Source: a virus. From it: a stretch of 36,012 nucleotides of DNA. The notes below the pieces were generated by a model. The model had not been told where the DNA came from. It ran no database searches and saw only the letters and a program-made list of their open reading frames with translations. The position numbers were made by a program, and so were the translations under genes. This document shows positions 1-36,012 of the stretch, one piece after another. The stretch lies in IMG/VR virus record IMGVR_UViG_3300027971_000122, positions 1 through 36,012 of that record. The stretch is one strand, 5' to 3'. Numbering within the stretch: the first letter of the stretch is position 1; every line of letters begins with the position of its first letter.

Positions 1-2
1 AT

Positions 3-317
3 TCAGCGGGAACCAATGTAGAACGAGTAAGTCTTGCAGGTTTTTACAGTATTTTGAACCTTGTTTATGATAAAACTAACTCTACCTTTACGGGCACAAG
101 TTTAAACGCTATTGATTATTTTCAACGTTTAAACCTTGACACCATTAATTTTACGGTCTATACCGTGGCGACTTTACCTAGCGCGGTTACCTCTGGGGCG
201 GGAACGAGAGCCTTTGTATCGGATGCTTTATTACCTGTGTTCGGGTCTATAGTCGTAACAGGCGGAGCAGTTAAAGTACCCGTGTATTCAGACGGAACTA
301 ATTGGAGAGTGGGATGA
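3..317 (+). CDS. Phage tail/virion protein, 3' end only
   Basis: The frame is open from the left edge of the window, so the real start lies outside and only the last 104 codons are present. The visible part is rich in Thr, Val, Ser and Gly and ends in YSDGTNWRVG, a C-terminal pattern common in phage tail-fibre and other structural proteins. The TTG at 54 is an internal codon, not a convincing start. The TGA stop overlaps the next start as ATGA, so the two genes are translationally coupled. It belongs to the rightward late block of virion genes. The exact structural role is not resolved. Confidence 0.6.
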   Translation, partial: SAGTNVERVSLAGFYSILNLVYDKTNSTFTGTSLNAIDYFQRLNLDTINFTVYTVATLPSAVTSGAGTRAFVSDALLPVFGSIVVTGGAVKVPVYSDGTNWRVG

Positions 318-778
318 AGCCGCATCACGTTAACAGTAAACAGCACATGTTGTCTAACAATGATATATTGTTGGTGTCTGCTTGGGATCACTCAGATGCT
401 GCGGAAATGGCATATAAAAAAGCAGGTAGTCCAGAGCAAATTACGCCACAAATGCTCATGTATACAATCTTTCATCAATTGTTTACACAGCCAAACGTAG
501 TTAGGTTAAGGGAAGGTAACACACTTTTTACGTTATTCCCAGAAAAAGACTCCGCACTGTTAATGTTGTTTGATGCAGACACGCCAAGTAACTCTGTAAA
601 CAACATAGTTCAGTTTGGCAAGGCGGCTCAAAAGCTGGGGTTTAGAAAAATATTTGGGCAAGCAGATAGTCCAATAGTTATTACGCTAGTTAAAAGAGCG
701 TTTGAAAAGTTTGGTAAAGAAGGCGGTTCTCTAAAGATAAAAAACAAGTCTATCTTGATGGAGTTTTCAGATGTGTAA
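314..778 (+). CDS. Hypothetical virion-module protein, 154 aa
   Basis: I chose the ATG at 314 (MKPHHV) because it overlaps the previous stop as ATGA; the TTG at 302 is four codons upstream and has no better signal. The protein is a compact alpha/beta globule: strands around FTLFPEKDSALLMLF (about residues 70-85), a helix rich in Asn, Gln and Lys, then GFRKIFGQ. This layout vaguely recalls the GNAT-like fold reported for small virion proteins such as T7 gp13, and the place between a tail gene and the big internal virion proteins would fit. No acetyl-CoA signature is visible, so the function is unknown. Confidence 0.6.
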   Translation: MKPHHVNSKQHMLSNNDILLVSAWDHSDAAEMAYKKAGSPEQITPQMLMYTIFHQLFTQPNVVRLREGNTLFTLFPEKDSALLMLFDADTPSNSVNNIVQFGKAAQKLGFRKIFGQADSPIVITLVKRAFEKFGKEGGSLKIKNKSILMEFSDV

Positions 779-2813
779 TCCGCTTGAAGAAGCTCGAAAA
801 ACAGTCGATAGGGCTTGGACGGACACAAGAAATACTGTGTCTAATACGCTTAGTGGCGTCGGAAAAGTTGTAGAAAACGTTATTAAAAACCCACTACCCG
901 TCGTCACGATGGTGGCAGCAACTTGGGCGCTTGGCCCCGCTGGGTTAGCAGTAACCAGTACTACAGCAGGTGCTGCTGCATTAGCTGCGGGGTCTATTGC
1001 TGCTTACAACGGAAAGAATGTAGGAGATATCGCCAAGAGCGCCCTGCTGGCTTATGGCGGTAGCGAGTTTGCAAAATACACCGGACTAGGGGATCTTACA
1101 TCTTCAATTGGAAACAGCATAGGAGGTACTACAGGTGCGGCTGCTGCATCGGGTTTAAATAATGCCTTTTTTAACTCCAGCGTAGCTGCTCTTGGCGGTA
1201 AGAATGTAAGTGAAGCGTTTGGAGCGGGGTTTTTAGGCGGCGCTGCTGGCTCCCTTGCCGGTTCCGCCATGAATTCTCAGACGGGGCAAAGCTACTTCGG
1301 AACTATAAAGGACTCATTCGGTCTAAACGATAGCCAGATGAAATACATCCAAGGCGGCGCTACCGCTATGGGTACAGCCGCTATTTCTGGTCAAGACCCT
1401 CAAGTTGCGCTCACGAATTACGTAGCTCAGAACCTTGCTAAAGTAGGAAAAGAAGAACTTGGCAAACAATTTACTTCGGCTAAAAACTACCTTGTAGATT
1501 CATACGACGCATGGAAAACCGCTAAAGAAGATCAGCAAAGTATTATTGATCGAAGAAATGCTTTGTATGAAGAAGCAAAACCAATAGCAGACCAGTACAC
1601 AGCCTTAAAAGCCCAATACGACGACGTTGTAAGTAAACTAAAAGCTGACAGCGATTACGTTCAACAAAACCGTGGCGGGTACGATGCCGCAATGGCGGCG
1701 TATGAAAGCGACAAAAGCAATGAAACCATAGACCGTGTAAACGCCGAAGCAGAAAAACTAAAACCCTACACTGACAGTTTTGATAGGAATAAAGCCACCT
1801 ACGATCAGCTTGAAATTCAACTAAAAGATTTAAATCCAAAGTTGACAGACTACAGCTTAAGGCTCAATGGGTTTGATAGCGACATCCAAGCAAGCAACGA
1901 CAAAATTACGCAGCTATCAGACACATTTGCTGATAAATCGGCTGAGTTTGAAAAAACATCAAAACAAGTTGGCACCTATTTAGTGGACACTGCTACAAGC
2001 GATATTCAGCTCGCGGAAATTACGCGGCAAGAAGAGGCCGCAAAAGAGGCAGAAAGGCTAGAGGCTGAACGACAGAATACGTTACGGATAGAAGAAGAGC
2101 GACTTAGTCAAAAAGAGCAACAACCGCCTCCAGTAGAAGTTCCCGGTGAAGGCGGCGGGACGTTAACAGTCAATCCCAAAACTGGAGCGGTAGATGTCCG
2201 AGAACCGGCTACTAGCTCTCAACCCCCGGGTGCTGTATATAATATTGACGACACAGACATAGGTGCCAATATTGGTTCTGAAACCGTAACGACCAGCCCC
2301 GGAGAGGAGCCTCTTGCGGACTTAAGTAAATCTGGCGTCATGATGCCAGACGGTAGTTATAAAACTTGGGCCGAATTAGATGCATTAGCTGGCGTTCCAC
2401 CCGGCACGATTTACACCGATGGCGGCACGACAATAACTCAAGAGGAATTGCAAAGTATTCTAGACGGCACTTATACAAATCCTAAACAAGCACCAACGCC
2501 GGGAGCGGGTGCGCCTAAACCACCTGCTCCGACTCCGGCCCCTAAACCGGCTCCTGCGCCGACTACTCCAGCGCCCGTTACTCCTGCTCCAGCAGCCCCG
2601 ACACAGCAGAACAATTCGGCAAATATGCTGGCGTTATTAAGTTTGTTGCAACCGCAACAACAGCCACAAATACAACAACCAGTAGAGGGCGCTAAGGTAG
2701 AATTGATGGAAGATATATTTGGTACTAACTTTACTACGCCCCGTCCAGAGGGCACAAAGAAATACTCTAGTGGCGGAGAAATTGAAGCGCTACTACACTT
2801 ATTGAGGAGCTAA
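771..2813 (+). CDS. Large internal virion / structural protein, 680 aa
   Basis: ATG at 771 overlaps the previous stop by 8 bases and has GGAG seven bases upstream. In order: an N-terminal part with a hydrophobic Ala/Gly segment (about residues 45-75), a Gly/Ala-rich region to about 170, a long charged coiled-coil-like stretch (about 240-450), a linker, and a Pro/Ala-rich tract (about 560-610) before a short C-terminal helix. Such hydrophobic plus coiled-coil plus low-complexity layouts are typical of ejection or internal virion proteins of short-tailed phages. The segment PPGAVYNIDDTDIG recurs in altered form near the N-terminus of the next protein. No enzymatic motif was seen. Confidence 0.7.
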   Translation: MCNPLEEARKTVDRAWTDTRNTVSNTLSGVGKVVENVIKNPLPVVTMVAATWALGPAGLAVTSTTAGAAALAAGSIAAYNGKNVGDIAKSALLAYGGSEFAKYTGLGDLTSSIGNSIGGTTGAAAASGLNNAFFNSSVAALGGKNVSEAFGAGFLGGAAGSLAGSAMNSQTGQSYFGTIKDSFGLNDSQMKYIQGGATAMGTAAISGQDPQVALTNYVAQNLAKVGKEELGKQFTSAKNYLVDSYDAWKTAKEDQQSIIDRRNALYEEAKPIADQYTALKAQYDDVVSKLKADSDYVQQNRGGYDAAMAAYESDKSNETIDRVNAEAEKLKPYTDSFDRNKATYDQLEIQLKDLNPKLTDYSLRLNGFDSDIQASNDKITQLSDTFADKSAEFEKTSKQVGTYLVDTATSDIQLAEITRQEEAAKEAERLEAERQNTLRIEEERLSQKEQQPPPVEVPGEGGGTLTVNPKTGAVDVREPATSSQPPGAVYNIDDTDIGANIGSETVTTSPGEEPLADLSKSGVMMPDGSYKTWAELDALAGVPPGTIYTDGGTTITQEELQSILDGTYTNPKQAPTPGAGAPKPPAPTPAPKPAPAPTTPAPVTPAPAAPTQQNNSANMLALLSLLQPQQQPQIQQPVEGAKVELMEDIFGTNFTTPRPEGTKKYSSGGEIEALLHLLRS

Positions 2814-2815
2814 AA

Positions 2816-4720
2816 ATGGCAGGATTACTTGACGATTATGGGTTTAATACAACTGATTCAGCATCTGGTACGGTCTCTAATGCGGGAACAGATTCTGGCT
2901 CTACTGGAGCGGTCTTTAATTTAGATGATATGAATTATGGATCCCCAGTAACGCCCGTTGTTTTAAGCGATGGCACTACAATTTATGGAAAAAGTGATGG
3001 ATCTTATGTCGATAGTAACGGTAATCCGGTAACTTCTGGCGGATCTGTTATAGCGGACGAAACTTCTCCCGTGACAGAAGTTAAGTTACCAAATGGTTCC
3101 ACCATATACAAAAAAAGTAATGGTTCCTATACAGATGGTAACGGTAATGCGGTAAATTCAGATGGAACTTCCGCTTCTTTTTTGGGAAATTTAGGCACGG
3201 CTGCAATAAATGCTTTTAAAAACCCAGACGGCAGTTATAACATTGGGAAAATTTTGACCGCTGGCGGTGGAGCATTGGGTGGATTGGCTGGTCTTCTTGG
3301 TGCTAATAAGCCTACGACTACTCCGTCTGGCTATCAGGGTGGGATTCCACAATTAACTGCTGTGCGTACAGCACTTCCACAACCGGCTCGCACACCTTAC
3401 ACGGGTCAGCCAGCTATAGGCCGCAGGTATTTTACAGATACACAATACGTGGCTCCCGCTCAGGCCGCAGCTACTCGGGCCTCCCTAGCAACACAACTAG
3501 CTCCCATGTTGGAGCAACCGTTACGGGCTGCACAAGGAGGGCTTATGGCCGCAAAAGGAACTTATTTACGTGGGTCTACCGATGGTATGGCTGACGAACT
3601 CAACACTTCTATCGAGGGTAAACAACCCGCCAAGTTAAGCCACGGGGAATTTGTGGTGCCCGCAGACGTGGTGTCTCACTTGGGTAACGGCAACTCTGAC
3701 GCTGGTGCAAAGAAGCTGTATCAGATGATGGACCGTATCCGCGTGGCTCGTACTGGTACTAAGAAGCAGGGTAAAGAAATTAACCCAGATAACTTTATGC
3801 CCGGCGGTAAAGTCGGATATGCACAAGGCGGAATAGCTACGTTTGAAGGGGGTGGTGGAGTTTCGGATGGAACCGCTGCCGCCTTAAAAACTGGTCTTAC
3901 AGGTACGGAATCCAACCTCTCTAACTGGGCTGGTCCGTATGTAACAAACATGCTGGGTCAGGGTCAAGCCATAGCACAGTCTCCTTATCAGGCATATACA
4001 GGCCAACTGACAGCGGGTACTTCTCCGCTTCAGCAGCAAGCATTCCAAGGCGCTCAGGGCTTATCTACTCCCACTAACATGGGAGGGTTTACCCCTCAGT
4101 CCTTTACGGGTCAAGGCACGGCACAGCAGTACATGAATCCTTACCTACAAGCGGCTCTGGATCCACAGTTAGCTGAAGCTCGTAGGCAGTCTCAGATCAC
4201 GCAGACTCAGAACGCTGGCAAGTTAACCGGAGCCGGTGCTTACGGCGGTGGACGACAGGCCATTATGGATGCAGAGACACAAAGGAATCTCGCAACCAAT
4301 CTCGCAGACATTACTGGTAAGGGCTACATGAATGCCTACGACAAAGCCATGCAGCAGTTCAACACAGAACAGCAAGCCGCTCAACAGGCTCAAGATCTTA
4401 CAAATCGTTACGGGATTAGTGCGCTTCAACAACAGTCCCAATTGGGCGCAACTCAACGAGGCATTGAATCCGAAGCCGTTGCCGCAGATAAAGCTCAGTT
4501 TGAAGAAGAAAGACTTAATCCCTACAAGATGGTGCAGTTCCAGCAGTCTCTTCTCAGTGGACTGCCCTTGGCAGCACAGAACTACAATATGGCTCAGCCT
4601 AGCTGGCTACAGAGTTTGGCTCAGGGCGCTACTTTTGGAGCAAATAGTTTAGACGCCATATATAAAACACTTGGACTTTCATCTGGTCAAACAAGCACAA
4701 CATCCTCTGGAAAAACTTAA
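2816..4720 (+). CDS. Large virion protein with N-terminal tandem repeats, 634 aa
   Basis: It starts two bases after the previous stop. Residues about 43-77 and 84-118 are an imperfect tandem duplication built on the pattern G-[ST]-T-I-Y-x-K-S-x-G-S-Y-x-D-x-N-G-N. A central module has SHGEFVVPADVVSHLG (275-290), a motif I know from uncultured aquatic phage virion proteins, where VVPADVV follows a Gly-rich segment. Then comes GGKVGYAQGGIATF (330-343). The C-terminal half is Gln/Ala-rich helix. It is probably an internal virion or ejection protein assembled with its neighbours. The role comes from composition and position only. Confidence 0.7.
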   Translation: MAGLLDDYGFNTTDSASGTVSNAGTDSGSTGAVFNLDDMNYGSPVTPVVLSDGTTIYGKSDGSYVDSNGNPVTSGGSVIADETSPVTEVKLPNGSTIYKKSNGSYTDGNGNAVNSDGTSASFLGNLGTAAINAFKNPDGSYNIGKILTAGGGALGGLAGLLGANKPTTTPSGYQGGIPQLTAVRTALPQPARTPYTGQPAIGRRYFTDTQYVAPAQAAATRASLATQLAPMLEQPLRAAQGGLMAAKGTYLRGSTDGMADELNTSIEGKQPAKLSHGEFVVPADVVSHLGNGNSDAGAKKLYQMMDRIRVARTGTKKQGKEINPDNFMPGGKVGYAQGGIATFEGGGGVSDGTAAALKTGLTGTESNLSNWAGPYVTNMLGQGQAIAQSPYQAYTGQLTAGTSPLQQQAFQGAQGLSTPTNMGGFTPQSFTGQGTAQQYMNPYLQAALDPQLAEARRQSQITQTQNAGKLTGAGAYGGGRQAIMDAETQRNLATNLADITGKGYMNAYDKAMQQFNTEQQAAQQAQDLTNRYGISALQQQSQLGATQRGIESEAVAADKAQFEEERLNPYKMVQFQQSLLSGLPLAAQNYNMAQPSWLQSLAQGATFGANSLDAIYKTLGLSSGQTSTTSSGKT

Positions 4721-4729
4721 GGACACATC

Positions 4730-6388
4730 ATGCAAACTACAGTTAACGACATTGCATCTTTGTTCATGGGGAACCCCGGTGCGCTTCAGAACAGGATTCA
4801 GAAAGAGCAACAGGCTAAGCCGGGAATTCCTCCTGACTTGAAAGAACTGCTCGCCCTCCAGCAGATCCAAGAACAGCTTCAGGCGGCTCAGCAGCAACAG
4901 GCTTTACAGAACCCACAGAACCAGCCTACCGTAGCGCAGAGCCTACAGCAAGCAGCTAAACAGGCATTGATGGCTCGTCAGGTCCAAGCCCAGCAGATGC
5001 AGATGGCTAAAGAGGGACAGATGGGTTTACCTCAAGGACTACCCCAACCGCAGCGCCAGCCAGAGATGGGATTAGACCAGATCCAATCTAACTTGGGCGA
5101 ATATTACGGCGGTGGTATCGTTGCGTTTGACAATGGTGGGGGTGTTCCAACCGCAGAAGAAATTGAGGCCGCAAAAAAACCATATATTGGCGTTCGCCGT
5201 CCTCCTCGAATTGCCGGAGAAGAGCCCAAAAAATACGAAGAAGACAATTTATTAAAAAGGTTTTTAGAGGTTCTTGTTCCGTCTAAATACGCAGTTGATA
5301 CGCCAGTTTCGGAACTAACCAAAGATGTAGCCCCCTCCAAATCAGAAGCTGCTCCGCCACCTGCTGAAGCTCCAGCCAAGCCACCTGCCGAAAAGAAAAG
5401 TGGACTTCCTGATTCTCCAAGGTTAAGTCCCGCGCCCGCACGTCCATCTGCTCCATTGGCTCCACCGACTCCAACCGCAGAACCTACGGCAACAATTAAA
5501 CCAACCGCAGCGCAAGATTTTCTTGCAAGCCGCATGGAGGAAAATCCTACTTTGGCAGCTCAGGATGCAGCAAATAAATATATGCGAAACGTTGGACCTC
5601 AAGGGTTTAACGAAGAGCGTGAGTTGATTAAAGAACTTCAAACACGTCGGGCAAATATTGGCAAAGGAACCAATCCTTTGATGGATCTATTAGAAGGTAT
5701 AGCCACATCCGCTCCGGGCCGTGGAGGGATTCTCTCTCAGGGCGCAGAAGGTGTTCGTAATGCTCGTGCTATGCAAATGCAAAGAGAACAGCAGAACATG
5801 GACATGCTCAAGGAAATCCTTGGTCAGCAGAAGGTCATCAGCACAGGAGAGCGTGCTTACAAGAAAGACTTGTTTGACTTGTATCAAACTACATACAAAG
5901 ATGTGTATAAGAATACATTTGAAGCAGCTAAAGCTAAAGATATTAGCGATAGAGACGCAGCCAAATTGGCTCAAGACGCGGCAGAAAATGCGGCAAACAG
6001 AAAGAGCCAAGAACAAGTTGCAAAAGACAGAAATGAAAATGCTCTTAGGGTTGCAAACATTGGCGCAGCCAGCAGGAAAAGCGATGATGCTATTTTAAAT
6101 ATTTCAAAAGCTGATGCCGCTGTAGCCAATAGAGTTAGATCAGATGAGGTAATTAACACATTGCAAAAACGCTTGGAGCAACTTGGAAATATGCCAACAA
6201 AAGAAAATGCGATAGAGGCTAAAAAAATAATACAAGACATATCTGATAGACAGGCTAAGATTATGGCTGAAGTTTACAGTCGATACGGAATTAAGGATTT
6301 GGATGGTGTTAAAATGCCAGAAGCCCCCGGCACAACAAGTTCCGGAAACCGCGCCCCATTAAGTTCATTTAATATTCCTCAAAGGTAA
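4730..6388 (+). CDS. Gln/Ala-rich virion protein, 552 aa
   Basis: The start is ATG at 4730, after AAGGACACATC. Residues 1-120 are very Gln-rich helix. Around residue 125 is GGGIVAFDNGGGV, close to the GGIATFEGGGGV segment of the upstream protein, so the two share a Gly-rich linker motif. A Pro/Ala linker (about 200-260) is followed by a long helical region with many Lys, Asp and Ala (about 330-520) that looks like coiled coil. The context is the internal virion block; the next gene starts four bases after the stop. A scaffold-like or ejection role is likely, but no catalytic motif is visible. Confidence 0.7.
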   Translation: MQTTVNDIASLFMGNPGALQNRIQKEQQAKPGIPPDLKELLALQQIQEQLQAAQQQQALQNPQNQPTVAQSLQQAAKQALMARQVQAQQMQMAKEGQMGLPQGLPQPQRQPEMGLDQIQSNLGEYYGGGIVAFDNGGGVPTAEEIEAAKKPYIGVRRPPRIAGEEPKKYEEDNLLKRFLEVLVPSKYAVDTPVSELTKDVAPSKSEAAPPPAEAPAKPPAEKKSGLPDSPRLSPAPARPSAPLAPPTPTAEPTATIKPTAAQDFLASRMEENPTLAAQDAANKYMRNVGPQGFNEERELIKELQTRRANIGKGTNPLMDLLEGIATSAPGRGGILSQGAEGVRNARAMQMQREQQNMDMLKEILGQQKVISTGERAYKKDLFDLYQTTYKDVYKNTFEAAKAKDISDRDAAKLAQDAAENAANRKSQEQVAKDRNENALRVANIGAASRKSDDAILNISKADAAVANRVRSDEVINTLQKRLEQLGNMPTKENAIEAKKIIQDISDRQAKIMAEVYSRYGIKDLDGVKMPEAPGTTSSGNRAPLSSFNIPQR

Positions 6389-6392
6389 CTAT

Positions 6393-9300
6393 ATGGCCTT
6401 CGATGTTGCAGGTGCCAAACAAGCCGGATATTCTGATATAGAAATTGCAGAGTTTTTAGGGCAACAAAAAAACTTTGATACACCGGCCGCAATAAAGGCC
6501 GGGTATTCTCCTTCGGAAATTATTGGGCATTTGGGCGCGTCAGAACCATCCGCTGCAAAAGGTGAGACTGGTTTCCTCCCATCCGTATACCGTGGCGGAC
6601 GTGGCCTTGCTTCGCTTGCAACAGATGTAATTCCGGCTATGGCGGGTAAAGCAGTTGGCGCTGAAGAGTTTGCTAATAGGAAGATGCAGGAAGCAGCAAA
6701 GTATCAGCAACAGACTGAGCAACTTTACCCTGCTGAAGTGGCATCATATAAAGACATCAAGGACGTAGGATCATTCCTGACGTATGTCAAGGAAGCTATT
6801 GGTGAAGCGGTTCCATCTATTGTGCCAAGTATATTTACCGGTGGCGCTGCTGCCGTATTGGGACGTGGAGCTACCGCTGCCGCACAACAAGCCGGTACAG
6901 CTTTGGCTAGGCGCGAACTTCTTGAAGCTACGGCTAAAGGAACTTTGACAAAAGAATTGCGTGATGAAATTAAAGAAAAAGCAATTCAAGCTGGCGCTAA
7001 AGCCGCTCAGCAATCTGTGCTTAAACAACAAGCCGCTGGCGCTTTAGCTGGATCGGCTGTACAAAACATACCCGATGTATATCAAAACATATACGAAACA
7101 ACGGGCCAACAGGATCTGGGTGCGGCCATTGCATTTGGTTCGTTTAACGCAGCATTAGATGCAATCACACCATTTAACGTGTTACGAAAGATGCAGAAGT
7201 CTGGCTTGGGTCCAGAAGAAATTGCGGCAGCGTGGTACAAACGTGCGGGTAAGGGCGCTGCTAAAGGATTTGTTACAGAGGGTGGAACAGAAGCTCTGCA
7301 AGAAGTTTCATCTGCTGCGGCTGAAAAGTTTGTAGATGAAAACCAAGATTTCTTTTCAAGCAAGAACTTTGATCGCTTCATAAATGCTGGATTAAAAGGC
7401 GGCTTTGGTGGTGCTGGCATTACGGCAACAACAGACGTAGCTTTTGGTAAATCAAAACCAGAAGCCAAACCAACACAAGAAAAAATACAAACCATTCCAG
7501 AACTTCCTGCTACAGAGGAAATTAAAAAACCTCCAGAAGTGCAACAATTAATAGATAGAGTTAGTGGCGTATCTCGGACAGAAGAGGAGCAAGTGCCTTT
7601 GACGGCGGAAGAAGCTCAGCGTCAACGCATCAACATGCTTCAACAAAAAATTGATGAAGATGCTAAGTTACAAGAGGATAAAGCTAGGAGTCAAGGGATT
7701 CCTCCAAGCGTTCCTCTTGCGCCGCCACAAGACGTAAGCAAGCCAAGTCTGTACGAAACGGAACTTCCTAAACCAACAGCCCAAGAAGATCTTGAGGCTA
7801 AGCAAGCAGAAATTGATCAGCTTCGTTTGGATGCTGGCTTGCCCACTGGCCCATCATCTAAAACACCCGGCATTCAACCCACAACTACTACGACAGAAGA
7901 AACTCTTAAGCCTAAGATCGTAGATGAAAGACCTCTACAAGAACGGGCTGCAAAGAACCGTTTGTTGGTATTGCAAAACATGCTTAAGAACGAGGGCGGT
8001 GATCCCAATAGTTTGAGCATAGTCCCACATCCAGAGGTTGAGGGTAAGTTTGCAATTCAATCTTTAGATGTACCGGTCAAGTTCCAAAAGGATTTGAAAG
8101 CTACTGCATCCAATAGGCCAGAGTCTCCGGTAACAATTGATCCTGTTAACGCCTATATTGAGATTGCTCGCAGGACAAACACGCCCGCATCCATGAGGCT
8201 GGTTAAAGACTTTGAAGAGGGCATCGTTACAAGAGAAGACATCGAGGCGGCAATTGAGGCTGAAAGAAAAGCCAACCAACCCATGCCGATTAACTACAAA
8301 GGAAACGGTGAGCCTTGGTTTATAGCCCCTGTAACTTACAAGCCTAGAGGTGAGCGAGTTATTACGGAGCCAATAGAAGAGGTGGATGATGTTACGGAAG
8401 ATCCAACCGTCGGAGAGGGTGTTGATCCACCAACCCCAACCACAGAAATGCCACAGACTCTGGGTGACTTCAAGTTAAGAATGCCCGCAGCATTTGACAA
8501 TCCCGATGTGAGAGCCGCCAATAAGAACGCCAGCTTCTCGGACTTGATGCAAGCATTGATGCAAAGCAAAAACCCCGTTATCAAAAGAATCGGTGAGCTT
8601 GGAAATCAAATTTCTAACCAAGTGACGCTTCAGAAAACAAAGTATCTTGGCAATAGATATGCTGGTCTGTACTATCCGGCATTAGATGCCATAAAGATAT
8701 CTCCCAAATATGCGGGAGATGAAACGACCAATGCACACGAAACGTTACATGCATTGATTTACAGAATGCAGAAGAATCCCACAACCAAGCAAAAGGTTGC
8801 GGTTAAAAAGATAGAAGATCTTTACCAGCACGTAAAGAGAGAACTAGCAAAACAGGGGATGGGATGGGACGGCAATAAGAAAAATAAGCAGTTTGCCGTT
8901 CAGGTATATGGATTGGCGGATCAGTATGAGTTTGCCGCTGAAGCGATGAGCAATCCAGAATTTCAATATATGTTGATGCAGATCCCATATGAAGGCAAGA
9001 GAAGTGCTTGGTCTGCATTCACTCAATATGTTGCGGAACTTCTTGGGATAAAAGACACAAACGCTTTAACTGAAATTTTAAATCTTGTTGACAAAATAGC
9101 CCAGACTAAGAGGCCAGCAAGGAACTATCTTTCAAGCAAAGTGGTCAGAAACGAGGTCGTATACAAAGAATCTGAAGAGGCCAAACGTGAGACAGCTCAA
9201 AAACCCGCCAAAAAAGGAGAGGAAAATGTTGCAAGATCTGACGAATCAACAGGTGGAACAGGCGTTCAAGTACCTGTACGAGCAGCCAATGAGCTTCCCG

Positions 9301-12300
9301 CCGCCCAAGGAGTTAAAGGAACTCAACAACGCGGAGTGGCTAGTGTTAGACCAACTCCTGCAAAACCTGCTGGCGGAGCGGGAGTACAACCCACTCCAAT
9401 AGGTCAAGAAACATTAAACATTCTTGATGAGTACGGAAGAAACGTAGAGAAGACTACAGAAAACAGGATTGAAAAATTCAAAGAAACTGTTAAAGATGCA
9501 GCACAAAATCCAAAGGTTACTTTGGACAATGCTCAGTCTGCCTTTACTAAATTCTTGAATTATCTTGAGACTAAGGTATTTAGTAGCGATGCCGCCCTCA
9601 ATAACGAAATCCGAAAATCAATGGGGGATCTGGGTGTGGACGCCAAGACCAAGATTGGAATGCTGTTGCAAACCAGCTTGAGCCAGACCGTTCATTCCGA
9701 TGCGGTGGCAAACCTGTTCCTTAGATATGGAAACATTGAATACAACAATGATCTAAAGAAGTGGGTCAAGAAGGACAGTGATGCCAGCTTTGTGGAGCTA
9801 TCTAGAAGGATAGACAAGATGGCGGAGAGAAGCGGCTTAACAAAAGAAGAGGCCGAGAGTACTGCACACTTTGCGTTTGAGGTTAAGAGAACAAAGTCGC
9901 TGATAAAGTTTAATGAAGATCTAAAGCAAAAGATTGCTGAAACTCGTGCAGAGGCTGCTCGTATAAAACAAAAATCTCCAGTTGCATCAAGCGAGCTTAG
10001 CAAGAAAGCGTCCAGCATGGAGGGTGATTTGAAATACATTCACTTTACAGATGAACAACTTGCCAGTGGAATCCTAGATAAGGGTATGAAACTGTTTAAC
10101 ATGCATCCAGATCTTAACGAAGCCGTAGATGTCTGGAACAAAATAAGAGACAACGCTTCCAAGGTTCTAGTTGACAGCGGACTGTGGAGCGCCTCCGATG
10201 CGGAGTTTTTGTTAAGCAACGCTGACTACGTTCCATTCTACCGAGAGGATCAGTTGGAGCAAGGCAAGGGTCCAAAGGAATATATCAAAGGTCTACAGGT
10301 ACAGGCCAAGGAAAGAAAGCTGAAGGGCTCTGCCAAGCCGGTCAACAACATTTTTGACAATCAGGTTCTCTGGGTGCAGTACTCCATTAACCGTGCCGTC
10401 AGAAACAAATCTGCCGTATCTTTGGCTGAAGCTGCCGAATCGGTTGGTGCTGCAAAAAGAATTAAAAATCTAGACAGCAAAGAGAACATTGGAGTTGTTG
10501 GCGTAGATGACAACAACAAACCAATAGCAGGAAAGGTTTCTGATGGTGCAGAGCCATTCAATTCTTTGCAGCAAGCCAATTTTGCAAATCAACAAATTGA
10601 AGGTTTTGAGGTTGTTGAGTTTGAAGATGACAATAAAAAAACAAAATACTTGTTGACACCAGCAGTTGAAAAGAAAAACGTTGTAAAGGTTTGGCGTAAC
10701 GGAAAGCAAGTTGAGTACAGCATGGAAGACCCTCTTTACATGGAGGCGTTTAACGGTCTTGAGTCTGTTGCAATACCCATGTTTAAGCTGTTCTCAAAGT
10801 TTGCCGACATGCTGAGACAGTCGGTTGTGATGTACCCATTGTTTACGATTAGTCAGATTCCTCAAGATTCTTTTGCGGCCATCTTCTCTTCTGGTTTAAA
10901 ACCTCAACACGCCTTAAAGATTCCAATTCTTGCGGTAAAGGAATTCATTCAAACACTCAGGGGCAAGAGTGCTACGCATGAAGAGTTAAAAAACGTCGGA
11001 GCTGTGGGTGTGAGAGATTTCACGTCGGCTATGGTGCGGATGGATGCGGAGATCTTTGCGGGAATAAAAGCTCCTCCCGGCGTTCTTGGAAAAGCTAAAG
11101 GATGGTTAAGTCATTTCGCTATGGCGGGCGATAACGCTGTGCGTCAGGCGGTTTATGAAGCATCTTTGGCTCAAGGTCTGAGTAAAGCTGAGGCTATGGA
11201 GAAAGCCTTTGATATCTTCAACGCCAGAAGAAAAGGATCTAGCAAGACCTTGGCTCTGGCTAGTCAGGTGATTCCGTTCTTTAACGCTTACCTCGCGGCG
11301 CAAAACGTGGCCTATAAAGTCATCACTGGACGGGGCGTATCCCCAACCCAGAGGGCGGATGCGTACAAAACATTAGCCGCTACCACGGGTTCCGTGATGG
11401 TCCTGTCTATTCTGTATTCCATGATTGCAAGCGACGATGACGATTACTTGGAGAAGCCAGTCGGCCAGAGGGATCGAGCCTTTATCATACCGGGTACTGG
11501 TGGGATGATGATTCCATTGAGGAAAGACTTGTTCACCATGCCCAAGGTTATTGCCGAGCATACGTACCTCATGTTGACGGACAAGGGATCTGAGGATGGA
11601 CGCAAGTTCAGGGACTCCGTGGCCGCTGGTTTGATGAGTTCAATCCTTGGTCCGACTCCAGTACCCCAAGCGATTAAACCTTTTGCAGAATGGTATCTAA
11701 ATTATGACTTCTATCAGCAGAAGCCACTGATCGGAACCTATCAAAAGAAGCTGGATACTGAGAGGCAGTTTAACGAATCCACCTCTGAACTATCTAAGCT
11801 GATAGGCCAGACCGGCTTGATCTCTCCAATTGTTTTGGATCATTTGGTACGTGGATTGTTTGGATCTGTTGGGGGTTCGGTTCTGTACATTACCAATCCG
11901 TTCCTTTACTCTGGGGCCAGCGGTGAGCGACCATCCATGTCTTTCCGGGACGCCGTAGCTACCTTGCCGGGCACAAGCGGATTCATCAGTAAGGAATACG
12001 AGAACGCCATGAAGCGGGACTTCTACGTCTTGAAAGATGAAGTAGACAAAGCCGCCAATACCTTTGCCGATCTGAAGACAAGAAGCCCGCAAGAGATTGA
12101 GGAGTTCTTGAAAGACGAGAAGAACGTGGCAAGGGTCGGTATGAGCAAGTCCGTCAACAAGATTGCGGATCAGCTATCCAAGCTGCGTAAATATATGGAG
12201 CAGGTCAGGAACTCGGATATGCCCGCCGATGAAAAGCGCGACAGGATAAAAGAGTTAAAGGAATCAGAGTCCAACATGATGAAGAACATCGACGTTAAAG

Positions 12301-12326
12301 CTCTGAGAGAGATGGGTAAAATTTAA
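6393..12326 (+). CDS. Giant internal virion protein with HExxH metallopeptidase-like motif, 1977 aa
   Basis: The N-terminus carries two copies of an AGYSxxEIxxxLG motif (residues 11-23 and 36-48). A hydrophobic Ala/Gly region (about 145-240) follows, with EGGTEALQE near 300, then charged and Pro-rich linkers. Residues 782-786 read HETLH, and Glu846 or Glu850 in YEFAAEAMSNPEF could be the third zinc ligand of a zincin. This matches metallopeptidase modules in phage polyvalent/virion proteins. A Pro/Gly/Ala linker (about 940-1005) hosts another gene in a second frame. The C-terminal half has a hydrophobic segment near 1660-1677 followed by DDDDY, resembling the large polyvalent-protein domain LPD38. 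It is probably ejected with the DNA. Its stop overlaps the opposing gene stop in TTAA. Confidence 0.8.
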   Translation: MAFDVAGAKQAGYSDIEIAEFLGQQKNFDTPAAIKAGYSPSEIIGHLGASEPSAAKGETGFLPSVYRGGRGLASLATDVIPAMAGKAVGAEEFANRKMQEAAKYQQQTEQLYPAEVASYKDIKDVGSFLTYVKEAIGEAVPSIVPSIFTGGAAAVLGRGATAAAQQAGTALARRELLEATAKGTLTKELRDEIKEKAIQAGAKAAQQSVLKQQAAGALAGSAVQNIPDVYQNIYETTGQQDLGAAIAFGSFNAALDAITPFNVLRKMQKSGLGPEEIAAAWYKRAGKGAAKGFVTEGGTEALQEVSSAAAEKFVDENQDFFSSKNFDRFINAGLKGGFGGAGITATTDVAFGKSKPEAKPTQEKIQTIPELPATEEIKKPPEVQQLIDRVSGVSRTEEEQVPLTAEEAQRQRINMLQQKIDEDAKLQEDKARSQGIPPSVPLAPPQDVSKPSLYETELPKPTAQEDLEAKQAEIDQLRLDAGLPTGPSSKTPGIQPTTTTTEETLKPKIVDERPLQERAAKNRLLVLQNMLKNEGGDPNSLSIVPHPEVEGKFAIQSLDVPVKFQKDLKATASNRPESPVTIDPVNAYIEIARRTNTPASMRLVKDFEEGIVTREDIEAAIEAERKANQPMPINYKGNGEPWFIAPVTYKPRGERVITEPIEEVDDVTEDPTVGEGVDPPTPTTEMPQTLGDFKLRMPAAFDNPDVRAANKNASFSDLMQALMQSKNPVIKRIGELGNQISNQVTLQKTKYLGNRYAGLYYPALDAIKISPKYAGDETTNAHETLHALIYRMQKNPTTKQKVAVKKIEDLYQHVKRELAKQGMGWDGNKKNKQFAVQVYGLADQYEFAAEAMSNPEFQYMLMQIPYEGKRSAWSAFTQYVAELLGIKDTNALTEILNLVDKIAQTKRPARNYLSSKVVRNEVVYKESEEAKRETAQKPAKKGEENVARSDESTGGTGVQVPVRAANELPAAQGVKGTQQRGVASVRPTPAKPAGGAGVQPTPIGQETLNILDEYGRNVEKTTENRIEKFKETVKDAAQNPKVTLDNAQSAFTKFLNYLETKVFSSDAALNNEIRKSMGDLGVDAKTKIGMLLQTSLSQTVHSDAVANLFLRYGNIEYNNDLKKWVKKDSDASFVELSRRIDKMAERSGLTKEEAESTAHFAFEVKRTKSLIKFNEDLKQKIAETRAEAARIKQKSPVASSELSKKASSMEGDLKYIHFTDEQLASGILDKGMKLFNMHPDLNEAVDVWNKIRDNASKVLVDSGLWSASDAEFLLSNADYVPFYREDQLEQGKGPKEYIKGLQVQAKERKLKGSAKPVNNIFDNQVLWVQYSINRAVRNKSAVSLAEAAESVGAAKRIKNLDSKENIGVVGVDDNNKPIAGKVSDGAEPFNSLQQANFANQQIEGFEVVEFEDDNKKTKYLLTPAVEKKNVVKVWRNGKQVEYSMEDPLYMEAFNGLESVAIPMFKLFSKFADMLRQSVVMYPLFTISQIPQDSFAAIFSSGLKPQHALKIPILAVKEFIQTLRGKSATHEELKNVGAVGVRDFTSAMVRMDAEIFAGIKAPPGVLGKAKGWLSHFAMAGDNAVRQAVYEASLAQGLSKAEAMEKAFDIFNARRKGSSKTLALASQVIPFFNAYLAAQNVAYKVITGRGVSPTQRADAYKTLAATTGSVMVLSILYSMIASDDDDYLEKPVGQRDRAFIIPGTGGMMIPLRKDLFTMPKVIAEHTYLMLTDKGSEDGRKFRDSVAAGLMSSILGPTPVPQAIKPFAEWYLNYDFYQQKPLIGTYQKKLDTERQFNESTSELSKLIGQTGLISPIVLDHLVRGLFGSVGGSVLYITNPFLYSGASGERPSMSFRDAVATLPGTSGFISKEYENAMKRDFYVLKDEVDKAANTFADLKTRSPQEIEEFLKDEKNVARVGMSKSVNKIADQLSKLRKYMEQVRNSDMPADEKRDRIKELKESESNMMKNIDVKALREMGKI
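9214..9219 (+). promoter_or_regulatory. Strong internal ribosome binding site
   Basis: AAGGAG sits six bases before the ATG at 9226, deep inside the giant virion gene. The surrounding codons of the host frame (AKKGEEN) would not need this exact sequence, so it supports independent initiation of the embedded gene. Confidence 0.6.
9226..9402 (+). CDS. Embedded overlapping gene, 58-aa helical protein
   Basis: This ORF lies wholly inside the giant virion gene in the +1 frame. ATG at 9226 follows AAGGAGAGGAAA, a strong Shine-Dalgarno at 9214-9219 with six bases of spacing. The product (MLQDLTNQQVEQAFKYLYEQ at its start) has regular hydrophobic spacing, a central PPPKELKELNNAEW segment and LLQNLLAER near the end, so it looks like two or three helices. 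The host frame here encodes a Pro/Gly/Ala/Thr linker of low complexity, which is where overprinting is tolerated. It resembles short phage proteins with a PPKxLxxL...W pattern that I vaguely recall. Function unknown; no membrane helix. Confidence 0.65.
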   Translation: MLQDLTNQQVEQAFKYLYEQPMSFPPPKELKELNNAEWLVLDQLLQNLLAEREYNPLQ

Positions 12327-12595
12327 GAGTAGAACATCCGCTCAAGCTGAAGGTTCAGGGCGGATAACTCATCGAGCTTCTTGACGGACCAGATTCTTTT
12401 CTGGCCGTGAATCCCGTTAAAGGCTCCTCTGTGGCAGTCTGCACAGAGACTAAGACTTGTAAACCATTGGCCCTGATCTAACTCATGGCACTCCGTAGGA
12501 GGAGGCGAGTCACAGACGATACACGGTAGATCCTTTACCGCCTGTATGTGTCTGCGCTCTACCTCTCGGATGGCTTTTTTGTTTTTACTCTGCAA
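12323..12595 (-). CDS. Ref-like HNH-type zinc protein, 90 aa
   Basis: Zinc-ligand pattern: C25-x2-C28, C36-H37, C51-x2-C54-H55 and GIHG with H63. This resembles the HNH/Ref (recombination enhancement function) family of phage proteins, in which CxxCH followed by a GxHG segment forms the nuclease core. The start is a TTG inside the end of the upstream gene, with no ATG nearby, so the exact start is uncertain. It is the last gene of the leftward operon, downstream of annealing and SSB-like genes, which fits a role in recombination or DNA processing. Its TAA stop overlaps the TAA of the opposing giant gene. Confidence 0.65.
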   Translation of the reverse strand: MQSKNKKAIREVERRHIQAVKDLPCIVCDSPPPTECHELDQGQWFTSLSLCADCHRGAFNGIHGQKRIWSVKKLDELSALNLQLERMFYS

Positions 12596-12926
12596 ATCTA
12601 TACTTCAGTTTACGGTAGAACAGGCGTGTGTTCGCCTTGAGTACGTACCAGTTGATGAGTGCGTTACTCTTCACTTGGTTAAAGAACGCGGATGCTGAAT
12701 CCTGTAACTCTTCCCGGTGGGACTTAAAGGTTGTGTGCATGAATTGGCTCATGTCGTCCCGGTGATGCGTCTCGTTGGCAATCTCTTCCAACATAAACTC
12801 CGCATCATCTTCGTAGTTGGCGTAGAACCACTGCGCCGCCCGTTCAAATTCTGGGTGGTCTTCAAGACCGCAAACAGAACTTAGGTGTAATAAGCGGGTA
12901 ATAACCCAGTCTCTTTCGTCTATCAT
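12585..12926 (-). CDS. Hypothetical protein, 113 aa
   Basis: ATG at 12926 overlaps the preceding stop as ATGA. The protein is mostly helical and acidic in its first half (EFERAAQWFYANYEDDAEF) and basic at the C-terminus (RLFYRKLKYRF). No motif that I recognise. It sits between a small DYFAA-family protein and the Ref-like HNH gene, so co-expression with the recombination genes is likely. No membrane segment. Confidence 0.6.
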   Translation of the reverse strand: MIDERDWVITRLLHLSSVCGLEDHPEFERAAQWFYANYEDDAEFMLEEIANETHHRDDMSQFMHTTFKSHREELQDSASAFFNQVKSNALINWYVLKANTRLFYRKLKYRFAE

Positions 12927-13114
12927 AATCGTAACTGCCTTTCTTTAAGTAAAGCATCAGCGATCCTATACGCCTCAGCCGCAACCAACTCGGGATCAAG
13001 AGACGTGCTGGATGTCCCTATGGCCGCTAAGGCCGCAAAGAAATCTAGCAACTTCATCTCCTGTAACTCTACAGGATTCTTCTTCGCTTCTAGTTTAGAC
13101 TGCTTTGATGACAA
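12923..13114 (-). CDS. Small phage protein of the DYFAA/AYxxAD family, copy 1, 63 aa
   Basis: The probable start is TTG at 13114, with GGAG seven bases upstream; the ATG at residue 21 has AGGAG directly abutting it, which is too close. The core LLDFFAALAA...EAYRIADALLKER matches a very common small phage protein pattern (DYFAAxAM...AYxxADAMLxAR) of unknown function. A paralogue is encoded at 16932-17138 in the same operon. It overlaps the end of the ribbon-helix-helix gene by 20 bases. Confidence 0.55.
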   Translation of the reverse strand: MSSKQSKLEAKKNPVELQEMKLLDFFAALAAIGTSSTSLDPELVAAEAYRIADALLKERQLRL

Positions 13115-13385
13115 TCATGTTCTCCAGTTGAGAAATGAGACTCTCACCAATGGTCTGTCCGCCCACCGATATGCTGCTGGCTTTCTCATCTCCCTTGATT
13201 AAAGAGATGATATCCCGCACAGCCTTGTTATACCCACCTTTAAACGCGTCATCCCCCTCCAAGAACATGGTGATGGCGTCTCTAACAAGTGAAGATGCCT
13301 TACGCTGTTTGGCGGCGGCTTTGACTTGGTTAAAGATGTCTTCACTCAGATGAACAGAATAGGGAATTAAACGTTTAGTTTCCAT
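13095..13385 (-). CDS. Ribbon-helix-helix DNA-binding protein, 96 aa
   Basis: Residues 4-43 show the ribbon-helix-helix layout: a short strand (RLIPYSVHL), a helix SEDIFNQVKAAAKQ, a turn, and a second helix SSLVRDAITMFLEG. The rest is a helical C-terminal extension ending MIVIKAV. RHH proteins bind DNA as dimers at palindromes or tandem sites, so this is a plausible autoregulator of the leftward operon, whose promoter carries palindromes. The binding target is inference. The start overlaps the upstream gene end by 19 bases. Confidence 0.65.
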   Translation of the reverse strand: METKRLIPYSVHLSEDIFNQVKAAAKQRKASSLVRDAITMFLEGDDAFKGGYNKAVRDIISLIKGDEKASSISVGGQTIGESLISQLENMIVIKAV

Positions 13386-13777
13386 GCTAGGAACTCCTCT
13401 TTGACGGATTTAAGACGGCCAGATGCCGCAGGATTTGCTTTTATTTCTGATCTGGACTCTATTCCTAGATCCTCTTTAAGCCACTCTGTTGCGGCTTCTT
13501 CGCTTTCCTCAAAGATATTGCCAGTCTCTATAAGGAATTTGTGGAACACGGGGTCCTTACATAGAACCGCCGCAGTCTTTACGGGGTCGTTGATAGACTC
13601 CCGATTCAATGGCATCTCCTGATCGTTCAGGCGCACCATCACGACCTGATAGCGAGAGCCAACAAAATCACGCAGGATCTCGTCAGGCACCTCGTCGGGA
13701 TGCATGGACAGGGTAAGGATGTAACCCGTCTTGTCTTGCTTCATGGCGACTTTAACGCCTTCGAATTGACTGTGCAT
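13367..13777 (-). CDS. Conserved phage protein of the recombination module, 136 aa
   Basis: The product reads EGVKVAMKQDKTGYILTLSM, then HPDEVPDEILRDFVGSRYQV, then a middle with LCKDPVFHKFL and EEAATEWLKEDLGI. I recall proteins with this VAMKQDKTGYxLTLxxHP start and xSRYQVVMVRLN next to phage annealing/SSB genes, without an assigned function. Start ATG at 13777 lies one base past the stop of the SSB-like gene. The second half (WLKEDLGIESRSEIKAN) resembles a small helical domain. A DNA-transaction accessory role is inferred from neighbours only. Confidence 0.65.
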   Translation of the reverse strand: MHSQFEGVKVAMKQDKTGYILTLSMHPDEVPDEILRDFVGSRYQVVMVRLNDQEMPLNRESINDPVKTAAVLCKDPVFHKFLIETGNIFEESEEAATEWLKEDLGIESRSEIKANPAASGRLKSVKEEFLAWKLNV

Positions 13778-13778
13778 A

Positions 13779-14054
13779 TCAGAATGGCAGGTCGTCGTCG
13801 GGCAGATCTTGGGCGCTCTTAGGCGTGGAGACTTCAGGCTTGTAGTCGTTGTACTTAAGGCTTACGAATGTGCCGTTCTGTCCTTGCACAACCCAACCGC
13901 TCATGCTGATCTTGACATTATCCCCGTCTGTTTCATCTAGAAGCTGGCGAATAACGGACCTTGTAAGAGAGATGGAACCTTTAAAGTCTGGACCTTTAGG
14001 ATGCTTCTTGGGAAGCTGGGTGCGCGATATTGTTCCTGAATTTGTATATTCCAT
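13779..14054 (-). CDS. SSB-like protein with canonical acidic tail, 91 aa
   Basis: The last residues are DLPDDDLPF, almost identical to the DDDIPF tip of bacterial SSB that recruits partner proteins. The body alternates strands (NVKISMSGWVVQGQNGTFVS and LKYNDYKP) as expected for a small OB fold. At 91 residues it is much shorter than cellular SSB (about 175), so it may be a minimal phage SSB or an SSB mimic that recruits host repair enzymes through its tail. It lies directly behind the Sak3-like annealing gene, one of the usual SSB/annealase pairings. Confidence 0.65.
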   Translation of the reverse strand: MEYTNSGTISRTQLPKKHPKGPDFKGSISLTRSVIRQLLDETDGDNVKISMSGWVVQGQNGTFVSLKYNDYKPEVSTPKSAQDLPDDDLPF

Positions 14055-14056
14055 GA

Positions 14057-14758
14057 TTACTCCTTAAATAAAGATTTAGCTTTAGCGAACTCAGCCATGA
14101 GGGATTTATGCTCCTCGGGGTTGATGGATTTCAGGTGGTCGTAGATGTTACGGTTCACCTTGAAGATGTCTGTGATGTCCTTCTGACCTTTGGCGGTATC
14201 AAACAAGATACGTGTCGAGGTCTTGAGAAGATCCACCCACTCGTTTGAATCGTCTTGCGGCATGGTCAGTTTGATCTGCCAGCCCATCTCATGTCCTTCG
14301 ATCTTGGCGGGTACGGTACGCTTGCTCTCTGGCTTGACTTCTTCCTTAACTTGTGGTTTGGTTTCTTCTTTAACTGGCTTAGCATCTTCCTCTGGGATAT
14401 CCTCTCCAGCGTAGATGTATAGACCCAAGCCATGAAGAGACAGAGCCTTGGTCATGCAGCGCATGATGGCCGTGTTGACTGCGAACGCATCAGGATTGGG
14501 GACGGCTTTGTTCTTGTAGTCCATGACTGGAAGCTGGCAAGTCATAGGCTTACCGAACAGTGTCACGGTAACCCAGACCATTGCGGTCCCGTTGATTTCC
14601 ATGTAGCACTTATCGCCAAACATCTCTACCTTGAACGTCGCAGCGGGATCGGCCTTTAAAGCCTCAGCCCAAGCCCACGCCCATGAGAGATAAGTTAAAC
14701 CGTTCTTCTTCTCTGTATGCTCGTTTACGTTTAAGACTAATAAATCATTGATATTCAT
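14057..14758 (-). CDS. Single-strand annealing protein, Sak3/DUF1071-like, 233 aa
   Basis: The N-terminal half has the DUF1071 hallmarks: NGLTYLSWAWAWAEAL (about residues 19-34), the PDAFAVNTAIMRCMTKALSL segment (about 88-107) and LGLYIYAGEDIP. This family was assigned to phage annealing proteins (Sak3, Rad52-like superfamily) that pair complementary single strands in recombination. A Lys/Glu/Pro linker (about 125-150) separates a C-terminal domain of unknown role. Genomic context supports it: Fe-S nuclease upstream, SSB-like gene downstream. The tRNA lies between it and the nuclease. Confidence 0.75.
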   Translation of the reverse strand: MNINDLLVLNVNEHTEKKNGLTYLSWAWAWAEALKADPAATFKVEMFGDKCYMEINGTAMVWVTVTLFGKPMTCQLPVMDYKNKAVPNPDAFAVNTAIMRCMTKALSLHGLGLYIYAGEDIPEEDAKPVKEETKPQVKEEVKPESKRTVPAKIEGHEMGWQIKLTMPQDDSNEWVDLLKTSTRILFDTAKGQKDITDIFKVNRNIYDHLKSINPEEHKSLMAEFAKAKSLFKE

Positions 14759-14769
14759 ATGGTTCCTAG

Positions 14770-14845
14770 TGGTGCCGGATGTCGGATTCGAACTGACGAC
14801 CTACCGCTTACAAGGCGGTTGCTCTACCAACTGAGCTAATCCGGC
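14770..14845 (-). tRNA. tRNA-Thr (anticodon UGU) with encoded CCA
   Basis: Read on the minus strand, the 76 bases fold as a cloverleaf: acceptor GCCGGAT/ATCCGGC, D stem GCTC/GAGC, anticodon stem ACCGC/GCGGT with loop CTTGTAA (anticodon TGT, reading ACA), T loop TTCGAAT, discriminator A and encoded CCA. The T stem (GTCAG/CCGAC) contains one A-C mismatch. The first ten bases overlap the end of the upstream nuclease gene, whose TAG stop is tRNA positions 8-10. It is transcribed with the leftward operon, so it must be excised from mRNA. Confidence 0.95.
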
Positions 14846-15708
14846 TGATTTAAATACTCTTTATATTGAGAACAGAAAGAGGAAACGGGGCAGTAGGATT
14901 TACACCTAGTCCGCTCCCCCTCTCTGATCTCTAAGACATAACCCTTCAGATTTTGAAGAGCCTGTTCCGCGTCTTCCTTGGTCTTGTGAACCGATTTGGC
15001 GCGGACACCGCCATCCTTCTTGACGGCGTAAAGGGTTGGCTTCTCCCACATATCTGACTCATCGCAGAGTGGAAGATCGCCGCCTGTTTCTGTAGCGAAA
15101 TAGGCTTGGTTGTGCATATCTAAACGTTTATTGATGTAGGCCTCTCTCTCGGCGAGGGACCATACGGGGATATCTATGACGGCCACAGGGGATGGGGGAT
15201 AGTTCTCCCGAGTAGCTGCGTCACGGGCGGACCAGTCCCGAATGATAGCCACGATCTGAGCCTTGACTACTGGGACTTTCTTGATAGTCTCTACCATCCA
15301 TGCATAGATGTTCAACTGGTTATGCCAGTCGTCTTTCTCGTTCATCACTGACCACGCACCCGTCACTTTATAGTCGCTCAACACAATTCCCTCTGGAGTG
15401 ATCTCTTGCAAATCTATTGCACCTGAGATGTTCCATCCATTGTAACTGATATGAAGCCGTTCTTCAACCACATGAGAAGAATCTTTTCCATGTTCAAGGA
15501 TATTGTGAACCGCCGTGCCGAACAAGGACCATATCATCTCTGATGCGTCCTGTTCGATCTCGTCAAAGTGTTTACTCTTTAGCTGGACAATCCTTGGGCT
15601 ATTGAGTAGTTCCGTACAGGAGAGATGGGCTTTCCCCTTGCTGTACTGTGGCCTCGCCAAAACATTCATGATCGTTTGCGGCAGATCGTGCCGGTTTGTA
15701 ATTCTCAT
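14836..15708 (-). CDS. Cas4/RecB-like PD-(D/E)XK nuclease with Fe-S cysteines, 290 aa
   Basis: Nuclease motifs appear in order: FGTAVHNILEHG (His68), SGAIDL (Asp99), SDYKVTG (Asp112, Lys114) and HNQLNIYAW (Gln131, Tyr135). This is the RecB/Cas4 PD-(D/E)XK core. One N-terminal cysteine (Cys31) plus C-terminal Cys269-x3-Cys273-x5-Cys279 match the iron-staple arrangement of Cas4 and AddB, so a 4Fe-4S cluster is likely. It probably resects DNA ends to feed the Sak3-like annealing protein encoded next. The 5' part overlaps the zinc-ribbon gene by 110 bases and the 3' end overlaps the tRNA. Confidence 0.8.
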   Translation of the reverse strand: MRITNRHDLPQTIMNVLARPQYSKGKAHLSCTELLNSPRIVQLKSKHFDEIEQDASEMIWSLFGTAVHNILEHGKDSSHVVEERLHISYNGWNISGAIDLQEITPEGIVLSDYKVTGAWSVMNEKDDWHNQLNIYAWMVETIKKVPVVKAQIVAIIRDWSARDAATRENYPPSPVAVIDIPVWSLAEREAYINKRLDMHNQAYFATETGGDLPLCDESDMWEKPTLYAVKKDGGVRAKSVHKTKEDAEQALQNLKGYVLEIREGERTRCKSYCPVSSFCSQYKEYLNQPD

Positions 15709-15832
15709 TTCGTCTCACCTCTACTGTTTTGAAGATGTGCATGTTAAAGCACTTTCTTCTTCTCGTTACGCCGCCAACAGAAATTCTTGTATCAAGAACC
15801 TCCGTTGCGGCCCCACATTCCAGACACTTCAT
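15599..15832 (-). CDS. NrdR-like zinc-ribbon small protein, 77 aa
   Basis: The first 43 residues resemble the NrdR N-terminal zinc ribbon: MKCLECGAATEVLDTR, then GGVTRRRKCF. The first ligand pair is C3-x2-C6; the second is C28 followed by His32 rather than a second Cys, so zinc binding may be modified. There is no ATP-cone. The last 37 codons overlap the start of the nuclease gene in another frame and look less protein-like, so the conserved part is the first half. It may be a small nucleic-acid-binding regulator. The ATG at 15832 abuts the upstream gene's stop. Confidence 0.55.
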   Translation of the reverse strand: MKCLECGAATEVLDTRISVGGVTRRRKCFNMHIFKTVEVRRNENYKPARSAANDHECFGEATVQQGESPSLLYGTTQ

Positions 15833-16042
15833 TCATTCTCCTATGCCGTGCCGCTTCTCAATGTCTCTTGCAAATGTTCTCCAGTCCAATGAGTGTCTAT
15901 AGAGTGTATAGATCTCCTCATCGCTTAAAGGATCTCTAGCCATACGCTCAATAAAGCCGTTAGATTTCTCTAGCTCTCTCTCGGTATGGGTAAGGATATG
16001 AAGCAAGTGCTTGGCTTCGCTCTTCCAGTACTCGGTGTTCAT
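15833..16042 (-). CDS. Small HGI-motif protein, copy 1, 69 aa
   Basis: I start at ATG 16042 (MNTEYWKSEAKH), one base after the upstream stop; the frame stays open for 47 codons further upstream, but that part is out-of-frame translation of the neighbour. The C-terminus SDEEIYTLYRHSLDWRTFAR followed by DIEKRHGIGE shares the pattern I-x-x-L-(W/Y)-R...FAR-IE-x-x-HGI with the next gene upstream. This tail is common in small phage proteins of unknown function. Confidence 0.6.
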   Translation of the reverse strand: MNTEYWKSEAKHLLHILTHTERELEKSNGFIERMARDPLSDEEIYTLYRHSLDWRTFARDIEKRHGIGE

Positions 16043-16043
16043 G

Positions 16044-16325
16044 TTACCAGCCCTCGATACCATGTTCTTCTTCGATGGCCCGAGCGAAACCCACAGGATC
16101 ATCCTCGTAGTCTCTCCAGAGTTCAAAGATTTGCAGGTTACTAAGGGGCAGTTGTAAATCATCATCCCAAGGTAAGGAATCAAAGCCCTTCAACTCTTCG
16201 ATTTCATCGAGCAACCTGTTGACCGCCCGGCACATGTTCATGTACAGACCGTTCATCTGATTTCGCTCTGCTGTTTCAAGGTCGTAACTGTTACGGTACG
16301 TTTTAATTTCGTCTTCTGTGATCAT
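16044..16325 (-). CDS. Small HGI-motif protein, copy 2, 93 aa
   Basis: ATG at 16325 follows AGGAGTTCCC. The protein is helical and acidic, with a DSLPWDDDLQLPLS linker, then IFELWRDYEDDPVGFARAIE and EEHGIEGW. The end is paralogous to the gene at 15833-16042, suggesting a tandem duplication with divergence of the N-terminal halves. No function is known to me for this family. Confidence 0.65.
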   Translation of the reverse strand: MITEDEIKTYRNSYDLETAERNQMNGLYMNMCRAVNRLLDEIEELKGFDSLPWDDDLQLPLSNLQIFELWRDYEDDPVGFARAIEEEHGIEGW

Positions 16326-16335
16326 GGGAACTCCT

Positions 16336-16536
16336 TTAAATTTGATCCAAGATATCTAACTTGACTGCTTCTAACATAAAGACACATCTCTCCGCGCTCA
16401 CGTTGGCAAAGGAACATTGAAGCGTATCGTCTTCATCGAAGAAAAGAACCAAGCAACTAGAGTCCTCTGTCATCTGCTTCTTCACCTCGTCCATCAGTTC
16501 CAAAGAACTTTTGCTCATCCTTATGACGTTCGACAT
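16336..16536 (-). CDS. Hypothetical protein, 66 aa
   Basis: ATG at 16536 lies 16 bases inside the end of the upstream gene. It is small alpha/beta: SSCLVLFFDEDDTLQCSFAN looks like a beta hairpin and AERCVFMLEAVKLDIL like a closing helix. I recall similar short phage proteins with a xFANVxAERxVFMLE ending but no function. No zinc pattern or membrane helix. Confidence 0.6.
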   Translation of the reverse strand: MSNVIRMSKSSLELMDEVKKQMTEDSSCLVLFFDEDDTLQCSFANVSAERCVFMLEAVKLDILDQI

Positions 16537-16718
16537 TTCCCTTCCTCCTCATCGGTTAACCATTGACGCACGTAAAAGTGTTTGCCTAAGTCTTCTATCT
16601 CTTCCTGTGGGTAACCATTAGCTACCAACCATTCGTACATGTCCCCGTCCTTTTCTGTATCAAAGACTCTGGGGAATCCGTACTTCCACCCGCTGGGGGG
16701 ATCAATCCACTTTTTCAT
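16521..16718 (-). CDS. Hypothetical protein, 65 aa
   Basis: ATG at 16718 (MKKWIDPPSGWKYGFPRVFD) is preferred; an upstream extension of the same frame to 16865 is Cys-rich noise overlapping the neighbour. The Trp/Pro-rich N-terminus and YEWLVANGYPQEEIEDLG look like a small folded domain. It overlaps both neighbours, as elsewhere in this operon. Function unknown. Confidence 0.6.
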   Translation of the reverse strand: MKKWIDPPSGWKYGFPRVFDTEKDGDMYEWLVANGYPQEEIEDLGKHFYVRQWLTDEEEGKCRTS

Positions 16719-16935
16719 ATTTGTCCTTAAACATTCGTTGATGGCACATGTCTTCAAAGATATTCCACAGCTTCTCTTGCCGTAAAGCGTTGATGGTAAT
16801 GAGTCCCAGCAAAGCATTAGCCATGTCGTCCTGAGACAGTTCTGGCCCGTTGCACACACGATCAAACAGCAGGTTTAAATCTGCTTCCATGTCTGCTCTT
16901 AGGATGGCTTGTTCTAAATCAAATCTATCGCTCAT
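16702..16935 (-). CDS. Hypothetical helical protein, 77 aa
   Basis: ATG at 16935 overlaps the upstream stop as ATGA. It is all-helical and acidic (FDLEQAILRADMEADLNLLF; DMANALLGLITINALRQEK). The 3' end overlaps the next start by 17 bases. No recognisable motif; it could be a protein-protein inhibitor-type microprotein, but that is only a guess from size and charge. Confidence 0.6.
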   Translation of the reverse strand: MSDRFDLEQAILRADMEADLNLLFDRVCNGPELSQDDMANALLGLITINALRQEKLWNIFEDMCHQRMFKDKYEKVD

Positions 16936-17138
16936 TCTTCCCTCGCTTTCAACATGAAGTCTGCCATTTGATAGCAGTTCTTAGCTACAACATCATCATC
17001 ACAATCTTCCAATTTGTGGTTAGTTAAAACCGCTTGCATAGCTTTTGCCGCAAAGTAATCACGCAGGGTCATGCCAGCAGTCAGAGGCTTCTGTAGGTGT
17101 GTTATTTCGTGGGGGAATGCAAATGTATTTTCGTTCAT
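16932..17138 (-). CDS. Small phage protein of the DYFAA/AYxxAD family, copy 2, 68 aa
   Basis: The core MTLRDYFAAKAMQAVL and CYQMADFMLKAREE match the widespread small phage family also encoded at 12923-13114. An N-terminal extension (MNENTFAFPHEITHLQ) precedes the core, and the internal Met at residue 23 could be an alternative start. ATG at 17138 overlaps the upstream stop as ATGA. Function unknown despite wide distribution. Confidence 0.65.
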   Translation of the reverse strand: MNENTFAFPHEITHLQKPLTAGMTLRDYFAAKAMQAVLTNHKLEDCDDDVVAKNCYQMADFMLKAREE

Positions 17139-17314
17139 GTGTTCTTCTCCGATTCAGGTTGAGCAAACAATGCGTCGTACTTGTCTTGCAAGTCAGCAAT
17201 ACAGTCCTGCAACATATCCAACTGCACAACGATGTGCGCCTCATTGAATGCATTGGAGTAAGAGACACCACCCTCTCCCTTGATGTCACTCCAGTTCAAA
17301 CTGATGAGTCTCAT
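17135..17314 (-). CDS. Hypothetical protein, 59 aa
   Basis: This short frame begins MRLISLNWSDIKGEGGVSYS and continues with a hydrophobic-patterned helix (AHIVVQLDMLQDCIADLQDK), ending AQPESEKNT. Both ends overlap neighbours as ATGA (start 17314 with the upstream stop, stop 17135 with the downstream ATG), which is the signature of every well-supported gene in this operon. Probably a small coiled coil. Function unknown. Confidence 0.6.
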   Translation of the reverse strand: MRLISLNWSDIKGEGGVSYSNAFNEAHIVVQLDMLQDCIADLQDKYDALFAQPESEKNT

Positions 17315-17547
17315 GCTTCACCTCTTGATCTAATTAGCGCCGAACACCGATATGCTCCGTTTGCATATTCAATGGTGTTTTCGTCACTCACAAGTTCATC
17401 ACACAACTTTGCACAGGCCTCGCGCTCTGCTTCGATTGCACTGTTAACCAACCGCAAAACCTCTTCGTCACAATCCATTAATCGTTTAAACGCAACAAGG
17501 TTTAGCTGTTGTTTGTGGAATAGTAGGTTGTATTCATCCCACGTCAT
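17311..17547 (-). CDS. EREACAK-motif phage protein, copy 1, 78 aa
   Basis: It contains AIEAEREACAKLCDELVSDE followed by CSALIRSRGE, the common phage pattern of a charged helix with EREACAK and a terminal AIRxRG. A paralogue is the next gene upstream (17544-17798). ATGA overlaps on both sides indicate translational coupling. The family is frequent in small-gene clusters of phages and its function is unknown. Confidence 0.65.
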   Translation of the reverse strand: MTWDEYNLLFHKQQLNLVAFKRLMDCDEEVLRLVNSAIEAEREACAKLCDELVSDENTIEYANGAYRCSALIRSRGEA

Positions 17548-17798
17548 GCTTGTCCCCTTGCTCGGATAGCGGTGGCATTTGAATATAGATACATTTGCGC
17601 AAGACTATCTGTACTACAGGCATCAGCATTTGCTTCAACAATTTTTGCACACGCCTCACGCTCTTTCGCTGCTACCAGCTTTGCGAATCGCTCAAGGTCA
17701 GTAATATGCACATCAGCATTACCATACGTGGGTGAAAACCACATCTCTCCGTCTGCCATCAGGTCAGACTGTTTAGCCAGTTCAATAATTTCAAGCAT
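17544..17798 (-). CDS. EREACAK-motif phage protein, copy 2, 84 aa
   Basis: It shows DLERFAKLVAAKEREACAKI and the C-terminal NATAIRARGQA, matching the same family as 17311-17547. The N-terminal part (MLEIIELAKQSDLMADGEMW) is extended compared with the neighbour. The two adjacent genes look like a tandem duplication. ATG at 17798 is preceded by GGAGAACAAGC. Function unknown. Confidence 0.65.
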   Translation of the reverse strand: MLEIIELAKQSDLMADGEMWFSPTYGNADVHITDLERFAKLVAAKEREACAKIVEANADACSTDSLAQMYLYSNATAIRARGQA

Positions 17799-17819
17799 GC
17801 TTGTTCTCCATTTGCGAAT

Positions 17820-17981
17820 TCATCTTTGTATATAGAACCCAGCGAACAAGATGAACGCCAAGAAACAAGCCACAGCGAACAGACCCTTAACGATTTGCAA
17901 GTTCTGATGCCGCCGCCAGTTCTTCTCAAAGACCAGTTCGGATTCTTTGAGTTTCTGTTTTAAATCACTTTGAATAGTCAT
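17820..17981 (-). CDS. Single-helix membrane microprotein, 53 aa
   Basis: A charged N-terminal helix (MTIQSDLKQKLKESELVFEK, then NWRRHQNLQIVK) leads into one hydrophobic helix GLFAVACFLAFILFAGFYI and a short basic end QR. This is the layout of a C-tail-anchored membrane protein. ATG at 17981 overlaps the upstream stop as ATGA. It could act in the host inner membrane, for example in lysis timing or superinfection exclusion, but nothing specific supports either. Confidence 0.6.
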   Translation of the reverse strand: MTIQSDLKQKLKESELVFEKNWRRHQNLQIVKGLFAVACFLAFILFAGFYIQR

Positions 17982-18172
17982 ACCGTTACTCCGTAGTAAG
18001 AAAGAATCTGTTTGTAAGCGCCCTTTAGTGCGCCGATGTGTTGCGCCTCGATCTCTGGTTCGCGAGAAAAGATGGGAAGGGTTTCATTCTCTAGAAATCC
18101 AAGATCTTCTATCAGACGCTGGAGAAATATTTCGTCTACAGTGTCGTTGTCAATTTCAATAGTCAGTTTCAT
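17978..18172 (-). CDS. Hypothetical protein, 64 aa
   Basis: ATG at 18172 (MKLTIEIDNDTVDEIFLQRL) follows the upstream stop by one base and is preferred over a longer frame whose extra 31 codons overlap the neighbour. An N-terminal strand then helix layout recalls small alpha/beta phage proteins; the end reads GALKGAYKQILSYYGVTV. Function unknown. Confidence 0.6.
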   Translation of the reverse strand: MKLTIEIDNDTVDEIFLQRLIEDLGFLENETLPIFSREPEIEAQHIGALKGAYKQILSYYGVTV

Positions 18173-18173
18173 A

Positions 18174-18710
18174 TTAATCCCATAGTGCTTCGTAATATTT
18201 TCCAAATAGCCTAAAGCCGTTCTTGGCTCTGACCGCATTAGCTTCCCATATATCAATGTCGTCAAGATCTGTATCTTTTAGTTTGTGCTCAAAAGACCAG
18301 ATCATCTCCTCCATTACCCAGTCCCACCGTTTAAAGTGGTGGGCGTCGGTTTCCCAGATATTTTCTTTGGGCGGAGCGGAGGTAGACCTAAGCCCTTCAG
18401 GAACGTCTTCGTCATCCACAATGGGAGCGCCATGCTTTACCTTGTTTAGCTGTTTGAGCATGGGTAAAATAATGTGGGCTAGGGTGGTGTCCATGTCCCA
18501 TACGTCAAACTTATCTATCTTGACGTAAACAATCCTTGGGTGGATTAGATTCAAGAGATTCTTCACACCCTCACACAAGGGACGCAGTCTATCGGCCCAC
18601 TTGTCTATCTTTGGCTCGTCGTAGTCAATCTCCCTCCAAAAAAACACCTTCTCTAAGATGGTGTACGGCGAGATCCAGTGGTCCCTGTACTTGCTGATGT
18701 AGACTTTCAT
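18174..18710 (-). CDS. Conserved phage hypothetical protein, 178 aa
   Basis: ATG at 18710 (MKVYISKYRDHWISPYTILE) is chosen; the longer frame to 18788 overlaps a tiny membrane-protein gene. The body has DTTLAHIILPMLKQL, VDDEDVPEGLRSTSAPPKEN, HFKRWDWVMEEMIWSFEHK and a C-terminal LFGKYYEALWD. I know this combination from a conserved protein of many phages of unrelated hosts, with no assigned function. It is the largest protein in the proximal small-gene cluster, with no catalytic motif that I recognise. Confidence 0.75.
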   Translation of the reverse strand: MKVYISKYRDHWISPYTILEKVFFWREIDYDEPKIDKWADRLRPLCEGVKNLLNLIHPRIVYVKIDKFDVWDMDTTLAHIILPMLKQLNKVKHGAPIVDDEDVPEGLRSTSAPPKENIWETDAHHFKRWDWVMEEMIWSFEHKLKDTDLDDIDIWEANAVRAKNGFRLFGKYYEALWD

Positions 18711-18714
18711 TTGT

Positions 18715-18825
18715 TTAAAAGGTAAATGGAAATAACCTGCCCAACAGGTAGATAGTTCCGACAGTGATGAGTGGGCCCAATACCGCAAACATCATGATCA
18801 AATAACACGTCAAAAGTATCTTCAT
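18715..18825 (-). CDS. Tiny membrane protein, 36 aa
   Basis: The frame encodes MKILLTCYLIMMFAVLGPLI then TVGTIYLLGRLFPFTF, nearly all hydrophobic, so one membrane helix or a kinked pair around the Gly-Pro. GAGGG lies five bases before the ATG. The stop is four bases before the next gene's ATG. Short length makes this less certain than its neighbours, but spacing and ribosome binding site fit the operon. Confidence 0.45.
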   Translation of the reverse strand: MKILLTCYLIMMFAVLGPLITVGTIYLLGRLFPFTF

Positions 18826-18834
18826 AAAACCCTC

Positions 18835-18856
18835 AAAAAGTGTCCCGATAAGGACA
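18835..18856 (-). terminator. Terminator-like hairpin, repeat copy 1
   Basis: On the minus strand the stem TGTCC/GGACA with a six-base loop is followed by C and five T, so it could terminate or attenuate leftward transcription. A sister hairpin lies at 18891-18906. Confidence 0.4.
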
Positions 18857-18890
18857 AAAACATGTTTATTTGCTCAAAATCGTTACAAAA

Positions 18891-18915
18891 TGACCCGATG
18901 GGGTCAGTTTTTTTC
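18891..18915. terminator. Terminator-like hairpin, repeat copy 2
   Basis: The stem is TGACCC/GGGTCA with loop GATG. Rightward it is followed by G and seven T, leftward by four T, so it could act in either direction. It covers the TGA stop of the gene at 18904-19080. It is similar to the hairpin at 18841-18856, with a compensated base pair. Confidence 0.4.
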
Positions 18916-19080
18916 ATCAAATTCAAACCACTCGCCGATCTCTTCCATGATGGCTTTCTCCATCACATCCAGCATGTGTTCTTCGCTGGGTTCATCTGTA
19001 TGTTTGTATGCACGTCTGATCCCACGGGACAATCCGTTCTCGATACACATCTCAAGTACTGGTAATATTTTTGGTTTCAT
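18904..19080 (-). CDS. Conserved small phage protein, 58 aa
   Basis: ATG at 19080 gives MKPKILPVLEMCIENGLSRG, then RRAYKHTDEPSEEHM, ending EEIGEWFEFDEKN. I recall this pattern (xxPVLxxCIExGxxxGxxRAxKHTDxP) as a small protein in many phages, without known function. It is helical with an aromatic/acidic C-terminus. The start overlaps the upstream zinc-ribbon gene by 29 bases, and the stop is embedded in a hairpin. Confidence 0.65.
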   Translation of the reverse strand: MKPKILPVLEMCIENGLSRGIRRAYKHTDEPSEEHMLDVMEKAIMEEIGEWFEFDEKN

Positions 19081-19315
19081 TGGCTTCTTCCAATTGTTTT
19101 TGCTTCGCATCAATACAGTCTTTGCAGATAAATCTAGCAATCGCTCCGGGCACATATCCACCCATCATCTTTATTGATCCGCCGTAAGGGGATTTATCTT
19201 TTTGGCACTTCCAACACAATTTCTTTTTTGTATGCATCCATCTTTCGTTATCCCAAAGTGGACTTAAAGTTGCAATGTTTTCCGAGACTACATTTATTGC
19301 TCCTTGTCCTCTCAT
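19052..19315 (-). CDS. Zinc-ribbon-like small protein, 87 aa
   Basis: Two Cys pairs, LCWKCQKDK and FICKDCIDAK, separated by about 28 residues form a probable zinc ribbon; the middle has GGSIKMMGGYVPGAIARF. ATG at 19315 has GGAGAG five bases upstream; an internal Met at residue 27 (MHTKKKLCWKC) is an alternative start. Such two-pair ribbons bind nucleic acid or protein partners. The C-terminus is a Glu/Lys helix. Confidence 0.6.
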   Translation of the reverse strand: MRGQGAINVVSENIATLSPLWDNERWMHTKKKLCWKCQKDKSPYGGSIKMMGGYVPGAIARFICKDCIDAKQKQLEEANETKNITST

Positions 19316-19479
19316 TTCTTCTCTCCGCTAATTCGTTCTTTCTCCAGCTTCTGAACTTCCAAGATGGCGTCTCTTTGTTTTGCCATGCTGTCCAAGAAGC
19401 ATTCCTTGTGGGCGTACCGACCCAAGAAGGCCGACTCCTCGCTGTGCTCCACCGGCTTGTTACAGAGGAAGCAGTTCAA
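19312..19479 (-). CDS. Treble-clef/LIM-like zinc microprotein, 55 aa
   Basis: Starting at a TTG that overlaps the upstream TGA as TTGA, the frame reads MNCFLCNKPVEHSEESAFLG, then RYAHKECFLDSMAKQR and a charged helix ending ISGEKK. C3-x2-C6 plus His24-x2-Cys27 is a LIM/treble-clef-like zinc site. The stop overlaps the downstream ATG as ATGA. The TTG start lacks a strong ribosome site, so expression may depend on re-initiation. Confidence 0.5.
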   Translation of the reverse strand: MNCFLCNKPVEHSEESAFLGRYAHKECFLDSMAKQRDAILEVQKLEKERISGEKK

Positions 19480-19664
19480 TCTGTGCCCCCGGCCTTCTCT
19501 TCTACGGTGTTCAGCTTCCCCTCTTTGATGGCATCTCTCATCATGTGGAGGAACCCATAGGTGATTAAATACTTAGCCGAGTCGGCGTCCATGTAGAGCT
19601 GGGCGTTCACTGATCCGTCTTCGTTCTCGGTCAGGAACTCAAGTTTGATATTGCAGTCGCTCAT
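19476..19664 (-). CDS. Hypothetical protein, 62 aa
   Basis: Begins MSDCNIKLEFLTENEDGSVN, then MDADSAKYLITYGFLHMMRD. It resembles small phage proteins with KLEFxxENEDGSAxxxxxMDxE and a helical end; function unknown. ATG at 19664 overlaps the upstream stop as ATGA. Confidence 0.6.
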   Translation of the reverse strand: MSDCNIKLEFLTENEDGSVNAQLYMDADSAKYLITYGFLHMMRDAIKEGKLNTVEEKAGGTD

Positions 19665-19765
19665 TTCATTCTCCCGTCATCAAGTCCGCGAAGGTAACCA
19701 AACATATCTCCGGCGATAAAGCCGACGACAAAGACAGCTATAAATAGAAGTGTGTATTCGATCAT
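19661..19765 (-). CDS. Tiny single-helix membrane protein, 34 aa
   Basis: The frame encodes MIEYTLLFIAVFVVGFIAGD then MFGYLRGLDDGRMK: one hydrophobic helix with a basic/acidic tail. ATGA overlaps at both ends tie it to its neighbours. Small size lowers certainty, but a 16-residue uninterrupted hydrophobic segment in this setting is unlikely to be chance. Confidence 0.5.
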   Translation of the reverse strand: MIEYTLLFIAVFVVGFIAGDMFGYLRGLDDGRMK

Positions 19766-19902
19766 GTCTTACTCCATTGAAGGTATAAAGGGATTGCCAT
19801 AAGGACCACAGCTATTCCCGCTCCGGTCAGCATGTCGCGGGTCCGGCGGAAACGGGCTGGCTTTTTAAAGCCCTGAAGATTGACGTATCCGATCTCAGAC
19901 AT
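19762..19902 (-). CDS. Small membrane protein, 46 aa
   Basis: The basic N-terminal half (GFKKPARFRRTRD) precedes a hydrophobic helix MLTGAGIAVVLMAIPLYL, ending QWSKT. By the positive-inside rule the N-terminus would stay cytoplasmic. ATG at 19902 overlaps the upstream stop by eight bases, and the stop overlaps the next ATG. Function unknown. Confidence 0.5.
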   Translation of the reverse strand: MSEIGYVNLQGFKKPARFRRTRDMLTGAGIAVVLMAIPLYLQWSKT

Positions 19903-20071
19903 CTTCAATCTCCATGACTTCAATGAACTCCATCGCCAAACCTTTCCACTCTAGGAAAGCCTCGGACATATCCCGAGCAGACATCTCAGAGATGTCGATG
20001 GTGGCGAAGTCTCGGATAGATTCATACATCCGCTCGGCAACGCTATGGATTTGTACTGTGGTGGGGTTCAT
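19895..20071 (-). CDS. Hypothetical acidic helical protein, 58 aa
   Basis: The frame reads MNPTTVQIHSVAERMYESIR then TIDISEMSARDMSEAFLEWK and ends EVMEIEDV. It is helical and acidic, with no motif that I recognise. ATG at 20071 overlaps the upstream stop as ATGA. Confidence 0.55.
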   Translation of the reverse strand: MNPTTVQIHSVAERMYESIRDFATIDISEMSARDMSEAFLEWKGLAMEFIEVMEIEDV

Positions 20072-20274
20072 TCTTCTGCCTCCACACGACCGAGAACGGT
20101 TCCAAGCTGGTCGTAGACATAGGCCAAAGTATCCGTGGCTTCTTTGATGTCTTCGGTGTTAAGGGTTCGGTCTAGCGCGTAGACGGATTCTCGGATGGCT
20201 TCCCACGCCTCACTAGCGTAGTGGGCTTCACGGAATTCCTGAGTGTCATCGTAAGTCACAACTATCGTCTTCAT
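20068..20274 (-). CDS. Hypothetical protein, 68 aa
   Basis: ATG at 20274 (MKTIVVTYDDTQEFREAHYA) with AGGAG five bases upstream is preferred; the longer frame adds a His-rich piece encoded by the leader. A strand then helices with ASEAWEAIRESVYALDR and a C-terminal GRVEAEE. It is the first gene after the internal promoter at 20304-20332 and heads the translationally coupled chain running leftward. Function unknown. Confidence 0.6.
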   Translation of the reverse strand: MKTIVVTYDDTQEFREAHYASEAWEAIRESVYALDRTLNTEDIKEATDTLAYVYDQLGTVLGRVEAEE

Positions 20275-20303
20275 CTCGACTCCTAGGTGGTGGTGGTGCG
20301 TTA

Positions 20304-20332
20304 AATGTAACACCTTGTTCCCCTCCCGTCAA
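20304..20332 (-). promoter_or_regulatory. Sigma70-type promoter for the leftward small-gene chain
   Basis: On the minus strand TTGACG, a 17-base spacer and TACATT lie between the terminator at 20343-20367 and the gene starting at 20274. It would restart transcription after the terminator. Confidence 0.5.
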
Positions 20333-20342
20333 CTACCCGTAG

Positions 20343-20367
20343 AAAAAAAATAGGGGCCGAAGCCCCC
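20343..20367 (-). terminator. Rho-independent terminator
   Basis: On the minus strand the stem GGGGC/GCCCC with a TTCG tetraloop is followed by TA and eight T. It ends the two-gene leader unit 20384-20952. Confidence 0.8.
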
Positions 20368-20383
20368 GTGGTTTTGCCGCCTG

Positions 20384-20668
20384 TCATTCTTCCTCCAACT
20401 CTGGGTGACAAATACTGCAATCCTCTTCCGTGCATGGCCCCAACTGAGCCGCAATCTCTGGCAGGAACGAGATCAACTCTGCCCAATCTGGCTCCCAAGA
20501 CTCATCAGTACCTGTCAGAGAACTGTCAGAGTGACGGTCATTGTCAAACCACTGCCCAGAACGTGCGTCCAGAGTGAGGTCGTATGGGTAGGCTTTGTTT
20601 GATGGGTGGTAATCAACGTCCATGCCCAGCTTATTTGCTGCTGCAATGAACTGGCGCTTTGTTGTCAT
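20384..20668 (-). CDS. Hypothetical protein, 94 aa
   Basis: ATG at 20668 follows AGGAGAGATGAA. The middle reads DLTLDARSGQWFDNDRHSDS and SWEPDWAELISFLPEIAAQL; the end CTEEDCSICHPELEEE has Cys-x4-Cys-x2-Cys-His, which could bind a metal. Function unknown. It is flanked by two copies of the same 14-bp hairpin, the downstream one acting as terminator. Confidence 0.65.
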   Translation of the reverse strand: MTTKRQFIAAANKLGMDVDYHPSNKAYPYDLTLDARSGQWFDNDRHSDSSLTGTDESWEPDWAELISFLPEIAAQLGPCTEEDCSICHPELEEE

Positions 20669-20686
20669 TTCATCTCTCCTATTAAT

Positions 20687-20700
20687 GGGGCCGAAGCCCC
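20687..20700 (-). repeat. Hairpin repeat GGGGCCGAAGCCCC
   Basis: The 14-base sequence is identical to the stem-loop of the terminator at 20353-20366 but lacks a T run, so it is more likely an mRNA-stabilising or processing hairpin between two genes. Confidence 0.5.
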
Positions 20701-20709
20701 GTGGGTTGG

Positions 20710-20952
20710 TTAGTCTTTACCGAGATAGTCAAGGTTAAACCACTCGCCGTTGTCGGTCAACGTGATATAACCGAAGTCGTTTCCAATACACCAAATGCAA
20801 TCTTCTGAATTCCAAAAGAATTGCCGTTCAATGTTGGGATCAATCTTGCGAAGAACATTGTTTATCAATTTCGCAATCTGATTGGCGTGGTCATCATCAC
20901 GTGGGCGATCCAATTCGATCCATACCTTGTTTGGTATTTGTTTTGTCTTCAT
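20710..20952 (-). CDS. Hypothetical protein, first gene of leftward operon, 80 aa
   Basis: ATG at 20952 has AGGAG six bases upstream. The product has a strand/helix start (MKTKQIPNKVWIELDRPRDD), a helix ANQIAKLINNVLRKI and a beta C-terminal half (CIWCIGNDFGYITLTDNGEW). It is the first gene behind the leftward promoter of control region A, so it should be made earliest and most. Such first genes often encode host-takeover or regulatory proteins, but nothing here proves it. Confidence 0.65.
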   Translation of the reverse strand: MKTKQIPNKVWIELDRPRDDDHANQIAKLINNVLRKIDPNIERQFFWNSEDCIWCIGNDFGYITLTDNGEWFNLDYLGKD

Positions 20953-20970
20953 GTTTAACTCCTAGTTGAT

Positions 20971-20987
20971 GTGTCACCAGTTGACAC
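20971..20987 (-). promoter_or_regulatory. Leader palindrome GTGTCA-N5-TGACAC (candidate operator)
   Basis: Perfect 6-bp arms with a 5-base spacer begin at the predicted leftward transcription start, about seven bases after the -10 box at 20994-20999. Region B has a palindrome of different sequence at the same place. Confidence 0.5.
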
Positions 20988-20991
20988 AAAA

Positions 20992-21060
20992 TAATATTAG
21001 CACCTAAAAAACGAAAGTCTATTAGGGTAAACCCTAGCTTGATACTGATCTTTTATACAG
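20992..21060. repeat. Control module A (69-bp element shared with 28338-28406)
   Basis: Ungapped alignment with module B gives 49 of 69 identical bases. It contains a leftward extended -10 (TGCTAATAT, 20994-21002) with a TAGACT -35 (21016-21021), the palindrome TAGGGT-AA-ACCCTA (21023-21036) and the first degenerate CTGA-N8-ACAG box. It separates divergent operons. Confidence 0.7.
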
Positions 21061-21102
21061 GTGTACTGTATAAATTAACAGGTTTACTGTATGGCTATAC
21101 AG
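21045..21102 (+). promoter_or_regulatory. Three tandem LexA-like boxes (CTGt-N8-ACAG)
   Basis: Boxes start at 21045 (CTGA-N8-ACAG, one mismatch), 21066 (CTGT-N8-ACAG) and 21087 (CTGT-N8-ACAG), exactly 21 bp apart, so on the same face of the helix. The last lies between a TTTACT -35-like (21083-21088) and a TAGAAT -10-like (21107-21112) element of the rightward promoter. Confidence 0.65.
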
Positions 21103-21112
21103 GTGGTAGAAT
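21083..21112 (+). promoter_or_regulatory. Probable rightward promoter overlapping LexA-like box 3
   Basis: TTTACT, an 18-base spacer and TAGAAT precede the gene at 21143. The palindrome TAAACGTTTA (21119-21128) lies near the start of the transcript. The match to consensus is moderate. Confidence 0.4.
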
Positions 21113-21142
21113 CATATATAAACGTTTACACATGAGGACGAG

Positions 21143-21442
21143 ATGAGAGCTAGACGAGTCGATGAGAACCAGCAAGAGATCGTAGACGCCCTGAGAAATG
21201 CGGGGGCGACAGTTAGAGTAGTAACACAAGGAGAGGGGATCCCCGATCTTCTAGTTGGCTACACCGGACCGAGCGGGGTAGGGCATACGCTTTTACTCGA
21301 AGTTAAAGACGGCAACAAACCTCCCAGCGCGAGAAAGCTCACGGCGGCAGAGGAGAAGTTCTTCTTAGAATGGACAGGAGGAATCCTAGCCATAGTGAAA
21401 AGTCCGCAAGAAGCCCTTGATTTAATTCACAGCTTAGATTAA
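21143..21442 (+). CDS. VRR-NUC-like PD-(D/E)XK nuclease, 99 aa
   Basis: ATG at 21143 follows GAGGACGAG. The motif chain E12, then GIPDLLVGY (Pro34-Asp35), then LLEVKDG (Glu53, Lys55) is the PD-(D/E)XK catalytic core of VRR-NUC and Holliday-junction-resolvase-like phage enzymes. PPSARKLTAAEEKFF after it is typical of the small phage version. Likely substrate: branched or structured DNA. It is the first rightward gene of region A, behind three LexA-like boxes, and is followed by a strong terminator, so it forms its own transcription unit. Confidence 0.75.
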   Translation: MRARRVDENQQEIVDALRNAGATVRVVTQGEGIPDLLVGYTGPSGVGHTLLLEVKDGNKPPSARKLTAAEEKFFLEWTGGILAIVKSPQEALDLIHSLD

Positions 21443-21483
21443 AATTTGCACAACTGTGGAAACGCAGTTGCCTAGTTGGTTTA

Positions 21484-21509
21484 AGGAGGGTTAGTCCCTC
21501 CTTTTTTTT
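21484..21509 (+). terminator. Rho-independent terminator
   Basis: Stem AGGAGGG/CCCTCCT with loop TTAGT runs into a T tract. It ends the nuclease transcript just before the next promoter. Confidence 0.9.
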
Positions 21510-21512
21510 CGC

Positions 21513-21541
21513 TTGACGTTTTGTGCGAATGAGAGTAAAAT
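21513..21541 (+). promoter_or_regulatory. Near-consensus sigma70 promoter of the non-coding region
   Basis: TTGACG, 17 bases and TAAAAT lie directly after the terminator. No start codon with a ribosome site follows for more than 500 bases, so the transcript begins as non-coding RNA around 21548. Confidence 0.75.
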
Positions 21542-21547
21542 CGAGGG

Positions 21548-22088
21548 GCTAGGTGTGGAAGCCAAGTATGAAAGTCGTTAGAGAAATCCCGACCCCGAAT
21601 GGGGTAGCATCCTCCGCACAAGGGTGTTCTTCCACCGGGGTTTCTTTAACGGCTTTTTTCATTTCACATCTAGATTGTTTCAAGGAACTATCGGGTTTTA
21701 GATTGGCATGAGGGAAGCGTAGGAAACCATGAGGTGTAGTCCGCAGTCCACCAGTCTTACAACGTTCCGCCTTGAGATGAAAGTGCTGGAAGATGCATGG
21801 CACAATCGGGGGGATTCCATTTCGACCCGTGGGTTCAAGTCCTGCGGCTTATCGGGATGGTATGGGCAGCCGAGCTAGACGTTTCCAATGTAACGGAAAG
21901 TGCCCATAGGTGATACGAATTGGATCGAGATCGCTCCACACGGAATACTCAGCTTGTGGCTCCGGGGATGTGGAAATTTGCCGAAGGGAACGCGCTTCCC
22001 CTAGGCAGAATTTCGTCCAGCCGAGCCTATCTGTCCACCAAGGATGTACAAAACTCCCCTTATCCTTATCCATCCCTTCCACCACCTA
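21548..22088 (+). ncRNA. Candidate large structured non-coding RNA (about 540 nt)
   Basis: No protein-like frame occupies this region, yet it is dense in helices. 21570-21591 pairs with 21636-21657 (22 bp, four G-U wobbles). 21555-21561 pairs with 21629-21635, making an H-type pseudoknot that would stack directly on that helix. Others: 21592-21596/21601-21605; 21675-21685/21770-21780 (11 bp, wobble-rich); 21861-21868/21901-21908 (8 bp); 21974-21982/22004-22013 capped by 21986-21990/21996-22000. Bases 21829-21845 form a tRNA-like T arm (GTGGG, TTCAAGT, CCTGC). UAGGUG at 21550 can pair with CACCUA at 22083, closing the ends. It has its own promoter and precedes the ParB-like gene promoter. The 3' end is a guess. 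A shorter RNA ending at the T run 21654-21659 is possible. I cannot assign it to GOLLD, ROOL or another known family by eye. Confidence 0.6.
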
Positions 22089-22109
22089 CATCAGGGTTTA
22101 TCCTAGGTG

Positions 22110-22137
22110 TTGACATGAGATCGGATCTGTTTATAAT
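22110..22137 (+). promoter_or_regulatory. Consensus sigma70 promoter of the ParB-like gene
   Basis: Perfect TTGACA, 16-base spacer and perfect TATAAT end 19 bases before the ATG at 22157. The predicted leader is about 13 nt and contains AGGAG. Confidence 0.8.
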
Positions 22138-22156
22138 CCAAGTTTTAGGAGATGAG

Positions 22157-22927
22157 ATGCTAGTAGAGAAGATACGGATTGATTGTGGTACACAGTCGAG
22201 GGAGAAGATTGATCAGCAGGTGGTTAGTGACTACGCTGTTGCCCTCAAGGAGGGCGCTAAGTTCCCCGCCGTGGTGGTTTTCCACGATGGTTTGGAGTAC
22301 TACTTAGCGGATGGATTCCACAGGTATTTAGCTCACGTCCAAGCCGGACGGTCTGAGATCGAAGCAGAAGTAAAGAACGGTACTCTTAGAGACGCGATTC
22401 TTTACAGTCTCTCTGCTAATGACACACATGGTTTAAGAAGGACGAATGCGGATAAACGCAAGTCCGTGATGACTCTTCTTGAAGATGAGGAATGGAAACA
22501 ATGGTCGAGTTCCGAGATCTCTCGGTCTTGTAAGGTTTCTACGGTATTTGTTATTAAGATCAGGAATGCTTTAGGTGACAAGCCAGAAGTGGTGAAGATC
22601 AACCGAAACGGGAAGGTCGAAGAGCGTAAATCTGAGCACAAGAAACCCGAGGTCACCCCTCAAGTCACCCCTCAAGATGAGAAGGATGACGCCCTTCAGA
22701 TCCTATTGGAGGAGAACCAAAAGCTCACGGATAAGCTAACCCTAGCTGCTCTGCCCGAGGAGGATCGCTTCTTGGCTGAAATGGAAATAGAAGATTTAAG
22801 GGAGGAACTAAGGTTAACCAAGATAGAACTGGAGGCTGTTAAGATTTCTAGAGATCAGTTCCAAGCAGAAAATGCACAGCTAAAGCGACAAATTGCCGCG
22901 ATGCAGAGAAGCAAAGCGACAAATTAA
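22157..22927 (+). CDS. ParB-like nuclease-fold DNA-binding protein, 256 aa
   Basis: ATG at 22157 has AGGAG five bases upstream and sits just behind a consensus promoter. A longer frame from 21920 overlaps the structured RNA and is not protein-like. The N-terminal domain resembles ParB/sulfiredoxin: FPAVVVFHDGLEYYLADGFH (about residues 36-55), including the GxHRxxAH motif (53-60). A helix-turn-helix-like stretch SSSEISRSCKVSTVFVIKIR follows, then a linker with a VTPQ repeat and a C-terminal coiled coil (about 185-250). It may load on specific DNA sites for replication or segregation, or regulate transcription. It heads the helicase/primase unit. Confidence 0.7.
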   Translation: MLVEKIRIDCGTQSREKIDQQVVSDYAVALKEGAKFPAVVVFHDGLEYYLADGFHRYLAHVQAGRSEIEAEVKNGTLRDAILYSLSANDTHGLRRTNADKRKSVMTLLEDEEWKQWSSSEISRSCKVSTVFVIKIRNALGDKPEVVKINRNGKVEERKSEHKKPEVTPQVTPQDEKDDALQILLEENQKLTDKLTLAALPEEDRFLAEMEIEDLREELRLTKIELEAVKISRDQFQAENAQLKRQIAAMQRSKATN

Positions 22928-22950
22928 TCCATACAGTTAGATAAAACGAC

Positions 22951-22975
22951 AACCCAAGCGGATGGGTTTATCCGC
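22951..22975 (+). promoter_or_regulatory. Overlapping hairpins before helicase ribosome site
   Basis: AACCC (22951-22955) pairs with GGGTT (22964-22968), and GCGGAT (22958-22963) with ATCCGC (22970-22975). The stems interleave, so they form either a pseudoknot or two alternative hairpins, one base before the AGAGG ribosome site of the gene at 22985. A translational switch is possible. Confidence 0.45.
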
Positions 22976-22984
22976 AGAGGAAAT

Positions 22985-24448
22985 ATGCTACAACTTAGAC
23001 CTTATCAGGAGAGGGCTATCGAAGCCCTGCGTGACGGATTTGCGAGGGGATTTAAGAGTCAAGTACTCTACGCCCCCACGGGAGCGGGTAAGACCGAGAT
23101 GGCTATTGCGCTACTCGATGCTACCAAGAGGAAACTAAACTCCTGCGGGATGATCATGGATCGGATCATCCTATGCGAGCAGACCTCTCAAAGACTGGAG
23201 AAGTATCAGATAGACCACGGCGTTTTGATGTCGGGTCATTGGAGATACAGACCGTATGAGAAGATACAGATCTGCTCCGCCCAGACTCTTGAGAAGCGGG
23301 AGATGTTCCCTGACTTCTCTCTGGCCGTGATTGATGAATGTCACACGGTCCGAGAAAAGATTGCAGAGTACATCCGAAACAACCCTAACATGAGAGTGGT
23401 AGGACTTTCAGCTACACCCTTTACTAAGGGGATGGCTCTGACCTACGACAACATCATCTCTACGGTCACGACCCAGCAGTTGATGGATCAGGGAGTCCTA
23501 GTTCCGTTGAAGATTTATGTCGCCAAAGAGATCGACATGAGCGGGGCAAAGAAAGTCGCGGGTGAATGGAGCCAAGCCGAGGCCACGGAACGTGGACTTA
23601 AGATCACGGGCGATATCGTAGCGGAGTGGGTTAAAAAGACCCATGAAATATTTGGCAAGGCGGAGAAGACTATCGTGTTCTGTTCCGGCGTGGCTCATGG
23701 TATGGAACTATCCAAGAAGTTCGCAGAACAAGGATATAACTTTGTCTCTGTCTCCTATCACGATACGAATGATGAGAAGCAGGAAGTCATTAGAGAGTTC
23801 TCTAAACCTGATTCATCCATTCACGGACTCGTAGCCACAGATGTACTTACGAAGGGTTTTGACGTTCCTGACGTGAAGATCGGCGTATCGGCTAGACCCT
23901 TCTCTAAATCCCTATCCTCTCACATCCAGCAGATGGGCAGGGTGATGCGGGGACATCCGAGTAAACAATTTGCGGTCTGGCTTGATCATTCAGGGAACTA
24001 TCTCAGATTCTTTGAGGACTGGCAGGAAATCCTACACGATGGCGTCTCCCAGCTAGACGATGGTAAAGAGAAACCCAAGAAAGAAAAGACGGAGAAGGAA
24101 AAGAAAGAATCCAAGTGTCCCAAGTGTGGCTACTTTTGGAAAGGTTTGTCTGTCTGTCCGGCTTGTGGCTGTACTAGGGAGAGGAAGAGCCTAATCGAAT
24201 CCGTACCCGGCGAGATGGAGGAGTTGGGGGCTTTCAAGTTCGAGGATAAACAAAAGTTTTGGTCTGAGTTACAGTTCCAAAAGAAGTATCGCGGCTGGTC
24301 TGACAAGCGATGCCTAGCTACTTATCGGGAACGGTTCGGCGTATGGCCTCGGGGTCTAAACGATACAGTTGTTACCCCTTCACCTCAGACAGAAGCCTAC
24401 ATACATAAACGTACACAAGCGTACATCAGACAAATGAAGAGGAGATAA
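22985..24448 (+). CDS. SF2 DEAD/DEAH-type helicase with zinc ribbon, 487 aa
   Basis: Helicase motifs in order: LRPYQERAI (Q-like, residues 4-12), Walker A APTGAGKT (30-37), DECH box (117-120), SAT (142-144), TDVLTKGFDVP (motif V) and QQMGRVMRG (motif VI). A C-terminal zinc ribbon has Cys378, Cys381, Cys391 and Cys394, followed by a domain ending in a basic tail. This matches phage SF2 helicases that unwind replication or recombination intermediates. It precedes the Toprim gene without a gap, so the two likely form a replication-initiation pair. ATG at 22985 has AGAGG before it. Confidence 0.85.
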   Translation: MLQLRPYQERAIEALRDGFARGFKSQVLYAPTGAGKTEMAIALLDATKRKLNSCGMIMDRIILCEQTSQRLEKYQIDHGVLMSGHWRYRPYEKIQICSAQTLEKREMFPDFSLAVIDECHTVREKIAEYIRNNPNMRVVGLSATPFTKGMALTYDNIISTVTTQQLMDQGVLVPLKIYVAKEIDMSGAKKVAGEWSQAEATERGLKITGDIVAEWVKKTHEIFGKAEKTIVFCSGVAHGMELSKKFAEQGYNFVSVSYHDTNDEKQEVIREFSKPDSSIHGLVATDVLTKGFDVPDVKIGVSARPFSKSLSSHIQQMGRVMRGHPSKQFAVWLDHSGNYLRFFEDWQEILHDGVSQLDDGKEKPKKEKTEKEKKESKCPKCGYFWKGLSVCPACGCTRERKSLIESVPGEMEELGAFKFEDKQKFWSELQFQKKYRGWSDKRCLATYRERFGVWPRGLNDTVVTPSPQTEAYIHKRTQAYIRQMKRR

Positions 24449-25246
24449 ATGGACTTCATCCAAGCCTGTCAGATTCACGGGATACTGATTGACCACTTAC
24501 CTCCGTTCGGGATATGGAAAAGATACCCGACAGAGACACACCCAAGAAAGAGGAACGGCGCGGTCAAGTGGATGGGAGATCATGGGTTCATTCAGGACCA
24601 CGCGAGAGATACAGAGGTCATCGTCTGGAAAGGGCAGGAATTACCTCGGCATGACTTGGGGCAGATGATCCTCAAAGCCCAGCAGGATACTTTGAGAAGG
24701 CAGAAGTTAGCCTCTCAGAAAGCGGCTTATATTCTCAACAACTCAGAAAATGAAACCCATGAGTACATAATTCGCAAGGGATTTTGTAACCTAAAGGTTC
24801 CAGTCTTTGAGGGCAAAGCCGTTATCCCGATGAGGATCAACGGAGCTTTAGTTGGGTGTCAAATGATCTCGCCTGACGGATCAAAGAGATTCCTGTCGGG
24901 GCAGGTCACAGCGGGAGCCAGTCTGACCATCGACAACAAAGGGATGAACTATTTGGTCGAGGGATACGCCACGGCGTTAAGTCTGAGAGCCGCACTAAAA
25001 CATATCGGCGTGAGATACACGATACACGTCTCATTCTCTGCGGGGAACATGGCTAAGTTAGCTAAGAGCCTCACCAAGGGGATGATTATCGCTGACCATG
25101 ACCCTGTGGGCGAAAAAATAGCCCGTGAATCGGGCTGGTCTTACTTCATATCGGGAAAAGAGGGGGAAGACTTTAATGATCTTCACCTTCGGGTTGGTCT
25201 TGAATCGGCAGCGGCTCAATTAAAGGCAAAACTCTATGGATTTTGA
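24449..25246 (+). CDS. Toprim-domain DNA primase-like protein, 265 aa
   Basis: The C-terminal half is a Toprim domain: VEGYATALSL (Glu171), GMIIADHDPVGEKIA (Asp216, Asp218) and GEDFNDLH (Asp241 and Asp244). These acidic residues bind the metal ions for primer synthesis. The N-terminal region (IDHLPPFGIWKRYPTETHPR, then KWMGDHGFIQDH) resembles the part before Toprim in phage primases but lacks a zinc finger. It starts directly after the helicase stop. No helicase domain is fused, so priming and unwinding are split between two genes. No polymerase gene is visible in the window. Confidence 0.8.
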   Translation: MDFIQACQIHGILIDHLPPFGIWKRYPTETHPRKRNGAVKWMGDHGFIQDHARDTEVIVWKGQELPRHDLGQMILKAQQDTLRRQKLASQKAAYILNNSENETHEYIIRKGFCNLKVPVFEGKAVIPMRINGALVGCQMISPDGSKRFLSGQVTAGASLTIDNKGMNYLVEGYATALSLRAALKHIGVRYTIHVSFSAGNMAKLAKSLTKGMIIADHDPVGEKIARESGWSYFISGKEGEDFNDLHLRVGLESAAAQLKAKLYGF

Positions 25247-25349
25247 AGCGTGATGGGATGACTCTCTCAAGGATTTCCCTGAGAGAATCACCCTCCATGT
25301 CCATAGAAAAATGGACTTCTTCATCTGACAGTTCTATTCTATAAATCAA
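25173..25349 (-). CDS. Candidate convergent-overlap microprotein, 58 aa
   Basis: A TTG at 25349 overlaps the upstream TGA as TTGA and opens a frame reading MIYRIELSDEEVHFSMDMEG, then DSLREILERVIPSRFKIHR. It runs 74 bases into the antisense of the primase gene. The first 37 residues look like a small alpha/beta protein. Evidence is only coding-like composition and the overlap. Confidence 0.35.
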   Translation of the reverse strand: MIYRIELSDEEVHFSMDMEGDSLREILERVIPSRFKIHRVLPLIEPLPIQDQPEGEDH

Positions 25350-25513
25350 TCTATTCTTTCAACCTTGACCGTCTCAACGTAGTAATCCTCGACCACGGAC
25401 GGATCGGGGTCAAACTGCTCATGGGCTAGATGGCTGGCTTCTGTCTCATCTTCTGCCAAGATGGTAAAAGTCTGTTGAGACACGGCCCGAATGGTGACAG
25501 AGTAACTATTCAT
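25346..25513 (-). CDS. Hypothetical protein, 55 aa
   Basis: ATG at 25513 overlaps the upstream stop as ATGA. MNSYSVTIRAVSQQTFTILA, then EDETEASHLAHEQFDPD, ending YVETVKVERID: a compact strand-helix-strand pattern as in small phage proteins of the AEDETEAxxxAxxQ type. Function unknown. Confidence 0.6.
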   Translation of the reverse strand: MNSYSVTIRAVSQQTFTILAEDETEASHLAHEQFDPDPSVVEDYYVETVKVERID

Positions 25514-25797
25514 TTTCCCTCCATTGTAACTAATTGATAATCAAGGATTTTGAACGGAGCATGACCCCGATATTTCATGTTCTTTAGATGCTCTAAGGAG
25601 TCCGCATAGAAAGCGATATGGTCGTCAGGGACTTTAGCCGTATCGGTGTTCGAGACCTCGTCATAGTCCATCAGAGATATGTAAATCTCCTCCTTTTCGT
25701 TCGTGTCTGCCCATTCAACGAAAGCGCGGGCACCGATGATCTCCTCGCCTGACTCTAGTTCAGGGGGCACAATCGTCTGATTAAATTGCAATTTCAT
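25510..25797 (-). CDS. Hypothetical protein, 95 aa
   Basis: ATG at 25797 overlaps the upstream stop as ATGA. The product is mainly beta (EEIIGARAFVEWADTNEKEE, then IYISLMDYDEVSNTD) with AFYADSLEHLKNMKYRG near the end. It is acidic with no recognisable motif. It belongs to the second leftward small-gene operon. Confidence 0.6.
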   Translation of the reverse strand: MKLQFNQTIVPPELESGEEIIGARAFVEWADTNEKEEIYISLMDYDEVSNTDTAKVPDDHIAFYADSLEHLKNMKYRGHAPFKILDYQLVTMEGK

Positions 25798-26066
25798 ATA
25801 GGCCTTTCATAAGATGCCAACACTAAAAAAATGAAACAAACTGCGATCATGTAAAAGATAAAGTTTCTGACCTTCCGGCGGGAGAAGTCTGACTCGATAC
25901 CCAGTAGGGCGGCTTGTACTTTCTCGCCCTCCTTGTCCACGTAGTTTGTTTTCGGGAAGTAGTTTCCCCCGATCAACACCTTGCCCGTGTTGTAAGGCTT
26001 AAACTTCACCTCATAATTGAACCGTTTCGGCTCTTTTACTGGCTCTTTTTTTCGTCTTGCGTTCAT
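25794..26066 (-). CDS. C-terminally anchored membrane protein, 90 aa
   Basis: A very basic N-terminus (MNARRKKEPVKEPKRFNYEV) is followed by a soluble middle and one hydrophobic helix FIFYMIAVCFIFLVLASYE near the C-terminus. Positive charges before the helix predict a cytoplasmic N-terminus. ATGA overlap with both neighbours. Function unknown. Confidence 0.6.
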   Translation of the reverse strand: MNARRKKEPVKEPKRFNYEVKFKPYNTGKVLIGGNYFPKTNYVDKEGEKVQAALLGIESDFSRRKVRNFIFYMIAVCFIFLVLASYERPI

Positions 26067-26173
26067 ATGAGTGCCTCGGGGAATTCGTCCCAGTATTGTT
26101 TTTCGATGCGCTTTAATTCTTTAGCGGTCATCGGGCAGATGGTCGGGAATGGATACCAGCTTGGAGCTTTCAT
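26063..26173 (-). CDS. Hypothetical microprotein, 36 aa
   Basis: ATG at 26173 (MKAPSWYPFPTICPMTAKEL) overlaps the upstream stop and follows AAGGAGAGAGGCGAG. The same frame stays open to 26260, but that extension overlaps a better-supported gene in another frame. The C-terminal part is a charged helix ending DEFPEALI. Small, function unknown. Confidence 0.5.
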   Translation of the reverse strand: MKAPSWYPFPTICPMTAKELKRIEKQYWDEFPEALI

Positions 26174-26328
26174 CTCGCCTCTCTCCTTCCTATTTCTATA
26201 AGTCGTTTCGCTTCGTCTCGGTGCTCGGGCTTTTCTGCTTGCAGTAGTAGGTTGATCCATGACCCTTTTATCACTCCCTTTTCGTACTGGTAGCCAGTCT
26301 CGATATAAAAGTGTTCAGTCTGATTCAC
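26170..26328 (-). CDS. Hypothetical protein with GTG start, 52 aa
   Basis: GTG at 26328 has AGGAGG six bases upstream, the strongest ribosome site of this operon. The product reads MNQTEHFYIETGYQYEKGVI, then KGSWINLLLQAEKPEHRDEA and a basic C-terminus. It has the look of a small helical protein. It overlaps the upstream gene end by 14 bases and the downstream start as ATGA. Confidence 0.6.
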   Translation of the reverse strand: MNQTEHFYIETGYQYEKGVIKGSWINLLLQAEKPEHRDEAKRLIEIGRREAR

Positions 26329-26461
26329 TTAGCACCTCCTGAAGCGTCCCATCACATTCACCCCTGCGCCACATATCGGCGAATTCGTCTAGGATGCTGT
26401 CGATTTCGTCATCATCAAGATCACGCGCCTCTAGTTTTAGGCGTAGTTGCCTCTCGTTCAT
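26315..26461 (-). CDS. Hypothetical acidic microprotein, 48 aa
   Basis: ATG at 26461 overlaps the upstream stop as ATGA. MNERQLRLKLEARDLDDDEI, then DSILDEFADMWRRGECDG: two acidic helices with no motif. The last codons contain the ribosome site of the next gene. Confidence 0.55.
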   Translation of the reverse strand: MNERQLRLKLEARDLDDDEIDSILDEFADMWRRGECDGTLQEVLSESD

Positions 26462-26625
26462 GCTGTCACCTCATCGCTTTTAAAAATTACCGTTCCTAAG
26501 TGCCCGATAAGTGCTCCAGCGGCAATCAGGCAAACATAATGCAGATATCCATGCCCACCCCAACCCATCGCTAGGAAACAGCAAGCCATCAGCGTATTGA
26601 AAACAAGAAATATTTTCTCGGTCAT
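26458..26625 (-). CDS. Two-helix membrane protein, candidate holin, 55 aa
   Basis: Two hydrophobic segments, IFLVFNTLMACCFLAMG and YLHYVCLIAAGALIGHLG, are separated by WGGHG. Size and two-helix layout fit small class II-type holins, but no endolysin is encoded nearby, so another membrane role is equally possible. ATG at 26625 overlaps the upstream stop as ATGA; the stop overlaps the next ATG. Confidence 0.55.
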   Translation of the reverse strand: MTEKIFLVFNTLMACCFLAMGWGGHGYLHYVCLIAAGALIGHLGTVIFKSDEVTA

Positions 26626-26891
26626 TCCATCGCTCCTTCTTCGCGTGATTGTTCTTCGGTCTTATCCATGAGAGCTACACCATATAAGAGGTTGTTCAAC
26701 ATATTCTCAACCGAAAATTTGGTTTCCTCTATGACATCTGCTATCACATAATTTGGGTTTCCCGCCAAACTCTCCCAAACCGCGACCCTCTCATCTCCAT
26801 CGATCACCATCTTAAAAACCTCATCATAGGTAGCGTTTTGAGGGTACTCAGCAAGCCATTGGTTAAGCGCAAATCGTTCTGCGTGTCTCAT
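26622..26891 (-). CDS. Hypothetical acidic protein, 89 aa
   Basis: ATG at 26891 follows GGAGAGATGAG. It is helical and acidic (RFALNQWLAEYPQNATYDEV; VIADVIEETKFSVENMLNNL). No recognisable motif. A hairpin GGGCAA/TTGCCC lies just upstream of the start at about 26913-26926. Function unknown. Confidence 0.6.
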   Translation of the reverse strand: MRHAERFALNQWLAEYPQNATYDEVFKMVIDGDERVAVWESLAGNPNYVIADVIEETKFSVENMLNNLLYGVALMDKTEEQSREEGAME

Positions 26892-26958
26892 CTCATCTCT
26901 CCACAGTTTCGGGCAAAATTGCCCCGCAAAGCCTGACCCGCAAGCCTTGCAGAGTGTT

Positions 26959-27336
26959 TTACTCGGCCATCAATTCGGCATAGTCAACCGCTAGAACGTC
27001 ATCAATTTTTACTCCGGCTTTGTCCCATGCTTCCAAAATTTCGGCGCGGTGTTTGCTTGCGTAAGCCTGAGCATGTAAACATTCGGTTCTAATGTAGAGA
27101 ATGTCGTCCACTTGGTAGCGGCTGGGCTTTTCTAGTGCCTCAGCAAGGTGGCGAACAGTAAACAGTCGTGCGGCTGCGTTTGCGCTGAAACCTTTGGGTG
27201 TTGGGCGGTTTTTGCGGTGGTGGCGTTCAGCTTCTAGGTTCATCCGAAACAACTTGTCGCCTATGGTGTCAAAGTGGTGGAAAATTTGCGGGAGTGCGTT
27301 AAATGCGTGATCGATGGTTTTTAGTTGCTGTTTCAT
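26959..27336 (-). CDS. Hypothetical basic/helical protein, 125 aa
   Basis: ATG at 27336 (MKQQLKTIDHAFNALPQIFH) is preceded by AAAGGCAACACC; a longer frame to 27372 has no ribosome site. It is His- and Ala-rich, with FSANAAARLFTVRHLAEALE, and a C-terminal helical part. G+C is slightly higher here than in the rest of this operon, and gaps flank both sides, so it may be a recent acquisition. Function unknown. Confidence 0.6.
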   Translation of the reverse strand: MKQQLKTIDHAFNALPQIFHHFDTIGDKLFRMNLEAERHHRKNRPTPKGFSANAAARLFTVRHLAEALEKPSRYQVDDILYIRTECLHAQAYASKHRAEILEAWDKAGVKIDDVLAVDYAELMAE

Positions 27337-27429
27337 GGTGTTGCCTTTCAGTTGGTTAGTAATGTGTTGCATGGGTTGGGGTTGTATCAGGTAGGTTGTG
27401 ACTTGTCAAGCGTGACCCAAAAATAATTT

Positions 27430-27609
27430 TTAGATGTCCATTGTTTGGGCTTGTTGCTCGATGGCAAAGCCCAATTTTTTAATGGTGTTGAGAGCCTCCC
27501 TTGTGAGGGTTTTCGTGCCCGTCAGGTCGGCAAACAAGCGCGAAACTGGACAAGCTGGATAGGCTTGCACGATACCGTAAACCGATTTGGTGCGAATGAT
27601 AATTTTCAT
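27430..27609 (-). CDS. Hypothetical protein, 59 aa
   Basis: ATG at 27609 (MKIIIRTKSVYGIVQAYPAC) is preferred because the longer frame to 27669 overlaps a membrane microprotein in another frame. The rest reads PVSRLFADLTGTKTLTREAL then a helix. A strand plus helices fold is likely. Function unknown. Confidence 0.55.
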   Translation of the reverse strand: MKIIIRTKSVYGIVQAYPACPVSRLFADLTGTKTLTREALNTIKKLGFAIEQQAQTMDI

Positions 27610-27613
27610 TTTT

Positions 27614-27736
27614 TCACTTCCATAAAATATCAAAATAAGCGGCAGCAAGTATGGCAAACCAAACGCCAAGTAAGAGGGCTGTCAGGATGTCCCAAACTGG
27701 GCGGCGGCGCGGGATTGGTTTGTGGTGCTCATTCAT
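27614..27736 (-). CDS. Single-helix membrane microprotein, 40 aa
   Basis: A basic N-terminus (MNEHHKPIPRRRPVWD) precedes one hydrophobic helix ILTALLLGVWFAILAAAYF, ending DILWK. ATG at 27736 overlaps the upstream stop as ATGA. The layout equals that of the 46-aa protein at 19762-19902 in the other leftward operon. Function unknown. Confidence 0.55.
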   Translation of the reverse strand: MNEHHKPIPRRRPVWDILTALLLGVWFAILAAAYFDILWK

Positions 27737-28035
27737 GCTGCCACCCCATAAGCCAAAATAGGCAAGCGGTTCACTCTAGCCCTAACCCAGCTAAAATATT
27801 CGCTAAATGGCACATTACCCCGTAAACCTTCGCCAGTAGCAAGCTCAAAGCCATCCGGCGCGGTTTCGCTGTCGGGTATTAACTTTAAAACGCCATTTTC
27901 GGTTTCGCTGCTGGGCTTAAAGTACAGATAAAGCGGCTCAAGTATTCCGGCATTAGCCATTTTTTGGGCGTCATGTGCACCACAATCCGCGCACTTTTTG
28001 ACCATTTCAAAAATCACCTTTTCATAATTTAACAT
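27733..28035 (-). CDS. Hypothetical protein with N-terminal Cys pair, 100 aa
   Basis: ATG at 28035 (MLNYEKVIFEMVKKCADCGA) has GGAG six bases upstream; the frame continues to 28104 but without a ribosome site. CADCGAHD could be half of a zinc site. The remainder reads ILEPLYLYFKPSSETENGVL and GNVPFSEYFSWVRARV. Function unknown. Confidence 0.6.
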   Translation of the reverse strand: MLNYEKVIFEMVKKCADCGAHDAQKMANAGILEPLYLYFKPSSETENGVLKLIPDSETAPDGFELATGEGLRGNVPFSEYFSWVRARVNRLPILAYGVAA

Positions 28036-28128
28036 TTTTAGCTCCAGTTGGTTTGCCCTTTCGGGCGGGATAAGTTTGATTGCAGAGACAATCCATAAGC
28101 CCACAATGTAGGCTTATAGGTGTCACTT

Positions 28129-28296
28129 TTACTTGTAGGAATAAGACGCCGCAATGGCTAGAGCTTCTTCGGCGGTGCGCCCAAAATATTGGTGACCGCT
28201 GCGCCCTTCAACGCACCAATCATTACAACCAGCTTCAATTTGCTGTTCAAGTGTCATATCGTTAAAACTTGGATTGTGTACTTCGTAAACTTTCAT
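28129..28296 (-). CDS. Hypothetical protein, first gene of second leftward operon, 55 aa
   Basis: ATG at 28296 follows AGGAGCACAT. MKVYEVHNPSFNDMTLEQQI, then EAGCNDWCVEGRSGHQYFGR and an AEEALAIAAS helix. It is the first gene behind the leftward promoter of region B. The space to the next gene (28036-28128) holds a stem with ATAAGCC/GGCTTAT arms and no further gene. Confidence 0.6.
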   Translation of the reverse strand: MKVYEVHNPSFNDMTLEQQIEAGCNDWCVEGRSGHQYFGRTAEEALAIAASYSYK

Positions 28297-28315
28297 ATGT
28301 GCTCCTGATTGCGTT

Positions 28316-28333
28316 CAATGCGATATTGCATTG
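28316..28333 (-). promoter_or_regulatory. Leader palindrome CAATGC-N6-GCATTG (candidate operator)
   Basis: Perfect 6-bp arms begin at the predicted leftward start site, about seven bases after the -10 at 28340-28345. It holds the same place as the different palindrome at 20971-20987 in region A. Confidence 0.5.
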
Positions 28334-28337
28334 GTGG

Positions 28338-28406
28338 TAATACTAGCAGCCAAAAACAAGAAAACCATTAGGGAAAACCCTAATAAAGCACTGATCGTTT
28401 ATCCAG
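28338..28406. repeat. Control module B (69-bp element shared with 20992-21060)
   Basis: It contains a leftward extended -10 (TGCTAGTAT), the palindrome TAGGG-AAAA-CCCTA (28369-28382) and a degenerate CTGA-N8-CCAG box. It is ungapped against module A at 49 of 69 identities. Confidence 0.7.
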
Positions 28407-28465
28407 TAAACAACAAAAAAGCCGGAAAAACGAAGCGAAGCGCAATAGTTCTGTATCTGTTCCCC

Positions 28466-28489
28466 TATAATCGCTGTACATTCATACAG
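28466..28489 (+). promoter_or_regulatory. TATAAT -10 box followed by a perfect LexA-type box
   Basis: TATAAT at 28466-28471 is followed after two bases by CTGT-ACATTCAT-ACAG (28474-28489). The box would cover the transcription start of the packaging genes, ten bases before the ATG at 28500. The -35 is poor, so activation or a strong -10 must compensate. Confidence 0.6.
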
Positions 28490-28499
28490 TAGATAGGAT

Positions 28500-29171
28500 A
28501 TGACACTAAGCCGCAAAGCAATCAGGGAAGCACTGGACACTACGCCAATAGATCAAATCCTAGGTGTAGCAGATAAGGGCTTAACCCATAAGCAAAAGAA
28601 GTTTGCCAAAGAGATAGCCAAGGGCGCGACTAAAGCCGATGCATACAGAAAAGCCTACAAAGCCGATGCTAGTCCGCATAGCCTGAGAAAAGACCCCTAC
28701 ACGCTTTCCGCTAATCCAAGGATACGCCAAGAGATTGAAGCGTATGAGCTAGCTATTCAGGCAGCAGAACATCGAACCCCTAGTGCTTTGAGGGATTTGG
28801 TGATTCATTCGCTAGTACAAACCCTCATCGATCCCGAGACTGGAGCGGCGCAGCGTATCCAAGCGGCGAAGGTACTTGGCACAGTCACAGAAGTGGCAGC
28901 ATTTACCGACCGGAAAGAAGTCACAACGATAACAAGCAGCGAAGACGCGCGCGCTCGAGTCATGCATGAGCTTCGACTATTGATGAACAACGATGCGACC
29001 GATGCGACCGTGATAGATGCAGAATCGCTGATGGCCGAACTCCACCCCCCAGTGGGGGCCACAAGCGTGGAAGCGGAGTCCCGCTCAGAATTACATACTG
29101 TTCCACACGAACAAATTCCATCTTTATCGGACCCCACCCCCTCGATTGAGGAAGACCCCCCGCATATTTAA
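28500..29171 (+). CDS. Terminase small subunit-like protein, 223 aa
   Basis: The N-terminal third fits the small terminase helix-turn-helix family: LTHKQKKFAKEIAKGATKAD then AYRKAYKAD (about residues 28-56) and SANPRIRQEIEAYELAIQ. Such proteins recognise the pac or cos site and load the large subunit. The C-terminal 60 residues are acidic and disordered. It lies 0.3 kb upstream of the large subunit, with the LexA-like gene between. ATG at 28500 follows GATAGGAT. The LexA-type box just before it implies control of packaging genes. Confidence 0.75.
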   Translation: MTLSRKAIREALDTTPIDQILGVADKGLTHKQKKFAKEIAKGATKADAYRKAYKADASPHSLRKDPYTLSANPRIRQEIEAYELAIQAAEHRTPSALRDLVIHSLVQTLIDPETGAAQRIQAAKVLGTVTEVAAFTDRKEVTTITSSEDARARVMHELRLLMNNDATDATVIDAESLMAELHPPVGATSVEAESRSELHTVPHEQIPSLSDPTPSIEEDPPHI

Positions 29172-29183
29172 ACGTTTAAATAT
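29164..29183. promoter_or_regulatory. 20-bp perfect palindrome before the LexA-like gene
   Basis: ATATTTAAACGTTTAAATAT is fully symmetric and covers the stop codon of the upstream gene. Its core TAAACGTTTA recurs at 21119-21128 in region A. It is a candidate operator for autoregulation. Confidence 0.5.
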
Positions 29184-29225
29184 AGATTTTATATTGTGAA
29201 AAAAAAAATATTGATTAGTGAGTCT

Positions 29226-29501
29226 ATGCGTATAACCAAGGCGCATATGAGTTATGAAGAATGTTTACTAACAGCTATGAGCCCGGCCCAGAAAGAAGTC
29301 TTTTTTGTTATAGATGAGTGGTGGAAGAAGTATGGATACAGTCCATCGCTTCGGGACATTGCTTACCATAGAGGAAAGATGGGTCTTGGGAATACGAAGA
29401 AGATCGTGGACAAGTTAGTGGAGTTGGGAGTGATAAAGAAGCTCGACGGAAAAGGTAGGACGATAAGACCCGTCTACATAAATTTTAGGAACTTGGAATA
29501 G
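29226..29501 (+). CDS. Stand-alone LexA-type winged-helix DNA-binding protein, 91 aa
   Basis: Residues 19-83 follow the LexA N-terminal domain: SPAQKEVFFVIDEWWKKYGY, SPSLRDIAYHRGKMGLGN, then TKKIVDKLVELGVIKK and GKGRTIRPVY (wing). LexA itself continues into an S24 peptidase domain; here the protein ends about eight residues after the wing, so it cannot self-cleave. The start is uncertain: GTG 29196, ATG 29226 or ATG 29247 (with AAGG upstream) are all in frame. It is coupled to terminase large subunit through TAGTG. LexA-type boxes in regions A and B are its likely targets, which is inference. Confidence 0.65.
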   Translation: MRITKAHMSYEECLLTAMSPAQKEVFFVIDEWWKKYGYSPSLRDIAYHRGKMGLGNTKKIVDKLVELGVIKKLDGKGRTIRPVYINFRNLE

Positions 29502-30991
29502 TGGATATAGAGAAGCTAGTAGGGGAGTTGCCTCCTAATGAGCAGGAGAAGATTTTATCTTGGGTGTCTACTTATAAAGACGCGCTTGAGAGGGAGAAGT
29601 GTGAGCAGAGCTTCCTACCGTTTGTAAAGAAGATGTGGCCGAGCTTTGTCCACGGGCGTCACCATGCGGTCATGGCTAAGGCGTTCGAAGATGTAGCTTC
29701 TGGGAAAATTAAAAGGCTGGCGATCTCCTGTCCTCCTCGGCATACAAAGAGTCAGTTCGGCTCTTTCCTCTTTCCGGCTTGGTTTTTGGGGAAGTTTCCG
29801 GATAAGAAAGTAATGCAGTCTTCTAATACGTCCGAACTGGCCGTGGGATTTGGTAGGAACGTCAGGAACCTAGTCATGAGTGAGGAGTACTCTAAAGTAT
29901 TCCCGAATGTAAAATTAAGACAGGATAGCAAGTCGGCGGGACGTTGGGCGGTGAACCAGTACGGAGAATACTTCGCTATTGGTGTGGGGGGTACGATGAC
30001 CGGTCGAGGTGCGGATATCGTAATTATTGACGATCCCCACTCGGAACAGGAAGCGACGATAGCCTCTCACGATCCTTCGGTTTATGACTCCGCCTATGAG
30101 TGGTATACCTCCGGTCCTCGTCAGCGTCTCCAACCTAACGGGGCGATAATCATTATCGCTACCAGATGGTCGGAGCGAGATCTCATCGGGAGAGTTTTAA
30201 AAGACGCGGCCGAGCGAGGGAAGGAAGATGAGTGGCGAGTGATTGAGTTTCCCGCGATATTACCCAGCGGGAATCCCCTATGGCCTGAATTCTGGTCTTT
30301 GGATGAACTGTCCGCTTTGAAGGAGGAGCTACCCCCTTCTAAGTGGAATGCTCAGTATCAACAAAGTCCTACGGGAGAAGAGGGTGCAATCGTAAAGAGG
30401 GAGTGGTGGAAAGTCTGGGAACAGGACGACCCCCCGAGGTGTGAATTTATAATTCAGAGTTGGGACACTGCTTTTACCAAAAATGAAAGAAGTGACTATT
30501 CCGCTTGCACAACTTGGGGGGTTTTCCATATGAACGAAAATCCAGAGGATGTACATATCATCCTTTTGGACGCGTTTAAAAAGCGGATGGAGTTTCCAGA
30601 ATTAAAGGAAAGAGCCTACGAGCTTTATATGGACTGGGAGCCTGACGCTTGTATCGTCGAAGCCAAAGCAGCGGGTGCTCCTTTGATATTTGAGTTGAGG
30701 CAGATGGGAATTATGGTGAGCGAATACACACCTAGCCGAGGGAATGACAAGTTTGTCCGTTTAAATTCCGTGACGGATTTAATCAGGTCGGGTAAAGTAT
30801 GGGCACCTGATACTAGGTGGGCGAGGGAACTGATAGAAGAAATGGCTGTATTCCCAAACGGTCAGCATGATGACCTGACTGACAGCGCGACCCAAGCCCT
30901 AATTAGATTTAGACAGGGCGGATTCTTAAGATTAGAGTCCGATGAGAAAGAAGAACTGAAGAGTTTCCGCCGGAAACACATTTACTATTGA
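29501..30991 (+). CDS. terL: Terminase large subunit, 496 aa
   Basis: The ATPase domain has a Walker A variant CPPRHTKS (77-84), Walker B VIIDDPH (174-180) and the coupling motif IIIIATRWSERD. The nuclease domain has SWDTAFT (first acidic residue), CIVEAKAAG and QHDDLTDS (last metal-binding Asp). It pumps DNA into the prohead and cuts concatemers. GTG at 29501 overlaps the previous TAG; the ribosome site is moderate (TTGGA). Length is standard. The portal gene follows seven bases after the stop. Confidence 0.9.
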   Translation: MDIEKLVGELPPNEQEKILSWVSTYKDALEREKCEQSFLPFVKKMWPSFVHGRHHAVMAKAFEDVASGKIKRLAISCPPRHTKSQFGSFLFPAWFLGKFPDKKVMQSSNTSELAVGFGRNVRNLVMSEEYSKVFPNVKLRQDSKSAGRWAVNQYGEYFAIGVGGTMTGRGADIVIIDDPHSEQEATIASHDPSVYDSAYEWYTSGPRQRLQPNGAIIIIATRWSERDLIGRVLKDAAERGKEDEWRVIEFPAILPSGNPLWPEFWSLDELSALKEELPPSKWNAQYQQSPTGEEGAIVKREWWKVWEQDDPPRCEFIIQSWDTAFTKNERSDYSACTTWGVFHMNENPEDVHIILLDAFKKRMEFPELKERAYELYMDWEPDACIVEAKAAGAPLIFELRQMGIMVSEYTPSRGNDKFVRLNSVTDLIRSGKVWAPDTRWARELIEEMAVFPNGQHDDLTDSATQALIRFRQGGFLRLESDEKEELKSFRRKHIYY

Positions 30992-30997
30992 GGCACT

Positions 30998-33310
30998 ATG
31001 GACATTAGCAAATCACTTTATCAAGCCCCTATTGGGATTGAAGACATTATTCCTAACGACGAACCCGCCATTGAGATTGAAATAGAAAATCCCGACGGCG
31101 TGACTATTGGGATTGATGGAATGGAAATATCCATGATGCCGGAAGAAGAGGAGTTTGACGACAACTTGGCCGAAAACATGGACGGCGGAGAACTTCAGAA
31201 AGTTGCCAGCGATATTATTGAAATGGTGGACTCCGACATCAACAGCCGTAAGGACTGGGTAGAGATGTTGGTTAAAGGTCTGGAAGTTCTTGGAATGAAA
31301 TACGAAGAGCGGACAGAACCTTGGAACGGAGCCTGTGGTGTTTACTCTACCGTATTAACTGAAGCGGCTGTAAGGTTTCAATCAGAAACTATTACCGCGA
31401 CCTTCCCCGCTGCTGGCCCGGTTAAAACTGAAATCATCGGAGCGATTGATAAGCTAAAAGAGCAAGCCGCCCAACGAGTGTCGGAAGACATGAATTATCA
31501 GTTGACCGAGATCATGCAGGAGTATCGTCCCGAGCATGAAAGAATGCTCTACTCCTTGGGTCTTTCTGGCTCTGCCTTTAAAAAGGTCTACTACGACATT
31601 TCTTTAGGTCGGCAGACGGCTATCTTTATCCCGGCTGAGGATATTATTATTCCTTACGGCGCTTCAAGCGCCCAGACTTCTGAGCGTTTGACTCACGTCA
31701 TGAGGAAAACCAAGAACGAACTGAAGAAATTACAGGTTTCTGGGTTCTATTTGGATACGGATCTTGGAGAACCCGTCACGATTCACAGTGATGTGGAGAA
31801 AAAGAAGGCCGAAGATCAGGGATATTCCCTAACTGACGACGACCGCTATCAGATTCTTGAGGTTCACATTGACTATGACCTCCCCGGCTACGAGGATGAG
31901 GACGGAATCGCTCTGCCTTACGTCATTACGATTGACCGTGGTACTCAAGAAGTCCTGTCTATCCGCAGAAATTGGGTCGAAGGCGACAAAAACCAGAAGA
32001 AACGCCAGCATTTTGTCCAATATACCTACGTTCCCGGCTTTGGAGCCTACGGTTTGGGTCTTATTCACCTGATTGGTGGGTACGCTAGGGCCGGAACATC
32101 GTTAATCCGACAATTGGTGGATGCTGGTACTCTATCTAACCTCCCCGGCGGACTGAAATCCCGTGGATTGAGGACAAAAGGCGACGACACCCCGATTGCT
32201 CCGGGTGAATTTAGGGATGTGGACGTACCAAGTGGGTCCATTCGGGACAACATCATGCCCCTACCCTATAAAGAACCGTCACAAGTTCTGGCAATGCTCC
32301 TTGAAAAGATCACGGAAGAAGGAAGAAGGCTTGGCTCTATAGCGGATATGAAGATATCCGACATGTCCGCCAACGCTCCTGTGGGTACTACGCTGGCTCT
32401 CTTGGAAAGACAGCTTAAAACCATGTCGGCGGTACAGGCTCGTGTTCATAACTCCATGAAACAAGAGTTCAAGTTACTCAAAGACATCATTCGGGACCAC
32501 ACCGAGGGATCCTATGAGTACGATCCCTCCGAGGGGGAGAGACGAGCCAAGCAAATGGACTACGACATGGTGGACGTTATACCCGTGTCCGATCCCAACT
32601 CCGCCACTATGGCCCAGAGGATCATGCAGTACCAAGCCGTCATCCAGTTGGCTCAAGGCGCTCCCCAGATCTACGATCTACCCCAGCTTCATCGTCAGAT
32701 GATTGACGTTCTGGGGATTAAGAACGCGGAGAAGCTGGTCCCGATTGAGGACGACATGACCCCTCGCGATCCTGTAAGCGAGAACATGGCATTCCTGACC
32801 GGTAAACCTACCAAGGCGTTTATCTACCAAGACCACGATGCCCATATCGCCGTCCATACCTCGATGATGCAGGATCCCATGATCATGGCTCAGATGGGAC
32901 AGAACCCTATGGCCCAACAAATGCAGGGAGCGATCATGGCCCACATTGCCGAACACTTGGCTTTCCAATATAGGAAACAAGTTGAAGAAAGATTGGGAGC
33001 CACCCTACCCGCACCCAACGCGGAACTGAAAGAGGACGTTGAAGTTCAACTGTCTAAGCTGGTGGCTCAAGCATCTGTTCAATTACTTCAGATGCACAAA
33101 GGCCAAGCCGCCCAACAGCAAGCCCAGCAACAGGCTCAGGATCCAATTATCCAAATGCAACAGGCCGAGCTTCAAATTAAACAGCAAGAAGCCCAGACAC
33201 AGGCTCAGAAAGTTCAAGGAGAGCTTCAGATTAAACAGGCTGAACTCCAACTGAAGGCTCAGGAACTTCAGCAGAAGGCCCAGTTTGAAATGGCTAGAAA
33301 TTTACCTTAA
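30998..33310 (+). CDS. Portal protein, P22-like, 770 aa
   Basis: ATG at 30998 has GAGG four bases upstream. An acidic N-terminus (1-60) leads into DINSRKDWVEMLVKGLEVLG, TATFPAAGPVKTEI, SLGLSGSAFKKVYYD and GLIHLIGGYARAGTSLIRQL, segments typical of portal proteins in P22-like and aquatic podophages. The C-terminal 90 residues are a Gln-rich helix that should form the barrel or an extended coil. It sits as expected between terminase and scaffold. As in other portals, no catalytic motif is present. Confidence 0.8.
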   Translation: MDISKSLYQAPIGIEDIIPNDEPAIEIEIENPDGVTIGIDGMEISMMPEEEEFDDNLAENMDGGELQKVASDIIEMVDSDINSRKDWVEMLVKGLEVLGMKYEERTEPWNGACGVYSTVLTEAAVRFQSETITATFPAAGPVKTEIIGAIDKLKEQAAQRVSEDMNYQLTEIMQEYRPEHERMLYSLGLSGSAFKKVYYDISLGRQTAIFIPAEDIIIPYGASSAQTSERLTHVMRKTKNELKKLQVSGFYLDTDLGEPVTIHSDVEKKKAEDQGYSLTDDDRYQILEVHIDYDLPGYEDEDGIALPYVITIDRGTQEVLSIRRNWVEGDKNQKKRQHFVQYTYVPGFGAYGLGLIHLIGGYARAGTSLIRQLVDAGTLSNLPGGLKSRGLRTKGDDTPIAPGEFRDVDVPSGSIRDNIMPLPYKEPSQVLAMLLEKITEEGRRLGSIADMKISDMSANAPVGTTLALLERQLKTMSAVQARVHNSMKQEFKLLKDIIRDHTEGSYEYDPSEGERRAKQMDYDMVDVIPVSDPNSATMAQRIMQYQAVIQLAQGAPQIYDLPQLHRQMIDVLGIKNAEKLVPIEDDMTPRDPVSENMAFLTGKPTKAFIYQDHDAHIAVHTSMMQDPMIMAQMGQNPMAQQMQGAIMAHIAEHLAFQYRKQVEERLGATLPAPNAELKEDVEVQLSKLVAQASVQLLQMHKGQAAQQQAQQQAQDPIIQMQQAELQIKQQEAQTQAQKVQGELQIKQAELQLKAQELQQKAQFEMARNLP

Positions 33311-33319
33311 GGAGAATGA

Positions 33320-33517
33320 ATGGACCCTAAAGTATTGAAACTTCTAAATTCAAAATTAGAAGAGAGACGGCAAGAGTTGATTGAGTTTTTGGGTGATGGT
33401 GGGGCTAAATCCTACGATCACTACAAAGAGGTGTGCGGCGTTTTACGTGGGTTGTTGACCGCACAATCAGAGATTAATGACCTACTGCAAAAAATGAAAG
33501 AGTACGAAGATGAGTGA
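33320..33517 (+). CDS. Hypothetical small protein after portal, 65 aa
   Basis: ATG at 33320 follows AAGGAGAATGA. It is all helical (LKLLNSKLEERRQELIEFLG; VCGVLRGLLTAQSEINDLL) and likely a dimeric coiled coil. It resembles short proteins found after portal genes in related phages. The 3' end overlaps the GroES-like gene by eight bases. Function unknown; an assembly role is plausible. Confidence 0.6.
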   Translation: MDPKVLKLLNSKLEERRQELIEFLGDGGAKSYDHYKEVCGVLRGLLTAQSEINDLLQKMKEYEDE

Positions 33518-33920
33518 ATTATTGATAGGCCAAACTCTGGATCCGCAAGGACCAGTATCCGTGTTACCTGAAACAGCCGAAGAAAAAGCAAGACAGTTGC
33601 CGGATCCGCAAACTTACCATGTTCTATGTATGCTCCCCGAAGCAGAAGAAGAATATGAAAGTGGTTTATTAAAAGCAGGTAAAACAATTCAATTTGAAGA
33701 ACTGCTAAGCCCAGTGTTATTCGTGGTCAAGATTGGCCCGGATGCATTTAAAGATGAGAAGCGATTCCCGTCTGGCCCATCATGTAAATCAGGAGACTTC
33801 GTATTGGTTAGACCTAATACTGGAACCCGCATGAAAATTCATGGCCGTGAGTTCCGCCTAATCAGCGACGACTCCATCGAGGCTACCGTGCAAGATCCAC
33901 GCGGCATCAGCCGAGTATAA
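33510..33920 (+). CDS. GroES-like co-chaperonin, 136 aa
   Basis: After a 35-residue extension the sequence follows the Cpn10 fold: YHVLCMLPEAEEEYESGLLK, LSPVLFVVKIGPDAF, SGDFVLVRPNTGTRMKIHGR and EFRLISDDSIEAT. These match the GroES segments for the barrel strands, the G(D)xVLxxxxxGxxxxxxGxE hairpin and the final DI/DSI strand; the region between them would be the mobile loop. Phage GroES-like proteins (for example T4 gp31) adapt host GroEL to fold capsid protein. Its place between portal and scaffold, before the capsid gene, supports that use. Confidence 0.75.
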   Translation: MSELLIGQTLDPQGPVSVLPETAEEKARQLPDPQTYHVLCMLPEAEEEYESGLLKAGKTIQFEELLSPVLFVVKIGPDAFKDEKRFPSGPSCKSGDFVLVRPNTGTRMKIHGREFRLISDDSIEATVQDPRGISRV

Positions 33921-33929
33921 GGAGCCACT

Positions 33930-34853
33930 ATGGAAAAAGTTGAATTTGAATTTCCTGACGAGACTCAGGAAAACCCCCGCGAGGGCGGTAAAGTTGTCGC
34001 CGTTGAGGAGCCCGAAATTGAAATTGTTGACGATACGCCTGAAGAGGACCGCAACAGAAAACCAATGGACGAAGCCCCCAAGGAAGTAACCGACGAAGAG
34101 CTTAATAAGTACGATGAAAGTGTACAGAAACGTATTAAGCACCTTTCAAAAGGTTACCACGAGGAAAGAAGGGAAAAGGAAAAGGCATTCCGCGAGCGGG
34201 AAGAGGCTGTTAAATTAGCCCAATCCGTCATTGAGGAAAACAAAAAACTTCAGGGTTCTTTATCTCAAGGCCAATCTGCTTTATTGGAGCAAGCTAAGAA
34301 AGTTGTTGCCAACGAATTGGAACAGGCTAAGAGGAAATATAAGGAAGCATACGAGTCCGGAGACTCAGATGCGTTGGTAAATGCACAAGAAGAATTAACT
34401 TCTATCAAGTTTAAAGCTGAAAAAGTTAATAATTTCAAGCCAGCCCCTTTACAAACTGAAGAAAATAATGTACAAATACCACAAACGCGGCAAGAGGTAG
34501 ATCCCAAACTACGTGCGTGGCAGGATAAAAATCAGTGGTTTGGATCAAATCGAGGTATGACGGCCTATGCTTTAGGGCTTCATGAAGATCTTGTGGCGGA
34601 AGGAATCCCTGTCGGAAGCGAACAATACTATAAACGTATTGACTCTGACGTCCAAAAGAGATTCCCAGATGTGTTTGAGTCTGAGAATCCGGATGCTTCT
34701 CCTCCGAAAAAATCAAACGTTGTAGCCCCAGCGACTCGTAGTACAGCGCCGAGAAAAGTCGTACTTACTAAATCGCAGGTGGAAATTGCTAAGCGGCTTG
34801 GAGTTCCATTGGAACTTTACGCCAAAAAAGTTGCTGAAGAGATGAGGAAATAA
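33930..34853 (+). CDS. Capsid assembly scaffolding protein, 307 aa
   Basis: It is acidic at the N-terminus (about residues 1-55), has a long coiled coil (about 60-165, RIKHLSKGYHEERREKEKAF then Glu/Lys/Gln repeats), a linker, and a basic C-terminus (KRLGVPLELYAKKVAEEMRK). This is the classical scaffold layout with a C-terminal capsid-binding helix. ATG at 33930 follows AAGGAGCCACT. Position just before the head genes fits. Scaffold sequence is poorly conserved, so this call rests on architecture and context. Confidence 0.75.
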   Translation: MEKVEFEFPDETQENPREGGKVVAVEEPEIEIVDDTPEEDRNRKPMDEAPKEVTDEELNKYDESVQKRIKHLSKGYHEERREKEKAFREREEAVKLAQSVIEENKKLQGSLSQGQSALLEQAKKVVANELEQAKRKYKEAYESGDSDALVNAQEELTSIKFKAEKVNNFKPAPLQTEENNVQIPQTRQEVDPKLRAWQDKNQWFGSNRGMTAYALGLHEDLVAEGIPVGSEQYYKRIDSDVQKRFPDVFESENPDASPPKKSNVVAPATRSTAPRKVVLTKSQVEIAKRLGVPLELYAKKVAEEMRK

Positions 34854-34855
34854 AC

Positions 34856-35314
34856 ATGGCTGAACAAACTAAAAACGCCCGCGAAACCCGCGAACTAGAT
34901 ACTCGTGAAAAACATGCGCGTCCAACCCGTTGGATGCCCGCCCAGCTTCTACCTGAACCGTACCCGGAAGAAGGTTATGCGTTTCGCTGGATTCGATTGA
35001 GTACTATGGGAATGGCAGACGCAACCAATGTTTCTTCAAAACTTCGTGAAGGATGGGAGCCCGTAAAAGCATCTCAGCATCCAGAAATACAATTGATGGG
35101 CGAATCCACTCGATTCCCCGACAGTATTGAGGTTGGTGGATTGTTGCTTTGCAAAACCCCTATCGAATTCACACGGGACCGTGATGCGTATTACCTGAAA
35201 CAGGCAAGCGATCAAATGAATTCCGTAGACAACACATTCATGCGCGAGAATGATCCTCGTATGCCCCTCTTTAAAGAGCGGTCATCGAAGGTTACTTTCG
35301 GTAAAGGTTTTTAA
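34856..35314 (+). CDS. Head-module protein of unknown function, 152 aa
   Basis: The N-terminus is highly charged (MAEQTKNARETRELDTREKH) and precedes a compact part with RWMPAQLLPEPYPEEGYAFR, IQLMGESTRFPDSIEVGGLL and NTFMRENDPRMPLFKERSSK. I recall similar proteins beside scaffold and capsid genes in uncultured marine phages. It starts two bases after the scaffold stop. It may be a structural or assembly protein; nothing more can be said. Confidence 0.65.
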   Translation: MAEQTKNARETRELDTREKHARPTRWMPAQLLPEPYPEEGYAFRWIRLSTMGMADATNVSSKLREGWEPVKASQHPEIQLMGESTRFPDSIEVGGLLLCKTPIEFTRDRDAYYLKQASDQMNSVDNTFMRENDPRMPLFKERSSKVTFGKGF

Positions 35315-35329
35315 ATTTAGGAGTTAAAT

Positions 35330-35959
35330 ATGGCTTATCCTACCGTTAACGCCCCTTACGGGCTTAAGCCGATCAACTTGATCGGTGGTCAGGTGTTTGC
35401 TGGATCAACTCGCAACTTTTCTATTGCATCTGGTTATGCTGCCAATATCTTTTATGGCGATATTGTTACATTGACCTCTGCTGGTACAGTTGCTGTTTCC
35501 GCACTCGCTGCTGACGCTTCCCCTCTGGCTGGTACAGTCGGAGTTTTCTTGGGCTGTTCATACACAAACCCATCCACAAATCAGAAGATTTTTGCACAAT
35601 ACTGGCCCTCCGGTACAGTGGCTTCTGACGCTCAGGCCATCGTTTGTGACGATCCTGACACACTGTTCAAAGCGGTGAACGTGACTGGAACTACTGTGGA
35701 CGACGCCACATCTGGTTTGTTGCCCGCTTACTTGGGCCTGACTGCTATTGGCAACAACTGCCGTTTGGTTCTGAACACAGGTTCTACAACTAGCGGCGAC
35801 TCACGCGTTGGCATTTACATTGCTGGTACTACTACTAGCTTGCCTTTGCGCGTCGTGGACGTGGTGCCCGATACAGCTAACTCGTCTGGTAACTTTGTTG
35901 AATTCATCGTGAAATTCAACTTCGGTTATCACTCGTATTACAACGCCACTGGCATTTAA
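35330..35959 (+). CDS. Probable capsid decoration/structural protein, 209 aa
   Basis: ATG at 35330 follows AGGAGTTAAAT. The N-terminus MAYPTVNAPYGLKPINLIGG is a pattern that I know from head-module proteins of uncultured aquatic phages. The rest is beta-rich with many Thr, Ser, Gly and Ala (IFYGDIVTLTSAGTVAVSAL; GNFVEFIVKFNFGYHSYYNA). Beta-rich composition, high predicted dose (strong ribosome site) and position next to the major capsid gene suggest decoration or a minor capsid role. Confidence 0.65.
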   Translation: MAYPTVNAPYGLKPINLIGGQVFAGSTRNFSIASGYAANIFYGDIVTLTSAGTVAVSALAADASPLAGTVGVFLGCSYTNPSTNQKIFAQYWPSGTVASDAQAIVCDDPDTLFKAVNVTGTTVDDATSGLLPAYLGLTAIGNNCRLVLNTGSTTSGDSRVGIYIAGTTTSLPLRVVDVVPDTANSSGNFVEFIVKFNFGYHSYYNATGI

Positions 35960-35969
35960 GGAGTAGATC

Positions 35970-36012
35970 ATGGCAATTTCACGCGCACAATTACTGAAGG
36001 AACTCCTGCCCG
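35970..36012 (+). CDS. Major capsid protein, 5' end only
   Basis: ATG at 35970 with AAGGAG seven bases upstream opens a frame beginning MAISRAQLLKELLP, cut by the window edge after 14 codons. This N-terminus matches that of major capsid proteins in many uncultured aquatic phages (ISRAQLLKELLPGLNALFG type), and the position after scaffold is as expected. Confidence 0.7.
   Translation, partial: MAISRAQLLKELLP

Follow-up and report, generated by a model that had tools for sequence, protein, structure and literature searches.

The 36,012-base virus record analyzed here (hereafter the window, to which all positions refer) encodes, on the + strand from 21548 to about 22050, a structured non-coding RNA preceded by a dedicated sigma-70 promoter. 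We favor, with a probability of roughly 0.6, the reading that it is a standalone, modular, phage-encoded non-coding RNA of about 500 nt that acts in trans, its expression being predicted from sequence. It is one member of a widespread modular family of phage RNAs that is apparently undescribed.

Upstream of the RNA, an endonuclease-like gene (21143-21442) ends in an intrinsic terminator (21483-21509, +; 8-bp stem, 5-nt loop and T-run), which is followed by the sigma-70 promoter of the RNA (TTGACG-17-TAAAAT; 21513-21541, +) with a predicted start at about 21548. Downstream, a ParB-like gene (phrog_1033; 22157-22927, +), a neighbor that lies outside the RNA, has a separate consensus promoter (TTGACA-16-TATAAT; 22110-22137, +); helicase and primase genes come next, and terminase and portal genes are located further to the right. 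The terminator and both promoters had been claimed in an earlier, sequence-only reading, and all three were found just as it had described them. The same reading had proposed a large RNA within 21513-22110. Its placement between the two promoters stands, but its limits are narrower, since the predicted start is at about 21548 and conservation stops near 22048 rather than at 22110. Elsewhere in the window, the sole tRNA gene is a tRNA-Thr (TGT) at 14773-14845 (-), and a 1977-aa virion protein (6393-12326, +) matches the virion structural family phrog_6958 in its N-terminal part and, weakly (E 1e-6), phrog_2206, a family of virion RNA polymerases.

Approximately 30 distinct homologues of the RNA were identified in viral contigs. 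A search with the ParB-like protein yielded 44 viral loci, and nhmmer with the RNA region then detected diverged copies, some of which sit at another distance from the ParB-like gene. Further copies were added by a degenerate DNA pattern, and profile iteration brought the profile set to 31 distinct copies, to which L209, L233, L234 and MW202426.1 are to be added; a shorter degenerate pattern hit three contigs, all of them chance matches. The covariance model of the core recovered MW202426.1 (138.6 bits) and L171 (103.7 bits), both outside its training set. In bacterial genomes, none of 26 exact pattern matches was confirmed by profile or model, and a model of the 5' domain (R2) gave only two 50-base matches in 300 genomes, both judged terminator-like. 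Plasmids, searched with one body type, gave zero matches. Close copies did not turn up in any cultured phage, and the convincing matches in the phage collection are uncultured Manatee Spring genomes. As the sequence-only reading had suggested, the region has no coding signal: on average, every frame is interrupted by about four or more stops in each homologue, the lengths of the core are distributed among the three residues modulo 3, and no protein frame is conserved across the region. A protein-coding reading is thus ruled out by stops and indels.

Comparison of these homologues demonstrates strong covariation in a conserved body of about 390 nt (21660-22048, +), for which 98 consensus pairs were predicted, 55 of them with changes on both sides (30 sequences, upstream domain helix included). 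In a 22-sequence alignment of the core (mean pairwise identity 69%, minimum 54%), RNAalifold gave 60 pairs, of which 41 are double-changed. When alignment cells were counted directly, 94.5% were paired and 206 double changes were observed versus 62 in shuffles, and the covariation score collapses on sliding partners. The interpretation as a large structured RNA is therefore supported by both homologues and covariation. Paired positions hold 345 G-U versus 74 A-C cells, and this excess fixes the strand as +. Two elements noticed in the single sequence also recur in relatives. The wobble-rich long helix of the domain, in which about 21674-21684 pairs with about 21770-21780, retains eight consensus pairs, each with at least one double change, and the T-arm-like hairpin CCGUGGG-UUCAAGU-CCUGCGG (21827-21847, +), whose loop UUCAAGU is a T-loop, keeps its stem across relatives, with either a T-loop or, in some, a GNRA tetraloop. 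Such an exchange would be expected of a tertiary docking loop.

The body is preceded by a 5' pseudoknot domain (21548-21660, +), which is defined by the R2 match, the pair counts of relatives and its fold. It consists of a start hairpin (21547-21563), the loop of which (21555-21559) pairs with 21631-21635, and a long closing helix (21570-21591 with 21636-21657) that runs into a U6 tract (21654-21659). The 22-bp closing helix described previously is present in the minimum-energy fold, and the fold of the 118-nt domain has a z of -5.9, with no shuffle equaling it. For the whole 570 nt, z is only moderate (-2.3 versus shuffles), so that thermodynamics alone is insufficient to settle the structure. 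The proposed pseudoknot is retained as a topology: the helix formed by loop and strand reaches 99.7% pairing across 47 diverged relatives, and five of its seven pairs are double-changed. Across the domain, 184 double changes were counted versus 57.5 in shuffles. While the sequence varies, the architecture is kept exactly, with a 5-bp hairpin with an 8-nt loop at the very start, pairing of this loop with a strand inside the long stem, and a U-tract directly after the stem. R2, whose alignment does not contain the window, matches it at 21549-21659 (E 4e-5), and each of the eight whole records searched has one match. A promoter scoring at least 9/12 is located within 60 bases upstream in 75% of the 101 distinct 5'-domain relatives listed, versus 9% of shuffles. 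These promoters mostly end 6-9 nt before the domain, a spacing also seen in the window, and given this fixed distance transcription should begin at the first base of the domain.

Because the 5' domain closes with a terminator-like stem and U-tract, most transcripts might stop near 21660, which is a point against the standalone long RNA. It is conceivable that the domain alone is functional, as an sRNA that stops at the U-tract after about 110 nt, with the remainder unrelated to it; a stable stem followed by U6 would suit such an RNA. However, the body shows strong covariation of its own on the same strand, no promoter was found between the 5' domain and the body, and a recognizable body follows nearly all non-truncated 5' domains, which makes this explanation very improbable. 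A conserved body past the U-tract without its own promoter implies that a transcript longer than about 110 nt should be made.

Examination of the 5' domain beyond the relatives of the window revealed more than 90 distinct phage sequences in which the same pseudoknot stands in front of one of several unrelated 3' bodies. A 15-base segment of the domain was detected in at least 120 viral stretches, and its closing strand and U-tract are present in 101 of 108 distinct contexts among the matches listed. The bodies following it fall into several sequence classes, only one of which is in Rfam, namely Betaproteobacteria-1 (RF02932), found in L190 and MW202545.1. In L002, the segment 1234-1926, compared with 21400-22160 of the window, has near-identical flanks but, at the same site, a different 3' body and another type of 5' domain; the pair is a natural module swap, promoter to promoter. 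Conversely, bodies of the window type were found with two further types of 5' module (in L041 and L072, and in L048, L059 and L080), both of which also end in a closing stem and U-run. Taken together, the swapped body of L002 and the alternative 5' modules indicate module exchange in both directions. The window itself has the 5' pseudoknot domain, the promoter spacing and the 3' module of the family, in which GGCUCC and CACCA are each followed by a repeat copy. The family is absent from Rfam 15 except for the one body type, and a literature search, which did not extend to subscription papers so that an earlier description is possible, found no description of it. None of this modularity could be recognized from the single sequence, and the sequence-only reading missed the family with its exchangeable bodies as well as the covarying 3'-terminal direct repeat.

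Several additional observations were made in the course of this survey. The commonest other bodies (L115, L129, L144, L145 and L188) end with CACCCUUGG...CCUAUG just before a gene start; they have no clear covarying repeat, and their 3' module may be of another kind. In 37 loci (L043, L049, L060, L056, L117 and others), a distinct small hairpin motif, GGGUUAGCGCC...CACUGCUUUAUGUGAGC, was detected, which follows the 5' domain in many relatives and precedes the promoter in others; it is absent from the window and is probably another undescribed small phage RNA. In MW202545.1 (L113:3341-4208), the promoter and an RNA with a Betaproteobacteria-1 body come immediately after a tRNA array, one member of which has a weak tRNA-Sec score.

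The RNA is neither GOLLD nor ROOL, the two large phage RNAs to which the sequence-only reading could not match it by eye. Over the RNA, neither of their covariance models has a match, whether at the gathering score or with E relaxed to 10, nor do they match in 19 homologue loci; other Rfam families went unmatched as well, all matches at lax thresholds being chance-level. GOLLD is a large ornate RNA of phages and prophages with a variable 5' half and a conserved 3' half, often near tRNAs (PMC12286853). The window RNA, likewise large, ornate and phage-encoded, resembles it in kind at most, being shorter, with other conserved sequence and without a model match; relatives in L050, L078 and MW202545.1 adjoin tRNA genes, whereas the sole tRNA of the window is about 7 kb off. 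A homo-oligomeric cage is another feature of GOLLD. ROOL is also encoded by phages and prophages, contains pseudoknots and lies near tRNA islands in some cases (PMC12286853). The window RNA shares the phage origin and a pseudoknot with it, but has a different architecture and no Rfam match. One known family is directly linked to the modular RNAs, namely Betaproteobacteria-1, which forms the 3' body on the same kind of 5' pseudoknot in MW202545.1 and L190. Its model matches these other members of the modular family at 100 bits, leaves the body of the window unmatched, and spans only 120 nt of the larger RNA.

With regard to function, the RNA could instead be a cis-acting leader, that is, a giant 5' UTR or a processive-antitermination element that modifies polymerase for downstream delayed-early or late genes, with the 5' stem and U-tract as its gate. 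Its own promoter and terminator-like 5' domain would be consistent with such a role. In many relatives, moreover, the 3' end lies from a few to about 25 nt before the next start codon, which is often co-directional, and this counts against a standalone RNA. The downstream proteins, read from sequence as HNH-like, terminase-small-subunit-like and antiterminator-Q-like, point to an early/late junction, and antitermination would be indifferent to the identity of the gene. However, an independent consensus promoter lies between the RNA and the next gene in the window and in several relatives (L040, L041 and the L043/L034 group), no clear co-directional gene follows the RNA in L051 and L056, and 26 of the 110 nearest downstream ORFs, as called by a crude caller, are antiparallel. 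The ornate conserved body of about 390 nt is also oversized for antitermination, and known antitermination elements need far less. The HK022 put and EAR elements, structured antitermination RNAs located near promoters upstream of phage or operon genes, would be comparable if the window RNA acts in cis, but its body is much larger and a second promoter precedes the next gene. We thus regard a leader, although it is the main rival reading, as rather unlikely, and a mere leader of the ParB-like gene is ruled out by varying neighbors and the intervening second promoter. Action in trans is favored because the neighboring gene varies by phage, a second promoter intervenes and the conserved body is large. 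Among the neighbors, the gene after the RNA reads as a small HNH-type endonuclease in L049, L055, L060 and L209, and as a terminase small subunit in L080, which places the RNA there at the early/packaging junction.

The most specific feature of the RNA is a direct repeat at its 3' end. In the window, a conserved GGCUCC is followed by GGAUGU (21966-21971; whole element 21958-21971, +), and the conserved CACCA at the RNA end is followed by a second GGAUGU (22042-22047; whole element 22036-22047, +). The same arrangement, in which the 6-9 nt after GGCUCC recur after the terminal CACCA, is shared by four body types, the window type among them, and L190 with its Betaproteobacteria-1 body carries it as well; it was not recognized in the commonest other body types. 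The repeated sequence itself varies among phages (GGAUGU, GAAUGU, GGGAGUG, AAGGACAC, AUGAGUAAU, UCGUGGAAG and others), and the independently found MW202426.1 has AAGGAAACA twice. In 35 distinct homologues, a set partly selected for a run of at least 6, the shared run has a mean of 6.94 nt versus 3.73 with the second site permuted (maximum 4.34). A cleaner, unfiltered test with 21 window-type homologues gave 6.67 versus 4.00 (maximum 5.10 in 2000 permutations). In the 15 of these with a fixed register, five of the six positions are identical between the copies in all, and the sixth in 14. In a shortened relative without the 3' hairpin (L171:7037-7348, -), the copies are split only by CACC (UCGUC-CACC-UCGUC).

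These data suggest that the two repeat copies are constrained by a single partner outside the RNA. A search for a complementary partner, exact or with G-U pairs, in the 5' domain, body, flanks and promoter revealed none above permutation. The copies are not phased on the DNA helix either, as their spacing, mostly 73-80 nt and in a few cases 56-68 nt, is not quantized. Only one partner would follow the repeat automatically, namely the strand of DNA at the 3' boundary, which led to the proposal of an R-loop.

Alternatively, the RNA could be an RNA-guided or self-targeting element, with the internal repeat guiding it to the DNA at its 3' boundary for homing, insertion or the priming of replication. 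The internal segment equals the 3' flank, is hence complementary to the template strand and co-varies with the flank position by position; the missing internal partner and the swapping of bodies between phages also fit. A precedent is ColE1 RNA II, a non-coding transcript whose start lies about 550 bp upstream of the origin and which remains bound to the template in a persistent RNA-DNA hybrid (PMC5043065). Like RNA II, a structured transcript of about 550 nt, the window RNA is structured and driven by its own promoter, and the two would be mechanistically close if priming applies, but they have no sequence relation. The cumulative GC-skew minimum of the window (20.6 kb) is near the RNA but coincides with a gene-strand switch, and in MW202426.1 the minimum is near 0 while the RNA is at 7.7 kb, so that the skew does not support an RNA-linked origin in this phage. 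Among the window proteins searched, none was recognized as a guide-dependent nuclease, a recombinase or a reverse transcriptase. With respect to omega RNAs of the HEARO/IscB type in particular, the window has no Rfam match and no adjacent guide-dependent nuclease, the neighbors being an endonuclease-like protein, the ParB-like protein, a helicase and a primase. Furthermore, the close pair L055 and L060 differ by one base that is matched in both repeat copies, which points to ongoing coupling rather than a fresh insertion. We therefore consider self-targeting improbable.

For the standalone RNA acting in trans, the following mode of action can be proposed. Host sigma-70 RNA polymerase would start the transcript at the 5' pseudoknot domain, pass the U-tract and run through the conserved body to the CACCA end. 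As a folded RNA or RNP, the product would act in trans and not solely as a leader, and the pseudoknot may serve as a stability cap, as a conditional terminator that sets the yield of the long RNA, or as both. The copy of the downstream flank inside the 3' module would recognize the same partner as the flank itself. In the weakest step of this model, we tentatively suggest the simplest such partner, the complementary strand of the DNA at the point where the RNA ends, held in an R-loop or persistent hybrid. It is quite speculative to extend this to a widespread family with one 5' head and many bodies, whose internal guide copy forms an RNA-DNA hybrid past the 3' end, and to assign that hybrid a use in replication priming, in marking packaging or recombination sites, or in defining the 3' end of the RNA itself.

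Large ornate RNAs such as GOLLD, ROOL and OLE are rare, and their functions are mostly open. The present analysis adds an apparently undescribed family of phage RNAs in which a common 5' pseudoknot is combined with interchangeable bodies and with a 3' module that contains the covarying repeat; the orphan Rfam family Betaproteobacteria-1 thereby becomes part of a larger phage RNA. To our knowledge, no other large ornate RNA has a comparable covarying direct repeat, and this repeat provides a sharp and specific clue to function.
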